NCBI RefSeq assembly: GCF_030814655.1
Contig: NZ_JAUSVK010000001.1
Span: forward strand, 5,215,001-5,279,000
Reading direction: 5' to 3'
DNA: 64,000 nucleotides
Source of the DNA: Labrys monachus
GTDB taxonomy: Bacteria > Pseudomonadota > Alphaproteobacteria > Rhizobiales > Labraceae
Every line of letters begins with the position of its first letter. Position 1 is the stretch's first letter. A program made the translations under genes and the position numbers. Under the pieces are notes generated by a model. The model was not told where the DNA came from, made no database searches, and was given only the letters and a program-made list of their open reading frames with translations. Below are positions 1 to 64,000 of this stretch, piece by piece.

Positions 1-474
1 AGGCCCGCTGCCGGCACGGCGGTCCGGCGCCGGGCGATCATTGTTGCGGTCGTCCTTGCGGAAGGGCCGATAGGGCCGGTCTGCCGGCCTGTCGCCTCCC
101 CGCTCCTCGCCGCGGGGGCGGAAGGAGGGCCGGGCCGTGTCCTTGTCGTCGCGAGGACGGGGACGAAACGGACGGTCACCCTCCCGATCGCCGCGGCCTT
201 CGAATTTGCGGGGGCGGGGCGAAGCGCCTTCCTGGTCTTCACGCGGACGGTACGGCCGGCGCGGAGGGTCGCCCCCGGCGCGCTCCGGCGTGACACGGGG
301 CGACCATCCCGACGATCCGCGCTTCTCGCCGCCTTCGTCCCGCGCAGCGAAGGAGCGACGCGGCGGCGCGTCGCCGTCCGCCCCATGCCGGCGGGGAGGC
401 GCAGCGCCAAAAGGCTTCTTCGGCCCACGGGGGGGCTTGCGGCCATCGCCGCCAGATCGTTTATCGTCGGACAT
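1..474 (-). CDS. Probable pseudouridine synthase, N-terminal low-complexity part (cut by window edge)
   Basis: The reading frame is open from an ATG at 474 to the window edge, giving 158 codons with no stop. The visible part is almost entirely Arg, Pro, Asp and Gly in repeats such as RPYRPREDQ, RPFRPRPRDD and RPYRPFRKDD, so it is disordered and strongly basic. The catalytic domain would lie outside the window. From memory, large rRNA pseudouridine synthases (RsuA/RluB family) of Hyphomicrobiales carry such tails and often lie divergent from tadA, as here with 36 bp between the two starts. That family assignment is inference from composition and context. Any other protein with a disordered basic N-terminus would fit the visible residues equally well. 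Confidence 0.5.
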   Translation of the reverse strand, partial: MSDDKRSGGDGRKPPRGPKKPFGAAPPRRHGADGDAPPRRSFAARDEGGEKRGSSGWSPRVTPERAGGDPPRRPYRPREDQEGASPRPRKFEGRGDREGDRPFRPRPRDDKDTARPSFRPRGEERGGDRPADRPYRPFRKDDRNNDRPAPDRRAGSGP

Positions 475-510
475 CTAGTGCTCTTAGCAGAAAAGGCGGC
501 GCGTAACGAG

Positions 511-954
511 ATGAAGCGCTCGATCATGGAATTGGCGCTGGAAGAGGCGCGTGCCGCTGGGGATCGTGGGGAGGTACCCGTCGGCGCGGTTGTCGTCAAG
601 GACGGAGTGATTCTCGCCCGCGAGGGAAACCGCACGATCGAGCGCGCCGACCCGACCGCCCATGCGGAAATGCTGGCGATCCGTGCCGCCGCGGCGGCGC
701 TCGGCAGCGAAAGGCTGGTCGACGCCGATCTTCACGTCACGCTGGAGCCTTGTCCGATGTGCGCGGCGGCGATCTCCTTTGCCCGCATCAGGCGTCTTTA
801 TTTCGGCTGCGACGACCCCAAGGGCGGTGCCGTCGAGAACGGCGTCAGGCTCTATTCGTCGCCGACCTGCCATCACCGGCCCGAGATCTATTCGGGCATC
901 GACGCCGGTGCCGCACGGGCCCTGCTGCGGGATTTCTTCCGGGAAAGGCGCTAA
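511..954 (+). CDS. tadA: tRNA adenosine(34) deaminase TadA
   Basis: The 147-residue product is the size expected for TadA, which deaminates the wobble adenosine of tRNA-Arg(ACG) to inosine. The zinc-dependent cytidine/adenosine deaminase signature is complete: His51-Ala-Glu53 (zinc ligand and proton shuttle) and Pro80-Cys81-x-x-Cys84 (two zinc ligands). The GEVPVGAVVV stretch near residue 20 and the YFGCDDPKGGA segment are also typical. The ATG at 511 is chosen because it gives the family-standard N-terminus MKRSIMELALEEA. The frame extends further upstream but into low-complexity sequence of the divergent gene. It is essential in most bacteria. Confidence 0.95.
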   Translation: MKRSIMELALEEARAAGDRGEVPVGAVVVKDGVILAREGNRTIERADPTAHAEMLAIRAAAAALGSERLVDADLHVTLEPCPMCAAAISFARIRRLYFGCDDPKGGAVENGVRLYSSPTCHHRPEIYSGIDAGAARALLRDFFRERR

Positions 955-1080
955 CGCCTTCCGGCCGAACGCCTTCATTCGCCCTGCGTCGGGGCGCAAA
1001 CGCTTGTGCGCCGGGACAAAGAACGTTGCCCCCGAGGCCATTGCTGCTAAACAACGGCGACATTCTCGGAATTGAACATC

Positions 1081-2562
1081 ATGGCTGGCGACAAGAAGCA
1101 GAAACTCAAGGCGAGGCAGGCGCGGGGCTTCGTCGACCGCAGTGCCGGCGAGATCGCGGCCACGCGCGCCATGGTGGCGGCGATCCAGGAGGTCTACGAG
1201 CTCTACGGCTTCGACCCCGTGGAGACGCCCTTCGTCGAATACACCGATGCGCTCGGCAAGTTCCTGCCCGACCAGGACCGCCCCAATGAAGGCGTGTTCT
1301 CGTTCCAGGACGACGACGAGCAGTGGCTGTCGCTGCGCTACGACCTCACGGCGCCGCTCGCCCGCTACGTCGCCGAGAATTTCGACGCCCTGCCCAAGCC
1401 CTATCGCAGCTATCGCGCCGGCTATGTCTTCCGCAACGAGAAGCCGGGGCCGGGACGCTTCCGCCAGTTCATGCAGTTCGATGCCGATACGGTCGGCGCT
1501 CCCTCCGTCGCGGCGGACGCCGAGATCTGCATGATGGCCGCCGACACGATGGAGAAGCTCGGCATTCCCCGCGGCGCCTATGTCGTGCGCGTCAACAACC
1601 GCAAGGTGCTCGACGGCATCATGGAAGCGATCGGGCTCGACGGCGAGGACAATGCCGGGCGACGCCTCACCGTCCTGCGCGCCATCGACAAGTTCGACCG
1701 TCTCGGCGCGCAGGGCGTGCGCGATCTGCTCGGCGGCGGCCGCAAGGACGAATCGGGCGACTTCACCAAGGGCGCCGGGCTCGACGATACCCAGGCACAG
1801 ACGATCCTCGACTACGTCACCGGGCAGAGCGGGACCAATGCGGAGACGCTCGATCGCGTGCGCCCGCTGGTGCAGGGCTCCAAGGGCGGCAGCGAGGGCG
1901 TCGAGGAGCTCGCCCGCATCGCCCAATTGGTCGAGCAGTCCGGCTACGGCACCGACCGCGTCGTCATCGACACCTCGATCGTGCGCGGCCTCGAATATTA
2001 TACGGGGCCGGTCTACGAGGTCGAGCTCACCTTCGAGGTCAAGGACGAGCAGGGCCGGCCGATGCGCTTCGGCTCGGTGGCGGGCGGCGGCCGCTATGAC
2101 GGGCTGGTGGCCCGCTTTCGCGGCGAGCCGGTGCCGGCCACCGGCTTTTCCATCGGCGTCTCGCGCCTCCTTTCCGCCCTGACGGCGCTCGGCCGCGTCG
2201 ATACGTCGAACGAAAAGGGGCCGGTCGTGGTCTGCGTGATGGACCAGGGCCGCCTGGCGGACTACCAGGCCATGGCCACCGAATTGCGCCAGGCCGGCAT
2301 CCGCGCCGAGGTCTATCTCGGCGGTTCCGGCATGAAGGCGCAGCTGCGCTACGCCGACCGGCGCAAGGCCCCCATCGTGGTGATCCAGGGCTCGGACGAG
2401 GCGGACAAGGGTGAAGTGCAGCTCAAGGACCTCGCCCTCGGCGCCGAGATGGCCAAGGGCATCGCCGACAATGCCGAATGGCGCGAGGCGCGCGTCGCGC
2501 AGCGCCAGGTGCCGCGCGGCGAGCTGGTGGCGACGGTGCGGGCGATGCTGGCCGGAGGCTGA
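1081..2562 (+). CDS. hisS: Histidyl-tRNA synthetase HisS
   Basis: The 493-residue protein is a class II aminoacyl-tRNA synthetase charging tRNA-His. Motif 2 is visible as [14 protein letters not shown] followed by QFDAD, and the histidine-specific motif as [14 protein letters not shown]-terminal anticodon-binding domain follows, with [15 protein letters not shown] and [11 protein letters not shown]. Motif 3 lies around GGGRYDGLV and GFSIGVSRL. The ATG at 1081 is used; an in-frame TTG at 1072 would add three residues. It lies 126 bp after tadA. The paralogous regulatory subunit HisZ follows at 3066, so the synthetase and its derived paralog are close neighbours. Confidence 0.96.
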
Positions 2563-2665
2563 CTTCCCTCCCGCAGAGGCGGCCATGCGGGTCCGTGGCC
2601 GGGCAGGCGCTTGCACGCGGCAGGCGTTGTGATAGCCTCATTTGCATGAGGGCGGGGCGACGGCA

Positions 2666-2869
2666 ATGGACAGTTTTTCGATCTGGCACTGGCTGATACT
2701 GCTGATCTACGTTGGCGTTGCCATCGTGTACTGGGTATCGCTCGTTCGCATCCTCAATCGAGCCGGCTATAGCGGGTGGTGGTCGCTTTTGACCCTGGTG
2801 CCGCTGGTCAACATCTACGCCCTCTGGCGTTTCTCCAGGGCGAGATGGCCGGCGCTCGATCGGCCATAG
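2666..2869 (+). CDS. Small hydrophobic membrane protein, unknown function
   Basis: The 67-residue protein has one long hydrophobic segment (about residues 7-27), a short basic loop (RILNRAGYSGWW), and a second hydrophobic segment (SLLTLVPLVNIYALW) ending in FSRARWP. Small inner-membrane proteins with this pattern are common in Alphaproteobacteria and resemble DUF805-like fragments, but I do not recognise a characterised family. The ATG at 2666 is preferred over one at 2642 because it starts directly before the first helix and follows a purine-rich stretch. It lies between hisS and hisZ on the same strand and may be co-transcribed with them. Confidence 0.6.
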   Translation: MDSFSIWHWLILLIYVGVAIVYWVSLVRILNRAGYSGWWSLLTLVPLVNIYALWRFSRARWPALDRP

Positions 2870-3065
2870 GTCGCCGGCACGTCCCGAAATCTGTCTGGAC
2901 ATTCTCCTGCCGTCCCGGCGCGGCGAAGGGGTTCGGTCGTCCGCTCGTTCCTCTCCGGCCTGCAGCCTCGCTGGGGATGACGAGGCCCGGCCGGCTTTCG
3001 CTGTCGCGCAAGCGGGCCGATCTTGTTAGAAGGCCGAGAATTGTTCGTCGATGGACCCCTGACCG

Positions 3066-4181
3066 ATGCCCCATCCCGCCTATGACGCCTTCGATGCCCT
3101 CGCGGAGCGGTCCGGCTATGCGTTGATCGACCCGCCCATCCTGCAGCCGGCCGACCTCTTCCTCGACCTCCTGGGCGAGGACATGCGCCGTCAGGCCTTC
3201 CTGACCACGGATGCGGAAGGACACGAGTTCTGCCTGCGGCCGGACTTCACCATTCCGGTCTCGCTGCACTTCCTGAAGGAAGCCGGGGCCGGCGCCATCG
3301 GCGCCTATGCCTATCGCGGACCGGTGTTCCGGCTGCGCGCCGAAGGCCCCGGCGAATTCCCGCAGGCCGGGTTCGAGAATTACGGCCGGCACGACCTGCC
3401 AGCGGCCGACGCCGAGATGCTGGCGATCGCGCTGGAGGCGGCGGCGGATCTCGGCCTGTCCGCGGCGGAGATCCGCATGGGGGACGCCGGCGTCGTCTCG
3501 GCCATGCTGGACGCGCTCGACCTGCCGCCGGTCTGGCGCCGCCGCTTCGCCAGCGACCTGCAGCATTCCCGCAATCTCGACGAGGACCTCGCCCGCCTCG
3601 GCAGCAGCGCGCCGAAGAACGGGGCGGCCGCCTATGCCGGTTTCCTCGCCGCACTGGAGGGAACCGATCCGGGCTCGGCCCGCGCAGCCGTCGCCGATCT
3701 CCTGTCGATCGCCGGCATCCAGCCGGTCGGCGGGCGCAGCGTCGACGAGATCGCCGACCGCTTCCTCGAACAGGCCGCCCTGTCCTCCGGCATGGGCGTC
3801 GACGCCGACAAGGTCGCGATCACCCGGCGCATCTTCGCGGTCGCGGGCGATCCGGACGGCGCCTCGGCCCAGTTGCGTGCCATCGCCGACGACGCCGGGC
3901 TCGCTCTCGACGGCGTCTTCGATGCCTTCGACCAGCGGACCGGCTTCTTCGCGGCGCGCGACATCGATGTCGGCACCATCCGCTTCGCCACCGCCTTCGG
4001 CCGGCGGCTCGACTATTACACCGGCTTCGTCTTCGAGCTGCACGATCCGGGCCGGCCGGGGGCGCCGCAACTGGTCGGCGGCGGCCGTTACGACCGCCTG
4101 ATGTCGCAGCTCGGATCCGCGGAGCCGATCCCCGCCATCGGCTGCTCGATCTGGATCGACCGCTTCGGTGGAGAACTGTGA
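3066..4181 (+). CDS. hisZ: ATP phosphoribosyltransferase regulatory subunit HisZ
   Basis: The 371-residue protein is a catalytically inactive class II synthetase paralog that partners HisG in the first step of histidine synthesis. It keeps the HisRS-like core: [18 protein letters not shown] is the motif-2-like region, [14 protein letters not shown] corresponds to the RGLEYYTG motif of HisS, and [13 protein letters not shown] is the motif-3 region. No C-terminal anticodon-binding domain is present, and the length matches HisZ rather than HisS. Its stop overlaps the start of hisG by ATGA at 4178, so the two are translationally coupled, as expected for subunits of one complex. Confidence 0.93.
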
Positions 4182-5173
4182 TGACCGGCGCCAATTCCTC
4201 GCCCGCCCCCCTCCTCCTCGGCATCCCCTCCAAGGGCCGCCTCCAGGAGAGCTGCGTCGCCTTCTTCGAACGTGCCGGCATCCGCTTCGTCCAGGAACGC
4301 GGCGCGCGCGACTATCGCGGCGGCGTGCAGGGCATGGCCGACGTCGAGGTGCTGTTCCTTTCGGCATCCGAGATCGCCGGGCAGCTCGCCAGCGGCGCCA
4401 TCCATTTCGGCGTCACCGGCGAAGACCTCATCCGCGAGAGCATTCCGCGCGCCGACGAACGGGTGAGCCTGCTGCAGCCGCTCGGCTTCGGCCACGCCAA
4501 TGTCGTCGTCGCCGTGCCGCAATCCTGGATCGACGTGCGCGGCATGGCCGATATCGAGGACGTCGCGGCCGGGTTCCGCCACCGCCACGGACGGCGCCTG
4601 AGGGTGGCAACCAAATATATCCACCTCACGCGCTCCTTCTTCTCGATCCACGGCGTCGCCGAATATCTCATCGTCGAGAGCCTGGGTGCCACCGAGGGGG
4701 CGCCGGCGTCCGGGGCCGCCGACCTCATCGTCGACATCACCACCACCGGCGGCACGCTGGCGGCGAACGCCCTCAAGGTCGTCGAGGACGGCGTGATCCT
4801 GAAATCGCAGGCCAATCTCGTCGCCTCGCTGGCGGCGGACTGGAACCCGCGTGCCCGGGCCGGCGCCGCGTCGGTGCTGTCGCGCCTGGCGGCCAAGGCC
4901 AAGGGTGCCGCCCAGCGCGAGATCCGCTGCGTGCTGCGCGGTGCGGGCGAGCGCCATCTGCGCGAGGCGTTGCAGGGCTTCGGGGCGACGGCGCCCTTCG
5001 GGCTGCCGGCGGCCGGCCAGCCTCTCACCTTCCACGTCCCCGCCGCCGGGACCTTCGACTTCGCCGCCTGGCTGACCGGCCAGGGCGCCGCCTCGATCGC
5101 CGTGGCGATGCTCGATTTCGTGTTCGAGCCGGAAAACGCCCTCTATTCCGAGCTGGAACGCCGCCTCGCCTGA
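4178..5173 (+). CDS. hisG: ATP phosphoribosyltransferase catalytic subunit HisG
   Basis: HisG condenses ATP and PRPP, the committed step of histidine synthesis. The start of the protein carries [11 protein letters not shown], and the PRPP-binding loop is visible as [16 protein letters not shown]. The product is 331 residues, longer than the roughly 210-230 residues of the classic short HisG that needs HisZ. Around 80-100 extra residues follow the catalytic core, and they do not resemble the ACT-like domain of the long form. Presence of hisZ directly upstream (4-nt overlap) argues that HisZ still carries the feedback function. From memory, similar lengths occur in other Hyphomicrobiales. Confidence 0.93.
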
Positions 5174-5324
5174 CGGCCGCCCGCCGTCCGGTTGATGCAG
5201 CGCATGCCGCCATCCGCGATTTGACAGATTTCCTTCAAGGACTGCGCCATATTATCGAGTTTGTCGCCAGGGCTCCCGGGCCGGGTCCTCCACCGTCGCT
5301 ACCTTTCATCAAAAGAGATTTTAC

Positions 5325-6176
5325 ATGCCCAGCTTTGACAAACCCGTATGGTTCATTACCGGCTGCTCGACCGGATTTGGCCGCGAGCTCGCGCGCCTGA
5401 CGCTCAGCCTCGGCTATCCGACGGTGGTGACCGCCCGCAATCCGGCCCAGGTCGAGGACATCGCCGCGGGCCAGGGCGATCTGGCGCTCGTCCTCGGGCT
5501 CGACGTCACCGACCAGGCCCGGATCGACGCGGCGGTGAAGGCGGCGCAGGATCATTTCGGCCGCATCGACGTGCTCGTGAACAATGCCGGCATCGGCTAT
5601 TTCGGATCGTTCGAGGAAAGCGATCTCGCCGAGGTCCACAAGATGTTCGATATCAATGTCTGGGGCCTCACCGCCATGACGCGCGCGGTGCTGCCGGGCA
5701 TGCGTGGGCAACGTTCGGGCGCCATCGTCAACATCTCCTCCGTCGGCGGCCTTCGCGCCTTCCCCTCGCTCAGCTTCTACAACGCGACGAAATTCGCGGT
5801 CGAGGCGCTGTCGGAGGCCCTCGCCCAAGAGGTGGCGCCGCTCGGCATCAAGGTGCTCCTCGTCGAACCCGGCCCGTTCCGGACCGATTGGGCCGGGCGC
5901 TCGGCCAACGAGGCGCCGCAGACGATCGACGATTATCACCAGACATCGGGGGCCCGCACCGCGATGACGCGCGGCATCAGCGGCAAGCAGGCGGGCGATC
6001 CGGTGCGGGCGGCCCAGGCGATCGTCAAGGCGGTGGAAGCTCCCGACGCGCCGCTGCGCCTGCTGCTCGGCAAGCTCGCCCTCGCCGGCGCCCGCATCAA
6101 GCTCGAGCAGCTTGCCAAGGATTTCGACAGCTGGGCCGAGGTGACCGAGGGCGCCGATTTCCCCGAGGGCGAATAG
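5325..6176 (+). CDS. Short-chain dehydrogenase/reductase
   Basis: The 283-residue protein is a classical SDR acting on an unknown substrate with NAD(P)H. The nucleotide-binding TGCSTGFG motif is at about residue 12, the NNAG motif (LVNNAGIGYFG) near residue 88, the catalytic Ser in NISSVGG, and the catalytic Tyr-Lys pair in YNATKFAVEALSEAL. The VEPGPFRTDW segment resembles SDRs often annotated as retinol-dehydrogenase-like or oxidoreductases of unspecified substrate. It is 151 bp after hisG and 132 bp before maf, with no clear functional link to either. Confidence 0.85.
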   Translation: MPSFDKPVWFITGCSTGFGRELARLTLSLGYPTVVTARNPAQVEDIAAGQGDLALVLGLDVTDQARIDAAVKAAQDHFGRIDVLVNNAGIGYFGSFEESDLAEVHKMFDINVWGLTAMTRAVLPGMRGQRSGAIVNISSVGGLRAFPSLSFYNATKFAVEALSEALAQEVAPLGIKVLLVEPGPFRTDWAGRSANEAPQTIDDYHQTSGARTAMTRGISGKQAGDPVRAAQAIVKAVEAPDAPLRLLLGKLALAGARIKLEQLAKDFDSWAEVTEGADFPEGE

Positions 6177-6308
6177 GACGATCCCCGGCCTGCGCCGCCT
6201 TCCGCCCCCGGCAGGCGGCGCAGGCCGCACCCGAACGCGATCGGCAAGATCGTTGCAAACAAGGCAGGTCTGGTCCACACAGGGGGCGAAATCCGTCGCC
6301 GGCCTGTC

Positions 6309-6932
6309 ATGATCCCTCGCCCGAAACTCGTCCTCGCTTCCGCCAGCCTCCGCCGCCATGCCCTGCTCGAGCAGATGGGCTGTGCGCCCGATGCGCTGCT
6401 TCCGACCGACATCGACGAGACGCCCAAGCGGGGGGAAGCCGCGCGCACGCTGGTGCAGCGGCTCGCCCGCGGCAAGATGGACGCGGCGCTGGTGACGCTG
6501 GCGAGCCGGCCCGACCTCGAAGGCGCCTTCACGGTGACGGCGGATACGGTGGTGGCCTGCACAGGCCGCATCCTGCCCAAGGCCGAGATCGCCGCCGAGG
6601 CCGAAGCCTGCCTGCGCCTGATGTCGGGGCGAACCCATCACGTGATGACGGCGGTTGCGGTCGCCGGCCCGCAGGGGGCGATCCGCACCCGGCTCGTCGA
6701 GACGCGCGTGCGGTTCAAGCACCTTTCGCTGGACGACATCAATGCCTATCTCGAGTCGGGAGAATGGCGCGGCAAGGCCGGCGGCTACGCCATCCAGGGG
6801 CTTGCGGGCGTGTTCGTCCTGCGCCTCGTCGGCTCCTATACCAATGTCGTCGGCCTGCCGCTCTACGAGACCGCTGCCTTGCTGGAAGGCTCCGGCTTTC
6901 CGATTCGCGGCACCTGGAGAGAGACCCTGTGA
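6309..6932 (+). CDS. maf: Maf-family nucleoside triphosphate pyrophosphatase
   Basis: Maf proteins hydrolyse non-canonical or specific nucleoside triphosphates to monophosphates and pyrophosphate. The 207-residue product has the N-terminal [18 protein letters not shown] signature, the [10 protein letters not shown] loop, the catalytic-region [10 protein letters not shown], the [13 protein letters not shown] segment, and the C-terminal [13 protein letters not shown] motif. The DETP loop and length fit the dTTP/UTP pyrophosphatase-like (YhdE-type) group more than YceF, but this is not certain. Its stop overlaps the GTG start of yacG, a typical alphaproteobacterial arrangement. Confidence 0.92.
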
Positions 6933-7144
6933 GCGATTCCGATTCGATCGTCCGGCTGCCGCGCAAATGCCCGATCTGCGGCAAGCCGACCGTCGAGGCC
7001 ACCAAGCCCTTCTGCTCGAAACGCTGCGCCGACATCGATCTGTCGCGCTGGCTGAAGGGCGTCTACGCCATCCCCGTCGAGGAGAGCAACGCTGCCGCCG
7101 ATTCGGAAGACAGCGAGGACGATCCCTATCGGAGGGAGAGATAG
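6929..7144 (+). CDS. yacG: DNA gyrase inhibitor YacG (zinc-binding)
   Basis: This 71-residue protein starts at a GTG that overlaps the maf stop by four bases (GTGA). It has the four-cysteine zinc site CPICGKP...[15 protein letters not shown], which is the YacG signature, followed by an acidic tail. In E. coli, YacG binds the GyrB C-terminal region and inhibits DNA binding by gyrase. The length and the cysteine spacing match the family. The maf-yacG pair is conserved in many Alphaproteobacteria, so the small size is not a reason to doubt it. Confidence 0.92.
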
Positions 7145-7272
7145 GCGGGCAGGTCCAAGCTGCCTCGATTTTGCTTTTTCAAAGCAGAAACAAGACTGCT
7201 AGACACGCCTGAGCGCGGTCACCCGCCCGAGGCGTCGACTGCACCTTCAACCACGTCATCACAGGCCCTACC

Positions 7273-8343
7273 ATGAATGAACCGCAGCGCTATACCATCG
7301 CCAGTCTCGAGGCTTTCGTCGAATCGGCCCTGCTCGCCGGCGGCGCCGACGCGCCTTCCGCCCGGGCCGCGACGCGCGCCATGATGCATGGCTCGCGCCT
7401 CGGCGTCGACAGCCATGGCGTGCGGCTCCTTCCCTATTACCTGTCGGTGATCGCGAGCGGCGAGGTCAACGGCGTTCCCCAGCTCGTGGTCGAGCGCGGT
7501 TCCGGCGCCACGGCCGTCCTCGACGCCGATGGCGCCATCGGACATCTGGCCTGCTATCGCGCCATGGAGGAAGCGGTCGACATCGCGACGTCGCAGGGGA
7601 TCGGCGCGGTGACGATCCGACGCATGTCCCATATGGGCGCCGCCGGCGCCTATGCGCTCTGGGCGGCGGAGCAGGGTCATATCGGCCTGCTGGTGGCGAA
7701 TTCGGATGCCGCCGTGCGCCTGTTCGACGGGCGCAACGCGTTCCACGGCACGAGCCCGATCGCCGTCGGCGCGCCGGCTCCCGGCCAGGACCGCCCCTGG
7801 CTGCTCGACATGGCGACGAGCGCGATCCCGATGAACCGCGTGCTGCTCTATCGTTCGCTCGGCGTTGCCCTGCCCGACGGTGTCGCCGTCGACGAAACCG
7901 GACGGCCGACCAACGACGCCGACGCGGCTCGCGTCCTCTCGCCGCTCGGCGCGGCCCAGGGCTACAAGGGCGCCGGCCTGGCTGGGCTGGTGGAGATCCT
8001 CAGCGCGCCCCTGACCGGCATGCTGCTGTCGACCGAGCTTTCGCCGATGTACGGCGCCTCGACCGGCAAGCCCCGCGACATGGGCGGCTTCGCCCTGGCG
8101 ATCAACCCCGCCGCCTTCGTCGGCCCGGAGATCTACGGTGCGATCATGGCGCGCTATCTCGCCAATATCCGCGCCGCCGAGCCGGCCGAGGGCGCGTCGG
8201 GCAAGCCGATGGCGCCCGGCGACCGCGAATGGGCCGTCGAAGCCGAGCGCCTGCGCAACGGCGTTCCGGTCGATCCGGTGAGCGTGGCGGCGTTTGCGGA
8301 GCTGTCCGCGCGCTATGGCCTGACCTTGCCCGAAAGAGCGTGA
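7273..8343 (+). CDS. LDH2/MDH2-family malate/L-lactate-type dehydrogenase
   Basis: The 356-residue protein belongs to the Ldh_2 family (malate, sulfolactate, ureidoglycolate and related 2-hydroxyacid dehydrogenases using NAD(P)). Family marks are GSRLGVDSHGVRLLPYY, with the catalytic His in the SHG motif, the IRRMSHMGAAGAYA segment, the FHGTSPIAVGAP loop, and LLDMATSAIPMNRV. Substrate cannot be told from the sequence. It stands alone between yacG and the small secreted proteins, and a strong stem-loop follows the stop, so it is probably a single-gene transcript. The ATG at 7273 gives a standard family start. Confidence 0.88.
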   Translation: MNEPQRYTIASLEAFVESALLAGGADAPSARAATRAMMHGSRLGVDSHGVRLLPYYLSVIASGEVNGVPQLVVERGSGATAVLDADGAIGHLACYRAMEEAVDIATSQGIGAVTIRRMSHMGAAGAYALWAAEQGHIGLLVANSDAAVRLFDGRNAFHGTSPIAVGAPAPGQDRPWLLDMATSAIPMNRVLLYRSLGVALPDGVAVDETGRPTNDADAARVLSPLGAAQGYKGAGLAGLVEILSAPLTGMLLSTELSPMYGASTGKPRDMGGFALAINPAAFVGPEIYGAIMARYLANIRAAEPAEGASGKPMAPGDREWAVEAERLRNGVPVDPVSVAAFAELSARYGLTLPERA

Positions 8344-8378
8344 GGGCCTCGGCCCTCATCGATACCGACGAACAAAAG

Positions 8379-8414
8379 CGCCGCGCCCCTGGGAAGGGGC
8401 GCGGCGTTCTTGTT
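8379..8414 (+). terminator. Rho-independent terminator after the LDH2-type gene
   Basis: A perfect 11-bp GC-only stem (8379-8389 paired with 8396-8406) with a six-base loop is followed by TTCTTGTTGT. It lies 36 bp after the stop of the dehydrogenase. A second small hairpin overlaps the stop itself (GAGGGC/GCCCTC, about 8342-8357). The rest of 8415-8602 shows no gene that I can support. Confidence 0.75.
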
Positions 8415-8602
8415 GTACGCATGCAACGGATACGCAACGGGTACTGAAAATCGGCTGGTTCTACGGATTGGGATGGCCTTGCGGACATCATCTACGCAAT
8501 GGGTGCTGGCAATCGTTTGGCTTTGAAAGAGGCGGGGGAAGGGCGTGGCCGTCCGTCCCCGTTCATGCGTCCTGTGCGGGCGTAAAACCCGCCCGGCGCG
8601 GC

Positions 8603-8860
8603 TCAGTAGCGGCCCTTCTGGGCGTTGAGGAAGTCGCGGCCTTCGACGGCATTGGAGGAGAGGCCGAAATCGGGATCGGTCTGCTGGGAGCCGGAGAGGA
8701 AGTGGCGGGGCGCGGCATTGTCATGGCTGGTGGCGGTGATGGCCGGGGCATTGCCGCCGACGATGACCTGGCCCTCGGGGCTGTTGGAGAGGGCGAAGGC
8801 CGAGGAGATCGACAGAGCGAGGGCGGCGGCGGTGAGGGAGGAGAGGAGAACGGTCTTCAT
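8603..8860 (-). CDS. Small secreted protein, tandem paralog A
   Basis: The 85-residue protein starts with a clear Sec signal peptide: MKTVLLSS, a hydrophobic core of Ala/Leu/Ser, and an SSAFALSNSP cleavage region. The mature part is only about 60 residues. It shares with its two neighbours the blocks SNSPxGQVIxGG, a variable central part, HFLSG, FGLSSNAVEGRDFL and AQKGRY. No cysteine is present in the mature part, and I recognise no family. The ATG at 8860 is chosen because all three copies begin MKT at that point. Function unknown; a small periplasmic or extracellular protein is inferred from the signal peptide only. Confidence 0.72.
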   Translation of the reverse strand: MKTVLLSSLTAAALALSISSAFALSNSPEGQVIVGGNAPAITATSHDNAAPRHFLSGSQQTDPDFGLSSNAVEGRDFLNAQKGRY

Positions 8861-9018
8861 GATGGCAGGTCCTTGAAAAAAGTCCTTCGGCATATCAGTC
8901 CGGCAAAGGGCATCGGTCGAAAGGGCTGGGGTGATGAAAAAGCGTGAGCGGTCGCTCGGGGTGGTCGGGAGGCGGTATCGGGCGGGGCCGGTCGGCCCCG
9001 TCGTCTCAGGCGGTGGGC

Positions 9019-9333
9019 TTATTCGCCGCCTTCGTCGTTGAGCCAGTGGCCGCCCTGCTGGACGGCATGGAATTCGCGGCCCTGGATGGCATTGGAGGAG
9101 AGGCCGAAGCTCTGGCTCGGGGTGCCGTCCTCGGAAGCGCGCTGGCCATAAACATGGCCGGAGAGGAAGCGGGCCTGGGGGGCGGCGGCGTCAGGGGCGG
9201 CGTAGCTGGTGACGGCCGGGGCTTCGCCGCCGATGATCACCTGGCCCTGCGGGCTGTTGGAGAAGGCGAAGGCGGAGGAAATCGACAGGGCCAGGCCCGC
9301 CGCAGCCAGGGTGGAAACAACAAGGGTCTTCAT
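9019..9333 (-). CDS. Small secreted protein, tandem paralog B
   Basis: The 104-residue protein is the longest of the three tandem paralogs. It has the same signal peptide pattern ending SSAFAFSNSP, then GQVIIGGEAPAVTS, a longer variable centre containing YGQRASEDGTPSQS, then SFGLSSNAIQGREFHAV. Its C-terminus diverges (QQGGHWLNDEGGE) from the AQKGRY ending of the other two. Same strand as A and C with roughly 160-210 bp between the copies, so each may have its own promoter. Function unknown. Confidence 0.72.
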   Translation of the reverse strand: MKTLVVSTLAAAGLALSISSAFAFSNSPQGQVIIGGEAPAVTSYAAPDAAAPQARFLSGHVYGQRASEDGTPSQSFGLSSNAIQGREFHAVQQGGHWLNDEGGE

Positions 9334-9547
9334 GGTCGTCGTCCTGAAAAGGATGCCGGCGGTCCGGCGATCCATCGTCTGGAAGAAAAGGCAGGAGGCT
9401 CGAGGCGGTCACGCAACGCAGCGTGCCGCCCGCTCCTGCCGGGCGGCGGGGCCGGCCTTGCGGCCTTGCGTCCCGTCCACCCACTTTACGGTCGCCCCCG
9501 CCGGCGTTCGATGCGGCGGAGACCGGCTCCCGAGGGAGCCGTCAGAG

Positions 9548-9796
9548 TCAGTAGCGGCCCTTCTGGGCAGCGAGGAAGTCACGGCCCTCGACGGCATTCG
9601 AGGAGAGGCCGAAATCGCTGTCGGCCTGCGCGGCGCCCGACAGGAAGTGGGCGGGGGCCGACTGGTGGCTGGTGACCGCCGGGACGTTGCCGCCGGTGAT
9701 GACCTGGCCATCGGGGCTGTTGCTGAAAGCGAAGGCCGAGGAGATCGAGAGAGCCAGACCCGCGGCAGCCAGCGATGAAACAATGATCGTCTTCAT
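9548..9796 (-). CDS. Small secreted protein, tandem paralog C
   Basis: The 82-residue protein has a signal peptide starting MKTIIVSSLAAAG and ending SSAFAFSNSP. The mature part carries GQVITGGNVPAVTSHQS, HFLSGAAQADSDFGLSSNAVEGRDFL and AQKGRY. It is closest to copy A in length and C-terminus, and closest to copy B in the signal peptide. It is the first gene of the set in the direction of transcription, and an inverted repeat lies about 60-90 bp upstream of its start. Function unknown. Confidence 0.72.
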   Translation of the reverse strand: MKTIIVSSLAAAGLALSISSAFAFSNSPDGQVITGGNVPAVTSHQSAPAHFLSGAAQADSDFGLSSNAVEGRDFLAAQKGRY

Positions 9797-9858
9797 GATT
9801 TTTGTCCTTGATGATCGGGCGGCAATGCGTCGTCCGTTGAGGGAGGTTATAAGACGGT

Positions 9859-9889
9859 GCGTCTCACATGGCAATAGAAAACGAGACGC
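9859..9889. promoter_or_regulatory. Inverted repeat upstream of secreted protein C
   Basis: A perfect 7-bp inverted repeat, GCGTCTC (9859-9865) and GAGACGC (9883-9889), separated by 17 bases, lies upstream of the minus-strand gene starting at 9796. It could be a regulator binding site. No matching copy was seen in front of paralogs A or B, so this is weak. Confidence 0.3.
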
Positions 9890-10426
9890 TTCGGATTGAA
9901 ATAATTGTGATCAAGAGAAGAGCGACCGACCCTTGCACAACCGGAACGGCTTCCTAAACGCCGCCCGACGCCTTGCAGGAATGCCGGGCCGACGCCTCCT
10001 CACATGGGATCGTTCCGACAGTTTCGCAAGATACATGACACCAACCGCTTGAAAACACCGGAAAATCGCCGTTCAGCACCCACGCCCTCGCCCGGCCCTC
10101 CTGCCCGTGCGCGCGCTTGGCGATGCACGAAGCCTTCCCGTCGCGCAGGGCGCAGCGACCCTGGCGCGCATCAATACGAGACATACGGTCTTCTATCCTT
10201 GCATCGCCGCCATGCACAATCGGCATGGACGAGCCAGTTGCCGCGCGCTTGGGGGCAGGCTCGGCACCCGTCTCACGCCCCGCCGGGCCGGACCGACAAT
10301 CTCAGGTAGCAATTCACCCTCGCCGGCCGAATCCGGCTTGCGAATTGGCTCGCGCTCCGGCGAAATGCGCCCTACCCTTCCGGAAACCGGTCCTTTTTCC
10401 TGTCCGCCGCCTCGGGGAGCCCAGCC
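9890..10426. other. Intergenic stretch without a supported gene
   Basis: This stretch of about 540 bases lies between the divergent promoter region of secreted protein C and the HAD-family gene. Open frames exist on both strands, but none shows a recognisable domain, a good ribosome site or conserved-looking composition. I see nothing definite in it. Confidence 0.4.
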
Positions 10427-11101
10427 TTGCCTGCCGAAACAAAACTCGTCTTCCTGCTCGACATCGACAACACCCTTCTCGACAATGACGGCTTCACGGC
10501 CGATCTCGGCAACCACATCGAGGATGTCTTCGGTGCCGAGCATCGCGAGCGTTATTGGGGGATCTACGACAAGATCCGGGACGAATTCGGCTATGCCGAT
10601 TATCTCGCCGCCCTCCAGTTTTTCCGGGACGGCCTGGACGATGATCCCGACCTGCTGCAGATGTCGCAGTTCCTGCTCGAATATCCCTTCGCGAACCGCG
10701 TCTTCCCCGAGGCGCTCCAAACGATCCAGCATCTCAAGACGTTCAGCACGCCGGCCATCCTCTCCGATGGCGACATCGTCTTCCAACCGCGCAAGGCGCA
10801 GCGCGCCGGCCTGTGGGACGCGGTGGAGGGGCGCGTGATGATCTATCTGCACAAGGAGCAGATGCTCGATTCGGTGCAGCGCCACTTCCCGGCCCGCCAC
10901 TACGCCATGGTGGACGACAAGCCGCATTTGCTCGCCAAGATGAAGCGGGTGATGGGCGACAAGCTGACGACCATCTTCGTGCGGCAGGGCCATTATGCGC
11001 GCGAGGCGGAGGGCAAGCCCATCAATCCCGCACCGGACGTCGTCATCGACCGCTTCAAGGACCTGCTCACCATGGACGGCCGCCTCTGGGATGCCGTCTG
11101 A
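10427..11101 (+). CDS. HAD-superfamily hydrolase
   Basis: The 224-residue protein is a haloacid-dehalogenase-fold phosphatase-like enzyme. Motif I is LLDIDNTLLDNDG (nucleophile and acid Asp), motif II is the serine in AILSDGD, and the acidic motif IV region is HYAMVDDKPHLL. An alpha-helical cap lies between residues 20 and 100. The start is a TTG at 10427, with GGGGAG about ten bases upstream; no ATG exists before motif I. The substrate is unknown. The gene is oriented towards the tagatose-type operon on the other strand and ends 33 bp from the GatZ stop, so the two transcripts converge. Confidence 0.82.
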   Translation: MPAETKLVFLLDIDNTLLDNDGFTADLGNHIEDVFGAEHRERYWGIYDKIRDEFGYADYLAALQFFRDGLDDDPDLLQMSQFLLEYPFANRVFPEALQTIQHLKTFSTPAILSDGDIVFQPRKAQRAGLWDAVEGRVMIYLHKEQMLDSVQRHFPARHYAMVDDKPHLLAKMKRVMGDKLTTIFVRQGHYAREAEGKPINPAPDVVIDRFKDLLTMDGRLWDAV

Positions 11102-11134
11102 CGGACGGCGCTTCTCCTCGCGGGGTCCCGAGGC

Positions 11135-12436
11135 TCAGCCGGCCGCTTCCGACCTCCCCGCCTCCGGTGCCGCCGCCGACGCATAATCGTCGAGCACCCG
11201 GCGCACCGCGAGCGCAAGGCAGGCGGCCATGTCCAGCGGCGCATCGCGACCATTGCCGGCATTGTCCGCCGCGGGCAGGAACTGGTGCACCAGCGTGGCC
11301 GGAAGAGCGCGGCCGGCGAGGGTTCGCGCCAGGGCTTCCACCGCGCGGATCGCGGCCGGATGCGGCCAGTAGTAGCGGATGCGGTCGCTGTAGCTGTAAT
11401 GGCGCAGCACCCGCTGCTCGGCCGGGCCGCCGTGATAATAGCGCTGCCAATAGCCCGGCTCCGCCAGCATCAACGCCTCCATCGCCTTTGTCAGCGAGCG
11501 TTCGGCATAGCCCGGCTCCAGCTCGCCGGCGATCAGGTCGAGGCCGTACAGGGCCTCGCGCAGGGCGAAGGTGAGGCCCGGCCCGACCTTGAGGATCACA
11601 AAGCCGTCCGCCACCAGGCGGGCCAGCCTGTCGCGCGGCTGGTAGTCGGTGGAATGGGCCTCGAAGACGAGGGAGGGTTCGTCGTCGAGAACGGCCACGA
11701 GCTCGCGAGCCTTTTCCGGCTCATACACAACGACGTCCTCGTGGCCGAATTCGACGCCGGGCTGCACGACAACGCCGATGACGCGCTCCAAGGCCTCCTC
11801 CACGCCTTCCAGGCGGAAGATTTCGCGGTGCGTGGCGATCGTCCGGCGCGCCGCCGCGGCCGAGGTCGGCTGCAGGCCGTCGAGCGCGTGCAGCGCCCCG
11901 CCCGGCGTCGGCACTTCCGTCCCGATGATGTAGACGGGCGGCGGCAGGCCGGCCTCGCGCGCGGCCTTCTCGGCGGCGCGGGTCAGCCGGGCGGCGCGGC
12001 GGGCGGTCGTCTCGTCGTCGAGCGCTTCCGGCTCGCCCCGGCAGCCCATGCTGGCATCGAGATGGATCTTGGCGAAGCCGGCGGCGACAAAGGCCGTCAT
12101 CATCGCCTCGGCCTTGTCCATCGCCTGCGCGGCGTCGAGATGGCGCCACGGATTGGGTCCGAGATGATCGCCGCCCAGCACCAGGCGGCCGCTGTCGAAC
12201 CCGCAGGCGCCGGCCCTGTCCAGCACGAAACGGTGGAAATCGGCCGGCGTCATGCCGGTATAGCCGCCGTCCTGATTGACCTGGTTGCAGGTCGCCTCGA
12301 TCAGCACCGGCGCGCCGAGGTCGCGTCCATGCGCCAGGGCGGTCTCGATCACCACCGGATGGGCCGAGCAGACCGAGGTGATGCCGCGGGGCGCGCCGCG
12401 GCGGCGGGCGTCGACGAGGTCCTGGAGAATGGTCAC
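11135..12436 (-). CDS. GatZ/KbaZ-family protein, probable D-tagatose 6-phosphate 4-epimerase
   Basis: The 433-residue protein is a member of the family annotated as the non-catalytic subunit of class II tagatose-bisphosphate aldolase (PF08013). Family marks include [57 protein letters not shown] and [11 protein letters not shown]. From memory, a family member in Agrobacterium fabrum was shown to be a D-tagatose 6-phosphate 4-epimerase, forming fructose 6-phosphate. No GatY/KbaY aldolase gene is present nearby, which favours the epimerase reading here. The start is GTG at 12436, overlapping the upstream kinase stop by four bases (GTGA), so the two enzymes are translationally coupled. Confidence 0.85.
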
Positions 12437-13386
12437 GCCCCGGCTCCCTTCGTCGTCGCGATGAACGCGTCGAGCACGGCGAAGCCCGACGTTCCCTCCA
12501 TCGGTCCCTTCACGGTGACGGTGCGCGCGCCGGCCGCGTTGGCGTAGCGCAGCGCTTCGGCGACGGGCATGCCCTGCCGCCGGCAGACCAGATAGGTGGC
12601 GCCGAAGCAGTCGCCCGCCCCGGTCGGATCGATCTCCTCGACCACGAAGCCCGGCGCATCGGTCCGCCCGGTCCGGTCGAAATGGCTCGCCCCGCCGGCG
12701 CCGCGCTTGAGCACGATCTCGGCCACGCCGCGCGCCAGCAGACTGCGGACCGCCTCCGCTTCATCCTCCACGCCCGCGATGAGGTGCAATTCGTCGCCGG
12801 AGGGCAGCAGGATGTCGGTGGCGGCCATCACCGCCTCGAGCGCGCGGCGAAAGCCCGGATCGCCCAGGAGTTCCTTGCGGACGTTCGGGTCGAACGAAAC
12901 CGTGCCCCCCCGGCTCTTGACGATATCGACCGCCCGTTCGGCGATGCCGAGGATGGCGGGAATGCCGAGCGAGGAGCCGGTGAAATGCAGATGGCCCGCC
13001 TGCGCCAGCACGGCCAGCGCTTCGCTGTCGAGGTCGATCCGCCCGCTGGCGCTGTCGCGGATGTTGAAGACGAAATCGCGGGCGCCGTCGGGCCGGTAGC
13101 GCACGAAGGCGCTGCCCGTGGCCGCGCCCGGATGGATCGCCACCGCCGAGACATCGACCCCGTCCTCCCGCAGGCGCGCCAAGTTGAGCCGGCCGAAATC
13201 ATCGTCGCCGACGGCCGAGACGATCGCGGCGGGATGGCCGAGGCGGCCCACCTGGTCGATGAAGATCGCCGGCGCACCGGAGGCGAACGGCCCGATCAGC
13301 GGCTGCGGCGCCAGGAAGCCGTTCCCCTTCTCCACGGCCATGATCTCCACAAGGATCTCGCCGATCGTGACAATGGCACCCGCCAT
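12433..13386 (-). CDS. PfkB-family sugar kinase, possible tagatose kinase
   Basis: The 317-residue kinase has the PfkB fold. The N-terminal signature is [16 protein letters not shown], the substrate-region motif [10 protein letters not shown] lies near the middle, and the C-terminal signature [14 protein letters not shown] contains the catalytic Asp and anion-hole GAGD. It is the upstream partner of the GatZ-family gene. The pair would phosphorylate a ketohexose such as tagatose and epimerise the phosphate to fructose 6-phosphate. That substrate is inferred from the partner and from the A. fabrum pathway. A LacI regulator lies 66 bp upstream on the same strand. Confidence 0.85.
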
Positions 13387-13452
13387 GCCGTCCTGCCCTT
13401 CCTTGACGTCTCTTGTTTTGTCTTCTGTTCTTGAAATTGCGTCCGCCCTCCG

Positions 13453-14538
13453 TCAGGCGGATGCGCGCATCATCAGCCGTGCCTCGACCCGCATCTGCCG
13501 CGCACCTTCCGGCGGGCCCGGCGTCTCGCTCTCGACCTCGGCGAGCAGCATCTCCACGCCGAGGCTGCCGAGGCGGCTGAAATCCTGAGCCACCGTGGTC
13601 AGCGGCGGACAGCCGAAGCGGCTATAGGGCTGGTCGTCGTGCCCCGCGACCCGGAGCCGGCAATCGGCCTCCCGGCCGACCTTGACGCCGCGCTGGAAGG
13701 CCGCCGCCATGACGCCGACCGCGATGCGGTCATTGGCGCAGAGCAGCGTCGAGGTCGGGAAGCCCTTGCCGTCGAGGACGCGCAGCGCCTCGCCATAGGC
13801 GATCTCCTCGAAGCGCCAGTCCGTCTGACGGGTGACGCCGACGACCTCCGGCTGGAAGCCGAGCCGCTCCATCGTCCGGACATAGGCGTCCCTGCGCTCC
13901 GCGGCATTGTGATTGACGGCCGGCATCTCGAAGAAGGTCGGCGGCGTGCCGGTGCGGCAGAGATAGTCGGTGATCAGGCCGATGCTCTGCTCGTTGTCCG
14001 TGCCCACGAAAGGCGAGCCGTCATGCAGGGACGAATCGAGATAGACGATCGGGATATGGGCGCGCAGGCTCTCCATCAGCGCCGCGTCGGTACGGATCCC
14101 GAGCGGCGCGATGATGGCGCCGGCGATCTTCAGCGAGAGCAGCGTGTCGATCGAGCGCGCCTCGAGCAGCGGATCCCCGCGTGAGCTGAGGACGAGCACG
14201 AAATAGCCGTCGATGGCGCATCGCATCTCGATATGCCGCACCATCTCCGAATAGAACATGTCCGAGGTATCGGGCACGATGACGCCGATGATCTTCGGCT
14301 TCCTCTTGTTGAGATTGACGGCGAAAAGATTGGGCCGGTAGTCGTATTTCAGCAGCGCACGCTCGATCTTGGAGCGGATCGACTTCCTGACGCTGGCGGG
14401 ATCGTTGAAATATTTGGAGACCGTCGGACGCGAGATTCCGCTCAGCTGCGCGAACTCCGCCATGTTCCTGATCTTCTGCACGGTGCTGCGCGGTCCCAGA
14501 TCTGCCATGCCTCGGGCGAGGCGCCGCGGGGCCGCCAT
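13453..14538 (-). CDS. LacI-family transcriptional regulator
   Basis: The 361-residue regulator has the N-terminal HTH of the LacI family (MAEFAQLSGISRPTVSKYFND, the recognition helix is SRPTVSKYF) and hinge region followed by RPNLFAVNLNKRKPKIIGV. The periplasmic-binding-protein-like effector domain continues with VPDTSDMFYSEM and ends with GHDDQPYSRFGCPPLTTV. Start choice is uncertain: a GTG at 14556, this ATG at 14538 with GGA eight bases upstream, or an ATG at 14508. It is divergent from the importer at 15072 and co-directional with the kinase and GatZ genes, so it probably controls both directions in response to the imported sugar or its derivative. Confidence 0.88.
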   Translation of the reverse strand: MAAPRRLARGMADLGPRSTVQKIRNMAEFAQLSGISRPTVSKYFNDPASVRKSIRSKIERALLKYDYRPNLFAVNLNKRKPKIIGVIVPDTSDMFYSEMVRHIEMRCAIDGYFVLVLSSRGDPLLEARSIDTLLSLKIAGAIIAPLGIRTDAALMESLRAHIPIVYLDSSLHDGSPFVGTDNEQSIGLITDYLCRTGTPPTFFEMPAVNHNAAERRDAYVRTMERLGFQPEVVGVTRQTDWRFEEIAYGEALRVLDGKGFPTSTLLCANDRIAVGVMAAAFQRGVKVGREADCRLRVAGHDDQPYSRFGCPPLTTVAQDFSRLGSLGVEMLLAEVESETPGPPEGARQMRVEARLMMRASA

Positions 14539-14578
14539 CGCGTGTTCCGCAGGCACCGGGCCGAGATAGGCTATCAGA

Positions 14579-14599
14579 ATATTTTACGCGTGGAAATAT
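14579..14599. promoter_or_regulatory. Candidate LacI-type operator near the regulator start
   Basis: The segment contains outer arms ATATTT and AAATAT around a central ACGCGT palindrome, about 40-60 bp upstream of the regulator ATG. The core ACGCGTG recurs at 14767 in front of the divergent transporter genes. An autoregulatory operator is inferred. Confidence 0.4.
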
Positions 14600-14731
14600 A
14601 TCTCTTTGCGATGTCGCACGACCGGAGGGGCGCCGCGGCGAATTCCGTGCGTCATCCATGGTCGGCAGCAGGAATTTGAACCATAGTATCAATTCCATAG
14701 CTCTCAGCGACTGATTGCAACGCACGCGCCG

Positions 14732-14792
14732 CGCGTCAATTTTTCCGCGCGCAAAAAATTCAATTGACGCGTGCACGAGCGGCACATAGGCT
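14732..14792 (+). promoter_or_regulatory. Candidate promoter and operator of the first sugar importer
   Basis: A perfect inverted repeat, CGCGTCAAT at 14732-14740 and ATTGACGCG at 14763-14771, flanks an inner T5/A6 pair with a GC-rich centre. The right arm includes TTGACG (14764-14769), which with a 17-base spacer precedes TAGGCT (14787-14792), a plausible sigma-70 type promoter. The -35 box is therefore embedded in the operator, as expected for repression. About 280 bp of untranslated leader would follow before the gene at 15072. Confidence 0.45.
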
Positions 14793-15071
14793 CGCACTCA
14801 GAAACAAGAAGATGATCCGGAGGGACAGACGATGCGCGGCGGGCTCGATGCTTCGCCCGGCGTGCAGATATTTCGGCCTGAAACCATTTCGCCTTCTGCC
14901 GGTCCGCCGCGGATCGATCATCGGTGCCTCGCCAGGCCTGCGAAGCATCGATCCGCCCCTGCCGGTGCGGCGGTCTTCATTCCCGTCATTCGGTTGCGGC
15001 AGCTCTCAAGCGAAGGAGAGCCGCAGCCGTGGCCTCGAACGACCCATAACAACGATCAACGGAGGAACCTC

Positions 15072-16049
15072 ATGAAGAAAGTGCTGACTGCATTTGCAGC
15101 GCTCACGGTGGGCGCCAGCATGCTGATGGGCTCCGCCCACGCGGCGGACAAGAAATTCACCATCGCCCTCATCCCCGGGCTGACGACCGACGCCTTCTAC
15201 ATCGCCATGCACAAGGGCGCACAGGCGGCCGCCGATGCGCTCGGCGTCAACCTCGTCTTCCAGGGCGCGCCGGACTTCAATCCGGTGACGCAGACGCCCG
15301 TCCTCGACGCGGTGATCGCCCGCAAGCCGGATGCGATCCTGATCGCGCCGACCGACAAGGTGCAGCTCGTCCAGCCGCTGAAGAAGGCTGCCGACGCCGG
15401 CATCCCCGTCATCACCGTCGATACCTTCATCGGCAACGGCCAGTACCAGAGCGGCTCGGGCGAGGCTGATTTTCCGCTTTCCTACATCGCTTCCGACAAC
15501 ATCCTCGGCGGCCGCATCGCCGCGCGGGCTTTGGCCAAGGCGATCGGGGACAAGGGCAAGGTCTACGTCTCCAACGTGAAGCCCGGCGTCTCCACGACCG
15601 ACCAGCGTGAGGAAGGCTTCAAGGACGAGCTGAAGAGCCATCCGAACATCACCGTCCTCGAAACCCAGTTCAACGACGACGACGCCAACAAGGCGGCCTC
15701 GCAGTTCCAGTCCGTCTTCGCCCGCAATCCCGATCTCGCCGGTGTCTTCGGCGCCAATCTGTTCTCCGCCCTCGGCGCCGCCAATGGCGTGGAGCAGGCC
15801 GGCCAGAGCGGCAAGGTCCGCGTCGCCGCCTTCGACGCGCCCGCTTCCATCGTCGCCAACATCAAGTCCGGGCTGATCGACATCGCCATTGCCCAGCACC
15901 CCTCGGAGATCGGCTATTACGGCGTCGTTTCGGCCTATGCCCATCTGACCGGCCAGTCGATCCCGGTCTCCATCGGCACCGGCTTCACCGTGATGGACAA
16001 GACGAACCTCGACGATCCCAACGTCTCGCGCTTCGTCTACAAGGAGTGA
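15072..16049 (+). CDS. Ribose-type sugar ABC transporter, substrate-binding protein
   Basis: The 325-residue protein has a Sec signal peptide (MKKVLTAFAALTVGA...SAHAAD) and a periplasmic binding protein fold of cluster B (RbsB-like). Marks are IALIPGLTTDAFYIAMHKGAQAA, ILIAPTDKVQLVQPLKKAADAGIPVITVDTF, YIASDNILGG and VAAFDAPASIVANIKSG. It delivers a monosaccharide or polyol to the membrane complex encoded next. The ATG at 15072 has GGAGG at 15061-15065. Context with the PfkB and GatZ genes suggests tagatose, galactitol or a related sugar; this is inferred. A GC-rich hairpin follows the stop. Confidence 0.9.
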   Translation: MKKVLTAFAALTVGASMLMGSAHAADKKFTIALIPGLTTDAFYIAMHKGAQAAADALGVNLVFQGAPDFNPVTQTPVLDAVIARKPDAILIAPTDKVQLVQPLKKAADAGIPVITVDTFIGNGQYQSGSGEADFPLSYIASDNILGGRIAARALAKAIGDKGKVYVSNVKPGVSTTDQREEGFKDELKSHPNITVLETQFNDDDANKAASQFQSVFARNPDLAGVFGANLFSALGAANGVEQAGQSGKVRVAAFDAPASIVANIKSGLIDIAIAQHPSEIGYYGVVSAYAHLTGQSIPVSIGTGFTVMDKTNLDDPNVSRFVYKE

Positions 16050-16055
16050 ACCGCT

Positions 16056-16084
16056 GCGCCGCCGGGCCGACAGCGCGGCGGCGC
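16056..16084 (+). other. Intercistronic stem-loop between binding protein and permease
   Basis: The arms GCGCCGCCG (16056-16064) and CGGCGGCGC (16076-16084) form a 9-bp stem just after the binding-protein stop. There is no T-run. Such hairpins commonly protect the abundant binding-protein mRNA from 3' decay. Similar stems follow other binding-protein genes in this window. Confidence 0.55.
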
Positions 16085-16112
16085 CCTCCCCTGTCATCCA
16101 ACGGAGCGGCAC

Positions 16113-17150
16113 ATGTCGTCAGCCCAATCAACCCTGGACCAGCCTGTGCAGCCCGCAGCGTCCTCCTCCCGTGTCTGGCTCACCCGCATCGCGGATCTGC
16201 GAGCCTGGCTGTTCCTCGCTTTGCTTCTGATCTTCTTCGAGACCTGGGCGCGCTACCAATATGGCGTCAGCTTCCTGTTCTCGGTCTATAATCTGCAATC
16301 GGTCACCATCTTCGCCGTGGCGCCTCTGCTGCTGGCGCTGGGGTCGACCTTCGTCATCATCTCGGGCGGCATCGACCTCTCGATCGGCTTCATCATGGGC
16401 CTTTCCGCCGTGGTCTGCGCCCATGCCATCAACATGATCGGCGGCTATGTCCCGCCCTTTCCGGCAATGCTCCTCGGCGTGATCGTCGGCGTCGCCGTCG
16501 CCATCATTCCCGGCCTCGTCAACGGCCTGCTGATTTCCAAGCTGCGCGTGCCGCCCTTCATCGGCACCCTCGGCATGTATGGCGTCGCCCGCGGGGCGGC
16601 GTTCCTGCTGGCCGGCGGCACCACAGTTCCCGTCTCCAACAGCTGGTTTTCCGCGCTCGGCAACGGCCGCATCCTCGGCGTGCCTACCGTCGTCGTCATC
16701 ACCGTGCTGTTCCTCATCCTGATGCATTACGTGCTGTCGCAGACCCGCTTCGGCCAGCACACCTATGCCATCGGCGCCAGCGAGCAGGCCGCGTTGCGGG
16801 CGGGCATCAATGTCAGCCGCCACACGAGGAGGCTCTACATCCTGTCCGCGATCTGCGCCGGCATCGGCGGCGTGCTCTATGCCGCCCGCTTCACCGCCGG
16901 GGCGGCGCAGGCCGGCGAGCCCCTGCTGCTCGATTCCATCGCCGCGGTCGTCATCGGCGGCGCCAGCCTGTTCGGCGGCTCGGGATCGATCTTCGGCACC
17001 GTCGCAGGCTCCCTCGTCATCGCCGTCATCCAGTACGGCCTCGTCTTCATCGATGTCGAACCGTTCTGGCAATTCGTCTCCGTCGGCGTCGTCATCATCA
17101 TCTCGGTGCTCGTCGACCAGACGCAGCGCCGCATCGGAGGACGGCACTGA
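16113..17150 (+). CDS. Ribose-type sugar ABC transporter, permease
   Basis: The 345-residue inner-membrane protein has about eight to ten hydrophobic segments and the BPD_transp_2 family pattern. Diagnostic parts are FVIISGGIDLSIGFIMGLSA, GLVNGLLISKLRVPPFIGTLGM, the cytoplasmic FGQHTYAIGASEQAALRAGI loop that contacts the ATPase, and VVIGGASLFGGSGSIFGTVAG. It forms the channel for the sugar bound by the upstream protein. Its stop overlaps the ATG of the ATPase gene by one base (17150), indicating coupled translation. Confidence 0.92.
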   Translation: MSSAQSTLDQPVQPAASSSRVWLTRIADLRAWLFLALLLIFFETWARYQYGVSFLFSVYNLQSVTIFAVAPLLLALGSTFVIISGGIDLSIGFIMGLSAVVCAHAINMIGGYVPPFPAMLLGVIVGVAVAIIPGLVNGLLISKLRVPPFIGTLGMYGVARGAAFLLAGGTTVPVSNSWFSALGNGRILGVPTVVVITVLFLILMHYVLSQTRFGQHTYAIGASEQAALRAGINVSRHTRRLYILSAICAGIGGVLYAARFTAGAAQAGEPLLLDSIAAVVIGGASLFGGSGSIFGTVAGSLVIAVIQYGLVFIDVEPFWQFVSVGVVIIISVLVDQTQRRIGGRH

Positions 17151-17899
17151 TGGCCATCGACACGCAGCCCCTCCTCGAAGTCCGTTCGGTCTCCAAGCGC
17201 TTCGGCGGCGTCTCGGCGCTGGACGGCGTCTCGATGGCGCTCAACGCCGGCGAGGTCGTCGCCCTCGCCGGCGACAACGGCGCCGGCAAGTCGACCCTGA
17301 TCAAGACGATCTCCGGCGTCTACCAGGCCGACGCCGGCGAAATCCGGCTCAAGGGCGAGGCTGTGCACTTCGCCACGCCCGAGGCGGCGCGCGGCCACGG
17401 CATCGAGACGATCTACCAGGACCTCGCCCTCGCCGACAATCTGTCGATCGGCGCCAACATCTTCCTTGGCCGCGAGCCGATGCGGCGCGCCTTCGGCTTC
17501 CTGCCGGTGCTCGACCGCCGCAGCATGGCCAAGGCCGCGCAGGAAACCATGGCGCTGCTCGACTTCCACGTCACGCGGCTGGACTCGCCGGTCGGCAATT
17601 TCTCGGGCGGCCAGCGCCAGGCCGTGGCGATCGGCCGGGCGGTGTACTGGAACGCCCAGGTCCTGATCATGGACGAGCCGACGGCGGCCCTCGGCGTCCC
17701 CGAGCAGCGCAAGGTGGTCTCGCTGATCAAGACGCTCAAGGCGCAGGGGCGCGGCATCATCTTCATCTCGCACAACCTGCAGGACATTTTCGCGGTTTCC
17801 GACCGCATCATCGTCCTGCGCCGCGGCACGCTGGCCGGCGAACGGCGCATCGCCGACACCAATCATGACGAGATCGTCAAGCTGATGGTCGGCGGGTAA
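17150..17899 (+). CDS. Ribose-type sugar ABC transporter, single-domain ATPase
   Basis: The 249-residue ATPase contains one nucleotide-binding domain: Walker A GDNGAGKST, the Q-loop in TIYQDLALADN, signature FSGGQRQAVAIGRA, Walker B VLIMDEPTAAL and the switch His in FISHNLQDIF. RbsA-type ATPases usually have two fused domains near 500 residues. This one is a half-size FrcA-like ATPase that would work as a homodimer. It is the last gene of the importer operon, and a palindromic element follows its stop. Confidence 0.92.
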   Translation: MAIDTQPLLEVRSVSKRFGGVSALDGVSMALNAGEVVALAGDNGAGKSTLIKTISGVYQADAGEIRLKGEAVHFATPEAARGHGIETIYQDLALADNLSIGANIFLGREPMRRAFGFLPVLDRRSMAKAAQETMALLDFHVTRLDSPVGNFSGGQRQAVAIGRAVYWNAQVLIMDEPTAALGVPEQRKVVSLIKTLKAQGRGIIFISHNLQDIFAVSDRIIVLRRGTLAGERRIADTNHDEIVKLMVGG

Positions 17900-17906
17900 C
17901 CCCCCC

Positions 17907-18172
17907 GGGAGCGCGGACATCCCTGTCCGCGCTTTCCCTCCGTGGGGCGCAAAGCGCATTTTGCTGACTCGTCCCCGCCCATGGTTGAAGATGAGAGCGC
18001 CTGCCCGGCAGCACGGCCCCTTACCTCTATCCTCTCCCCGCAAGCGGGGCGAGGGGACTTCCGCGTCGCGAAAAGCCCGAAAAACCTTCATCTCGCAGCT
18101 CGCTTCTGCAGCTCGCTTCTCTTGACACGGTGCCAGCCATTTCCTTCTCCCCGCTTGCGGGGAGAAGGCGAG
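17907..18172. repeat. Intergenic cluster of palindromic elements
   Basis: The stretch between two convergent operons carries several palindromes. One is GCGCGGACA (17911-17919) with TGTCCGCGC (17924-17932), which belongs to a dispersed family also seen near 34195, 34323 and 45260. A second is near 18034-18060 (CTCTCCCCGC with GCGGGGCGAG) and a third near 18145-18170 (CTTCTCCCCGC with GCGGGGAGAAG). These look like REP-type elements and may also terminate both transcripts. No gene is supported here. Confidence 0.55.
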
Positions 18173-18191
18173 GAGGGGCAGCCCGAAGATG

Positions 18192-19454
18192 CTACAGCTT
18201 GATTCCCGTCGTCAGCAACCCGCGGGTGATGCTGCCGGTGGTGGGCAGCAGCGGAATGAGGCAGGCCTGCAAGGCGTGGTAGATGTCGATCTTGCCGTAG
18301 AAGGGGCCGGTGTTCGGCTCGAGCTCGTCATCGAGCTGGGGAAACCAGCCACCGTTCACCCGGTCGATCAGGTGGGCAGCGCTGAAATTCCAGATGCTGC
18401 GGTACCATTCCTCGTAGAAGGCATCGCCATCGACGGCGTTGAGAAAGGCGGCGGCGCCGATGCCCTCGCAGCACGGCCACCAATAGCGGCCGCGGATGCG
18501 CGGGGAACCGTCCCATTCGAGGGTGTAGTAGAAGCCGCCCTTCCCGGCGTCCCATCCCTCGGCGACGGCCTGGCGGAAGAGGTTCCGCGAGGCGTCCGGC
18601 AGCCATTCGAGCTTGCGGCCGCCGAGTTCCCACAGCTGCAGCAGCAGGCGTGCCCATTCGAGCCAGTGGCCCGGCGTCGTGCCGGCGGGGCGGAACACCG
18701 GGCTGCCGGCATAATCCTTGTTCAGCTGCCAATCGACCGTGAAATGCTCGGCGAGCCGCCAGCCGTTCTGCGCCGCGTGGCGGCGGACGATCAGGTCCGC
18801 GATGCGCTCGGCCTTGCGCAGATAGGTGCCGTCGCCGGTCGCCTCGAAGGCGGCCATCAGCGATTCGGTCAGATGCATGTTGGAATTCTGGCCGCGATAC
18901 TGGTCGTAGGGCTTCCAGTCGCGCGTGAACTCCTCGGCGACGGCGCCGTGCTCTTCCTCCCAGAAGCGCTCCCACAGGACGGTCGAGATATCGGCGAGCA
19001 AGCGGTCGGCGTCGGGATGGCCGGCGACCTTGGCGCTGGAGGCGGCCAGCAGCACGAAGGCGTGGCCATAGGCCTGCTTGGTGTCGTCGGTCGGCCCGTC
19101 ATAGCCGACGCCCCAGAAATAGCCGCCGTTCACCGCATCCCGGTGGCCGTTCCACAGGAAGTCCATGCCGTGGTCGATGAGGACGTCGGCGCCCGGACGG
19201 CCCATGAGCTGCGCCATGGCGAAGCAATGCACCATGCGCGTGGTGGCATGAAGCTGGCGGCCGGGCTTGCTGCCCGGCGGAATGCCGGGCGGCTGCGGCC
19301 TGCCCTCGGTGTCGAGATCGTAGAAGCCCCCGAGCGGATTGACGCTGCGCTTTTCGAAGAAGGAGAAGAGGTTGTCGGCCTGCTGCAGCAGCCAGGCCCG
19401 ATGGCTCGTGAGCGTCACCCATCTCGGGCCGGCGACGGAGGCGAAAGACGTCAT
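18192..19454 (-). CDS. AGE-family sugar epimerase/isomerase
   Basis: The 420-residue protein belongs to the N-acylglucosamine 2-epimerase family, an (alpha/alpha)6-barrel that includes mannose isomerases and YihS-type aldose-ketose isomerases. Visible marks are RQLHATTRMVHCFAMAQ, NGGYFWG, KQAYGHAFVLLAASS, the NMHLTESLMAAFE motif with the catalytic-region His, and GRYWWPCCEG. It interconverts an aldose and its 2-epimer or 2-ketose, but the substrate cannot be read from sequence. It lies 158 bp downstream of the enolase-like gene on the same strand and may be the third gene of that operon. Confidence 0.88.
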   Translation of the reverse strand: MTSFASVAGPRWVTLTSHRAWLLQQADNLFSFFEKRSVNPLGGFYDLDTEGRPQPPGIPPGSKPGRQLHATTRMVHCFAMAQLMGRPGADVLIDHGMDFLWNGHRDAVNGGYFWGVGYDGPTDDTKQAYGHAFVLLAASSAKVAGHPDADRLLADISTVLWERFWEEEHGAVAEEFTRDWKPYDQYRGQNSNMHLTESLMAAFEATGDGTYLRKAERIADLIVRRHAAQNGWRLAEHFTVDWQLNKDYAGSPVFRPAGTTPGHWLEWARLLLQLWELGGRKLEWLPDASRNLFRQAVAEGWDAGKGGFYYTLEWDGSPRIRGRYWWPCCEGIGAAAFLNAVDGDAFYEEWYRSIWNFSAAHLIDRVNGGWFPQLDDELEPNTGPFYGKIDIYHALQACLIPLLPTTGSITRGLLTTGIKL

Positions 19455-19612
19455 TCCAAATCTCCTTGGGGCAAATCCGCCGGCGAGGCCGCGCCTCGTC
19501 CGAGCGCTTGGGCGGGGCGCGCAAGGTCCCGCCTTGCGCTTGATAGATCAAGGCGAAAGGGCTCGCCACTGTCGTTTGGCGGCGAAGGTCCCCGTCCGCC
19601 GCGGCGCGTCGC

Positions 19613-20911
19613 TCAGGCCGCCGGCCGACGGCGGAAGGGCATCGCGTCCAGCCCGGCGAAGCGGGCCTTGGCGCCCAGGGCCTCCTCGATGCGCAGCACC
19701 TCGTTCCATTTAGCCATGCGCTCGGAACGGGCGAAGGAGCCGACCTTGAGCTGGCCGGCATTCCAGCCGACGGCGAGATGGGCGATGGCGACGTCCTCCG
19801 TCTCGCCCGAGCGGGCCGACACGATGGTGCCGAAGCCGGCGCGGCGCCCCGCCTCGCAGGCCGCCTTCGCCTCCGTCACGGTGCCGGCCTGATTGACCTT
19901 GACCAGCACGGCATTGACCGTCTGTTCCGCCGCCGCCTGCTCGACCAGCGCGGCATTGGTGACCAGGAAATCGTCGCCGATCACCTGGATGCTGTCGCCC
20001 ACCGCCGCCGTGAAGCGCTTGAGCCCCTCCGCGTCGTCCTCCGAGAAAGGGTCCTCGATCGACAGGATGGGATAGCGCTCACACCAGCCGAGCAGGTAGT
20101 CGGCCATCGCATCGCGATCGAACTCGCGTCCCTCCAGGCCGAGCCGGTAGCGCCCGTCCCGCCCGAATTCGGAGGCCGCGACGTCGAGCGAGATGGCGAC
20201 GTCGTCCCGCGGTACGTAGCCGGCGCGCTCGATGGCCATCACCAGCGTGTCGAGGGCCTGCTCGTTGGAGGAGAAGGCGGGCCACCAGCCGCCCTCGTCG
20301 GCGACGCCCTGCAGCAGGCCGCGCTCGGCCATGATGGCGCCGGCGGCGCGATAGACCTCGGCGGTGATCTCCAGCGCTTCGGCGAAGCTGCCGGCCTTCG
20401 GCGCCATCACCATGAAATCCTGGATATCGGTGCGTCGGCCGGCATGGACGCCGCCGCCGAAGATCTGGATCTCCGGCAGCGGAATCGTCACCGGCTCGTC
20501 CTCCGCCAGATAGCGCCACAGCGCCAGTCCCCGGCTCGCCGCCGCGGCGTGGAGCACCGCCAGCGACACGGCGACGGTAGTGTTGCCGCCGAGACGCCGC
20601 TTGTTGGGCGTGCCGTCGAGCGCCACCAGCGCGAAATCGATGGCGGCCTGGTCGAAGGGATCGCGGCCGGCGAGCATCGGCGCGATCTCGTCGCGCACGC
20701 TGGCAAGCGCGTCCTGCACGTCGAAGCCGCCGAGGCGCGGGCCGCCGTCGCGCCGGTCGACGGCCTCGCGGCTGCCGCGCGAGGCGCCGGCCGGTGCGAT
20801 GCCGCGCGCCAGCGTGCCGTCGCTGAGCAGCACCTCCGCCTCGACGGTGGGGCGGCCGCGCGAATCCCAGATGCGCCGGGCGTGGACGGTCAGGATGACG
20901 GGATCGGTCAT
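19613..20911 (-). CDS. Divergent enolase paralog, probably not glycolytic enolase
   Basis: The 432-residue protein aligns by eye with bacterial enolase over its full length: N-terminal IWDSRGRPTVEAEV, Ser44 in GAS, His156, Glu206 in DEGG, metal ligands Asp243, Glu286 and Asp313, catalytic Lys338, and Lys389. Three key positions differ. The active-site His of the SHRSGETED motif is Ala366 (SARSGETED), the Glu of QEFM is Asp165 (QDFM), and the loop GASTG reads GASRG. These changes at the phosphate and substrate end suggest a different substrate, perhaps a phosphorylated sugar acid (inference). It overlaps the upstream kinase gene by ATGA, next to an AGE isomerase and opposite a sugar importer, so it is not in a glycolysis context. 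Confidence 0.82.
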   Translation of the reverse strand: MTDPVILTVHARRIWDSRGRPTVEAEVLLSDGTLARGIAPAGASRGSREAVDRRDGGPRLGGFDVQDALASVRDEIAPMLAGRDPFDQAAIDFALVALDGTPNKRRLGGNTTVAVSLAVLHAAAASRGLALWRYLAEDEPVTIPLPEIQIFGGGVHAGRRTDIQDFMVMAPKAGSFAEALEITAEVYRAAGAIMAERGLLQGVADEGGWWPAFSSNEQALDTLVMAIERAGYVPRDDVAISLDVAASEFGRDGRYRLGLEGREFDRDAMADYLLGWCERYPILSIEDPFSEDDAEGLKRFTAAVGDSIQVIGDDFLVTNAALVEQAAAEQTVNAVLVKVNQAGTVTEAKAACEAGRRAGFGTIVSARSGETEDVAIAHLAVGWNAGQLKVGSFARSERMAKWNEVLRIEEALGAKARFAGLDAMPFRRRPAA

Positions 20912-21915
20912 GTCGGGTGCATCCAGGCTGTGGCGATGTCGATCAGGCGCGAGGGCGGCTTGGCGATGCGCGGCCGTGCGAAACGGCGCACCGCCTCGCG
21001 CTCGGCCTCGGCGGTGAGATATTCGACCGGCGACTTGCCGTCGACGCGGGCGAGGAAGAGGGCGGGGAGCAAGGCCGCCGCGCGCGCCTCCAGCGCCAGC
21101 GGCGCCTCCCAGTCGATCTGCCGGCGATAGGCGTCCGCCAGCACCGAGAAGGCGTCGAAATAGAGGTCGCGGCGCATGCCGGCCCGCGCGCCCTTGAGCA
21201 GGAGATGGTTGAGGCAGAAGGCGAGGTCGAAGGCCGGGTCGCCATGGCAGGCGCATTCGGCATCGAGGAAGACCGGCCCCTGCCCGCCGACCGGGATGCT
21301 GCCGACCAGGATGTTCTTGGGACTGACGTCGCCATGCACCAGCGCATGCCGGCTGGCGAGCGTCACCGCCGCCAGCGCCTCGAAGCGCGCGGCGAGATCC
21401 GGATGGGCCCGCCCCGTCGCGCGCAGATAGGGCTCGATGCGGATCGCCTCGAAGGTCGCCTCGTTGGCGAAGCGGACGGCGATGGAGGGATCGGCGGCAC
21501 TGCGGGCGTGGATGAGGCCGAGATCCCGGCCGACGGCGGCCGCGAATGCCGCATCGGCCCGCCCCGCCAGCAGTTCGGCCTTCCACACCGGATTGTCCTC
21601 CGGCGGCAGGAAGCTCATGGCGAAGAGGCCGAGGCCGGCATCCTCGCCCAGGACCTGCGGCACCGCATGGGGCAGCCAGGCCCCGACCTCGCGCATCCAC
21701 GCCGCCTCCGCGGCATTGCGCCCGACCGGCGCCTCCCAGACGGCGCTGACCTTGAGACGGGCCAGGGCGCGCTTGACGCAGAAGCGCCGGCCGGGCGTTT
21801 CGACGAGGAGGATGTCGGAGGAGACGCCGCCGGTCAGCGGCACGAACCGCACAGTCTCGCCGGGGTTCACCAGCCCCATCCGGCATAGCGCATCGGTCAG
21901 TGCATCATCCGGCAT
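20908..21915 (-). CDS. APH-fold small-molecule kinase
   Basis: The 335-residue protein has the aminoglycoside/choline-type kinase fold. Marks are the glycine-rich LTGGVSSDILLV, the nucleotide Lys in FCVKRALA, the catalytic loop ALVHGDVSPKNILVG, and the metal-binding FLDAECACHGDPAFDLAFCLNH. It would transfer phosphate from ATP to a hydroxyl group; in this setting a sugar or sugar acid is more likely than an antibiotic. It is translationally coupled to the enolase paralog (4-nt overlap), suggesting consecutive pathway steps. The ATG at 21915 is preferred to an upstream in-frame start at 21945, which adds a charged non-conserved stretch. Confidence 0.78.
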   Translation of the reverse strand: MPDDALTDALCRMGLVNPGETVRFVPLTGGVSSDILLVETPGRRFCVKRALARLKVSAVWEAPVGRNAAEAAWMREVGAWLPHAVPQVLGEDAGLGLFAMSFLPPEDNPVWKAELLAGRADAAFAAAVGRDLGLIHARSAADPSIAVRFANEATFEAIRIEPYLRATGRAHPDLAARFEALAAVTLASRHALVHGDVSPKNILVGSIPVGGQGPVFLDAECACHGDPAFDLAFCLNHLLLKGARAGMRRDLYFDAFSVLADAYRRQIDWEAPLALEARAAALLPALFLARVDGKSPVEYLTAEAEREAVRRFARPRIAKPPSRLIDIATAWMHPT

Positions 21916-22120
21916 CGCGACGTCCGATCGCTCCCGCGTTCCCACCCCTGCGCGACAGGGTCGCCCATGCGGCAGGCGAGGCCAAGCCCCGTTTGACCGG
22001 GCGATGCATTTTTCTGTTCGAAAGCACCGGCCTCGGGCGGCCGCCCTCGCCTCCGGGGGGCGAGCCGTGCGTCCCTGCGATCGCCGGCAGGGGTATCGAC
22101 AGGCGATATTGAGGTTGAAC

Positions 22121-22134
22121 CAAACTCAAGTTTG
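22121..22134. promoter_or_regulatory. Inverted repeat before the XRE-cupin regulator
   Basis: CAAACT (22121-22126) and AGTTTG (22129-22134) form a perfect 6-2-6 palindrome about 70 bp before the regulator ATG, in the space between divergent transcripts. It contains the CAAG sequence also present in the palindrome at 22869. A binding site for the XRE regulator is inferred. Confidence 0.35.
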
Positions 22135-22200
22135 CGCCACCTTCCCTCCCAATGGATCCCCGCAAAGCGCGGCGGTCCGCACAGGAACGGCAACCCTCGA

Positions 22201-22836
22201 ATGGCGATGAAACCACGATCAGCGGCCAAGGACACGGCGGAGCGGGCCGCCCCGCCCGGGTCCGACGAGCAGATGGCGTCGATGCGGCTGAGTTCGCGCC
22301 TGCGTCTCGCCCGCCAGATCCGGGGCATGACGCTGAAGGGCGTGGCCGACGCCGCCGGTTGTTCGGAAAGCCTGCTGTCGAAGATCGAGAACGGCAAGGC
22401 GACGCCCTCCCTGCCGATGCTGCACCGCCTCGTCCAGGCGCTGGAGACCAATATCGGCTGGATGTTCGAGGAAAGCGACGGCGATGAAGGCATCGTCTTT
22501 CGCCGCGGCGCGCGGCCGCTGATCACCCTCGATCCGCTCCGCCAGGGCGAGGGCATCAGCCTCGAGCGGGTCATCCCCTATTCGAACGGGCACCTCCTCC
22601 AGTGCAACATCCACCATATCGAGGTCGGCGGGGAAAGCGCCGGGCCGATCCAGCATGTGGGCGAGGAGGTCGGCTATATCCTCGAGGGCGACGTCGAACT
22701 CACCGTCGCCAGTTCGACCTTCCGCCTCTGCGCCGGCGATTCCTTCGTCTTCCGCTCCGAACTGCCGCATCACTACCGCAATGCAGGCGCGCGCCCCGCC
22801 AGCATCTTCTGGGTGAACACGCCGCCCACTTTTTGA
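22201..22836 (+). CDS. XRE-family regulator with C-terminal cupin
   Basis: The 211-residue protein joins an N-terminal helix-turn-helix (about residues 27-80, with LARQIRGMTLKGVADAAGCS and LLSKIENGKATPSLPMLHRL) to a C-terminal cupin barrel (about 130-205, HVGEEVGYILEGDVELTV and LCAGDSFVFRSELPHHYRNAG). Regulators of this HTH-cupin class respond to small ligands and usually control the adjacent catabolic or transport genes. It lies first in the direction of the second sugar importer and opposite the APH-enolase-AGE set, so it may control both. The ATG at 22201 is used; one at 22207 is equally possible. Confidence 0.85.
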   Translation: MAMKPRSAAKDTAERAAPPGSDEQMASMRLSSRLRLARQIRGMTLKGVADAAGCSESLLSKIENGKATPSLPMLHRLVQALETNIGWMFEESDGDEGIVFRRGARPLITLDPLRQGEGISLERVIPYSNGHLLQCNIHHIEVGGESAGPIQHVGEEVGYILEGDVELTVASSTFRLCAGDSFVFRSELPHHYRNAGARPASIFWVNTPPTF

Positions 22837-22859
22837 ATGGGATGCAACTTTTGGGACCC

Positions 22860-22888
22860 TTGACATTCATTCAAGTCTCTTGAATTCT
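22860..22888 (+). promoter_or_regulatory. Promoter of the second sugar importer with embedded operator
   Basis: TTGACA (22860-22865) is a consensus -35 box; a weak -10 (AATTCT) lies 17 bases downstream at 22883-22888. The spacer contains a perfect 7-3-7 inverted repeat, ATTCAAG (22869-22875) and CTTGAAT (22879-22885). A repressor bound there would block RNA polymerase. The XRE-cupin protein encoded immediately upstream is the natural candidate. Confidence 0.5.
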
Positions 22889-22960
22889 GGCTTCGCGAAC
22901 CCGCCAACCCTCGGCAAGAGCAGGGCAGCGGCTGTCGTCCAAAGCAGAGGGATGAAGACG

Positions 22961-23899
22961 ATGAACCAGATCTCCAGGATGCTCTTCCAGGGCATCGCCG
23001 TCACCGCCCTGGCGGCCGGCCTCGGCGTCTCCGCGGCCCGGGCCGACACTTACGCCCTGGTCACGATCAACCAGCAGGCGCTGTTCTTCAACCAGATCAA
23101 TGACGGGGCGAAGGCGGCCACGGACGCGGCCGGCGACAAGCTCGTGATCTTCAACGCCAACAATGTGCCGAGCGCCCAGAACGACGCCGTCGAGAATTAC
23201 ATCACCCAGAAGGTCGACGGCATCGTGCTCGTCGCCATCGACGTCAACGGCGTCAAATCGGCGATCACCGCCGCCAAGAAGGCCGGCATCCCGGTCATCG
23301 CCGTCGACGCGCAGATTCCCGACGGCGACAATGCCGCCTTCGTCGGTGTCGACAATGCGGCGGCCGGCGAGGACATCGGCAAGTTCTTTGCCGGCTATGT
23401 GAAGGACAAGATGGGCGGCTCGGCCAAGGTCGGCATCGTCGGCGCGCTCAACTCCTTCATCCAGAACCAGCGTCTCGACGGCTTCAAGAAGACGGCCGCC
23501 GGCGCCGGCGTCACTTTCCTCGACACCGTCGACGGCCAGAACGTCCAGGACGTCGCCCTCACGGCATCCGAGAACCTGATGACCGCCAATCCGAGCATGA
23601 ACGCCATCTATGCGACGGGCGAGCCCCAGCTGATCGGCGCCGTCTCGGCGGTGGATACAGCCGGCAAGAAGGACAGCGTCAAGGTCTTCGGATGGGACCT
23701 GACGGCCCAGGCGATCAAGGGCATCGACGAGGGCTGGGTCACCGCCGTGGTCCAGCAGGATCCCTATACCGAGGGGAAGACCGCCATCGAGACGCTCGCC
23801 AAGCTCAAGAAGGGCGAGAAGGTGCCGGCAGTGATCCACGTGCCGGTGACGATCGTCACCAAGGACAATGTCGACAAGTTCCGGAGCATGTTCAAGTAA
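22961..23899 (+). CDS. Second ribose-type ABC transporter, substrate-binding protein
   Basis: The 312-residue protein has a signal peptide (MNQISRMLFQG, a hydrophobic core, SAARADTY) and an RbsB-like fold. Marks are NQINDGAKAATDAAGDKLVIF, DGIVLVAIDVNGVKSAITAAKKAGIPV, VGVDNAAAGEDIGKF and VFGWDLTAQAIKGIDEGWV. The ATG at 22961 is chosen because AGAGG (22946-22950) sits at a good distance; an ATG at 22952 would add three residues but lies too close to it. It is only distantly similar to the binding protein at 15072, so the two importers probably carry different sugars. A GC hairpin follows the stop. Confidence 0.9.
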   Translation: MNQISRMLFQGIAVTALAAGLGVSAARADTYALVTINQQALFFNQINDGAKAATDAAGDKLVIFNANNVPSAQNDAVENYITQKVDGIVLVAIDVNGVKSAITAAKKAGIPVIAVDAQIPDGDNAAFVGVDNAAAGEDIGKFFAGYVKDKMGGSAKVGIVGALNSFIQNQRLDGFKKTAAGAGVTFLDTVDGQNVQDVALTASENLMTANPSMNAIYATGEPQLIGAVSAVDTAGKKDSVKVFGWDLTAQAIKGIDEGWVTAVVQQDPYTEGKTAIETLAKLKKGEKVPAVIHVPVTIVTKDNVDKFRSMFK

Positions 23900-23909
23900 C
23901 GCGGCGTCC

Positions 23910-23934
23910 CGGCGGCCGCACGATCCGGCCGCCG
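23910..23934 (+). other. Intercistronic stem-loop after second binding protein
   Basis: The arms CGGCGGCCG (23910-23918) and CGGCCGCCG (23926-23934) form a perfect 9-bp stem with a seven-base loop and no T-run. It lies between the binding-protein stop and the ATPase start. An mRNA-stabilising role is inferred. Confidence 0.55.
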
Positions 23935-23952
23935 CTCTTCCCGGAAAGAGCC

Positions 23953-24750
23953 ATGGCAGAACAGCCTCTCCGCGTGCGCATGCGCGGCATTTCGAAACGC
24001 TACGGCACGGTGCAGACGCTCGACGGCGTGTCGTTCGATCTCAGGCCCGGCGAGGTGCTCGGCCTCGTCGGCGACAACGGCGCCGGCAAGTCGACCCTCA
24101 GCAAGGTATTGTCGGGCGCCGTCATCCCCGACGAGGGCACCATCGAGATCGACGGGCAGGCCGTCTCGTTCCAGTCGCCGGCCGATGCCCGCCGGCACCA
24201 TGTCGAGATGGTCTATCAGGACCTGTCGCTCTGCGACACCATCGACGTCGCCGGCAACCTCTTCCTCGGCCGCGAGCCGCGCCGGCGCCTCGCCGGCCTG
24301 CCCTTCCTCGACAAGAAGCGCATGCTGCACGACGCGCGGCAGATGCTGGACAGCCTCGGCATCGCCATCCCCGATATCGGCGTCAAGGTAGAGAACCTCT
24401 CCGGCGGCCAGCGCCAGAGCATCGCCATCGGCCGCGCCGTGTCCTTCGGTCCGCGCGTGCTGATCATGGACGAGCCGACGGCGGCGCTCGCGGTCGCCGA
24501 GGTCGAGGCGGTGCTGGACCTCATCCGCAAGGTCAGTGCCCAGGGCGTCGGCGTGGTGCTGATCACCCACCGCCTGCAGGATCTCTTCCTGGTCTGCGAC
24601 CGCATCCAGGTGATGTATGAGGGCCGCTCCGTCGCCGAGCGCCGGATCGGCGACACCAATATCGAGGAGGTCGTCGACCTCATCGTCGGGCGCAAGTTCA
24701 GCGCGCGGTCCGCCCGGCACCATTCGCCCAGCGAAGCGAGGCCCTCATGA
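23953..24750 (+). CDS. Second ribose-type ABC transporter, single-domain ATPase
   Basis: The 265-residue ATPase has Walker A GDNGAGKST, Q-loop MVYQDLSLCDT, signature LSGGQRQSIAIGRA, Walker B VLIMDEPTAAL and switch His in LITHRLQDLF. Like the first importer's ATPase it is half the size of RbsA and probably works as a homodimer. The gene order here is binding protein, ATPase, permease, whereas the first importer has the permease before the ATPase, so the two operons are not simple duplicates. The stop overlaps the permease ATG by four bases (ATGA at 24747). Confidence 0.92.
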   Translation: MAEQPLRVRMRGISKRYGTVQTLDGVSFDLRPGEVLGLVGDNGAGKSTLSKVLSGAVIPDEGTIEIDGQAVSFQSPADARRHHVEMVYQDLSLCDTIDVAGNLFLGREPRRRLAGLPFLDKKRMLHDARQMLDSLGIAIPDIGVKVENLSGGQRQSIAIGRAVSFGPRVLIMDEPTAALAVAEVEAVLDLIRKVSAQGVGVVLITHRLQDLFLVCDRIQVMYEGRSVAERRIGDTNIEEVVDLIVGRKFSARSARHHSPSEARPS

Positions 24751-25763
24751 ACGCCCCGGCGAACAGCCCCCCGACGACCGCACCCCTGTCCGGGCGGCTC
24801 CGGCGGCAGACGGTGAAGGAGCGCTTCCTCGCCAATGGCGGGGTGGGGTCGATCGCCATCTTCTTCCTCGCCGTGGTCCTGCTCTTCTCGCTCACGACGG
24901 ACGAATTCCTTTCCATCGGGAACATCCTCAACATCGTGCGCCAGTCCGCGCCGCTGCTGATCGTCGCGGCCGCCATGACGCTGGTGATCACCACCGGCGG
25001 CATCGACCTGTCGGTGGGCTCCATCCTCGCGCTGGTGAGCGCGGTCTCGGCCACGCTGCTGCAATGGCACCTGCCCTGGCCGCTGGTCATCGTGCTGATG
25101 CTGGCGGGCGGCGGTCTGGTCGGCGCGCTGCAGGGCTTTTTCGTCGCCTATGAGGGCATTCCCGCCTTCATCGTCACTCTGGCGGGGCTGGGCATCATCA
25201 GCGGCCTCGCCAACCTGATCACCGGCGGCTACTCCATTCCCATCGCCCCCTCGATGTTCTCCGAGATCGGCCGCGGCTGGCTGCTCGGCGTGCCCTTCCC
25301 CGCCTGGATCGCCGTCATCGTCCTCATCCTCGCTTACGTCCTGTTCAACGAGACGCCGTTCGGCCGTTACGTCACCGGCATCGGGGCCAATGCCGAGGCG
25401 GTGCGGCGGGCCGGCGTCGACACGCGCTGGACCGGCCTCTTCGTCTATGTCCTCTCGGGCGCCATGGCGGCGCTGGCCGGCATCGTGCTCACCGCGCGCC
25501 TCGGCAGCGGCTCGTCGAATGCGGGCCAGGGCTTCGAGCTGCAGGTGATCGCGGCCGTGGTGCTCGGCGGCACCAGCCTGTTCGGCGGACGCGGCAGCGT
25601 CATCGGCACCGTGCTCGGCGCGCTGACCGTCGCCGTGATCGGCAACGGCCTCATCCTCGCGCATCTCTCGCCGTTCCTGACCCCGATCGTCACCGGCGCC
25701 ATCATCCTGGTGGCGATCTGGATGAATTTCAGGATCTTCAGCGGCTCGATCCGCTCGCGCTAA
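24747..25763 (+). CDS. Second ribose-type ABC transporter, permease
   Basis: The 338-residue inner-membrane protein has the BPD_transp_2 pattern: LVITTGGIDLSVGSILALVS, a long hydrophobic stretch, FVAYEGIPAFIVTLAGLGI, the coupling loop FGRYVTGIGANAEAVRRAGV and AVVLGGTSLFGGRGSVIGTV. It forms the translocation channel for the substrate of the upstream binding protein. The last 15 residues are basic (RIFSGSIRSR). A long perfect hairpin begins one base after the stop. Confidence 0.92.
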   Translation: MNAPANSPPTTAPLSGRLRRQTVKERFLANGGVGSIAIFFLAVVLLFSLTTDEFLSIGNILNIVRQSAPLLIVAAAMTLVITTGGIDLSVGSILALVSAVSATLLQWHLPWPLVIVLMLAGGGLVGALQGFFVAYEGIPAFIVTLAGLGIISGLANLITGGYSIPIAPSMFSEIGRGWLLGVPFPAWIAVIVLILAYVLFNETPFGRYVTGIGANAEAVRRAGVDTRWTGLFVYVLSGAMAALAGIVLTARLGSGSSNAGQGFELQVIAAVVLGGTSLFGGRGSVIGTVLGALTVAVIGNGLILAHLSPFLTPIVTGAIILVAIWMNFRIFSGSIRSR

Positions 25764-25764
25764 G

Positions 25765-25868
25765 CGGAGATTCAAGGGCGAGAACGCCCGTGAATCTCCG
25801 CAAGACTCTCGAAGGGACGCAGCAATTCTCGGGTCCATCCGTTGGACCGGCCCGAAAATTCTGCTTGG
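25765..25868. repeat. Pair of long inverted repeats after the second importer
   Basis: The first is a near-perfect stem, GGAGATTCA...GGGCG with CGCCC...TGAATCTCC, spanning about 25766-25799. The second is a longer imperfect palindrome at about 25820-25868: AGCAATTCTCGGGTCCA against TGGACCGGCCCGAAAATTCTGCT. Neither ends in a T-run. They may attenuate transcription between the importer and the phosphotriesterase-family gene, or be REP-type elements. Confidence 0.5.
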
Positions 25869-25896
25869 CAGCAGGACGCATCAGGGAGGCAAGCCC

Positions 25897-26967
25897 GTGG
25901 CAGACGACAGAACGCCGGCGATCGGCGTCGGAACCGGCAGGGTCATGACCGTGCTGGGACCGATGCCGGTCGGGGAGATGGGTACGACGCTGATGCACGA
26001 GCACATCCTGCTCGATGCCTCGAACTGGTGGCAATGCCCGTGCCATGCGTCGGAACTGGCGATCGCCCAGCAGCCGGTCAACATCGAGATCATCGGCGAG
26101 TTGCGCATGAACCCGTTCATGAATCGCGACAATTGCTTCCTGCTCGACGTCGACCTGGCGATGAATGAGCTCGGGCGCTTCGCGGAGCTCGGCGGCAACA
26201 CCGTGGTCGACCCCACCAATCTCGGCATCGGGCGCGACCCGCAGGCGCTGCAGCGCATCTCGCGCCGCACCCGCCTCAACATCGTGATGGGCACCGGCTT
26301 CTATCTGGAGGCCTCCCATCCCGACTGGTTCGGGACGATGGATGTCGACGATGTCGCCGCCTTCATCGTGCATGATGTCGGCGGCGCCGCCGAAAAGCCC
26401 GAGGTGGCCGCCGGCATCATCGGCGAGATCGGCGTCAGCAAGGATTTCACGCCCGGCGAGCAGAAGTCGCTGCGCGGCGCCGCCCGCGCCTCCCGCATCA
26501 CCGGCGTGCCGCTTTCGATCCACCTGCCGGGATGGGAACGGCTCGCCCATCGCGTGCTCGACATCGTCGAGGAGGAGGGCGCGGATCTCCGCCACACCGT
26601 GCTGTGCCACATGAATCCGAGCCATGACGACCCCGATTACCAGAAGGGCCTCGCCGACCGCGGCGCCTTCCTGGAATACGACATGATCGGCATGGACTAT
26701 TACTACGCCGACCAGAAGGCCCAGTCCCCGTCCGACGAGGAGAATGCCCGCGCGATCCGCAGCCTGGTCGAGGCCGGCTATGGCGAGCGCCTGCTGCTTT
26801 CGCAGGACGTCTTCCTCAAGATGATGCTGACCCGGTTCGGCGGCTTCGGCTATGGCTATATCCTTCGCCATTTCGTGCCGCGGCTGATGCGCCACGGGCT
26901 CGATCGGGCGACGATCGATCTTCTGATGAAGGAGAACCCGCGCCGGGTCTTCTCCTCATTGCCGTGA
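25897..26967 (+). CDS. Phosphotriesterase-family metal-dependent hydrolase/lactonase
   Basis: The 356-residue TIM-barrel protein has the metal ligands expected of the phosphotriesterase family: His34-x-His36 in TLMHEHILLD, a bridging acidic residue in GEIGVSKDFTP (a Glu at the position of the carboxylated Lys, as in PHP-type members), the His of LSIHLPG and LCHMNPSH, and Asp in LLSQDVF. Family members near sugar importers are often sugar lactonases, some acting on phosphorylated lactones, which would fit here; paraoxonase-like activity is less likely. The start is GTG at 25897 with GGGAGG about ten bases upstream. It is followed by a PF07090-like gene. Confidence 0.84.
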   Translation: MADDRTPAIGVGTGRVMTVLGPMPVGEMGTTLMHEHILLDASNWWQCPCHASELAIAQQPVNIEIIGELRMNPFMNRDNCFLLDVDLAMNELGRFAELGGNTVVDPTNLGIGRDPQALQRISRRTRLNIVMGTGFYLEASHPDWFGTMDVDDVAAFIVHDVGGAAEKPEVAAGIIGEIGVSKDFTPGEQKSLRGAARASRITGVPLSIHLPGWERLAHRVLDIVEEEGADLRHTVLCHMNPSHDDPDYQKGLADRGAFLEYDMIGMDYYYADQKAQSPSDEENARAIRSLVEAGYGERLLLSQDVFLKMMLTRFGGFGYGYILRHFVPRLMRHGLDRATIDLLMKENPRRVFSSLP

Positions 26968-26992
26968 CGTCCCTGCCAAGAGGTTTCGAACC

Positions 26993-27760
26993 ATGAAGAA
27001 GAAAGTGCTGCTCGCCGGCGAGTCCTGGGTCTCGACCGCCACCCACATCAAGGGCTTCGACCAGTTTCCGACCGTGACCTACCATACCGGCGCCGACGAA
27101 CTGCTCGCCGCGCTGGCCGGCGGTCCCTATGACGTCACCTTCATGCCGGCCCATGAGGCGCAGCGCGGCTTTCCGCAGACGCTGGAGGCGCTGCGCGCCT
27201 ATGATGCGGTGATCCTGTCCGATATCGGCTCCAACACGCTGCTCCTGCATCCGGACACCTGGATCCACAGCAAGCCGACACCCAACCGGCTGAAACTGCT
27301 GCGCGACTATGTGAGGGAAGGCGGCGGCCTGATGATGTTCGGCGGCTATTACAGCTTCCAGGGCATCAATGGCGGCGCCCGCTACCGCCGCACGCCGGTC
27401 GAGGAGGTCCTGCCCGTCTCCTGCCTGCCGGTCGACGATCGCGTCGAGGTGCCGGAAGGCTTCAAGCCCCAGGTGACCGGCCGCCCCGACCACCCGATCC
27501 TGCAGGGCCTCGGCACCGACTGGCCCGTGCTGCTCGGCTTCAACGAGGTCGAGCTCAAGCCCGGCGCGGAAGTGCTGGCGACAGCCACCGCGGACTATGG
27601 CACGCTGCCGCTGCTGGTCACCGGCAGCTACGGCCAGGGGCGGACCCTGGCCTGGACCTCGGATATCGGCCCGCATTGGCTGCCGCCGGCCTTCTGCGCC
27701 TGGGAAGGCTTCGCGCGCATCTGGACCCAGGCGATCGCCTGGACCGTCCGCGACATCTGA
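26993..27760 (+). CDS. Class I glutamine-amidotransferase-like protein (PF07090/ThuA-like)
   Basis: The 255-residue protein has the flavodoxin-like fold of GATase1-like and ThuA-related proteins: KVLLAGESWVSTATHIKGFDQF, a central YDAVILSDIGSNTLLL, LKLLRDYVREGGGLMMFGGYYSFQGI, HPILQGLGTDWPVLLGFNE and the C-terminal GRTLAWTSDIGPHWLPPAF. The GGYYSFQG turn has no cysteine where a glutaminase nucleophile would sit, so it is probably not an amidotransferase. Function unknown. It starts 25 bp after the phosphotriesterase-family gene with an AGAGG upstream, so it is the last gene of that operon. Confidence 0.75.
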   Translation: MKKKVLLAGESWVSTATHIKGFDQFPTVTYHTGADELLAALAGGPYDVTFMPAHEAQRGFPQTLEALRAYDAVILSDIGSNTLLLHPDTWIHSKPTPNRLKLLRDYVREGGGLMMFGGYYSFQGINGGARYRRTPVEEVLPVSCLPVDDRVEVPEGFKPQVTGRPDHPILQGLGTDWPVLLGFNEVELKPGAEVLATATADYGTLPLLVTGSYGQGRTLAWTSDIGPHWLPPAFCAWEGFARIWTQAIAWTVRDI

Positions 27761-27905
27761 CGCCGGGCGTGTTCCGGACCGCACGAAACGTCATCCGCTG
27801 CCGACGCCGGCCGGCAGCGGGAGCGCTGCTCCAACCTATTGGTCCGACGCATTTTCTTCATCGAAAATGCTCGAGACCGTGCTGCCTTCGGATCGAATCG
27901 TGACC

Positions 27906-28010
27906 GTCATTCCGGGGCGCCCGAAGGGCGAGCCCGGAACCCATCAACACCGACCTGCCGATGGTGCGGTCATGGGTTCCGGCCTTTCGCTTCGCTTCAG
28001 CCGGAATGAC
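27906..28010. repeat. 105-bp palindromic dispersed repeat, copy 1
   Basis: The element begins GTCATTCCGG and ends CCGGAATGAC, so its ends are perfect inverted repeats. It contains the inner block GCGCCCGAAGGGCGAGCCCGG and ends TTTCGCTTCGCTTCAGCCGG. A second copy of the same length is at 41939-42043. No reading frame is evident. It looks like a non-coding mobile or REP-type repeat between convergent operons. Confidence 0.7.
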
Positions 28011-28046
28011 GGGCTCTGCGGTGGTTCAACCGGAAGCCATCATGCT

Positions 28047-28979
28047 TTAGGCCGCGCGGCGCAGCGACTGCGCCATGCAGTGGATGCCGCCGCCCGTCTT
28101 CGAGATCTCGCTCATGTCGACGGCCGCCACCTCGAAGCCGCGGGCCTTGAGCTGGCCGATCAGGCTCTTGCTCGCGGTCGGCGCGATGACGCGGTCCCTG
28201 CCGAGCGACATGAAGTTGCAGCCGAGCGCCATCGTGTCCTGGAACGGCACGTCGATGATCTCGTGGCCCTTGCCCTTCAGCCAGTCGACGATGCCGGGCT
28301 CGGTGCAGGCGAGGCACACCGCCGTCAGCTTCGGGGCGATCGGCACGACCATCAGGTCGATATGGACATAATATTCGTCGAAGAAGGCGAGGCGGACCTC
28401 CCAGCCCTCCTTCTCGAACCATCCGGCGACCTGGCGCGCGCCCTCTTCCTGCGTGCGGGCGCCGCCGCAGCCGATCAGCACGCAGCCTTCCTCGATGACG
28501 TTGAAGTCGCCGCCCTCGAAGGTTCCCGCCGTCACCATGTCGTAGAGGGGGATGCCGAGCTTCTCATAGGCGCGGATCGCGGCATAGTTCTCGCCGCGCC
28601 GCCACCAGTTCGCCATCGCGGTGATCACCGCGCCATAGGGCGTCATCACGCTCGAATCGCGCGAATAGACCTGCATCGGCAGTTCCACCTCCGGCTCCAG
28701 CCAGTGGATGCTGACGCCGAAATGCTCATAGGCGGCGGCGAGCTCCTTGTGCTGGGCCTGGGCGATCTGGATGTTGCTCGGCGCCTCGCGCAGATGCTTG
28801 CGCGAGAGCGAGCTCGTCGCCATGTGCCGCAGATAGGCAGGCGAGCCGAGCAGCACGTCGGTCAGCGGGTCGGTCTCATTACGGAAGCCCCATTGCGTCA
28901 GCGGCCGGGTGCCGCCGGCCGGATTGCGCCGCTGCAGCGTGAAAGGCTCGGCGGCAAGGTCGCGTTGGTGACGTATCAT
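28047..28979 (-). CDS. Amidinotransferase/dimethylarginine dimethylaminohydrolase-fold hydrolase
   Basis: The 310-residue protein has the pentein (alpha/beta propeller) fold of arginine deiminases, amidinotransferases and dimethylarginine hydrolases. Marks are YSRDSSVMTPYGAVI, TFEGGDFNVIEEG, the catalytic His in YYVHIDLMVVPIA, LGCNFMSLGRDR and the catalytic Cys in TGGGIHCMAQSLRR near the C-terminus. It would hydrolyse a guanidino compound. The neighbours (M20 hydrolase, LysR regulator, polyamine-type importer) suggest uptake and breakdown of a guanidino or amide nitrogen source. The exact substrate is not evident. The M20 gene ends 15 bp upstream. Confidence 0.8.
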   Translation of the reverse strand: MIRHQRDLAAEPFTLQRRNPAGGTRPLTQWGFRNETDPLTDVLLGSPAYLRHMATSSLSRKHLREAPSNIQIAQAQHKELAAAYEHFGVSIHWLEPEVELPMQVYSRDSSVMTPYGAVITAMANWWRRGENYAAIRAYEKLGIPLYDMVTAGTFEGGDFNVIEEGCVLIGCGGARTQEEGARQVAGWFEKEGWEVRLAFFDEYYVHIDLMVVPIAPKLTAVCLACTEPGIVDWLKGKGHEIIDVPFQDTMALGCNFMSLGRDRVIAPTASKSLIGQLKARGFEVAAVDMSEISKTGGGIHCMAQSLRRAA

Positions 28980-28994
28980 GCGGTTATTCCCTCT

Positions 28995-30569
28995 TCAGAC
29001 GGTTGGAATCCACCAGTCGCGCCCGCGCGCGGTGTCGACATATTCGGGCCAGCGGAAGCCGGTCGGCGGCGGATAGTCGGCGAGCGGCGCCAGCCATTGC
29101 GTCCCGCCGATGCCCCCGCCCGTGCGTTCCTCGAACTCGCGCCGCGCCGCGCCGCGCGCCGCCGCATCCTCGATCAGGCGCAGCGCCGTCAGGGCGATGG
29201 TCTTGCCCGCGCAGGTCACCATCGGGTCGATGGTCGCGCCGATGCCGCCGAGCGCATTCATCACCCAACCCGGATAGGTGAAGCCCGGCGGCGCCTTCAA
29301 CGCCGGGCGGGCGACATAGAGCCGGGCGGTCGGCGCATGCCAGGTCATGTCCGTATAATCGTCCGAGGTCGAATTGCGCTGCGAGGGTGGCAGGTCGCGC
29401 CGGAGGATCGCCTCCGCCTCCTTGGGCTCGATCAGGCGCTCGCATTCGTCGAGGAAGGGCGCCGCCATCGGCTCCAGGCCGAGATTGGCCTGGATCTCGC
29501 GCGCGACGCCTCGCGCCTCCTCGTCCCAGCGCGGCGGCCCGACGGCCGACAGCGCCTCCCAGGCGATCGTCGCCATGGCATGGTTGGCGAGGCCGGGCCG
29601 CGACTTCGACACCCAATGGCGCTCGACCCGGCACCCCGTCATCCCCGCGGCCATCTCGGCATTGCGGTCGAGCATGGCGGCGGCCTGCTCGGCCATGGCC
29701 AGCGTCGGCACGCGGATCATGTACTGGATCTCGGCGAGCCCGGCCGGCAGGTTGTCGGCGGTCGCCTGCCCCGCCGTCAGGATCGCCTCGCTGATCGACC
29801 AGCCGCCCTGGTGCGGCAGCATCGAATCGCGCAGGGCCTTCGACGCCATATACATCGTCATCAGGGCGTCGTTGGCGCCGGGCGCGCGCACCGCCGAATG
29901 GGATTGCGGGATGGGCGCGCCGTCGCTGCGGCCCCACCCTTCCGGCTGGTCGCAGACGAAGCGGTAGATCATCGCATAGGCGGCGCCGCAATGGGTGTCC
30001 CAGCGCACCGTGTTGCACAGCGGCAGCATGTAGAAGGGATGGAACGAGATCATGCCGTCGAGGCCGTCATAATAGCCCCGGGCGGCGTGGATCGGCTTGG
30101 ACCCCCTCACCTTCTCGGCCGGCTCGCCGGTGAAGCGCAGCGTGCCCGGCAGGCCGAAACGCTCCATCGCCGCCTTGGTCGCCAGCAGGCCGGCGAGGCT
30201 CGACATGCCCAGGGCGGAATGCGGATCGGTATGGCCGCCCGCCTGTTCGCCGAGCCCCGGCCGCGGACGCTTCACCGTGGCGGCATCCTGGCAATTGCCC
30301 GGCACGGCGTCGTATTCGGCATATAGGCCGATGACGGGCCCGCCGCCGGCCTTGCCGGTCCAATGGGCGCAGAAGGCGGTCGGCATGCCGCCGGAACCTT
30401 CCTCGACGCTGAAGCCCTCCCGGCGCAGGAGGTCGACATACCATCGCGCCGAGCGGTATTCGCGCCAGGCCGTCTCGCCGAAATCGAAGATCGTGCGCGT
30501 CCACACCGAAAGCTCCGCCCCGATCCCGTCGACAAAATCGAGCGCCGCTTGCTGAGCCGAACTGGTCAC
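28995..30569 (-). CDS. M20-family amidohydrolase (AbgB-like)
   Basis: The 524-residue protein is a zinc hydrolase of peptidase family M20, closest by pattern to AbgB (aminobenzoyl-glutamate hydrolase) and related amidohydrolases. Visible parts are the N-terminal FDFGETAWREYRSARWYVDLL, GLYAEYDAVPGNCQ, the metal-site region HTDPHSALGMSSLAGLLA, and FTGEPAEKVRGSKP. The TGEPAEK motif replaces the usual EPAEE of peptidases. The extra length lies mainly in the lid and C-terminal region. It is upstream of the guanidino-hydrolase-like gene on the same strand and divergent from the LysR gene, with 57 bp between starts. Confidence 0.82.
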   Translation of the reverse strand: MTSSAQQAALDFVDGIGAELSVWTRTIFDFGETAWREYRSARWYVDLLRREGFSVEEGSGGMPTAFCAHWTGKAGGGPVIGLYAEYDAVPGNCQDAATVKRPRPGLGEQAGGHTDPHSALGMSSLAGLLATKAAMERFGLPGTLRFTGEPAEKVRGSKPIHAARGYYDGLDGMISFHPFYMLPLCNTVRWDTHCGAAYAMIYRFVCDQPEGWGRSDGAPIPQSHSAVRAPGANDALMTMYMASKALRDSMLPHQGGWSISEAILTAGQATADNLPAGLAEIQYMIRVPTLAMAEQAAAMLDRNAEMAAGMTGCRVERHWVSKSRPGLANHAMATIAWEALSAVGPPRWDEEARGVAREIQANLGLEPMAAPFLDECERLIEPKEAEAILRRDLPPSQRNSTSDDYTDMTWHAPTARLYVARPALKAPPGFTYPGWVMNALGGIGATIDPMVTCAGKTIALTALRLIEDAAARGAARREFEERTGGGIGGTQWLAPLADYPPPTGFRWPEYVDTARGRDWWIPTV

Positions 30570-30626
30570 ACCGCCTCTCCTCTTCGCGAAAAGGATAAGC
30601 AGTGAACATTGCTATCAAAAAGTGAT

Positions 30627-31589
30627 ATGTTTTCCACCTTCCGGCAAATTCTCTTCACCCCAGACATTCCGGCCCGAGCCTTGCGCATTCCCTCCACCCA
30701 GGCGCTCCGCGCCCTCGACAGTTTCGCCCGGCACGGCAGCGTGTGGCGCGCAGCCGACGAACTCAACCTCACCCGCAGCGCCGTCAGCCATCAGCTCCGC
30801 CTGCTTGAGCGCGATCTCGGCTTCGACCTGCTCGAGCGCCACGGCAAGGGCGTCATCCTCACCGCGCGCGGCCGGCATTATGCCAACGACGTGCGCAAGG
30901 CGCTCACCGTCCTCGGCGACGCGGCGCTGCAATATGGCAACAAGGGCATCGGCGGCTCGCTGAGCGTCAGCTGCACGCCGGGCTTCGCCTCGCTGTGGCT
31001 GTGCACGCATATCGCCGAATTCCAGGAGATGTACCCCGACGTGTCCCTGCGCATCCTGACGCCGCGCCGCCTCGACGACGTCAGCAATGCTGACATCGAC
31101 ATCTTCATCGCCTTCGGCGACGGCAACTGGCCCAACAAGGCGGTGGAGCTCCTCTGCGAGGTCGAGTTCACGCCCCTCTGCAGCCCAGCCCTCCTCAACA
31201 AGATCGGCGGCCTCAACGAACCCGCCGACGTCCTGCACGCGCCGCTGCTGCATCTCGACAATTTCGACGACTGGACGCGCTGGCTGGCCTTGACCAACGT
31301 CGAGAATTCCGACGCCGAATGCGGCATCATCTTCTCGGACATGAACCTCGTCTATTCCGCGGCGACCGCCGGGCAGGGCATCGCCATGGGCGACGAACTG
31401 ACCTGCCGCACCGCGATGATCTCGGGCCATCTCGTGCGCCCCTTCGATCGCGCCATCAAGTCGCCGCGCGCCTACTTCCTGGTGATGGAGCATGCCAAGG
31501 TCGACCACGCCGTATCGCGCGCCTTCGCCGACTGGCTGAAATCGGGCCTCGCACAGACGGCCCCGCCGCCGCGCCCCGCCTATGCGTGA
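30627..31589 (+). CDS. LysR-family transcriptional regulator (GcvA-like)
   Basis: The 320-residue regulator has an N-terminal winged HTH (STQALRALDSFARHGSVWRAA, LTRSAVSHQLRLLERDLGF, LLERHGKGVILTARG) and a LysR substrate-binding domain. The pattern IPSTQALRALDSFARHGS is typical of GcvA-like regulators. An ATG at 30627 is used; a TTG at 30609 would add six residues. It is divergent from the M20 and guanidino-hydrolase genes and upstream of the polyamine-type importer, so it probably controls both. Confidence 0.87.
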   Translation: MFSTFRQILFTPDIPARALRIPSTQALRALDSFARHGSVWRAADELNLTRSAVSHQLRLLERDLGFDLLERHGKGVILTARGRHYANDVRKALTVLGDAALQYGNKGIGGSLSVSCTPGFASLWLCTHIAEFQEMYPDVSLRILTPRRLDDVSNADIDIFIAFGDGNWPNKAVELLCEVEFTPLCSPALLNKIGGLNEPADVLHAPLLHLDNFDDWTRWLALTNVENSDAECGIIFSDMNLVYSAATAGQGIAMGDELTCRTAMISGHLVRPFDRAIKSPRAYFLVMEHAKVDHAVSRAFADWLKSGLAQTAPPPRPAYA

Positions 31590-31656
31590 TGCAGGCTGCC
31601 CGGGTTTTGCGCAGGTGCCGTGAATCAAATTTCTCAGAAATACGAATAACATTCAA

Positions 31657-31685
31657 TTGTCGTGAACGAAAACCGCGCATAGGCT
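31657..31685 (+). promoter_or_regulatory. Candidate promoter of the polyamine-type importer
   Basis: TTGTCG (31657-31662), a 17-base spacer and TAGGCT (31680-31685) precede the ATPase gene at 31711. The same -10 sequence and spacing occur in front of the first sugar importer. The AT-rich stretch upstream (31625-31660) is a possible regulator site. Confidence 0.4.
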
Positions 31686-31710
31686 TCACATGTGGCATCG
31701 GAGATAGTGC

Positions 31711-32835
31711 ATGGCGCAAAGCGCTCAGGCAGCCGGGAGGAAGACGGCGGCCGGCAACATGGCCGCCGAAATCAGGGCCGAGGGGATCGGCAAGAGCTTC
31801 GGTACGTTCCGCGCCCTGAAGGACCTTTCGCTCGACATCGGTCGGGGCGAGTTCCTCACCCTGCTCGGCCCCTCCGGGTCCGGCAAGACGACGTTCCTGA
31901 TGATCCTCGCCGGGTTCGAGAAGCCCTCCAGCGGCCGCCTGACCCGGGACGGCGTCGACATCACCGCCATGTCGGCCGAGCAGCGCGCCTTCGGCATGGT
32001 GTTCCAGGGCTATGCGCTCTTCCCGCATATGAGCGTCGAGGAGAACATCGCCTTCCCGTTGCATATCCGCAAGATCGCACGCGAGGAGATCCGCCGGCGC
32101 GTCGGCGAGATGGTCAAGCGCGTCGGCCTGGGCGGCCATGAGCGCAAGCTGCCGGCCAAATTGTCGGGCGGCCAGCAGCAGCGCGTGGCGCTGGCCCGGG
32201 CCCTCGTGTTCGAGCCGCCGGTGCTGCTGCTGGACGAGCCGTTCTCGGCGCTCGACAAGCATCTGCGCGGGCTGATGCAGGAGGAGGTCAAGCGCCTCCA
32301 CCAGGAATTCGGCACCACCTTCGTGTTCGTCACCCACGACCAGAGCGAGGCGCTGTCGCTCTCCTCGCGCGTCGCCATCTTCAACCATGGCGAATTGCTG
32401 CAGGTCGGCTCACCGCAGGACGTCTATGAGCGGCCCGCCAACCGCTTCGTCTCCGAATTCCTCGGCGAGATCAATCTCCTGCCGCTGCAGGAGCTCGGCC
32501 GCGCCGGCGGCGGCGTGAGCGGGCGGTGCGGCGATGCCCGCCTGGAAGTCCCGGGTGATGCCGCGATCGGGGCCGGCGGCCTGCTGGCGATTCGTCCCGA
32601 GCATATGGAGCTCTCCGGCGCGCCGCGGACCGACGCCGTCAACTGCCTGGCGGGCACCGTCACCGGCACCACCTATCTGGGACCGGCGACCCGGATCGCC
32701 CTGGCGACCGCCGGCGGTGTCGCCCTCACCTTGACGATGCCGACCGAGCGTGCCGCGCTCGCCTTGCGCGAGGGGCCCGACGTGTGGATCACCTGGCCCA
32801 GGGACAAGGGCTTCCTCCTGCCGGGGGAACCCTGA
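31711..32835 (+). CDS. Polyamine/polar-compound ABC transporter, ATPase (PotA-like)
   Basis: The 374-residue ATPase has an N-terminal nucleotide-binding domain with Walker A GPSGSGKTTF, signature LSGGQQQRVALARA, Walker B VLLLDEPFSALD and switch His in FVTHDQSEAL. A C-terminal TOBE-like domain of about 110 residues follows (AIRPEHMEL, GTVTGTTYLG). Length and domain order match PotA-type importers for spermidine, putrescine and similar compounds. It is the first gene of a complete importer operon (ATPase, binding protein, two permeases). Confidence 0.92.
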   Translation: MAQSAQAAGRKTAAGNMAAEIRAEGIGKSFGTFRALKDLSLDIGRGEFLTLLGPSGSGKTTFLMILAGFEKPSSGRLTRDGVDITAMSAEQRAFGMVFQGYALFPHMSVEENIAFPLHIRKIAREEIRRRVGEMVKRVGLGGHERKLPAKLSGGQQQRVALARALVFEPPVLLLDEPFSALDKHLRGLMQEEVKRLHQEFGTTFVFVTHDQSEALSLSSRVAIFNHGELLQVGSPQDVYERPANRFVSEFLGEINLLPLQELGRAGGGVSGRCGDARLEVPGDAAIGAGGLLAIRPEHMELSGAPRTDAVNCLAGTVTGTTYLGPATRIALATAGGVALTLTMPTERAALALREGPDVWITWPRDKGFLLPGEP

Positions 32836-32944
32836 CCCGACCGATACGAACAGGAAAGACCGCCCAGAAGAAGATCAGCCGCACAAGACCGACGCAGCGA
32901 CCTTATCGACCCAATCAAAAGCCAGAAACCAGGGGAACAAGACC

Positions 32945-34060
32945 ATGAACGAAGCCTTCCAGAAGGACTGCCTCGAAATCCTAGCCGGGAAAGTGGAGAA
33001 GGGTGAGATCACCAGGCGCCGCTTCGCCCAGCTCGCCGCCATGGTGCTCGGCGGCGCTCCCTTCGTCCTGAACACCGGCAGCGCCCGCGCGGATGGCGGC
33101 CAGCTCGTCTTCGTCAATTGGGGCGGCGACGCGATCAAGGCCTATGACGCGGCCTATGGCCAGGCCTTCCAGAAGGAAACCGGCATCACCGTGAAGGAGG
33201 ACGGGTCGGGACCGACGGAAGGCGGCATCACCGCCCAGTTCAAGAGCGGCAAGCCGACCTGGGACATCGTCGACGCCGACCCCTTCTCCGCCATCTCGCT
33301 CGGCAAGCAGGGCATGATCGAGCCCATCGACTACAAGACCGTCGACAAGTCGAAGATGCGTCCGGGCTTCGGCTGGGACTACGCCGCCTCGACCTATTTC
33401 TTCTCCTACGTCATCGCCTATGACGCCTCCAAATTCGGCGACAAGGCGCCGACCGGCATGGCCGATTTCTTCGACGTCAAGAAATTCCCCGGCAAGCGCT
33501 CGCTCTACAAATGGGGCGCCGGCATGTGGGAAGCCGCCCTCCTCGCCGACGGCGTCGCGCCCGAAAAGCTCTATCCGCTCGACCTCAAGCGCGCGCATGA
33601 CAAGATCGCCGCCTTCAAGGACAATGTCGTCTCCTATTGGGGCGGCGGCGCCGAGAGCCAGCAGGTGCTGCTGAACGGCGATGCCTCGATGGCGCTGATC
33701 TGGTCGACCCGCGCCTCCCTGATCGAGCAGGATTCGAACGGACAGATCAAGTTCATCTGGGACCAGGGCCTGATCTCCCCCGGCGCGATGGCGGTGATCA
33801 AGAACAATCCGGGCGGCAAGGACAACGCCATGAAGTTCATCGCCAGCGCCCAGGATCCCAAGAAGCAGCTCGTGATGTTCGATATGCTCGGCCAGGGCCC
33901 GGCCAATCCGGCGACCGATACGCTCATCGCGCCGGACAAGCGCCGCATCAACCCCGTCGATCCCGCCAATATCAGCAAGCAGATCGCGCTCGACATGAAC
34001 TGGTATGCCGACAATTACGGGGCGGCGCTCGACACCTATACCAAGATCATCTCCGGCTGA
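32945..34060 (+). CDS. Polyamine-type ABC transporter, substrate-binding protein (Tat-type signal)
   Basis: The 371-residue protein is a cluster-D periplasmic binding protein (SBP_bac_8 / PotD-like). A twin-arginine motif, TRRRFAQLAA, is followed by a hydrophobic stretch and SARADGG, so export through the Tat pathway is likely. The mature part begins QLVFVNWGGDAIKAYDAAY and continues with PTWDIVDADPFSAI and RGASLIEQD-like ligand-site segments (WSTRASLIEQDSNG). It has an extra 20 residues before the twin-arginine motif. The ATG at 32945 is well spaced from AGGGGAAC. Polyamine or guanidino compound binding is inferred from the family. Confidence 0.87.
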   Translation: MNEAFQKDCLEILAGKVEKGEITRRRFAQLAAMVLGGAPFVLNTGSARADGGQLVFVNWGGDAIKAYDAAYGQAFQKETGITVKEDGSGPTEGGITAQFKSGKPTWDIVDADPFSAISLGKQGMIEPIDYKTVDKSKMRPGFGWDYAASTYFFSYVIAYDASKFGDKAPTGMADFFDVKKFPGKRSLYKWGAGMWEAALLADGVAPEKLYPLDLKRAHDKIAAFKDNVVSYWGGGAESQQVLLNGDASMALIWSTRASLIEQDSNGQIKFIWDQGLISPGAMAVIKNNPGGKDNAMKFIASAQDPKKQLVMFDMLGQGPANPATDTLIAPDKRRINPVDPANISKQIALDMNWYADNYGAALDTYTKIISG

Positions 34061-34080
34061 TAGCGTCGCCTGCCCGGAAG

Positions 34081-34348
34081 AACCCTTCTCCCGTTCGAGA
34101 GAAGGTGCCGGCAGGCGGATGAGGGACTGCACTCGGAGGGGCGAGCGCGGGACATCGCGCTGGCCTTCCTGTCGGGACCGGCGTCGGCGCATGTCCCGGG
34201 AGTGCGGACGTCTCGTCCGCTTCGACCGGGACATCCGTCGAGACTGGGCCTGAAGAGGTGGACGGCAGTCTCCCAGGGCTTTCGCGGTCTTTCCGCAGCG
34301 ATTCACCCCGCCGAGAACAAGGGCGGACGAGACGTCCGCGCTCCCGGG
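34081..34348. repeat. Intergenic palindromic elements between binding protein and permease genes
   Basis: A 350-bp gap interrupts the importer operon and is filled with palindromes. At about 34083-34104, CCTTCTCCC pairs with GAGAGAAGG in a pattern common in Hyphomicrobiales intergenic repeats. At 34195-34224 and 34323-34348, two inverted copies of GGGAGxGCGGACG(T)CTCGTCCGC face each other and enclose about 100 bp. The family matches the palindromes at 17907 and 45260. No gene is supported; these are probably REP-type or MITE-like insertions. Confidence 0.6.
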
Positions 34349-34411
34349 AAATGCCGTTGCGCCGTTTTCCGTAGGCAAGTGCCGACGACAGCAACCTAGC
34401 CAGAGGGCACC

Positions 34412-35251
34412 ATGCGCAAGCCGGCCACGGCCCTGTCCTGCCTGTTCCTGATCGGCCCTCTCGTGGCCTTCCTGGTGCTCGTCTATGTCGTACCCTTCCT
34501 CGGCGTCGCCGAATGGAGCGTCACGCTGCCGACGCCCGGCGTGACGCAATATGAGAAGCTCGCCGCCGATCCGCTCGTGTTCTCGGTGTTCGTGCGGACC
34601 TTCCGCATCTGCCTCACGGTGACGGTGGCGACCGTCATCGCCGCCTATGCGATCGCCTATGTCTGGGTGCGCGGAACGCCGCTCCAGCGCCGCATCGCCG
34701 AACTGTGCATCCTCATCCCCTTCTGGATCTCGGTGCTGACACGCGCCTTCGGCTGGCTCGCCCTCCTGTCGAGCCGCGGCCTCATCAACACCTGGCTGAT
34801 CGACCTCGGCGTCCTCGGCGAGCCGCTCACGCTGGTGCGCAACGAGCTCGGCGTGGTGATCGGCATGACGCATTACCTCGTGCCCTTCGCCGTGTTCCCG
34901 CTGGCCTCCGCCATGCGCAGCCTCGACGAGCGCATCTTCCTCGCCGCGCGCGGCATGGGGGCGAGCCGCCTGCGCATCTTCTGGTCGATCTTCGTGCCCA
35001 TGACCTTCTCCGGTATCATCGGCGCCGCCCTCATCGTCTTCGTCTTCGCCCTCGGCTTCTTCGTCACGCCCGCCATCCTTGGCGGAGGCCGCAGCATCAT
35101 GGTCGCCGAGCTGATCTATCTGCGCATGTTCCAGAGCCCCGACTGGGGCCTCGGCGCGGCCATCAGCGTGACCCTCGTCGTCATCGTCGGCGGCCTGCTC
35201 GCGCTGCTGTTCCGCTATGCGCGCCTCGGCAATTCGGGGCTCGTGCAATGA
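34412..35251 (+). CDS. Polyamine-type ABC transporter, permease PotB-like
   Basis: The 279-residue inner-membrane permease has six predicted transmembrane segments and the BPD_transp_1 coupling motif: EAA-like loop RIFLAARGMGASRLRIFWSIFVPM. Other PotB-like parts are TFRICLTVTVATVIAAYAIAYV and FWISVLTRAFGWLALL. It forms half of the channel, pairing with the next product. The stop overlaps the ATG of the next permease gene by four bases. Confidence 0.92.
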   Translation: MRKPATALSCLFLIGPLVAFLVLVYVVPFLGVAEWSVTLPTPGVTQYEKLAADPLVFSVFVRTFRICLTVTVATVIAAYAIAYVWVRGTPLQRRIAELCILIPFWISVLTRAFGWLALLSSRGLINTWLIDLGVLGEPLTLVRNELGVVIGMTHYLVPFAVFPLASAMRSLDERIFLAARGMGASRLRIFWSIFVPMTFSGIIGAALIVFVFALGFFVTPAILGGGRSIMVAELIYLRMFQSPDWGLGAAISVTLVVIVGGLLALLFRYARLGNSGLVQ

Positions 35252-36057
35252 CCGCCTACCGTCCCGGCCCCATCGCCCTCGCCGCCGCGATCCTGATCGC
35301 GATCTTCCTGCTGATGCCGCTGCTGGCGGTCGTGCCGATCTCCTTCACGCCGGCGCGCTATCTGTCCATGCCGCGCGGCTCGCTCTCGCTCGTGCATTAT
35401 CGCGAGCTGTTCGAGAATCCCGACTGGGCGCAGAGCTTCTTCCTCAGCATCCGCATCGGCGTGGTGAGCAGCCTGGCGGCGACGACGCTGGCGACGCTGT
35501 TCGCCTTGGGCATCTGGATGTTCCGGCCGCGTTTCTCGGCCGCCCTCGTCGGGTTCGTGCTGCTGCCGATGATCGTGCCGCCGGTGGTCTCGGCGATGAC
35601 GCTCTATTTCCTGCTGACGGCCCTCTCGCAGGCCACCGGCTTCGTCGGATACGACACCTGGCTCGGCGTCGTCCTCGCCCATGTCGTGATGATCGTCCCC
35701 TTCGCGGTGGTGCTCATCCTTGTCGCCCTCGGCCAGGTCGACCGGCGCATCGACCTCGCCGCCCGCGGCATGGGCGCTGGGGTGGTGCAGCGGGCCTTCA
35801 GGATCATCCTGCCCAACATCAAATTCGGGCTCCTGACGGCCGCCCTGCTCTCCTTCGTGCTCTCCTGGGAAGAGATCGGCGTCACGCTTTTCATCACCAG
35901 CGTCAACGCCATCACTTTGCCGCGCCTGATGTGGAGCGGCGTGCACGACAATATCGATCCGGCCATCGCCGCGATCTCCGTCATCCTCATCGTCGTCACG
36001 ACCGTGATTCTGGTCGCACGCATGATCTTCGCCGGGCCTTCGCAGGAAAAGCACTGA
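35248..36057 (+). CDS. Polyamine-type ABC transporter, permease PotC-like
   Basis: The 269-residue permease has six hydrophobic segments and the coupling loop DLAARGMGAGVVQRAFRIILP. Marks of the PotC side are VPISFTPARYLSMPRGSLSLVHYRELF and LSFVLSWEEIGVTLFI. It is the last gene of the importer, and 449 bp to the next start hold a regulatory region. It is translated in coupling with the preceding permease. Confidence 0.92.
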   Translation: MTAYRPGPIALAAAILIAIFLLMPLLAVVPISFTPARYLSMPRGSLSLVHYRELFENPDWAQSFFLSIRIGVVSSLAATTLATLFALGIWMFRPRFSAALVGFVLLPMIVPPVVSAMTLYFLLTALSQATGFVGYDTWLGVVLAHVVMIVPFAVVLILVALGQVDRRIDLAARGMGAGVVQRAFRIILPNIKFGLLTAALLSFVLSWEEIGVTLFITSVNAITLPRLMWSGVHDNIDPAIAAISVILIVVTTVILVARMIFAGPSQEKH

Positions 36058-36419
36058 CCGGCGCAGGAGAGGCCGCGAGGGACGAGCATCCTCGGCCACA
36101 TCGATCGCAGATCGACCTTCCGATACTGCAGCGCATCGCACCGCGGCGGATGAACACCGGCGGCCTCGCGATCGGGGACCGGAACTGCTCTTATTCCACG
36201 CCCCCTGAATCCTTGGCCTGTTTTGACAGATTTTGCCAGATTGTGGACAACACCGACCCGACGGCCTCTCCGGCGGCCAGGCTGGTCCCGCCCTCCCATG
36301 ACACCACTCCCGTCGACCGCTCTTTCGCAATCCACGGCATATCGACGAGTGCGCCCTGCGACGGCAGCTCAGTTGCAGCGAGAGCGAGCCCCAACGGCAC
36401 CGGCGCCCCCCGAACTGTG

Positions 36420-36482
36420 TTGACAGCATGAAATGCCATGATAGATTTTGAAATAATATGAAAAGACATGCAAAGGCATGTC
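36420..36482 (+). promoter_or_regulatory. Promoter and operator of the polyol module
   Basis: TTGACA (36420-36425) with a 16-base spacer precedes TAGATT (36442-36447), a plausible sigma-70 promoter in an AT-rich stretch. About 18 bp downstream lies a perfect inverted repeat, GACATGC (36465-36471) and GCATGTC (36476-36482). Repression by the DeoR-type protein encoded at 42109 is a reasonable guess. The remaining 36058-36419 shows no supported gene. Confidence 0.5.
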
Positions 36483-36505
36483 GGAGGAATCCTTCGGAGA
36501 GGCCG

Positions 36506-37774
36506 GTGCATCAAGAGCCAGCTATCACATGGCTTCGGGCCTATGACGAACTGCTCGCCGGCTTGCCTGGCATGCTCGCGGGATCGCGCATGACGCTGTG
36601 CGGCATGGGGGCCTGCGTCGACGCCCGTATTTCGATGCACGACATGCCGGCCCTGGTGCAGGCCTCCGATCCCGGCGCGAGGGCCTTCGCGGACATGCTG
36701 ATGGACCGCGCCCGGCGCGGCGTCGGCGGCGAGATCCGTGTCGACTGGCGGCAGGGTCCGGCCTGGCTCGCCGCCCATGTGCCGATGCGCCACGCCCTGG
36801 GCGGCACCGGCCCGCAGGCGGCCTGGTCGATCGCAGCCGCCGGCGCCGACGCCCTCGTCGCGCTGGAGGACCGCAGCGCCCATATGCTGGCGCAGCTTCC
36901 GCCCGACATGCTCGTGGTCGAGAACGGCGCCGTCCGGCAGGCCGGCGAAGCATCGGCGCACGGCACGCCGCGGCCCGACATCTTCATCTTCGAATATACG
37001 GCGGGCATGCCCATCGGCGGCCTCGTCCCGACGCGCTCGTCGCGGATCATCGTGCGCTTCGACGATCTCGGCCTCGAAAACGACGAAGGCTTCTACGCGC
37101 TGACGCCGGACCTCGCCCGCAATGCCGGGGCCGGCCTCGTCTCCGGCTTCAACGCCCTGCCGGCCGACCGCCTCGATGACGCCGCCGGGCGCGTCTTCGC
37201 CCTGTCGCGACGCTGGCGCGCCAACGGGCTGCATACGGTGCATCTCGAACTCGCCGGCTACGACACCCCGCAGGCGCTTGCGAAAGTTCTCGACGCGTCG
37301 TCCGGCGCGATCACCTCGATCGGCATGAGCCATTCGGAATTCGTCGCGCTCTGCGGCCAGGCGGAAGACCTCTCCGCCGCCATGTGTGCCCTGGGCGACC
37401 GGCTCGGCATCGACCGGGTCTGCGTCCATGCCGACCATTGGGCGATGTCCGCCACGCTAGGCGATCCCGCGCGGGAGCGCGCCGCGCTGATGACGGGCTG
37501 CATCTTCGCGAGCGCCCGGGCGGCAGCGGGGCGGCCGGTCCTGCCGGCCGGCGTCGCGCCACAGGCCCTCTTCGCCCCCCTGCCCTATCCGCAGATCGAC
37601 AGGCGGGAACGCTGGACGCTCGCCGCCTGCGCCTCGCCCTATCTCGAACAGCCCGCCACGACGCTCGGCCTCGGCGACAGCTTCACCGGAGGCTGCCTGC
37701 TCGCGCTGGGCAGCCGCGCCGCATCCGCCGGCGGCGCGTCCGGCCGCCAGGAGGAACATGCCCTCCACGGATGA
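36506..37774 (+). CDS. ADP-dependent glucokinase/phosphofructokinase-family protein
   Basis: The 422-residue protein has a ribokinase-like fold with the pattern of the ADP-dependent sugar kinase family (PF04587), best known from archaea. Order of marks: GGTGPQAAWSIAAAGADALVAL (glycine-rich substrate loop), GAGLVSGFNALPADRLD, HTVHLELAGYDTPQALAKVL, ITSIGMSHSEFVALCG, and the C-terminal catalytic motif LGLGDSFTGGCLLALG with the general-base Asp. Whether ADP or ATP is the donor cannot be told. The GTG at 36506 is chosen because GGAGAGG precedes it; an ATG at 36458 lies within the promoter-operator region. It is the first gene of the polyol operon, so a polyol-derived ketose is a likely substrate. 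Confidence 0.72.
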   Translation: MHQEPAITWLRAYDELLAGLPGMLAGSRMTLCGMGACVDARISMHDMPALVQASDPGARAFADMLMDRARRGVGGEIRVDWRQGPAWLAAHVPMRHALGGTGPQAAWSIAAAGADALVALEDRSAHMLAQLPPDMLVVENGAVRQAGEASAHGTPRPDIFIFEYTAGMPIGGLVPTRSSRIIVRFDDLGLENDEGFYALTPDLARNAGAGLVSGFNALPADRLDDAAGRVFALSRRWRANGLHTVHLELAGYDTPQALAKVLDASSGAITSIGMSHSEFVALCGQAEDLSAAMCALGDRLGIDRVCVHADHWAMSATLGDPARERAALMTGCIFASARAAAGRPVLPAGVAPQALFAPLPYPQIDRRERWTLAACASPYLEQPATTLGLGDSFTGGCLLALGSRAASAGGASGRQEEHALHG

Positions 37775-37853
37775 CCGGAGAGATCGAGGCCGACCCCAAT
37801 CCCGCTCAGGGTGAGAAACTGCCGGCAAACGGCAGGCAACAAGGAGGAACGTC

Positions 37854-39185
37854 ATGAAAGTGCTGAAAACCATGCTTCTGGGCATGGTGACGTCGCTGGC
37901 GGCATGCTTCGCCGCGGGCTCGGCCATGGCCGAGACCACGCTGACGGTCGCCACCGTCAACAACAACGACATGGTGGTGATGCAGAAGCTCTCGAAGGAT
38001 TTCGAGACCAAGAACCCGGACATCAAGCTGAACTGGGTCGTGCTGGAGGAAAACACGCTCCGCCAGCGCCTGACCACGGACATTGCCACCCATGGCGGGC
38101 AGTACGACATCATGACCATCGGCCTGTTCGAGGCGCCGATGTGGGGACAGCGCGGCTGGCTGGCGCCGTTCGACAACGTGCCCGCCGACTACAAGCTCGA
38201 GGACGTCCTGCAGTCGGTGCGCGACGGCCTCTCCTATGGCGGCAAGCTCTACGCCCTGCCCTTCTACGCCGAAAGCCAGATGACCTTCTACCGCAAGGAC
38301 CTGTTCGACAAGGCTGGCCTCACCATGCCCGAACACCCGACCTGGAAGGACATCCAGGGCTTCGCGGCCAAGATCCACGATCCCGAGCACGGCGTCTACG
38401 GCATGTGCCTGCGCGGCAAGCCGGGCTGGGGCGAGAATGTCGGCCAGATCACGGACGTGGCCAATTCCTACGGCGCGAGCTGGTTCGACATGAACTGGAA
38501 GCCGCAATTCGACAAGCCGGCGTGGAAGGAAGCGCTGGAGACCTATGTCGGCCTCCTGAAGAAATACGGTCCGCCCGGCGCCGCCTCGAACGGCTACAAC
38601 GAGAACCTGGCCCTGTTCGCCAGCGGCAAATGCGGCATGTGGGTCGACGCGACCGTCGCGGCAGGCTCGCTCAACGATCCCAAGCTGAGCACGGTCGTCG
38701 GCAAGCTCGGCTATGCCTACACGCCCTACGGCAAGTTCGAGAAGGGCAACCACTATCTGTGGTCCTGGGCTCTCGCCGTTCCCGCCTCCTCCAAGTCCCA
38801 GGATGCGGCGAAGAAGTTCATCTACTGGGCGACGTCGCCGGACTACATCAAGCTGGTGGCGGACGCCAACGGCATCGTGACCGTGCCCCCGGGCACGCGC
38901 AAGTCGACCTACGACAACCCAGCCTATATCGCGGCGGCTCCCTTCGCCAAGATCACCCTTGACGCGATCCAGACGGCCAACATGCACGACGCCACCCAGG
39001 AGAAGGTGCCCTATACCGGCATTTCCTTCGTCGGCATTCCCGAATTCCAGGGCATCGGCACCGCCGTCGGCCAGGAATTCGCAGCCATCATCTCCGGCCA
39101 GAAGACGATCGACCAGGGTCTCGCGGCGGCCCAGGCCCTGACCCAGCGCGCCATGCGCCAGGCGGGCTACCCGAAGAAGAAGTAA
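37854..39185 (+). CDS. Sorbitol/mannitol-type ABC transporter, substrate-binding protein (SmoE/MtlE-like)
   Basis: The 443-residue protein has a signal peptide (MKVLKTMLLGMV...SAMAETT) and the SBP_bac_1 fold. The pattern TVATVNNNDMVVMQKLSKDFE, LNWVVLEENTLRQRLTTDIAT and YDIMTIGLFEAPMWGQRGWL is that of SmoE/MtlE polyol-binding proteins. The mature part also has LPFYAESQMTFYRKDLFD and GIPEFQGIGTAVGQEFAA. It would bind a hexitol or pentitol in the periplasm. AAGGAGG precedes the ATG at 37854. An intercistronic stem-loop follows the stop. Confidence 0.9.
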   Translation: MKVLKTMLLGMVTSLAACFAAGSAMAETTLTVATVNNNDMVVMQKLSKDFETKNPDIKLNWVVLEENTLRQRLTTDIATHGGQYDIMTIGLFEAPMWGQRGWLAPFDNVPADYKLEDVLQSVRDGLSYGGKLYALPFYAESQMTFYRKDLFDKAGLTMPEHPTWKDIQGFAAKIHDPEHGVYGMCLRGKPGWGENVGQITDVANSYGASWFDMNWKPQFDKPAWKEALETYVGLLKKYGPPGAASNGYNENLALFASGKCGMWVDATVAAGSLNDPKLSTVVGKLGYAYTPYGKFEKGNHYLWSWALAVPASSKSQDAAKKFIYWATSPDYIKLVADANGIVTVPPGTRKSTYDNPAYIAAAPFAKITLDAIQTANMHDATQEKVPYTGISFVGIPEFQGIGTAVGQEFAAIISGQKTIDQGLAAAQALTQRAMRQAGYPKKK

Positions 39186-39194
39186 GCCCGGCGC

Positions 39195-39218
39195 CGGCGG
39201 CCACCGCGTTGGCCGCCG
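39195..39218 (+). other. Intercistronic stem-loop after the polyol-binding protein
   Basis: The arms CGGCGGCCA (39195-39203) and TGGCCGCCG (39210-39218) form a perfect 9-bp stem with a six-base loop, ten bases after the stop. It lacks a T-run and is like the stems after the two ribose-type binding-protein genes. Differential mRNA stability is inferred. Confidence 0.55.
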
Positions 39219-39375
39219 CAGCCGAGATCAGCGACAACGGCGCGCCCAATCCTCCCGGGGCGCTCCGCAGGTGGTGCGGGCCGGATATCTCTCCCGGATT
39301 CGAGCCCGCACCGCCACTTTTGCGTCCCGGCAGAACCCGTGACATCAGACGTGCCAGCCCTCGAGGACTCCCCGC

Positions 39376-40266
39376 ATGGCAATCAGCATGATCTCCCGCC
39401 GCAAGGGGGTGGGTGTCGATACGCGTCCGCTGCTGGCCCCTTCGGTCATCCTGCTGCTGGTCTGGATGATCGTGCCGCTGGCGATGACCATATGGTTCTC
39501 GTTCCAATATTATAATCTGAACTATCTCGACCAGACCGGCTTCGCCGGCTTCGACAACTACCAGTACCTGCTGGAGGATCCCGGCCTCGCCAAGGCGATC
39601 CTCAACACGATCATCCTGGTCGTCAGCGTGCTGGCGATCTCCGTGGTGGTGGGCGTGATCGGCGCCGTCCTGCTCGACCAGCCGGTGTGGGGGCGCGGCC
39701 TTGCCCGGCTGTTCTGCATCGCGCCCTTCTTCGTCATGCCCACGGTGAGCGCGCTGGTGTGGAAGAACCTGCTGATGCATCCGGTGAACGGCCTCTTCGC
39801 CTGGATCTCGCGCTCTCTCGGCCTGCCGGTGATCGACTGGATGAGCGACCTGCCGCTCGCCTCGGTGATCATCATCGTGGCCTGGCAATGGATCCCCTTC
39901 GCCCTGCTGATCCTGCTGACCTCCCTGCAATCGCTCGACCGCGACCAGATCGAGGCGGCGCGCATGGACGGGGCCAACGGCCTGCGGCTGTTCGTCTACA
40001 TCACCCTGCCCCATCTCTACCGCGCCATCACCATCGTCGTGATGATCGAGACGATCTTCCTCCTCTCGGTGTTCGCCGAGATCCTGGTGACCACGGTGGG
40101 CGGCCCGGGCGACGCCTCGACCACCCTGCCCTACCTCATCTACAAGACCGCCCTGCTCGACAACGACATCGGCGGCGCGTCCGCGGGCGGCATGCTCGCC
40201 GTCGTGCTCGCCAACATCGTCGCCGTCTTCCTCGTCCGCACCATTTCCCACACGCTGGAGGACTGA
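39376..40266 (+). CDS. Polyol-type ABC transporter, permease (SmoF/MtlF-like)
   Basis: The 296-residue permease has six hydrophobic segments of the MalF type (BPD_transp_1). Marks are LAPSVILLLVWMIVPLAMTI, GFDNYQYLLEDPGLAKAILNT, and the ATPase-coupling loop QIEAARMDGANGLRLFVYITLP. A characteristic AEILVTTVGGPGDASTTLPYLIYK follows. It pairs with the next permease, whose start is three bases downstream. Confidence 0.9.
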   Translation: MAISMISRRKGVGVDTRPLLAPSVILLLVWMIVPLAMTIWFSFQYYNLNYLDQTGFAGFDNYQYLLEDPGLAKAILNTIILVVSVLAISVVVGVIGAVLLDQPVWGRGLARLFCIAPFFVMPTVSALVWKNLLMHPVNGLFAWISRSLGLPVIDWMSDLPLASVIIIVAWQWIPFALLILLTSLQSLDRDQIEAARMDGANGLRLFVYITLPHLYRAITIVVMIETIFLLSVFAEILVTTVGGPGDASTTLPYLIYKTALLDNDIGGASAGGMLAVVLANIVAVFLVRTISHTLED

Positions 40267-40269
40267 GCG

Positions 40270-41091
40270 ATGCGACCTTCCCTGCGATACCGGATGATCG
40301 TCACGGCGCTGTGCTGGCTCATGACCTTCCTCCTGTTCTTTCCCATCCTGTGGATGGCGATCACCGCCTTCAAGACCGAACAGCAGGCGATCGCAGCGCC
40401 GCCGCTGCTGTTCTTCCGGCCGACGCTCGGCAATTTCGAGGAGATCCTCGACAGCGCCGACTACCTGCATTTCTTCGCCAACAGCATCATCGTCTCGGTC
40501 GGCTCGACCCTGGCCGGCATCGTCATCGGCCTGCCGGCGGCCTATGCGCTCGCCTTCTTCCCGGGCAAGCGCAGCAAGGACCTCCTGGTCTGGATGCTCT
40601 CGACCAAGATGATGCCGGCCGTCGGCGTGCTCGTGCCGATGTATCTGATGTTCCAGTATCTCGGCCTGCTCGATTCGCGGATCGGCCTTCTCGGCCTCTA
40701 CACGCTCGTCAACCTGCCGATCATCGTGTGGATGCTGTTCACCTTCTTCAAGGACGTGCCCAAGGAGATCCTGGAGGCGGCCCGCATGGACGGCGCCGGG
40801 CCGCTGAAGCAGTTCGTCATGCTGCTCCTGCCGATGACCATGCCCGGCATCGCCTCCACGGCCCTGCTCTCCATCATCCTCTCCTGGAACGAGGCGTTCT
40901 GGAGCATCAATCTCACCGTCACCCAGGCGACGCCCCTCACCGCGTTCATCGCCCGCTTCTCCAGCCCCGAAGGCCTGTTCTGGGCCAAGCTCTCCGCCGC
41001 CTCGCTGATGGCGATCGGGCCGATCCTGGTCTTCGGCTGGCTGACACAGCGCCAGCTCGTCCGCGGCCTCACTTTCGGCGCGGTCAAATAG
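40270..41091 (+). CDS. Polyol-type ABC transporter, permease (SmoG/MtlG-like)
   Basis: The 273-residue permease has six hydrophobic segments of the MalG type. Marks are FFPILWMAITAFKTEQQAI, FANSIIVSVGSTLAGIVIGLPAAYALAFF, the coupling loop EILEAARMDGAGPLKQFVMLLLP, and SIILSWNEAFWSINLTVT. In SmoEFGK and MtlEFGK operons the next gene is an ATPase, but here an SDR gene follows and no ATPase is found in this module. The permeases must use an ATPase encoded elsewhere. Confidence 0.9.
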   Translation: MRPSLRYRMIVTALCWLMTFLLFFPILWMAITAFKTEQQAIAAPPLLFFRPTLGNFEEILDSADYLHFFANSIIVSVGSTLAGIVIGLPAAYALAFFPGKRSKDLLVWMLSTKMMPAVGVLVPMYLMFQYLGLLDSRIGLLGLYTLVNLPIIVWMLFTFFKDVPKEILEAARMDGAGPLKQFVMLLLPMTMPGIASTALLSIILSWNEAFWSINLTVTQATPLTAFIARFSSPEGLFWAKLSAASLMAIGPILVFGWLTQRQLVRGLTFGAVK

Positions 41092-41122
41092 TTCATCGTC
41101 CAATGCAAGGAAAGCATGCGTC

Positions 41123-41896
41123 ATGTATCTGAAGAAATTCGACCTGAGCGGACAGACCGCCTTCATCACCGGCGGCGGGCGCGGCATCGGCCTTTCCACC
41201 GCGGAGGCCCTGCTCGAATGCGGAGCGAAGGTCGTCATCTCCGATCTCGATCCGGCGGTGCTGGCGGCCGGGCGCGAGGAGCTGGCCGTCAAGGGCTGGA
41301 CGGTGGATGCGGTGCAGCTCGACGTCACCGATGCCGACGCGGTCGGCCGGGCGGCCCGCGAGGCCAATGAAAACCACGGCGCGATCGACATCCTCATCGC
41401 CAATGCGGGCATCGCCTGGCCGGACACCCCCGGCGAATCGATGTCGGACGAAGTCTGGCGCAAGGTGATCGACGTCGACCTCAACGGGGTCTACTGGTCC
41501 TGCCGCGAATTCGGCCGGGCCATGCTGGAGCGCGGCAAGGGCTCCATCGTCACCACCGGCTCGATGTCGGGCCTGATCTCCAACAAGCCGCAGCGCCAGG
41601 CCCACTACAACGCCGCCAAGGCCGGCGTGCATCATCTCACGCGCTCGCTCGCCGGCGAATGGGCCGAGCGGGGCGTGCGCGTCAACACGGTGGCGCCGAC
41701 CTATGTCGACACCGCGATGTCGCGCGGCGGCTTCGACAAGCCCGAGCTTTTTTCGGTCTGGATGGACTACACGCCGATGAAGCGCGTCGCCCGCTCCGAC
41801 GAGATCGCCGCCGCGATCCTGTTCCTGGCGAGCGATGCGTCGAGCGCGATGACGGGATCCCTGCTCGTCGTCGATTGCGGCTACACCATCTGGTAA
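41123..41896 (+). CDS. SDR polyol dehydrogenase
   Basis: The 257-residue enzyme is a classical SDR. Cofactor motif TGGGRGIG (residues 14-21) with Asp at the end of the second strand (VVISDLDP) indicates NAD preference. Other marks are IANAGIAWP, the catalytic Ser in TTGSMSGLI, and the Tyr-Lys pair in HYNAAKAGVHHLTRSLAGEW. The C-terminus CGYTIW resembles polyol dehydrogenases (sorbitol, galactitol, arabinitol type). It would oxidise the imported polyol to a ketose for the kinase encoded at the head of the operon. Confidence 0.87.
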   Translation: MYLKKFDLSGQTAFITGGGRGIGLSTAEALLECGAKVVISDLDPAVLAAGREELAVKGWTVDAVQLDVTDADAVGRAAREANENHGAIDILIANAGIAWPDTPGESMSDEVWRKVIDVDLNGVYWSCREFGRAMLERGKGSIVTTGSMSGLISNKPQRQAHYNAAKAGVHHLTRSLAGEWAERGVRVNTVAPTYVDTAMSRGGFDKPELFSVWMDYTPMKRVARSDEIAAAILFLASDASSAMTGSLLVVDCGYTIW

Positions 41897-41938
41897 GGCA
41901 CGGCCGGCATTCGTCGCGGTTCGATCGGACCGGGGGGC

Positions 41939-42043
41939 GTCATGCCAGGGCGCCCGACGGGCGAGCCCGGTGCCCATGGACATTGTCCTGCCGAGGTCAT
42001 GGTAATGGGCTCCGGCCTTCCGCTTCGCTCGAGCCGGAATGAC
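41939..42043. repeat. 105-bp palindromic dispersed repeat, copy 2
   Basis: This copy has the same length and layout as the element at 27906-28010: start GTCATGCC, inner block GCGCCCGACGGGCGAGCCCGG, and end CTTCCGCTTCGCTCGAGCCGGAATGAC (in parts). Differences are scattered, so the copies are not recent duplicates. It lies between the polyol SDR and the DeoR gene and could act as an intercistronic hairpin. Confidence 0.7.
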
Positions 42044-42108
42044 GCATTCTTCGATTCGATCTAAAACCGTGACGCTTTGAAACGGACCGGATTCCACGGG
42101 AGCCTGCA

Positions 42109-42951
42109 ATGGACGCCCCTGCCAAACGCGTCGAGATCATACCGGCCAAGCGCCGCGCCATGATTCTCGAACATCTGCGCATCAACGGCGCGGCGTCCAT
42201 CCAGGAACTGGCGGAGGCGATCGGCGGCTCGCAATCGACCATCCGGCGCGATCTCGAGCAGCTGATGGAGGGCGGCTATCTCGAACGCACCCATGGCGGC
42301 GCCCTGCTGGTGCCCCCGCTACAGGCGACGTTCGAGCGGGAATCCGCCATCAACGCCCATCTGCAGCGGGCGCAGAAGATCGCCATCGGCATCGAAGCCG
42401 CCCAGCGTCTGAACACGCGCGAAAGCGTCATCTTCGAGAGCAGTTCCACCGTGATGGAAGCGGCGCGGGCCGCGCTGACGCGTGACCTCACCCTCACCGT
42501 GGTGACCAACAGCCTCGACATCGCCCTGCTCGCCTCCGGCGTCCCGAGCTGGCGCGTGATCATGCCCGGCGGCACCATCCGCCCCGGCGGCTGGCGCGCG
42601 CTGACCGGCGAGCCGGGCGAGAGCTTCTTCCAGACCGTGCATGCCGATCTGTGCTTCACCGGCGCCTATGCGGTGACGGGAAACCTCCTCACCGATGCCG
42701 CGCTGGAAGTGGCCTCGCTCAAGCGGGCGATGATCCGCTCCGCCCGCCGGACCATCGCGCTCGTCGATAGTTCCAAATTCACGGCGCCGGCCTTCTCGAC
42801 CTTCTGCGACCTTTCCGCCATCGACGAGCTCATCACCGATGACGGCATCCTGCCGGAGCACCTGGCCTCGCTGCGATCCTACAACGTCAAGGTGACGGTG
42901 GTGCCCGTCAGGGACGTCCCGGAGGCAGGGCTGAAGCGGAATTCGGGCTGA
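42109..42951 (+). CDS. DeoR-family transcriptional regulator
   Basis: The 280-residue repressor has an N-terminal DeoR-type HTH: AKRRAMILEHLRINGAASIQELAEA, followed by SQSTIRRDLEQLMEGGYLERTHGGALL, which is the family signature. The C-terminal sugar-phosphate-sensing domain has SVIFESSSTVMEAA, VTNSLDIALLA and ALVDSSKF. Effectors in the family are usually phosphorylated sugars, here perhaps the product of the kinase at 36506. It closes the polyol module and probably binds the inverted repeat at 36465. Confidence 0.9.
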   Translation: MDAPAKRVEIIPAKRRAMILEHLRINGAASIQELAEAIGGSQSTIRRDLEQLMEGGYLERTHGGALLVPPLQATFERESAINAHLQRAQKIAIGIEAAQRLNTRESVIFESSSTVMEAARAALTRDLTLTVVTNSLDIALLASGVPSWRVIMPGGTIRPGGWRALTGEPGESFFQTVHADLCFTGAYAVTGNLLTDAALEVASLKRAMIRSARRTIALVDSSKFTAPAFSTFCDLSAIDELITDDGILPEHLASLRSYNVKVTVVPVRDVPEAGLKRNSG

Positions 42952-42958
42952 GCGCCGC

Positions 42959-43858
42959 TCACACCGGGGCCAGCGTGTCCTTGAGCCTGTCCAGGAGCCA
43001 GCGGGCGGCGGGGCCGGGAGGCGAATTCGTGCGGTAGATGCTCTGCAGCCGATAGATGGCATTGTCCCAGGCCGTGACCGCGAGACGGACGAGCCGGCCA
43101 TTCTCGATGTCGTCGCGCACCATCTCCTCGGGCATGCTGCCCCAGCCGATGCCGGCCTTGAGCAGCGCGTATTTGGCGCCGAGATCGGCTAGGCGCCAGG
43201 TCTTCATCGCCATGACCTGGAAGTCCTGGCCGCGCGTTAGGGAGGAGCGGTCGGTCAGCACGAGCTGGATGTGGTCCCGGACATGCATGTCGGCCTCCTC
43301 ACCCATCCGGCTGAGGGGATGGGAGGGAGCGGCGACGGGAATGAGGCGGACCGCGCCGACCTGGCTGCGCCGCAGCTCGACATGCTGGAATTCAACCGGG
43401 CCGCAGATGCCGACATTGGCGATGCCGTCGAGGACATGCTGCGTCACGGCGCCCAGGGCCTCGACATAGAGCCGGAGCGCCACGGTCGGAAACTCGATCT
43501 GGAAGGCGTCGAGCACCTGCACCAGGCTGCAGGGCGGCAGCATGACGTCGACCACCAGCGCGACCTCGGCTTCCAACCCCGCATGCAGCCCCTTCGCCTT
43601 GGCGACGAGATCGCCGAGCCGCATGGTGATGGTGCGGGTGTCTCCGAGAATCGCCCGCCCCGCTTCGGTGAGCGCCGGCTTGCGCGTGCTGTCACGGTCG
43701 AACAGCTCGAGGCCGAGCTGGGCCTCCAGGTTGGCGATGGTGTAGCTGACGACCGAGGTGGCCCGCCCGAGCCGGCGGGCAGCGGCGGCAAAACTGCCGG
43801 CATCGACGATGGCGAGGAAGACCTGGAGTTGGTCAAGGGTTGGACGGGGATCCGACAT
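42959..43858 (-). CDS. LysR-family transcriptional regulator
   Basis: The 299-residue regulator begins with the winged HTH (LDQLQVFLAIVDAGSFAAAARRLGRATSVVSYTIANLEAQLG in parts, then LFDRDSTRKPALTEAG) and continues with the LysR effector domain. It is divergent from wrbA and doxX, with 290 bp between the starts. Regulators in this position commonly control quinone-reductase genes in response to electrophiles or quinones; this is inferred. It ends seven bases from the DeoR gene, which converges on it. Confidence 0.87.
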   Translation of the reverse strand: MSDPRPTLDQLQVFLAIVDAGSFAAAARRLGRATSVVSYTIANLEAQLGLELFDRDSTRKPALTEAGRAILGDTRTITMRLGDLVAKAKGLHAGLEAEVALVVDVMLPPCSLVQVLDAFQIEFPTVALRLYVEALGAVTQHVLDGIANVGICGPVEFQHVELRRSQVGAVRLIPVAAPSHPLSRMGEEADMHVRDHIQLVLTDRSSLTRGQDFQVMAMKTWRLADLGAKYALLKAGIGWGSMPEEMVRDDIENGRLVRLAVTAWDNAIYRLQSIYRTNSPPGPAARWLLDRLKDTLAPV

Positions 43859-44148
43859 ATCAACTTTCTCGAACGTAACGGTCGATATTATCCAGATTTT
43901 CTTGTTTGGCCAATTGCGGCATATGCAGCGGCGTACGCGGCCCGCGCCGTCTCCGGCGGCGTGGATGCCGGATCGAATCCTGCTCGCCGCTCTCCGGCGG
44001 CGAGCGCCATGGAACTCCGCCGATGAGCATCACCGCCCTTTTGAGCCGATTGCTCGGCAGGAAAGACATTTCACCCCCAACCTCTTCTCCCCAAACCTCT
44101 TCTCCCCCAGTCGCCGATCCCCGATCGGCTCCCGCGAAGGAACATCCC

Positions 44149-44778
44149 GTGTCCCAGCCCAAGATCCTCATCGCCTTCTACTCGCGCTCCGGCGTGACCG
44201 AAGCCCTCGCCAACGCCATCGCCGACGGAGCCCGCGCCAGCGGCGCCGAGGTCCGCCTTCGCCGGGCCCGCGAAGTGGTGAGCGCCGAGGCGATGGCCAA
44301 GGCGCCCGGCTGGACCGAGCAGGCTGCCGCCCTCAACGCCAAATATGAGGCGCCGACGGAAGATGACGCCGAATGGGCCGATGCCATCATCTTCGGCACG
44401 CCCACCCGCTTCGGTTCGGTTTCCTCCGAGCTCAAGGCCTATATCGACAGCCTCGGCGGCCTCTGGTTCCAGGGCAAGCTCAACGGCAAGGCCGGTTCGG
44501 TCTTCGGGTCGACCTCCACCCCGCATGGCGGCAACGAATCGACGCTGATCTCGCTCTACAATCCGATGGCCCATCTCGGCCTGATCATCGTGCCGCTCGG
44601 CTATGCCGATCCGGCCATGTTCAAGAGCGGCACGCCCTATGGCGCCTCGTCCGTGTCCTTCAACCAGGCGACGCCGCCCACCGCCGACGACCTCGAGGTC
44701 GCCAACTTCCAGGGCCGCCGCGTCGCCTTCGTCGCCAAGGCCCTCAAGGCCGCCCATATCACCGAAACCAAGTCCTGA
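44149..44778 (+). CDS. wrbA: NAD(P)H:quinone oxidoreductase WrbA
   Basis: The 209-residue flavodoxin-like enzyme reduces quinones by two electrons, preventing redox cycling. The FMN-binding loop is ILIAFYSRSGVTEALA, and other WrbA marks are IIFGTPTRFGSVSSELKAYIDS, the active-site region GKAGSVFGSTSTPHGGNESTL, and the C-terminal FQGRRVAFVAKALKAA. The start is GTG at 44149, with AAGGA seven bases upstream. An ATG at 44023 in the same frame would add 42 residues with a near-repeated CCTCTTCTCCCC tract, which I regard as leader. DoxX follows 56 bp downstream. Confidence 0.9.
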   Translation: MSQPKILIAFYSRSGVTEALANAIADGARASGAEVRLRRAREVVSAEAMAKAPGWTEQAAALNAKYEAPTEDDAEWADAIIFGTPTRFGSVSSELKAYIDSLGGLWFQGKLNGKAGSVFGSTSTPHGGNESTLISLYNPMAHLGLIIVPLGYADPAMFKSGTPYGASSVSFNQATPPTADDLEVANFQGRRVAFVAKALKAAHITETKS

Positions 44779-44834
44779 TATAATGAGGCCGGCGGCCATG
44801 AACCGCCGGTCCTCTTCCAAACAGAGGTAACACC

Positions 44835-45254
44835 ATGTCTGCCGACACCCGCTACACCCCGCTCATCGGGCGCATCCTGATCGCCCTCATCTATGTCATG
44901 AGCGGCTGGATGAAACTGACCGCACCCGCCGGCACGATAGCCTACATCGCCGCCGCCGGCCTGCCCATGCCGGCCGTCGCCCTGGTCGTCGCCATCGTCA
45001 TCGAACTGATCGGCGGCATCCTGCTCATCGTCGGTTACCAGACCCGCATCGTCGCCCTGCTGATGGCGATCTTCACGGTTGCCGCCGCTTTCGGCTTCCA
45101 CAGCAACCTCGCCGACCAGAACATGTTCATCCACTTCTTCAAGAACATCGCGATGACCGGCGGACTGCTGCAGGTCGTCGCCTTCGGCGCCGGCAGCCTG
45201 AGCCTGGATGCGAAATTCGGCAACGCCAAGGGCCTGCGCGGCGTCGCCGCTTAA
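44835..45254 (+). CDS. DoxX-family membrane protein
   Basis: The 139-residue protein has four hydrophobic segments and the DoxX pattern: LIGRILIALIYVMSGWMKLTAP, a second helix with IELIGGILLIVGYQTRIVALLMAIF, and FIHFFKNIAMTGGLLQVVAFGAGSLSLD. DoxX proteins are small membrane proteins often found with thiol and quinone stress genes. Co-transcription with wrbA is likely. Confidence 0.87.
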   Translation: MSADTRYTPLIGRILIALIYVMSGWMKLTAPAGTIAYIAAAGLPMPAVALVVAIVIELIGGILLIVGYQTRIVALLMAIFTVAAAFGFHSNLADQNMFIHFFKNIAMTGGLLQVVAFGAGSLSLDAKFGNAKGLRGVAA

Positions 45255-45259
45255 GCGAA

Positions 45260-45331
45260 GGGAGCGCGGACATCCTGTCCGCTCTTCAAACGCGACGCCT
45301 ACAAAGGGCGGATAGGATATCCGCCCTTCGA
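45260..45331. repeat. Two adjacent palindromes between convergent genes
   Basis: GGGAGCGCGGACATCCTGTCCGC at about 45260-45282 is another member of the palindromic family seen near 17907 and 34195. It is followed at about 45307-45331 by AGGGCGGATA with TATCCGCCCT. They lie between the DoxX stop and the stop of the convergent CoA-transferase gene and may terminate both. Confidence 0.55.
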
Positions 45332-45336
45332 TGTGC

Positions 45337-46515
45337 CTACCCCATCTCGCCGAGCCTCGGGCTGGCGAGATGGGCGACCATCGCCTCACCGTCGAGCAGG
45401 ATCGGCGTGCGGACGGACGGAATGACGCCGCCTTCGACCGCCGGCTCGGCGAGGCCGACGACCATGCCGCGATGGACCGCCTGCGGATCGTGCAGCGCGT
45501 CGGCGACCGAATTGATCGGCCCGGCCGGCACGCCGACCGCCTCCAGCGCCGCCAGAAGATCGGCGCGCGTGCGCAGCCCCGTGAGGCCGCCGATGAGGCC
45601 GGCGAGCGCATCGCGGTTCTTCACCCGGTCCTTGTTGGTGAGATAGTCCGGATGACCCGCGAGGTCGCCGATGTTCAGCACCGCGCATAATCTGGCGAAC
45701 TGGCCGTCATTGCCGCAGGCGATGATCAGATGGCCGTCGCTCGCCGGGAAGACCTGGTAGGGCACGATGTTGGGATGGGCATTGCCCATGCGCTTCGGGC
45801 TCTTGCCGGAAGCCAGATAGTTCATCGCCTGGTTCGCCAGCACCGAGAGCTGCACGTCGAACAGCGCCATGTCGACATGCCCGCCCAGGCCCGTCATCTC
45901 GCGGCGGCGCAAGGCGGCCTGCACGCCGACGACGGCATAGACGCCGGTGAAGATGTCGGCGAAGGCGACGCCGATCTTCTGCGGCTCGCCGTCGGGATCG
46001 CCGGTGAGGTCCATGATGCCGCCCATGCCCTGGATCATGAAGTCGTAGCCGGCGCGGGAGGCATAGGGCCCGTCCTGGCCGAAGCCGGTGATCGAGCAGG
46101 TGATCAGCCGCGGGTTGATCTTCCTCAGGCTCTCATGATCGAGGCCGTATTTCCGCAGGCCCCCGACCTTGAAATTCTCCAGGACGATATCGGCCTCGGC
46201 GGCCAGCGTCCGGACCCGGTCGGCCCCTTCGTGCGCCTCGAAATCGATGGCGACCGAGCGCTTGCCGCGGTTGCAGGAATGGAAATAGGCGGCACCGAGA
46301 TTTTCACCCTCGCTGCCCATGATGAAGGGCGGGCCCCAGCTGCGCGTGTCGTCGCCCTGCCCCGGCCGCTCCACCTTGATCACCTCGGCGCCGAGATCGG
46401 CGAGAAGCTGGCCCGCCCAGGGGCCGGCGAGGATGCGCGCCAGTTCGAGCACGCGCACGCCGTGCAGGGGCTTGGGAGGCTGCTGGTTCGGAAGGTCGGC
46501 GATCGGTGTCCACAT
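45337..46515 (-). CDS. Family III (CaiB/BaiF-type) CoA-transferase
   Basis: The 392-residue protein transfers CoA between carboxylic acids. Family marks are LHGVRVLELARILAGPWAGQLLADLGAEVIKVERP, AYFHSCNRGKRSVAIDF, GGHVDMALFDVQLSVLANQ (with the acylated Asp) and the C-terminal GVPAGPINSVADAL. Substrates cannot be told; there is no partner gene nearby, since the photolyase next to it is unrelated. The ATG at 46515 gives a standard N-terminus. Confidence 0.9.
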   Translation of the reverse strand: MWTPIADLPNQQPPKPLHGVRVLELARILAGPWAGQLLADLGAEVIKVERPGQGDDTRSWGPPFIMGSEGENLGAAYFHSCNRGKRSVAIDFEAHEGADRVRTLAAEADIVLENFKVGGLRKYGLDHESLRKINPRLITCSITGFGQDGPYASRAGYDFMIQGMGGIMDLTGDPDGEPQKIGVAFADIFTGVYAVVGVQAALRRREMTGLGGHVDMALFDVQLSVLANQAMNYLASGKSPKRMGNAHPNIVPYQVFPASDGHLIIACGNDGQFARLCAVLNIGDLAGHPDYLTNKDRVKNRDALAGLIGGLTGLRTRADLLAALEAVGVPAGPINSVADALHDPQAVHRGMVVGLAEPAVEGGVIPSVRTPILLDGEAMVAHLASPRLGEMG

Positions 46516-46588
46516 CAGCGCTGTCTACAATCGCCATGCGCCGCCGCCAAGCCCTCTTTGCCGCCAAGCCCCCTTCGCCGAAGGGCCG

Positions 46589-48061
46589 TCATGCGCGCAT
46601 GTCGCGCCATGCCGCGAGGGCCCGCTCCCTGGCGAACTCGTGCGCGACGATCGGAAGAGGATAGGTCTCGCCGAGTGCCACGCCGGCCGCGGCCAGTTGC
46701 TCCTTGCCCGCCGTCCACGGGCGGTGGATGACGGCTGCCGGCAGGCACGCCAGTTCGGGCACCCACCGCCGCACATAGTCCCCGCCCGCATCGAACTTCT
46801 CACCCTGCAGGATCGGGTTGAGGACCCGGAAATAGGGCGCCGCGTCGGCGCCGCTGCCGGCGACCCATTGCCAGTTGACGGGATTGCTGGCGACATCCGC
46901 ATCGACCAACGTGTCCCAGAACCAGGCTTCGCCCTCGCGCCAGTCGAGCAGCAGGTGCTTGGCGAGAAAGGACGCCGTGACCATGCGGACGCGGTTGTGC
47001 ATCCAGCCTGTCGCCCATAATTGCCGCATGCCGGCGTCGACGAGGGGATATCCGGTCTCGCCCCGCTGCCAGGCCCGCAGCGCCCGCTCGTCGCTGCGCC
47101 AGCGCATGGCGTCGAAGCGGGGCTGGAGGTTGCGGCGGGCGAGATCCGGCGCCTGGTGCAGCAGATGGTAGGCGAATTCGCGCCAGCCGAGCTCGGCGAG
47201 GAACTTCTCGACGTCCCCTTCGCTGGCCCGGGACCTTTCGGAAAGCCGCGCCGCCGTCACCGCATGCCAGACCTGGCGCACCGAGACCTGGCCGAAGCGC
47301 AGATAGGGCGAAAGACGGGATATGGCGGCGGAGGCCATGTGATCCCGGCCGCCGGCGTAGCCTTCGAGGCCGTGATCGAGGAAGGTATCGAGGCACGCGG
47401 CCGCCCCGTCCTCGTCTCTCCGCCAGGCCGTGCGCAGGCCGCCGGCCCAGTCCGGCTTCGCCGGCTCCAGGCCGAGATCGCCGAGCCCGACGAAGCGGCG
47501 GCGCGTCTCCTCCGGAAGAGCGAAGAAGGAGAGCCTTTCCGGCGGCCGGAGGGGCTGACCCGGCGCCCCGCGCTGGCGGGACGCGCGCCAGAAGGGTGTG
47601 AACACGCGGAAGGGCTGGCCGGAGCGGTTCTCCACCGCCCAGGGTTCGTGCAGCAGGGTGCCGCTGAAGTCGAGGGAGGCGACGCCGCGCGCCTCCAGCA
47701 AGGCGTCGAGGCGCGCGTCGATCGCCCGGCCGGGCTCGTCATAGCGGCGACAGCGATAGACGGCGGCGGCGCCGACCGCTGTGGCAAGGGCGGCGATGGC
47801 CTCCTCGGCCGGGCCGCGCAGGAGATGCAGCGCGCCGCCCCGGTTCGCCAGGGCGCGGTCGAGACCGGCAAGCGCCCCGTGCAGCCACCAGCGCGCCGCG
47901 CCGCCGGGCGGGCGCGGCGCGCCCGGCCCGTCCTCGTGGACATAGACGCAGATGAGGGGCCGGGCGCTGGCCGCCGCCGCATGCAGCGCCGGGTTGTCGG
48001 CCAGCCTGAGATCGTTGCGGAACCACATGATCGCCGGCGGAGAAACATCGGATACGGTCAC
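46589..48061 (-). CDS. phrB: Deoxyribodipyrimidine photolyase
   Basis: The 490-residue flavoprotein repairs cyclobutane pyrimidine dimers in UV-damaged DNA with light energy. It has an N-terminal antenna domain (IMWFRNDLRLADNPALHAA) and a C-terminal FAD domain: SRLSPYLRFGQVSVRQVW, ELGWREFAYHLLH, and the signature TGYPLVDAGMRQLWATGWMHNRVRM, then FWDTLVDADVASNPVNWQWVAGSG. These fit class I CPD photolyases. The start is GTG at 48061, with GAAGG seven bases upstream; a GTG at 48112 has no visible ribosome site. Confidence 0.92.
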   Translation of the reverse strand: MTVSDVSPPAIMWFRNDLRLADNPALHAAAASARPLICVYVHEDGPGAPRPPGGAARWWLHGALAGLDRALANRGGALHLLRGPAEEAIAALATAVGAAAVYRCRRYDEPGRAIDARLDALLEARGVASLDFSGTLLHEPWAVENRSGQPFRVFTPFWRASRQRGAPGQPLRPPERLSFFALPEETRRRFVGLGDLGLEPAKPDWAGGLRTAWRRDEDGAAACLDTFLDHGLEGYAGGRDHMASAAISRLSPYLRFGQVSVRQVWHAVTAARLSERSRASEGDVEKFLAELGWREFAYHLLHQAPDLARRNLQPRFDAMRWRSDERALRAWQRGETGYPLVDAGMRQLWATGWMHNRVRMVTASFLAKHLLLDWREGEAWFWDTLVDADVASNPVNWQWVAGSGADAAPYFRVLNPILQGEKFDAGGDYVRRWVPELACLPAAVIHRPWTAGKEQLAAAGVALGETYPLPIVAHEFARERALAAWRDMRA

Positions 48062-48226
48062 GAGCGATACCTTCGGACGATGAATGAAAGCCGTGCCGCC
48101 GTCGAACGACACGGGGGCGGGACGCGAGCGGTCCCCGCCGTTCCCTTATACGGCTTCGCGCGTCCTGCGGTTCGGAGCTGCCGCCGCAATCTGTTATGAA
48201 GCGCCCGCCGCCCCCGGGATCCCTCG

Positions 48227-49441
48227 ATGACCGATTCGAAAACGAGCCCCCACGCCCTCACCTTCGTGCTGATCACCGTGCTGATCGACATGATCGGCCT
48301 CGGCATCATCATTCCCGTGCTGCCTCGCCTGATCGCCGACATCGCCCATGTCGACATCGCCCAGGCCTCGATCCTCGGCGGCTGGCTGTTCGTCGCCTAT
48401 TCCGCCATGCAGTTCCTGTTCGGCCCGGTGATCGGCAATCTCTCCGACGCCTTCGGGCGCCGCCCGGTGCTGCTGGTCTCGGTCGCGGGCCTCGGCATCG
48501 ACTATGCGCTGACGGCGCTGGCGCCGACGATCGGCTGGCTGTTCGCCGGGCGCCTGATCGCCGGCCTCTGCGGCGCCTCCTACACCACGGCGAATGCCTT
48601 CATCGCGGACATCACGCCGCCCGAGGGGCGGGCCAAAGCCTTCGGCATGATCGGCGCCGCCTTCGGCATCGGCTTCATCATCGGCCCGGGCATCGGCGGG
48701 TTTCTCGCCACGTACGGCGACCGCGCGCCCTTCTATGCCGCGGCGGCCTTCTCGATCGCCAACGTGCTCTATGGCTGGTTCGTCCTGCCGGAGACGCTCT
48801 CCAGGGACAAGCGCCGCCCCTTCGCCCTTGCCCGCGCCAATCCGCTCGGTGCGCTCATAGCCTTCCGCCGCCACCCCGTGCTCGTCGGCTTCGGCGCGGC
48901 GCTGTTCCTCCACATGCTGGCGACCAACGTCTATCCCGCCGTCTGGGCCTACTACACCATCTATCGCTTCGGCTGGACGGAGTGGCAGGTCGGCCTGTCG
49001 CTGACGGCGTTCGGCGTCGTCACGGCGCTCGTCCAGGGCGGCCTCGTCGGCCTGTTCATCCAGCGCTTCGGCGAGAGGCTGGCGGCCGTCATCAGCCTCT
49101 TCGTCGAATGCGTCATCGCGATCGGCTACGGCCTGGCGACGCAGGGCTGGATGATCTATGCGCTGCTCGTCATCGGCGCCCTGCAGGGCATCGCCATGCC
49201 TGCCATCAACGCCATGATGACCCGGCAGGTCGACGAGCGCACCCAGGGCGAATTGCAGGGCGCGATCTCCAGCCTGATGGGCATCGCCGCCATCATCGGC
49301 CCGGCGCTGGCGACGCAGCTTTTCGGCCTGTTCGCCGGTCCCGGCGCCGTGATCGAGCTGCCGGGCGCTCCGTTCTTCGCCGCCGCCATCCTCTCGGTCG
49401 TCGCGCTGTGGCTGTTCGTCGGCGTGCCCAGGAAGGCATAG
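48227..49441 (+). CDS. MFS exporter, TetA-like
   Basis: The 404-residue membrane protein has about 12 transmembrane segments. Motif A of the major facilitator superfamily is visible as GNLSDAFGRRPVLL between helices 2 and 3, and the TetA-like N-terminus DMIGLGIIIPVLPRLI and motif C-like GIGFIIGPGIGGFLA are present, as in drug:H+ antiporters of the TCR/TET type. The substrate is not known and tetracycline export is not implied. It is divergent from phrB with a 165-bp gap. Confidence 0.85.
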   Translation: MTDSKTSPHALTFVLITVLIDMIGLGIIIPVLPRLIADIAHVDIAQASILGGWLFVAYSAMQFLFGPVIGNLSDAFGRRPVLLVSVAGLGIDYALTALAPTIGWLFAGRLIAGLCGASYTTANAFIADITPPEGRAKAFGMIGAAFGIGFIIGPGIGGFLATYGDRAPFYAAAAFSIANVLYGWFVLPETLSRDKRRPFALARANPLGALIAFRRHPVLVGFGAALFLHMLATNVYPAVWAYYTIYRFGWTEWQVGLSLTAFGVVTALVQGGLVGLFIQRFGERLAAVISLFVECVIAIGYGLATQGWMIYALLVIGALQGIAMPAINAMMTRQVDERTQGELQGAISSLMGIAAIIGPALATQLFGLFAGPGAVIELPGAPFFAAAILSVVALWLFVGVPRKA

Positions 49442-49487
49442 CGCGAGCGGGTCCGCCTTCCGCCGGAGGCCGCCGCCCGCAGCGGCC

Positions 49488-52400
49488 TCACCACCTGTAT
49501 CTCAGGCCGGCCGTGCCCGTGATCGTGTAGCTGTCTCCCGCCCCGGAGGAGAGGGCGGTGGCATAATAGGCCTCGCCGTAGAGGCTCCACCTGTCGTTCC
49601 AGGCATAGGTGCCGCCCAGCCCGACTTCGCCCCACAGCCGCTTGTCCTGCTGGGTGAGCGTGTTGCCCGCCACCACCACGGAGGTCCCGTTCAGGAACGC
49701 GTAGGAGAGGTTGACGACACCATAAAGCTGCAGGCGGCCGCCCGGACCGACCACGTTCCGCCAGTTCGTGAGATTCTCCACCCGCACCCCGACCCGGCCC
49801 TTCAGGCTGTCGCCGTCCCCGATGGAAATGCGCGTATCGTTGAGGTCGGTGAAGGGGGAGAAGTCGACATGGGTCCAGGCCAGCTGCGCCTGCGGCACGA
49901 CGGCCCAGCCGGAGCCCATCTCGAAACGCTTGCCGGCTTCGAGGCTGAGCACCGAAGACCAGCCCGAATTGCTGCCGTCCGGCTTGTTGGAGAGGTCCGT
50001 GTCATACCAGGTGAACTGCCCGACCGCGTCGGCGTAGAGACCGTCATTGCCGAGCCACGTCAGGTCCGCGCCGAGACCGTAGCCGGTCGAGTTGATCTTG
50101 CCCTTGGCCCTGGCGGCGCCGGTGACGGGATCATGGCTGATGTCGACTTCGGCGCTCGAGGTGCCGACGGTGGCGTAGGCTCCCATCGTGACCTGGCCGG
50201 CTGCCGTCTCGGCGGCGGTGCCTTCATAGCCCGCCTGCAGGAAGCCGATCGACTGGGTGTAGGAGGAACCGGTCCTGGGATCATGGGCGCCATATTGGCC
50301 GCCCATGCGGCCCCAGGCACCGGCGCCCTGGATCACCGGCCCGCCGGCGGCATAGCGCATCGCCTGATCCGACGACAGGTTCACCGCCACCTGCGGTGCG
50401 CCGCCGGGCCAGACGCGGTTGCCGGCGCGCTGCTGCAGCGTGCCCAGCGTCGCCTCGGCGAAGTTCACCAGCGTGTCGGCATAGGGCCGGATCGTCTGCA
50501 CGGAGGCATTGAGCTTGCCGGTCGAGCGCAGATACCAGTTCTGGTCGTCGGCGTTGGGGGTCAGGCTGCTGTAATAGAGCCCGTAATCATAGATGCCGGC
50601 CCCGACCGCAGCGTTGAGGTAGAAGGCGTCCGACGTCGAGGTGCCCGTCACCTCCACCACTTCGACGCCGTTCGCCGTGGTGAGGCCGCCGAGACCGCCG
50701 GCATTGTTGACCACCAGCCTGGTGGAGCCGGAGGCATCGCCTTCGATCACCAGCACGTCCGAAAGCGAGCCGTCCGTACCGATGACGGTATCCAGCTCGA
50801 CCGTGCCGCCGGTGCCGACGAAGTTGCCGTCGATCGTGGTGGTATCGCCGGCCCGGCCGTCCAGCATGGTGAGGATGCCGGCATTGGTGAACGTGCCGAC
50901 GTCGGAGAAGGTGGTCTGCTGCGCCGCCGACGCATCATCGGCGGCGATGATGGTACCGCCGGCCTCGTTGGTCACGCCGTTGCCGGCGGTCAGGGCGCCG
51001 AATGTGCTGGTGCCGCCGGCCGTATCCCAGATACCGGCATTGTCGACGGTGCTGCCGAGGTCGCCGAGCGCCACCGTGCCGATGAGCCGGCCGGAATTGG
51101 TGATCACGGTGGCACCGCCCGCCGTCTCGATCGCCAGGGCGGAGGAGGAAGCGGAGCTGTTCCGCACGGTGCCGGAATTGTTGATGGCGATGGCCTGGCC
51201 CGCGCTGGACACCGCATCGATGCCGCTGGCGCCGCCCTGCGTCACCCCGGCGGTCGTGATCGTGGTTGCGCCGACGCCCCCATTGAGGGCGTAGATGCCG
51301 ATATTCGTCCCCGTCACCGCCCCTTTCGCCGTGATCGTGATCACGCCGGTGCCTTCGCTCAGCGCGGAGATGCCGATATTGGTGCCGGTGACCGTGCTGG
51401 CCGCGCCGGTCGTGATGATCAGGTCGGCAGCGGAGGCGGCATTCTTGGCCTCGATACCGTCGACGCCGCTCACCGTGCCGTTGACGGTGATCGTCGTCGT
51501 GCCGATGCCCTTGTTGAGGGCGTAGACGCCGATATTCGTCCCCGAAACCACGCCGTTGGCCGTGATCGTGGTCGCGCCGGTGCCGTCATTGAGGGCATAG
51601 ATGCCGATATTCGTGCCGGTGACCGTGCTGGCCGCGCCGGTGGTGATGATCAGGCCGGCGGCGGTGGCGGCATTCTTGGCCTCGATGCCGTCGACGCCGG
51701 AGACCGAGCCGTTGACCGTGATCGTCGTCGTGCCGCTGCCCTGGTTGAGGGCGTAGATGCCGATATTGGTGCCCGTCACCGTCCCGTAGGTCGTGATCGT
51801 GGTCGACCCGGTGCCGTTGTTGACGGCGACAATGCCGTCGACGCCGGATACGGCACTATCGTCGCCCGTCGTGATGATCAGGTCGCTCGCCGTGCTGGAA
51901 TTGGCGGCATAGATGCCATCGGCGCCCGTCCCGGTCACGGTGCCGTTAGCCGTGATCGTCGTCGCACCGGTGCCGTTGTTGACGGCATCGATGCCAAAAT
52001 TCGTGCCCGTCACCGTGCTGGCGGCGCCCGTGGTGATGATCATATCCCCGGCGGTGCCGGAATTGACCGCTTCGATGCCGTCCTTGCCGGTCACCGTCCC
52101 GTTGGCGGTGATCGTCGTCTTCGTGCCGGTGCCGCTATTGAGCGCGTAGATACCGATATTAGTGCCCGCCACCGTGCCGTTGGTCGTGATCGTGGTCACG
52201 CCGGTGCCGTTGTTGACGGCCGCGATACCGTCGACACCCGATACGGTGCTGCCTGCACCGGTCGTGATGATCAGGTCGGTCGCGGTGCTGGAATTGCCGG
52301 CATGGATGCCGTCTGCCCCCGTCCCGGTCACGGCGCCGTAGGCCGTGATCGTCGTCGCACCCGTGCCGTTGTTGAGAGCCAGGATGCCGCCCGTGCCCGA

Positions 52401-53753
52401 CACATCGCTGCTCGCGCCGGTCGTGATGATCAGATCGGTCGCGGTGCTGGAATTGCCGGCATAGATGCCGATGGAGGCCGTCCCCGTCACAATTCCGCCG
52501 GCTGTGACGATCGTCGCGCCGGTGCCCCGGTTGAGGGCATAGATGCCGAAATTCGTGCCCGTCACCGTGCTGGCGGCGCCCGTGGTGATGATCATGTCCC
52601 CCGCGACGCCGGAATTGATCGCTTCGATGCCGTCCTTGCCCGTCACGGTGCCGTTGGCCGTGATCGTCGTCGTCGCGCCGGCGGCGTTGTTGAAGGCATA
52701 AATGCCGATATTCGTGCCCGCCACGGTGCCGTTGGTCGTGATCGTCGTCGCGCCGGTGCCGTTGTTGACGGCCAGGATGCCATCCGTGCCCGACACATCG
52801 CTGCCCGCGTCGGTCGTGATGATCAGATCGGTCGCGGTCGCGGTGTTGCCGGCATAGATGCCGACGGATGTCGTCCCCGTCACGATTCCGCCGGCCGTGA
52901 CGATCGTCGCGCCGGTGCCCTGGTTGAGCGCATAGATGCCCATCGCCGCGCCCGTCACCGTGCTGGCGTCGCCCGTGGTGACCGTCAGTTTGGTGCCGGT
53001 GCTGGCGTTGACGGCTCTGATGCCATAGGCGTTCGTGCCGGTCACGACCCCGTTGGCCGTGATCGTCGTCACGCCGGTGCCGTTGTTGAGGGCGTAGATT
53101 CCGGCATTCGTGCCGGTCACCGTGCCGGCCGCGCCCGTCGTGATGATCAGGTCGCTCGCGGTGGCGCCATTGATCGCCTCGATGCCGTACGCGCCCTGGC
53201 CCGTCACATTCCCGTTCGCGGTGATCGTCGTCGCGCCGGTGCCGTCGTTGAGGGCATAGATGCCGATATTCGTGCCCGCTATCGGACCGTCCGCGCCGGT
53301 GGTGATGATCAGGTCGGTCGCGGTGCTGTCGTTGACGGCGTGGATGCCGTCCCCATCCATCCCCGTCACGGCCCCGCTCACCGTGATCGCGGCCGCGCCG
53401 GTCGTCTTGTTGAAGGCATCGATGCCGTCGACGCCGCCCTTGATCACCGAATTGTAGTTGTCGGTGAAGGAGAGCGACGCTCCGCTCGCATTGATCGTGA
53501 TGGCGGTCGCGGCGGTGGAGCTCGAATCGATGCCGAAACCGGCGACGGTGGAGGCCCCGAAGATCGGGCTGACGAAATCGAGGGTGAGAGGCGTGTCGGA
53601 ACCGGCAGGGGTGGCGGCCGCTCCCGAACACAGATAGCTCCCTCCGGCCGCCGTGCAGCTTCCGGCGACGGCCCGGCCATAGCCCGTCAACAGGGCGCCC
53701 GCCATGGCGGTACCCAGGATCAGGCGGTGGCGCAGGGAGTGGGTAACGGCCAT
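49488..53753 (-). CDS. Large repeat-rich autotransporter (type Va)
   Basis: The 1421-residue protein has a signal peptide (SLRHRLILGTAMAGALLTGY, then AVAGSC), a long passenger and a C-terminal autotransporter beta-barrel of about 280 residues that ends GTAGLRYRW, with the aromatic last residue needed for outer-membrane assembly. The barrel starts near GRMGGQYGAHDPRTGSS. The passenger is Thr-, Gly- and Asn-rich, typical of a beta-helix, with eleven large repeats; no protease or lipase motif was found. The two cysteines of the mature N-terminus are in SCTAAGGSYLCS. Adhesion or biofilm function is plausible from the architecture. A TIGR03032-like gene ends 12 bp upstream, so they may be one transcript. 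Confidence 0.87.
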   Translation of the reverse strand: MAVTHSLRHRLILGTAMAGALLTGYGRAVAGSCTAAGGSYLCSGAAATPAGSDTPLTLDFVSPIFGASTVAGFGIDSSSTAATAITINASGASLSFTDNYNSVIKGGVDGIDAFNKTTGAAAITVSGAVTGMDGDGIHAVNDSTATDLIITTGADGPIAGTNIGIYALNDGTGATTITANGNVTGQGAYGIEAINGATASDLIITTGAAGTVTGTNAGIYALNNGTGVTTITANGVVTGTNAYGIRAVNASTGTKLTVTTGDASTVTGAAMGIYALNQGTGATIVTAGGIVTGTTSVGIYAGNTATATDLIITTDAGSDVSGTDGILAVNNGTGATTITTNGTVAGTNIGIYAFNNAAGATTTITANGTVTGKDGIEAINSGVAGDMIITTGAASTVTGTNFGIYALNRGTGATIVTAGGIVTGTASIGIYAGNSSTATDLIITTGASSDVSGTGGILALNNGTGATTITAYGAVTGTGADGIHAGNSSTATDLIITTGAGSTVSGVDGIAAVNNGTGVTTITTNGTVAGTNIGIYALNSGTGTKTTITANGTVTGKDGIEAVNSGTAGDMIITTGAASTVTGTNFGIDAVNNGTGATTITANGTVTGTGADGIYAANSSTASDLIITTGDDSAVSGVDGIVAVNNGTGSTTITTYGTVTGTNIGIYALNQGSGTTTITVNGSVSGVDGIEAKNAATAAGLIITTGAASTVTGTNIGIYALNDGTGATTITANGVVSGTNIGVYALNKGIGTTTITVNGTVSGVDGIEAKNAASAADLIITTGAASTVTGTNIGISALSEGTGVITITAKGAVTGTNIGIYALNGGVGATTITTAGVTQGGASGIDAVSSAGQAIAINNSGTVRNSSASSSALAIETAGGATVITNSGRLIGTVALGDLGSTVDNAGIWDTAGGTSTFGALTAGNGVTNEAGGTIIAADDASAAQQTTFSDVGTFTNAGILTMLDGRAGDTTTIDGNFVGTGGTVELDTVIGTDGSLSDVLVIEGDASGSTRLVVNNAGGLGGLTTANGVEVVEVTGTSTSDAFYLNAAVGAGIYDYGLYYSSLTPNADDQNWYLRSTGKLNASVQTIRPYADTLVNFAEATLGTLQQRAGNRVWPGGAPQVAVNLSSDQAMRYAAGGPVIQGAGAWGRMGGQYGAHDPRTGSSYTQSIGFLQAGYEGTAAETAAGQVTMGAYATVGTSSAEVDISHDPVTGAARAKGKINSTGYGLGADLTWLGNDGLYADAVGQFTWYDTDLSNKPDGSNSGWSSVLSLEAGKRFEMGSGWAVVPQAQLAWTHVDFSPFTDLNDTRISIGDGDSLKGRVGVRVENLTNWRNVVGPGGRLQLYGVVNLSYAFLNGTSVVVAGNTLTQQDKRLWGEVGLGGTYAWNDRWSLYGEAYYATALSSGAGDSYTITGTAGLRYRW
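51203..53310 (-). repeat. Tandem repeat array in the autotransporter passenger
   Basis: Eleven units of about 53-76 residues, each opening with a DLIITTGAxSTVTGTN-like segment, run from about residue 148 to 850. Within each unit, one or two submodules of about 23 residues (GTGATTITANGTVTGTNIGIYALN-like, written here in shorter parts as GTGATTITANG and VTGTNIGIYALN) are repeated. Unit lengths differ because some have one submodule and others two, which points to past unequal recombination. At DNA level, GTGATGATCAG recurs at each unit start on the plus strand. Copies are diverged, not identical. Confidence 0.8.
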
Positions 53754-53765
53754 GATGGCTCCGCG

Positions 53766-54884
53766 TCAAGCGATGGCGTGGGATGCGAGCAGGTCGCCGG
53801 GCGATGCGGGTGCCGTCTGCGATACACCGTCGAAGGTGATCAGGCCGGTGACGTCGCCGGAACCGGGGCTGACGGCCATCGGACAGGCGGTGCCGGGCAG
53901 GAAGGCGACGTCGTAGAGTTCGCCGACCTGGCCGTCGATGCGCAGCCAGTCGACGCAGCTGCCCTTGTCGAGATCGATGACATGGATGCCGCACCAGGGC
54001 TCGGAATCGGCATCCTTCAGGCGCTGGTCGAGCGCCAGGCCCTCGAAGCGCTTGTAGCGCGGCTTGGACAGGCCGACGAAGGCGTGACTGCCGTGGAAGG
54101 CCAGCCCGCGCAGGAAGCCGGGGCAGAACACGCGCGGCTCGAACCGGCCCATGCCCCTGGCGGGACGCCTGACCACGCCGAGTTCGCCCGTGCCGCTGTT
54201 GAGCACCCACAATTCGCCTCTGTGCACCCGCGGCGAATGCGGCATCGACAGCCCCTCGCAGACGACCTCATCGGTGCGGACATCGACGACGACGCCGCCC
54301 TCGGCCCGCCGGTCCCGCCAGCCATCGACGGTGTCGGAGCGGCTGACGGCCGTGACATAGGCCGGCTTGCCGCCGTCCATGGCGAGGCCGTTGAGATGGC
54401 AGCGGTCCTCGTCGACCAAAGCGGAGATGAAGGACGGCTTCCACACCATCTCGAAACTATGCTGCGGGGAGACCGTGGCCAGGCAATTGAAGCGGGTGTT
54501 GACGAAGACGACGCGCCCTTCGCCGTCGACGCCGACATCATGGGCGTCGAGTTCGCCGGTGACGTGGATGGTGCGCGGCATGAAGCAGGCATCGAATGTG
54601 TGGTTGATCCGCTCATGCGGCCGGAGCCCGCTCCGGAAGCGCATGATCGTGGCGCCGGCACACAGCGTCAGCCCGCCGGCGGCATCGAAGGCCAGGCCCA
54701 TCGGCTTGAGGATGGCTGTGGTGTAGAGATGCGCGCCGCCCTTGGGATCGCGCCCGAGCATATAGAGCAGGCCTGACTGGTAGGACGTGAATGCCAGCGA
54801 GCCGCCCAGACGGGCGAGTGTCGCGACGAGTCCCGGCGAGAGCGAATAGTCGACCGCTGCGGGCGCCTCTTTCGGCACCGCCAT
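53766..54884 (-). CDS. TIGR03032-like protein of unknown function
   Basis: The 372-residue protein resembles the TIGR03032 family: SGLLYMLG, LKPMGLAFD, CFMPRTIHVTGELDAHDVGVD, VNTRFNCLATV, WKPSFISALVDEDRCHLNGLAM, VLNSGTGELGVV and FCPGFLRGLAFHGSHAFVGLSKPR. The alternating sheet-like segments suggest a beta-propeller. No enzymatic motif is recognised and no signal peptide is seen. Start uncertain: the ATG at 54884 gives normal family length. The same frame opens to a TTG at 55109 and there encodes a C-P-I-C...H...C cluster that could be a zinc site or chance. Its stop is 12 bp before the autotransporter start. Confidence 0.72.
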   Translation of the reverse strand: MAVPKEAPAAVDYSLSPGLVATLARLGGSLAFTSYQSGLLYMLGRDPKGGAHLYTTAILKPMGLAFDAAGGLTLCAGATIMRFRSGLRPHERINHTFDACFMPRTIHVTGELDAHDVGVDGEGRVVFVNTRFNCLATVSPQHSFEMVWKPSFISALVDEDRCHLNGLAMDGGKPAYVTAVSRSDTVDGWRDRRAEGGVVVDVRTDEVVCEGLSMPHSPRVHRGELWVLNSGTGELGVVRRPARGMGRFEPRVFCPGFLRGLAFHGSHAFVGLSKPRYKRFEGLALDQRLKDADSEPWCGIHVIDLDKGSCVDWLRIDGQVGELYDVAFLPGTACPMAVSPGSGDVTGLITFDGVSQTAPASPGDLLASHAIA

Positions 54885-55164
54885 TTCCGGTTCGATCGCT
54901 GGCTGCGGGTTCGTGGGCAATGTCGCACGCTGCTGGGGAGGCACCGGCTGAAGCAGCCGCCGATCGAACCGTCGCATCCGACGACCGGCGGCGGCACAGC
55001 AGAAACGCCCGCCATTCCGATGAGTGAACAGATTAGTGAGGACAAACTCTTGGGAACAAATAGGACAGCGCCGCGATTCACGAAGTGCTTGACGGACGGA
55101 GATAAACAAGCGGAGTCGGGCCTGTCAATCAGCATGGCGCTGGAAAGGCCCTGCCCCGCCAGCC

Positions 55165-55251
55165 ATCTGGCGCCCGCGGCGTTACGCCGGGCGTTTTGCG
55201 TTCCCGGATGCCTTCGTCGTCCTCGCGCGGGCAAGGACAGATCCGGCGTCG
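55165..55251 (+). repeat. Hairpin-containing duplicated block, copy 1
   Basis: The block starts CATCTGGCGCCCG, forms a stem (CGCCCG...CGGGCG, about 55172-55194, with a two-base bulge), continues with TTTTGCG, and then a conserved CCTTCGTCGT and CGCGCGGGCA tail. A second copy is at 57277-57374, where the upper stem is different but pairing is kept. Upstream, AACAAATAG at 55055-55063 resembles the start of the LexA box in copy 2, but here the second half-site is missing. No gene is evident between 54885 and 55340. Confidence 0.5.
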
Positions 55252-55340
55252 TCCCGCGGGAAGACGGTCATGAGTTTCGCCGGGCTGAGGATCTCATCAA
55301 GGAAGAGCCGCCGGATAGTCGAGATCCGCTGCGGTGGCAT

Positions 55341-55718
55341 TCATGGCGCAGGCCCGTCGGAAAGCAGCGCGATCATCGCTCCGACGATCATGCCTTCCTG
55401 GTAGGGTTTGGAGAAAAACCGGGCGTTTGCGGGAAGATGGCTTTCATTGATGATCATCTTGCCCGATGCCAGGATCAGCTTCACCAGGGGCCAGCGGCCC
55501 CGGATGTAGTGGGAGAGCTTCAGCCCATCCATGGTGCCCGGCATTTCCACATCCGTGAACACGAGATGGATATCCGGGCGGGCTTCGAGAAGCAGGATTG
55601 CTTCATCCGCGCTGCCGGCTTCGAGTGCCTCGAAACCTGCCGCGTCGACGAGATCCACAGCGCACATCCGGATAATCGGATTGTCCTCGACGACCAGAAT
55701 GACTCGGCGGTTTTGCAT
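55341..55718 (-). CDS. Stand-alone response regulator receiver
   Basis: The 125-residue protein is a CheY-like single receiver domain. Acidic residues in VVEDNP near position 10, the phospho-acceptor Asp56 in FTDVEMPG, the Ser/Thr position in LILASGKM, and the conserved Lys in ARFFSKPYQ are all present. No output domain follows. It lies 62 bp downstream of the histidine kinase gene on the same strand and is probably its phosphorylation partner. Confidence 0.88.
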   Translation of the reverse strand: MQNRRVILVVEDNPIIRMCAVDLVDAAGFEALEAGSADEAILLLEARPDIHLVFTDVEMPGTMDGLKLSHYIRGRWPLVKLILASGKMIINESHLPANARFFSKPYQEGMIVGAMIALLSDGPAP

Positions 55719-55780
55719 GCACGACCCGGCTTAGGAAGGCGAAACGTGAAGCTCGCCCCGATTGCGTGAAAAGGCGCCTG

Positions 55781-56833
55781 CTATGCGGCAGCGGGCAGAT
55801 CGCTATCGCCACCGGCAGCCTGATCATGAACAAGGGTGATGGTGGTGCCGGGATTGCCATCGTCGACGCGAACGACACTGCCCAACTGCTTGGAGAGCGC
55901 TTCGACGATGCCGGTTCCCAGCCCCGGCTTGGGCTTGTCGGCGCCGGTTGACATGCCCACTCCGTCGTCTCTGACCGACAGAGTCCAATTCGCCCCGATG
56001 GAACGGTAATCGATGGCGATCGTGCCGCGCCGATAGTCGGGAAAGGCATATTTGAGGGCATTGATGACGAGCTCGGTGACGACCAGCCCGAGACTCACCG
56101 ACTCATTTGCAGCCGCGACGCTGTCATCGACGGTCACGATGATCGACAAGCGGGTGGGATCGAAGATCATCGACGCGCCGAGGCTTTCGCAAAGCTGAAC
56201 GAAATAGGGGCGAAGCGGCACGTCGCCCGGTTCATACACTGCCAAATGGCGCTGAACGGCGGCAATGGACATGACCCGGTGATGCGCATCGTGAAGGTGT
56301 CCGCGGGCCTCTTCGGACTGCACCCTGCGGGCACTTCGCATCAGCAGGCTCGCGATGATCTGGAGGCTGTTGGCGACCCGATGCTGTATTTCCTGCAGAA
56401 GGACCGCCTTTTCCCGAAGGAGTTCGTCTTTTTGCCGAGCTTCGGCGCGAGCGACGGTGACATCGGTTATCGCCAGCAGGATCCGGACGTAGCCGGCGTC
56501 CCCCTCGTCGAGTTTGCGCGCATTCAGCACCAGATATCGGGGCTTCCGGTCTTTTCGGACGAGATCGATCTCATAGGCCTGGATCTCGGCGCTGCCCAAC
56601 GCGGTAGCCTTCAGCAGCGAGCCGAGTCTCGGCATGTCCCATTCGCCGTCACCCAGCTCTGAGAGCCTCCGCCCGGTAACGCTTTCCGGAGTGATCTGGA
56701 AGGTTCGACAAAACGACACGCTGGCTGCGATGATCGTGAGATCGCCGGTGAGAAAAAGCAGGGGTTCGTTGGACCAGGTGATGACTGCAAGGGTACTGGC
56801 AGCTTCTGCATGGGGAATGTTGGCGGGCGCCAT
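55781..56833 (-). CDS. HisKA_2-type sensor histidine kinase with PAS domain
   Basis: The 350-residue cytoplasmic kinase has an N-terminal PAS-like sensor domain (about residues 20-130) and a HisKA_2 dimerisation domain with the phospho-acceptor His in LLQEIQHRVANSLQIIASLL. An HATPase domain follows: ELVINALKYAFPDYRRG (N-box), SVRDDGVGM (G1) and GLGTGIVEAL (G2). There is no membrane segment. Such kinases in Alphaproteobacteria often pair with single receivers and act in general-stress or light/redox signalling; the input here is unknown. The ATG at 56833 has GAGGG seven bases upstream, better than a GTG at 56899. Confidence 0.88.
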   Translation of the reverse strand: MAPANIPHAEAASTLAVITWSNEPLLFLTGDLTIIAASVSFCRTFQITPESVTGRRLSELGDGEWDMPRLGSLLKATALGSAEIQAYEIDLVRKDRKPRYLVLNARKLDEGDAGYVRILLAITDVTVARAEARQKDELLREKAVLLQEIQHRVANSLQIIASLLMRSARRVQSEEARGHLHDAHHRVMSIAAVQRHLAVYEPGDVPLRPYFVQLCESLGASMIFDPTRLSIIVTVDDSVAAANESVSLGLVVTELVINALKYAFPDYRRGTIAIDYRSIGANWTLSVRDDGVGMSTGADKPKPGLGTGIVEALSKQLGSVVRVDDGNPGTTITLVHDQAAGGDSDLPAAA

Positions 56834-57214
56834 AGTCAGGCCCTCGGGGACCGAAGGCTCGCGAAGCGAAAGCCGTAGCTCGGCAGCAATAATGGGCACC
56901 GCCTGTTCGCTGCATGCCGTAAATTCACGTTAACACACCAGCTGCCCCCCTCCTAAATGATTCAATGGCATCCGGGATCACGCGCGTCGCGCCGAGCGGC
57001 TCCGCCCTCCTTCGCGCCGACCATGACGTCGACGGCGACGCCGTAGGGCGGATCGTCGAAACGGGCGGCACGCTGGCGAGGCTCTCGATGGACCGAGGCG
57101 TCCGGCCGCATGGCGCGAGCGGCTGCCCTCCTCCCTCGCCTTACGGCTGCCGATCGGCCCACGGCTTCGACGCGGTCAATGGCGAATACAGCCGGCCCTC
57201 GCCTCGCCAGTCAA

Positions 57215-57229
57215 GAACAAATAGAGAAC
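57215..57229. promoter_or_regulatory. LexA box (alphaproteobacterial GAAC-N7-GAAC type)
   Basis: GAAC (57215-57218), seven bases (AAATAGA) and GAAC (57226-57229) match the direct-repeat SOS box of Alphaproteobacteria, read GTTC-N7-GTTC on the other strand. A possible -35 TTGACG follows at 57235. The nearest plus-strand gene is the 1172-residue protein at 57471, but two terminator-like hairpins lie in between. The rest of 56834-57214 holds no gene I can support. Confidence 0.6.
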
Positions 57230-57276
57230 AAATCTTGACGTCGTCCCGCAGCCCGTGGGATAAGAAAGCATGACGA

Positions 57277-57374
57277 CATCTGGCGCCCGGAGCTTTGCTT
57301 CGGGCGTTTTGCATTTTCGGACGCCTTCGTCGTCTTCGCGCGGGCATGGCCCGCGCGCCCACAGGTCCGGCGTC
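57277..57374 (+). repeat. Hairpin-containing duplicated block, copy 2 (terminator-like)
   Basis: CATCTGG is followed by a 10-bp stem, CGCCCGGAGC (57284-57293) and GCTTCGGGCG (57297-57306), with a TTT loop and one G-U pair, then TTTTGCATTTT. The shared tail CCTTCGTCGT...CGCGCGGGCA and TCCGGCGTCG matches copy 1 at 55165. The structure looks like a rho-independent terminator for a plus-strand transcript from the LexA-box region, which would then be very short. Confidence 0.55.
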
Positions 57375-57432
57375 GCCCCCTGTCCCGATCCCGATCCGCA
57401 CTGACTGCCCGGCCCGCTCCCGAACCCACCCG

Positions 57433-57460
57433 GCCCGCCCTCACCGGCGGGCTTTTGTTT
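57433..57460 (+). terminator. Rho-independent terminator before the virion-like toxin gene
   Basis: The arms GCCCGCC (57433-57439) and GGCGGGC (57446-57452) with a six-base loop are followed by TTTTGTTT. This is a compact intrinsic terminator ending directly before the ribosome site of the next gene (GGAGC at 57461). Terminators packed between genes in this way are common in phage structural modules. Confidence 0.65.
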
Positions 57461-57470
57461 GGAGCAAGCC

Positions 57471-60400
57471 TTGCCCCGCTTTCCCGATTACGTGGCGCAG
57501 GAGGGCCTTGCCGTGCCCGCCGCGCCGCAGATCCAGGCCTATGACGACGCCGCCAAGGCGCTGCAGCAGCTCGGCCAGACCGTCGGCGACGTCGCCGCCC
57601 GCTGGCTGGCGCGCCAGAAGCAGCAGGCCGATTTCGACGACCAGGTCGCCTTCCAGCGCCACACCCTCGCCCAGGACCAGGCCCTGCAGCAGGCCCGGGC
57701 CGGCATGGCGCCCGAGGCGACCGGCTTCCATGACGCCGTCATGGCCGGCCGCGCCCAGGCGGACGATGCGTTCCTCAAGACCGTCTCGCCCGCCAACCGC
57801 CAGACCTATGCCGGCCTGCTCACCCTCGACCGCGACCGCACCTCCCTCGCCGCCGCCCGCATGGAATTCGAGGGACGCGGCGCCTATGAGCAGGCCGCCT
57901 TCGGCCAGTCGGCCGCCGCCATGGCCGACCAGGTGCGCGTCAGCCCGGGCCTGCTGCCCTCCGCCCTCGGCGTGCTGAAGGCGCAGCAGGCCAACCAGTC
58001 GAGCGTGCCGCCGGCGGTCCGTGCGACGCAGTGGACGGCGACGCAGCAGGCCCTGCAGACCGCCGGCTGGCAGGGCCGCCATGGCGACGATCCCTCCGGC
58101 CGGGGCCTCGCCGAACTCGGGATGACGCTCTCGCCCGAGGACCGGGCCGTCCTGCCGCTCATGATGGACGAAGGGCCGGTTGATCCCAGCGTCGACACCC
58201 TCACCCCGGCGCAGCGCCGGCAGCTCGCCCTCGACTGGCAAACGAACCAGACCCAGAAGCAGGCCGCCGCCCAGGCCGATATCGCCGGGCTGCAGCAGCG
58301 CCTCGCCGACATGCCGCTCGCCGGCACGCTCCAGGGCCCGCCGCCGGACCGAAACACCTTCATCGCCGCCTATGGCCCCGAGGAGGGTACCCGGCGCTTC
58401 GACGAGGCCGATGCCTTCGTCAGCAAGGATGCGCCGGCGATCACCGCGCTGCTGCATCAGCCGGACCGCGCCCAGGACGCCGCGCTTGCCCACTACGCCG
58501 CCACCACCGCCTCTGACGGCCAGCGCTTCCTCGCCAACGCCGCCGCCGCCGTCGCCCGCTACCGGGCCGCGCGCGCCGCCGACCCGGTCGGCACCCTCGG
58601 CAAACTCTATCCCGCCCTCGCCCGAAGCTGGCAGGCCCTCGAAGGCGCCGATCCCGCCACGCTGCGGCAGAACCTGCCCGGCCTCGTCGACCGGACGGCC
58701 GCCCTGATGGACGCCGCCGGCGTGCCGGCAGGCGAGCGGCGCTATCTGCCCCGGGCCATGGCCTCCGCCATCGTCGGGGCCTTCGCCGATACGAGCAGGC
58801 CGATGGCCGAGCGCATCGGCCCGCTGCGCGACACCATCGCGGCGATCCGCGATCCCGCCCGGCAATATGCCCTGTTCCGGCAACTCGTCGATGGCGGCAT
58901 CCCCCGCCTGCTCGAACCGGCCGTCGCCGCCTATGCGCGCGGCGACAATGCCGCCGCCGGCCGGCTGTTCGCGGCCGTCCTGTCCGATCCGGGACAGACC
59001 AGCGCCATCGGTGCCGCCGCACCGGCGAGCCCCGTCGCGCTCGACAACGCCGCCATTCCCCCGGCGCCGCCCCGCCCCGGCGCCGGCACGGACATCGATC
59101 TGTCCGCGTCGGCGGCGAGCCAGATCGCCCACACCGCCGGCATGGCGGGCATCGACCCGTCCCCGATCGCGCAGGCGCTCTTCCCGCGCCTGGTGCGCAA
59201 CAACCTCAAGACCAATGGCGGCGACATCCCCGCCGCCAACGCCCTCGCCGCCGCCGACCTGCGCAAACCCGGCGGCAGCGATGCTCCCATCCGCTACGCC
59301 TACCTGCTGCGCACCGACAAAAGCGGACCGGGCCAATCCGGCATCCTCGTTCCGAAGCCCCAGGCACCGGAGGATGGCGGATCTGCCATCAACAGCGGTG
59401 CCGCAGACACCCAGGCGGCCGGAGCCGCCTCCGCTTCACCGGCGATCCCTGCCGGTAGTCACTCCTATCGGGCGGACATCACCTTCGCAAACCAGGATCC
59501 CTACGGTCCGTCACACTACCTCAACCCCTCATGGATGACCGACCCCGACTATCTCCGGGCGGTATGGGCGGAGGACCAGTCTCTCGACGATATCCAGCAG
59601 GCTTATCGGGATGCGCAGGCGCGGGGCGACAGGGCGGCTCAGCGAAGCTACGCCATGGCCTATGTCGCCAAGGAACATCAGCAAAGTCCCACCTGGATGT
59701 GGTTCGACGACAGGGCTCGTGCCGTGTCTCGCGGCATTCCCATCGTCGGCGGGGCCGCCGACGAGTTTGAAGCCGGACTGAATGCGCCCCTCTCCGCCGT
59801 CATCGGCGACGGCAAGGCCTATGAGGAGGCGCTCGACTATCAGCGCGCCCGCGACAGCTATTTCGACCAGAACTATCCCTGGACCTCCAACGCCCTCCAG
59901 TTCGCCGGCACCGTCGCCGGGACGGCGGCATTTGGCGCGCCATCGTCGCTTGGCGGCAGCGCCGCGATGGGGGTCGCCATCGGCGGAGCGGATGGCTTCA
60001 TGCGCGGCGAAGGCGGCTTCCGGAACCGCATGGAAGCCGCCGCTTGGGGCGCGGCGGTCGGCGGAGTCATGGGCGCCGCAGCCCCCCTCGCCGGCCGGGC
60101 AGCCTCGCGCCTGGGCCGATCATTGGCGGACAAATATCCCGCCATGTTCCGGCAGGCCGGACAGCGGGCCGCTGAGGCCAATACGCCCGTTCCGGCGAAA
60201 GGCAAAGCAGACACACCAAGCCCATCGCCACAGCAATCTGCCGGGCCGCCAGAGAATCCGCAGCCGGAGGCGGCCACTGGCGCCTCCGTTGACAAGAACA
60301 AAACAGGATCATACTATTCCGCTCGTCCCGACTATTCCGGCGCTCTGACGGACGGGTACCGCAAGGCCGGTGACACCACCATTCTTGGCCCGTGGGGCCC

Positions 60401-60989
60401 TTTAGCAAAGGTAGCCCCCCAGGCGAAAATCTACTTCAATCGCTCCCGGACCATGGCATTTTCGTTTGACGAGCAGACAGGCAGCGTGACAAGGATCAAT
60501 ACAAGCCTCAAGCAAAGGCTCGATCAATCTGGGAACAAATCGGGAACATGGATAGCCGGCGAAAGAGGCAATGGTCACTTTCTCTCAAACAATCCCGAGG
60601 CGAGAGCCGCAACGAACAATAAAGGCGTTGAATACGTCGACGGATCGGGCAAATTCGACCCCCACTCCCTTGCTGATGTAGAGCTCGAGAATATGTCGGC
60701 AGATAGGAGAGAAAATTTTAAAAACGGAGACATTTTAGTCTCCAAAAACCCCGCCTTGATAGAAAAGCTGGGCATCCAAGCAGGAAACAAATCCCTCGGT
60801 GTAACGCGAAGGGACGTCGAAATTTGGCGCGAGGATAACGGCTATACATGGCACGAACACCACAATTTACGGACTTTGCAGCTCATTCCCAGCATTATCA
60901 ACAACAACCACCCTCACTTCGGTGGAATCGGTGAAATTAACGCCGCGCGACGGCTTTACAATGAGGAGATAAAACGGTGGGCACAATAG
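57471..60989 (+). CDS. Phage-virion-like protein with C-terminal WHH nuclease domain (candidate polymorphic toxin)
   Basis: The 1172-residue protein has three parts. Residues 1-650 are Ala/Gln-rich and mostly helical, with QKQQADFDDQVAFQRHTLA. Residues about 680-900 include GIPIVGGAADEFEAGLNAP, a RARDSYFDQNYPWTSNALQF segment and a glycine/alanine-rich stretch with MRGEGGF; I have seen such stretches in large phage structural or ejected proteins. A proline-rich linker leads to a C-terminal domain of about 180 residues ending TWHEHHNLRTLQLIP near residue 1126, followed by INNNHPHFGG. That is the WHH-type HNH/Endo VII-like nuclease motif. Base composition becomes AT-richer in the tip. The start is TTG at 57471 with GGAGC upstream. 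It has no signal peptide. Confidence 0.65.
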   Translation: MPRFPDYVAQEGLAVPAAPQIQAYDDAAKALQQLGQTVGDVAARWLARQKQQADFDDQVAFQRHTLAQDQALQQARAGMAPEATGFHDAVMAGRAQADDAFLKTVSPANRQTYAGLLTLDRDRTSLAAARMEFEGRGAYEQAAFGQSAAAMADQVRVSPGLLPSALGVLKAQQANQSSVPPAVRATQWTATQQALQTAGWQGRHGDDPSGRGLAELGMTLSPEDRAVLPLMMDEGPVDPSVDTLTPAQRRQLALDWQTNQTQKQAAAQADIAGLQQRLADMPLAGTLQGPPPDRNTFIAAYGPEEGTRRFDEADAFVSKDAPAITALLHQPDRAQDAALAHYAATTASDGQRFLANAAAAVARYRAARAADPVGTLGKLYPALARSWQALEGADPATLRQNLPGLVDRTAALMDAAGVPAGERRYLPRAMASAIVGAFADTSRPMAERIGPLRDTIAAIRDPARQYALFRQLVDGGIPRLLEPAVAAYARGDNAAAGRLFAAVLSDPGQTSAIGAAAPASPVALDNAAIPPAPPRPGAGTDIDLSASAASQIAHTAGMAGIDPSPIAQALFPRLVRNNLKTNGGDIPAANALAAADLRKPGGSDAPIRYAYLLRTDKSGPGQSGILVPKPQAPEDGGSAINSGAADTQAAGAASASPAIPAGSHSYRADITFANQDPYGPSHYLNPSWMTDPDYLRAVWAEDQSLDDIQQAYRDAQARGDRAAQRSYAMAYVAKEHQQSPTWMWFDDRARAVSRGIPIVGGAADEFEAGLNAPLSAVIGDGKAYEEALDYQRARDSYFDQNYPWTSNALQFAGTVAGTAAFGAPSSLGGSAAMGVAIGGADGFMRGEGGFRNRMEAAAWGAAVGGVMGAAAPLAGRAASRLGRSLADKYPAMFRQAGQRAAEANTPVPAKGKADTPSPSPQQSAGPPENPQPEAATGASVDKNKTGSYYSARPDYSGALTDGYRKAGDTTILGPWGPLAKVAPQAKIYFNRSRTMAFSFDEQTGSVTRINTSLKQRLDQSGNKSGTWIAGERGNGHFLSNNPEARAATNNKGVEYVDGSGKFDPHSLADVELENMSADRRENFKNGDILVSKNPALIEKLGIQAGNKSLGVTRRDVEIWREDNGYTWHEHHNLRTLQLIPSIINNNHPHFGGIGEINAARRLYNEEIKRWAQ

Positions 60990-61450
60990 AAGATCCTGTT
61001 TTTGGAAAATTGTGGTGGGATGGTTTATCCTGGAAACGTGAGTATGATGCGTTTATATTTGGAGAAGACAGAACCGTCATTTTAGTCGTCGACGAAGATT
61101 CCGGTCCCACGGCTGCACAACAGGAGATTTTCGTTAAATTTTATAGGCATAAAGATCAATGCATCAGGGATATCGAAAGATCCATCTACGCATATTATCT
61201 TTCAATTCTAGATGAAAAGAGAGCTGATTTGGGAGACGTCGCCGATGAAGAAATGCCCATTGTGTCGAATATAAACGAGTTGGGCGCTTTAGTTCCACTA
61301 GAGCAGATAGTTATCAAAGATCCGTATTATGGAGACGACAAAATTATCGCCCTTCTATTTGGCTGCACCTGGGATGATAGCCACGGGTTGGGCGTCAAAT
61401 TGACAGATAACAAGGTGACGGACGTAGGTCAGCAAGATATCGTCCTTTGA
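60977..61450 (+). CDS. Candidate immunity protein (DUF6985-like)
   Basis: The 157-residue acidic protein starts at a GTG that overlaps the upstream nuclease gene by 13 nt, with a strong GAGGAG eight bases before it. It begins VFGKLWWDGLSWKREYDAFIFGE and contains EDSGPTAAQQEIFVKFYRH and DIERSIYAYYLSILDEK, a pattern I associate with DUF6985 proteins, which are often found with polymorphic toxins. No catalytic motif is seen. It is clearly AT-richer than the rest of the window and uses A/T-ending codons, a mark of horizontal transfer. Overlap with a nuclease-tipped gene makes an immunity role likely, but this is inference. Confidence 0.6.
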   Translation: MGTIEDPVFGKLWWDGLSWKREYDAFIFGEDRTVILVVDEDSGPTAAQQEIFVKFYRHKDQCIRDIERSIYAYYLSILDEKRADLGDVADEEMPIVSNINELGALVPLEQIVIKDPYYGDDKIIALLFGCTWDDSHGLGVKLTDNKVTDVGQQDIVL

Positions 61451-61490
61451 GGCACGCACCGTACTTGGTCAGCCATCGGCGGCGATTGAG

Positions 61491-61709
61491 TCAGGCGCCG
61501 CCGCAATCTTGTATATCGGCGGCGTGGACGACGGCCTGCATCGGCAAGCCCTGCGTATCGACGAGGTGATGCATTTTCCCACCCCTGATCTTCTTCCCGT
61601 TCTGGCGGTCGATGATCCGACAGCCGGTCTTCTGGTACGACATGGCCCCGCTTCTCCGGCCCGTTGGTCATTTTTGAAGTCACGCCTCCCCTTCGACTTC
61701 GACAATCTG
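61491..61709 (-). pseudogene. IS5-family transposase remnant
   Basis: On the minus strand, pieces of an IS5-type transposase are readable in more than one frame: CQIVEVEG (as in DSQIVK...), then after stops and a frame shift, GKKIRGGKMHHLVDTQGLPM and QAVVHAADIQDCGGA before a stop. This matches the KGRKRHLLVDTxGL...VVHxADIQDRDG region of intact IS5 transposases. Frame breaks and lack of both ends make it inactive. No inverted repeats were found. It lies 41 bp after the immunity-like gene and marks a former insertion at the edge of the accessory locus. Confidence 0.6.
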
Positions 61710-61767
61710 GCACTCCCCTGCAGGTTCGGATGCAGTCGTGCCTCTCTTCCACACAGGAAAGATCGCT

Positions 61768-62151
61768 ATGCGTGCACTCTCCCCCTCGACTGTTCGTCCC
61801 CCTCTGGCGCGATATAGCCACGGCCTTGCCGTACCGGCGAACCATCGTTGGGTCATCACCGCGGGGCAGCTCGGCATCGATCTGGAGGACAGAGTTCCTG
61901 CGGACAGCGAAGCACAAGCCGAAATCTGCTTTGCAAATATTGCGGCCATCTTGGCCGAAGACGGCATGACGATGGAGAACGTCGTCCGCCTCAGCGTCTA
62001 TGTGACAGCCCGTGAGCATATGGAAGGCTACAGACGCGCACGGGACCGGCACTTCCCGGGAACGCCGCCGACGACCACGCTGATCATGGTGGCTGGCCTG
62101 GCGAGGCCCGAATTCGTGATCGAGATCGAGGCCATTGCCGCCGCCCCTTGA
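61768..62151 (+). CDS. Rid-family (YjgF/YER057c/UK114) protein
   Basis: The 127-residue protein has the Rid fold: WVITAGQLGIDLEDRVP, EAQAEICFANIAAILAEDGMTMENVVRLSVYVT and the C-terminal FVIEIEAIAAAP. Classical RidA deaminates enamine/imine intermediates and uses an Arg in the P-A-R-S-C segment; the aligned segment here reads P-T-T-T-L, so that Arg is missing. It is therefore probably not a RidA-type deaminase but another Rid subgroup of unknown activity. The ATG at 61768 has AGGAA about nine bases upstream. Confidence 0.83.
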   Translation: MRALSPSTVRPPLARYSHGLAVPANHRWVITAGQLGIDLEDRVPADSEAQAEICFANIAAILAEDGMTMENVVRLSVYVTAREHMEGYRRARDRHFPGTPPTTTLIMVAGLARPEFVIEIEAIAAAP

Positions 62152-62290
62152 ATTCTCGACGGCCGCCGCAGGAAGCTGGGCAGGTACAAGCGGATCGTCG
62201 GGGAAAATACCCGGAACCAAGCGCGACAGGCGGCAGATAAGGGTGCGTTGCCCGACGGGCTCAGTGCCGGCGATATGGTTCGGCCGGCGA

Positions 62291-63004
62291 TCATGACCCC
62301 TTACGGTCTGCCACCGCCATCCGCCCCAGCGGCCATGTCACGCCGAAGCTGAACGGGGCGAAGCGGGCATGCGGCAGCCCGGCGGCGGCGAGGACTTCGG
62401 CAATCCACTGGTTGCAGGTCCGCAGCGGTCCGTACCGGCCGGTGGCGAGGTAATAGGCCTCGAAGGCGCCGCCGCCGGCCTGCTGCAGCGGGCGACCGTC
62501 GGCGCCGATCCGCAGGCTCGCCTCGATGGAGGCGATCAGCGCCTGGCGGCCCGCGCGGTCGACGCCGACGCGCATGCAGCCGGGATTGTCCGCCGGCGGC
62601 TTCACCGCCACCACCCTGACGGCCGTGGCGTGGCGGCCGAGCAAGGCACCGAGGGCCGTCGCAAGGTTGATGTCGCTCCAGGCCGGCGTCTCGCGAAAGA
62701 AGCGCAGGTCGCCCCAGCCGAAGGCGAGGCCGGCCTCGGGCGGCAGATTGGGGCGCGCCACAGCGGGAAGCAGGGCGCTCCAGTCGATCAGCGGGTCGCG
62801 GCTCGGCAGGACGATATCGGCATGGGCGAGCGAGGCGCAGACATAGACGGGCGGCTCGCCGGCCGCCTGCTGCAGCCGGCCCCGCTCCGGCATCAGGGCA
62901 AAGGCCACCGCCACGAGGACGAAGCCGATGGGCACGGCCACCATGGCGAGAAGCAGGCCGGCGATAAGGCGCCCGGCGATCCGCAGGGAGAAGCGTGCAA
63001 TCAT
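62291..63004 (-). CDS. DUF2459/TIGR02117-like membrane-anchored protein
   Basis: The 237-residue protein has an N-terminal hydrophobic anchor (about residues 8-35, rich in Leu, Ala and Val) and a periplasmic domain with VYVCASLAHADIVLPSRDPLIDW, FGWGDLRFFRETPAWSDINLATAL, and RTCNQWIAEVLAAAGLP. These match the family often called urease-associated TIGR02117 or DUF2459. The conserved HxD and CNxW-type residues could form an active site, but no activity is established to my knowledge. The ATG at 63004 is used rather than a further upstream start at 63082. Confidence 0.75.
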   Translation of the reverse strand: MIARFSLRIAGRLIAGLLLAMVAVPIGFVLVAVAFALMPERGRLQQAAGEPPVYVCASLAHADIVLPSRDPLIDWSALLPAVARPNLPPEAGLAFGWGDLRFFRETPAWSDINLATALGALLGRHATAVRVVAVKPPADNPGCMRVGVDRAGRQALIASIEASLRIGADGRPLQQAGGGAFEAYYLATGRYGPLRTCNQWIAEVLAAAGLPHARFAPFSFGVTWPLGRMAVADRKGS

Positions 63005-63163
63005 ACGGTATCGTGCGAAGCTCGGTGGCTGGCAGCTAAACAGCGATTCGCAGATTGTGACACACGGTCTTGGCGCCTTCATTGTTCGTATCTCGTCCTG
63101 CGCGATGGATCTGGTGATCGAGAGGGGCGAGCGAACAGAAGATCCAATGCTTCCGACCTGAGA

Positions 63164-63532
63164 TCAGAACGAGAGCGTGGCTGCGCCGGCCTTGATCTCC
63201 CCGTGCATCAGGCTCGCGCCTGTAATCACCACGCCGTCGAGCAGGTCCTCCTGCTGATACCCGCGCGACGTGACGCAGGGCGTGCACGCCCAGACGGCGC
63301 CGCCCCGCTGCATGAAGTCCTCGATCAGCTTGGCGAGCGGATCGAGCGGTGCGACCTGCGTCATCGCCTGGCCGCGCTTGCGGACGAGGTCGATGCCGGT
63401 GCTGGTGAGAAAAATGCTGACTTGGAGACCTGCCGTGATCCCACCATTGGCGATGGTGAAGGCAACCGAAGACAGTTCGGATTCAATCCCCTTGGTGACG
63501 AGGACAACGAGCTTTTTGACAATTTCAGCCAT
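63164..63532 (-). CDS. DsrE/DsrF-family protein
   Basis: The 122-residue protein has the DsrE-like alpha/beta fold: KKLVVLVTKGIESELSSVAFTIANGGITAGLQVSIFLTSTGIDL, then FMQRGGAVWACTPCVTSRGYQ with a Cys-x-x-Cys pair, and VITGASLMHG. Such small proteins act in sulfur relay or as peroxiredoxin-like accessory proteins. The pair of cysteines suggests a thiol role, but the partner is unknown. It is divergent from the AraC-type gene at the right edge, so that regulator may control it. Confidence 0.82.
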   Translation of the reverse strand: MAEIVKKLVVLVTKGIESELSSVAFTIANGGITAGLQVSIFLTSTGIDLVRKRGQAMTQVAPLDPLAKLIEDFMQRGGAVWACTPCVTSRGYQQEDLLDGVVITGASLMHGEIKAGAATLSF

Positions 63533-63779
63533 GTAAGGAATCCTTCGAAAGTTGTTTCGAACTTTGTAAAGTGCAACCTCTTCAACGTCTTTGGCCGGAA
63601 TGCCGTTTGAATTGATCGATCTTCCAGAATCCTGATGTGCCCGAGCGGCATTGAAAAAGATGGCCTAAGCCGTCTCGGCGCCCGGCCGTTCTCTGCGAAG
63701 CGCGGCGGGAGAAGCCGAGGTCGTCGGGGCTGCATGCCGTCGAGGTGATCAACAGGAGGCGGGTTTCCGCAGCAACCCT

Positions 63780-64000
63780 ATGCTCGATACCCCGCCGCAA
63801 GCGTTGCCCGCTGGCAAGAGTGTCGCACAGGATGTGCTGACCTCGTTGCTGTCGACGATCCGGCTTTCGGCATCGGTCCAGTTTTCGATCATGGCAGGGG
63901 GCGAGTGGCAGGTGGACGCCGATCCTCTGACGCAAGGCCTTCTGCGGGAAGGCCGTGCGACCATGCCTTTTCATGTGATTGCGGAAGGAGAGTGCTGGCT
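63780..64000 (+). CDS. AraC-family regulator, N-terminal part (cut by window edge)
   Basis: An ATG at 63780 opens a frame that runs to the window end (73 codons). The visible residues DVLTSLLSTIRLSASVQFSIM, GGEWQVD and ATMPFHVIAEGECW match the N-terminal cupin (Cupin_6 type) of AraC regulators that control oxidoreductase genes. The HTH domain lies beyond the edge. The 247-bp gap to the divergent DsrE-family gene is its probable control region. The start could lie further upstream, near AGGAGG at about 63754. Confidence 0.68.
   Translation, partial: MLDTPPQALPAGKSVAQDVLTSLLSTIRLSASVQFSIMAGGEWQVDADPLTQGLLREGRATMPFHVIAEGECW

Follow-up and report, generated by a model that had tools for sequence, protein, structure and literature searches.

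A probable WHH nuclease-tipped polymorphic toxin of Labrys monachus on a candidate internal-virion carrier

Cassette exchange and orphan tip-immunity modules are features of the Rhs, CDI and LXG polymorphic toxins. Both recur in the system described here, as do WHH-type tips, while the carrier protein is a different one. The MuF polymorphic toxins (PMC5576092, PMC12226406; Bxa, PMC11699363) combine a virion-associated N-terminus with a variable toxin C-terminus and adjacent immunity genes, and their delivery together with DNA has been hypothesised. They are over-represented in Firmicutes and also occur in Pasteurellaceae and Bacteroides (PMC5576092, PMC12226406, PMC11699363). The MuF genes of bacterial genomes are described in prophages (PMC5576092), whereas the solitary copies reported below lie away from phage genes; moreover, the carrier here is of the internal virion or ejection type, gives no MuF match and occurs in several copies per locus.

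The podoviral ejection proteins gp14, gp15 and gp16 of T7 and its relatives (PMC8954989) resemble this carrier in gene position, size range and helical body, and homologs of gp15 are recognised mainly by size and synteny. Their enzymatic domains swap, as with the lysozyme on the gp15-like protein of K1E (PMC8954989), which compares with a lysozyme-type insert (PF18013) in three Labrys copies. In contrast, neither nuclease or deaminase toxins nor immunity genes are described for them in the accessible text of PMC8954989, which has 0 occurrences of the word toxin. The polyvalent proteins that phages and plasmids encode (PMC5512222) are likewise injected and multidomain, with RNase, ART and lysozyme domains, but 'immunity protein' occurs 0 times in the accessible text of that paper, whereas a single payload cassette, paired with its matching antidote, is found here. 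Gene transfer agents (PMC9662315) are similar in that they derive from phages and evolve together with the genome of the host; the present loci differ in their T7-like structural genes and toxin cargo. A description of such an ejection-type carrier was not found in the literature searched.

The putative toxin gene and its leader

The window (the whole stretch of 64,000 nucleotides of Labrys monachus DNA that was analysed) contains an open reading frame at 57459-60989 on the + strand, in which a TTG start at 57471 yields a product of 1172 aa. Its features are:

57212-57470, + strand, leader common to the solitary copies (identity with copy B begins at 57212)
57215-57239, + strand, candidate operator/promoter, GAAC-N7-GAAC (57215-57229) followed by TTGAC (a lead only)
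57432-57453, + strand, hairpin with T run directly before the ribosome site (similar sequence before both prophage copies)
57461-57464, + strand, ribosome site GGAG ahead of the TTG (read in the sequence)
57471-60989, + strand, toxin gene, 1172 aa, TTG start (open reading frame, translation)
57471-58919, + strand, conserved N-terminal body, aa 1-483, internal-virion-protein-like (alignment and PHROG matches)
59703-60185, + strand, Gly-rich hydrophobic stretch, aa 745-905, phrog_5880 of unknown function (E 5.6e-15)
60438-60986, + strand, toxin tip, aa ~990-1172 (Pfam WHH, Colicin-DNase)
60520-60521, no strand, cassette junction, the end of 3309-bp identity with copy B (W/B comparison)
60825-60929, + strand, WHH motif region, aa 1119-1153 (Pfam)
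60977-61450, + strand, putative immunity gene DUF6985 (PF22481 match)

An earlier note on this DNA had read the 1172-residue protein as WHH-tipped. This is confirmed by the C-terminal motif TWHEHHNLRTLQLIP...HPHFGG and by two Pfam matches above cut-off, WHH (PF14414, aa 1119-1153, E 1e-8) and Colicin-DNase (PF12639, aa 1054-1151, E 3.8e-7). One of the contrary findings that the note had named was a non-nuclease C-terminus; the family matched is an HNH-superfamily nuclease family. The small AT-rich downstream gene with a strong ribosome site, described in the same note, is also as stated: it starts at GTG behind GAGGAG, overlaps the toxin gene by 13 nt and encodes a 157-aa protein matching PF22481, DUF6985 (E 9e-27, Pfam). 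Its G+C content is 43.0%, against 48.8% in the tip, 72.0% in the body and 66.9% in the whole window.

The leader part at 57272-57455 (184 bp) is 96-100% identical before four solitary copies of the gene, and a partial match (76%) lies at window positions 55164-55255, both with 40 of 78 candidates scored. Read on the opposite strand, GAAC-N7-GAAC at 57215-57229 is the LexA repeat of Alphaproteobacteria (PMC3323433). The exact repeat GTTC-N7-GTTC occurs 2 times in the window versus 1.12 expected. A 25-bp pattern, built from the site of the window gene (copy W) and a site 124 bp before a prophage head operon gene, is by construction exact at copies W and B and at the prophage head operon, and at a similar offset in copies C1 and C2 the repeat differs by one base. 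A site with 4 mismatches lies ahead of the prophage connector operon and three more (3-4 mismatches) fall within apparent dispersed repeats of non-coding sequence; simulated sequence contained no 25-bp site at <=5 mismatches. As a lead only, the repeat at 57215-57229 may be a damage-responsive operator.

Constant bodies, variable tips and matched partners

The same body is found six times in the window genome and is therefore not a chance reading. Two copies (A1, A2) belong to a T7-like virion locus, and the other four are solitary (the window gene, W, together with B, C1 and C2); the TTG start of W is aligned in 6/6 copies. L. okinawensis, Labrys sp. WJW and KNU-23 each have 3-4 copies inside one virion locus (at most 4 candidates were scored per genome in some scans). 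The earlier note had proposed looking for homologs with a constant N-terminus and a varying tip and partner, and this is the pattern observed: among 15 Labrys proteins, with the broken A1 and the initial pieces of G1b and G2b omitted and C1 taken as two separate pieces, the core matches in 105/105 pairs and the last 110 aa in 24/105, forming seven tip groups, and the partners lie downstream. The relatives have ten copies in Labrys virion loci; seven of these are each read in a single open frame, two (G1b and G2b) are split over two frames, and G3b is without its first ~240 aa. In the window genome A1 is broken, C1 is frameshifted and C2 has WHEKED instead of WHEHHN; the tip of W is 89% identical to that of B and 56% to that of C2.

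Copies W and B share 3309 identical bp and then diverge through tip and partner gene. Past the junction the tip is 86% and the partner 76% identical, and third positions account for 42 of 70 changes in the tip and 60 of 113 in the partner. This comparison demonstrates, at the level of sequence, that the tip and putative antidote have been exchanged as one cassette, and it offers a clean natural case of warhead swapping within a single genome, from one locus to another. Orphan tip-partner cassettes were seen at the copy B locus and at the G002 and G003 loci of relatives (n=3), two of the three tips being partial. By eye, IS-like remnants adjoin both W and B.

In the scanned regions, DUF6985 stands next to a WHH tip in 4/4 cases and DUF6911 next to a deaminase tip in 9/9, so that the matching partner family is directly downstream in 13/13 WHH or deaminase tips, as counted with models made from members of the same set. 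All four DUF6985 genes found in the window genome follow a WHH tip. Of 398 genomes, two others have DUF6985, in both cases with no toxin seen within about 1.5 kb, and no DUF6985 was found in phages or viral contigs. The genomic association suggests that the DUF6985 gene is likely the antidote for the WHH tip. Matches of DUF6985 to low-molecular-weight phosphatases in the PDB were weak (E 4e-4, aa 49-127 only) and were treated as probably spurious.

A sister family, mostly on viral contigs, has the same pattern of body, tip and partner. Of 26 candidate stretches 17 were confirmed, and at least one virion gene lies beside each of these 17 viral loci on 15 contigs. In 10 of the 18 proteins (17 loci and the query) the bodies match in 45/45 pairs and the tips in 7/45; this comparison leaves out L107 (cut), L113, L114, L116 and L117 (broken frames) and L118-L120 (one common C-terminus). 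The partners include the known immunity families SUKH-1 and T6SS immunity Tdi1, and in locus L109 a WHH tip overlaps its partner by 13 nt.

Virion ancestry of the body and state of the virion loci

The window protein matches PHROG 992 'head protein' weakly (E 4e-5, aa 174-367) and phrog_37988 at aa 292-481 (E 2e-6), while two relatives match PHROG 992 strongly (E 2e-14 and 4e-15). The locus of paralogs A1 and A2 contains terminase, major head, tail tubular and internal virion genes (PHROGs); its connector/portal gene is 72% identical to the KNU-23 gene, and the WJW ortholog is phrog_332 connector. A search of phrog_212 alone among head families found one head protein only in the window genome. 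Paralogs A1 and A2, the copies of three Labrys and those of the 17 viral loci are encoded among connector, core and tail genes. The window gene itself is not: no virion cluster was found among nine window neighbours tested, consistent with the earlier statement that it is carried without other phage genes. By eye, host-type gene lists accompany the other solitary copies.

Of the phage-structural, helical body that the note had described, the first part is supported by the paralogs and PHROG 992; the helicity comes from a predicted model of low confidence (mostly helical, mean pLDDT 47). The body has no significant sequence match among solved structures, and this low-confidence model gives no PDB fold match. 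The same model has 10 BFVD matches at E<=1e-3, the named ones being phage or marine virus, with TM-scores of at most 0.30 among the top ten, and one 'Internal virion protein' match at E 0.035 only. No relative of the window body (726 aa) was found in 50,697 phage records, and none of the sister-family protein in phage records; a lysozyme-bearing copy matched 363, of which the 15 listed align within query 169-450, around the lysozyme insert. At E<=1 Pfam returned only WHH and Colicin-DNase for the window protein, with no secretion-type N-terminal domain, and NCBIfam gave no match. MuF membership, the example the note had offered, was rejected since Pfam gave no MuF match and no PHROG match is named MuF. 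A known defence family was rejected as well, as PADLOC matched neither window protein. Derivation of the window gene from a phage-particle protein is well supported.

The virion locus of the relatives is bordered by shared host sequence, on either side in G001 and G003 and on one side in G002 (contig ends). Values of dN/dS are 0.04-0.06 for head, 0.04-0.05 for portal and 0.07-0.11 for terminase genes, compared with 0.05-0.16 for host genes; they are higher elsewhere, reaching 0.37 in scaffold and 0.22 in tail tubular B, whose dS of 0.73-0.75 exceeds the host dS of 0.10-0.44. The head genes of the three Labrys are thus under strong purifying selection. Tyrosine integrase PF00589 gave 24 matches in the three genomes, none of them on contigs C21 or C112 or within 350 kb of the G003 locus, and no replication module was noticed by eye in the gene lists of the virion locus, which is perhaps a domesticated particle in these three Labrys. 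The YceH-like gene flanking the relatives' locus lies at 1.726 Mb in the window genome, without a virion locus; because nucleotide synteny is confined to that gene, the site does not date the insertion. The virion locus of the window genome may make no particles, since A1 is broken, no tail fibre or endolysin was seen adjoining it and its terminase is only 26% identical to that of KNU-23.

Proposed delivery and competing explanations

The constant core, variable tips, matched partners, cassette swap and sister-family pattern argue for a polymorphic toxin system on an internal-virion carrier and not on MuF. Gene comparison establishes the body/tip/partner anatomy, virion-locus paralogy, cassette exchange and conserved tip-partner pairing. 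We consider it probable that the protein is a polymorphic toxin on an ejection-type carrier in the T7 gp15 position, with a WHH tip acting on nucleic acid, DUF6985 as antidote and delivery by a particle. The earlier note had proposed a toxin derived from, or delivered by, a phage particle; beyond the derivation, we infer packaging, delivery in trans by a resident particle, a role of the Gly-rich stretch, toxicity and immunity. The N-terminal body, as a paralog of the internal virion protein of a T7-like particle, would bring the protein into the capsid core, where it would accompany or replace the resident ejection protein. Upon adsorption the toxin would exit together with the remaining core proteins, envelope crossing may be aided by the Gly-rich stretch, and the C-terminal ~180-aa WHH nuclease would reach the cytoplasm and act on nucleic acid of the target cell, harming cells without the matching antidote, while the DUF6985 gene would protect the producing cell.

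More tentatively, Labrys may have turned a podovirus-like particle into a toxin injector, with a fixed, integrase-free locus and several ejection proteins bearing exchangeable nuclease or deaminase warheads and antidotes. In the window species the warheads would have moved to four solitary sites with a common leader, from which they would load the resident particle in trans; a damage-responsive operator common to them may be in control. It is unlikely that the solitary genes are instead bits of lost prophages, selfish toxin-antidote cassettes undelivered today. The broken A1, the frameshifted C1, the IS-like remnants seen by eye and the host-type surroundings of the solitary copies (by eye, apart from the tested neighbours of W) agree with such decay; however, one leader and start site are common to four solitary copies, the bodies of W and B are open and identical over 3309 bp between unrelated flanks, a bare toxin-antidote cassette would need no ~900-aa virion body, and the structural gene set is under selection in relatives. 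An anti-phage trap, in which decoy ejection proteins get into the virions of a related phage during infection and either ruin these virions or poison the host infected next, to the benefit of the bacterial population, shares this anatomy and would account for solitary sites outside the virion locus and for retention without an own working particle, but it is improbable, as the toxins belong to the virion locus itself in three relatives and PADLOC recognises neither protein. Export by a bacterial secretion system (T6SS, two-partner or Rhs-type) is very improbable: the tip is like those of plasmid-borne LXG and Rhs toxins and weakly like a solved Rhs toxin (E 0.08), but Pfam finds no secretion-type N-terminal domain and the body paralogs sit in virion loci.

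T7 relatives of the carrier exit the particle and form an envelope channel (PMC8954989), and delivery of virion-linked polymorphic toxins is therefore directly testable. An ejection-type carrier of this kind would be a second class of virion carrier for phage-linked polymorphic toxins. Bacteria keep headless tailocins as weapons and may keep short-tailed particles in the same way, as the fixed, selected virion loci suggest. The Labrys system suggests a device of viral origin with which competing bacteria would be poisoned.

The putative toxin gene of the window and its partner

The toxin gene of the window (W) consists of an N-terminal virion-like carrier (body) and a predicted C-terminal toxin domain (tip), and is followed by a putative immunity gene (partner):

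57471-60989, toxin gene W, 1172 aa, TTG start preceded by a good ribosome site
60977-61450, partner gene, 157 aa, 13-nt overlap with W

Pfam matches the C-terminus of W to WHH (PF14414, E 1e-8) and likewise to Colicin-DNase (PF12639, E 4e-7), and the 157-aa partner to DUF6985 (PF22481, E 9e-27); neither gene has an NCBIfam or PADLOC match. With the coordinates, this bears out the earlier note's description of a 1172-aa protein with a WHH-type tip that overlaps a small gene by 13 nt. The G+C content is 72.0% in the body, 48.8% in the tip and 43.0% in the partner. Adjoining the partner, positions 61475-61740 resemble by eye an IS5-type transposase remnant, and a similar remnant lies beside a second solitary copy, B.

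In PHROGs the body weakly matches a head protein (phrog_992, aa 174-367, E 4e-5), a virion-type match, and, also weakly, phrog_37988 (unknown function, E 2e-6), while aa 745-905 match phrog_5880 (unknown function, E 6e-15). The phage-structural look first ascribed to the body is supported by the weak phrog_992 match and by the paralogs A1 and A2 in a T7-like locus. A structural model of W based on a 10-row alignment has a mean pLDDT of 47 and a confident helical region at approximately aa 51-200. It has no match in the PDB and ten hits in BFVD at E<=1e-3 with low TM-scores; those with names are of phage or marine-virus origin, and two carry lysozyme or transglycosylase names. The model and these hits support a phage protein in general and no particular T7 protein. 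gp15-like ejection proteins are described as being recognised mainly through size and synteny (PMC8954989), and our assignment of the body to the internal-virion type likewise leans on gene position too.

Copies of the body and exchange of tips in Labrys

The own genome (6.92 Mb, one contig) holds six body copies. Four of them (W, B, C1, C2) are solitary and surrounded by host-type genes (gene lists, by eye), and A1 and A2 belong to a virion locus:

3262064, copy B, 98% to W across the whole protein
5651548, copy C1
5677684, copy C2
2168812, copy A1, virion locus
2174657, copy A2, virion locus

PHROGs searches with nine genes near W revealed no cluster of virion genes, in line with the initial claim that the toxin is carried without other phage genes around it. 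The sole virion-type match is a tail-fibre-like stretch (aa 950-1079) in the autotransporter-like gene at 49488-53753, which by eye encodes a 1421-aa protein with many short repeats.

The A1/A2 locus comprises T7-like structural genes for the large terminase, the major head protein (phrog_212, the single one in the genome in a search for this family), tail tubular-type proteins (phrog_394, 376) and internal virion proteins (phrog_418, 308). Its connector gene has 72% identity to the counterpart in Labrys sp. KNU-23; the ortholog in Labrys sp. WJW is phrog_332, annotated as head-tail adaptor, and portal is our own name for this gene. A1 is broken and follows the connector gene, and A2 is open (867 aa), follows the phrog_418 gene and has no recognised toxin tip at its C-terminus.

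W and B show no difference across 3309 bp, beginning 259 bp upstream of the start and reaching codon ~1016, beyond which the tips share 86% and the partners 76% identity; the flanks past the partner are unrelated. This marks tip and partner as a unit that is swapped while the body stays constant; alternatively, conversion of the body may have ended at that point. Third-position changes are in excess (42/70 in the tip, 60/113 in the partner), which argues that both are still under coding selection. B carries an additional orphan WHH tip with DUF6985 downstream. C1 is frameshifted near codon 484; a Deam_C deaminase (PF24241, E 4e-34) forms the end of its second piece, and the next gene is DUF6911-like. 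The C2 tip is WHH (E 6e-12), but its activity is doubtful because WHEKED replaces the WHEHHN of W.

The body is present in all five genomes searched within the family, own genome included, and across the order in 6/397 genomes by single sequence and 13/397 by profile. L. okinawensis and WJW have three copies each and KNU-23 four plus a fragment, held in one virion locus per genome. Seven of these ten copies form one open frame, two (G1b, G2b) are split across two frames and one (G3b) lacks the first ~240 aa. Their tips include Deam_C, a VanY and some without assigned family, one of which (G3a) is followed by a DUF7945 gene; some copies have an inserted PF18013 lysozyme or M15 peptidase. The pairing of tip and partner families is strict in the regions scanned, orphans included: DUF6985 directly follows the WHH tip in 4/4 and DUF6911 the deaminase tip in 9/9 cases. 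These profiles were built from members of the same set and are therefore uninformative on remote relatives. When 15 Labrys proteins are compared pairwise, 105/105 pairs match in the core and 24/105 in their final 110 aa, which sorts the tips into seven groups; the constant N-terminus and varying tip proposed earlier are thus found. At L102 and L103, from two genomes of a different genus, the DUF6985 gene adjoins what by eye is a ppx/gppA-like gene, and no toxin is next door.

The virion locus and candidate regulation

Identical host genes flank the virion locus in the three relatives (in WJW on one flank only, at a contig end), and no tyrosine integrase was found near it. dN/dS among them is 0.04-0.11 for head, portal and terminase, compared with 0.05-0.16 in a set of four host genes. 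A selected locus that descends vertically fits better than recurrent lysogeny. Against strict vertical descent count a scaffold dN/dS of up to 0.37 and a dS of 0.73-0.75 for tail tubular B, above the 0.10-0.44 of host genes, and repeated insertion at this position, or recombination, may have played a part. In the own genome the locus occupies a different site. All eight genes compared there are open, and the head protein has 89% but the terminase just 26% identity to KNU-23. Local gene lists reveal no tail fibre or endolysin beside it, whereas WJW has both. Near the tail end of the locus all four Labrys carry a glycosyltransferase-like gene (by eye), perhaps a surface modification linked to the particle:

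92622-93506, L. okinawensis
2894-3763, WJW
near 1997427, KNU-23
2157361-2158239, own genome

The four solitary copies have a common leader, in which GAAC-N7-GAAC precedes TTGAC in W and B; in C1 and C2 this motif is altered by one base. A closely similar 25-bp site lies upstream of the prophage head operon. Toxin and head genes could be under one damage-responsive control, a lead only because similar sites sit in dispersed repeats. Such non-coding repeat-like elements, with a GAACAAAAC...CTTGACA-type promoter-like box, occur near 1719306, 5641468 and 5641905 of the own genome. A partial leader copy (76%) lies at 55164-55255 of the window, ~2 kb upstream of W.

The sister family and known systems

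The same layout of body, tip and partner recurs in another family of the order, and is thus not peculiar to Labrys. In one such genome (G107) the body matches phrog_37988 across aa 1-745, so that the tip is not part of the match, and the locus contains connector, major head (phrog_247), tail and internal virion genes. G107 has three copies, two of them with HNH-like tips (by eye; no Pfam match) and overlapping partners, one partner being SUKH-1 (PF09346, E 9e-14). As a query this body retrieved 17 loci on 15 viral contigs, and near each of them lie one or more of six virion genes known from G107. Five sister-family loci are broken or cut and uninformative on tips, and three more have one common C-terminus; among ten comparable proteins the bodies match in 45/45 pairs and the tips in 7/45. 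The partners at L105 and L111 belong to the T6SS immunity family Tdi1 (PF08906). The WHH tip of L109 (E 3e-8) is independent, and its partner, which overlaps it by 13 nt, resembles DUF7716 below the cut-off. By eye, the L112 and L115 tips look zincin protease-like and RelA/SpoT-like, with no meaningful Pfam match. At L088 (G146, 1027548-1036926) paralogous small genes of ~139 aa (MTDKxMFTE...) form a repeated series, with virion-type genes and a body fragment lying between them.

In the open-licence papers searched, including the top matches of broader searches, we found no account of a polymorphic toxin on an internal virion protein; those naming both an ejection protein and an immunity protein concern MuF toxins, and those on Labrys and prophages do not appear to treat this carrier. 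None of the papers searched mentions DUF6985. MuF toxins are the nearest described class. Anatomy and comparison strongly support the reading of W as a polymorphic toxin whose phage carrier is of the internal-virion type. It is plausible that the toxins would be delivered by the particle, the solitary ones loaded in trans, and that tip and partner would confer toxicity and immunity. A bolder reading, in which Labrys has domesticated the particle as a toxin injector, is credible.
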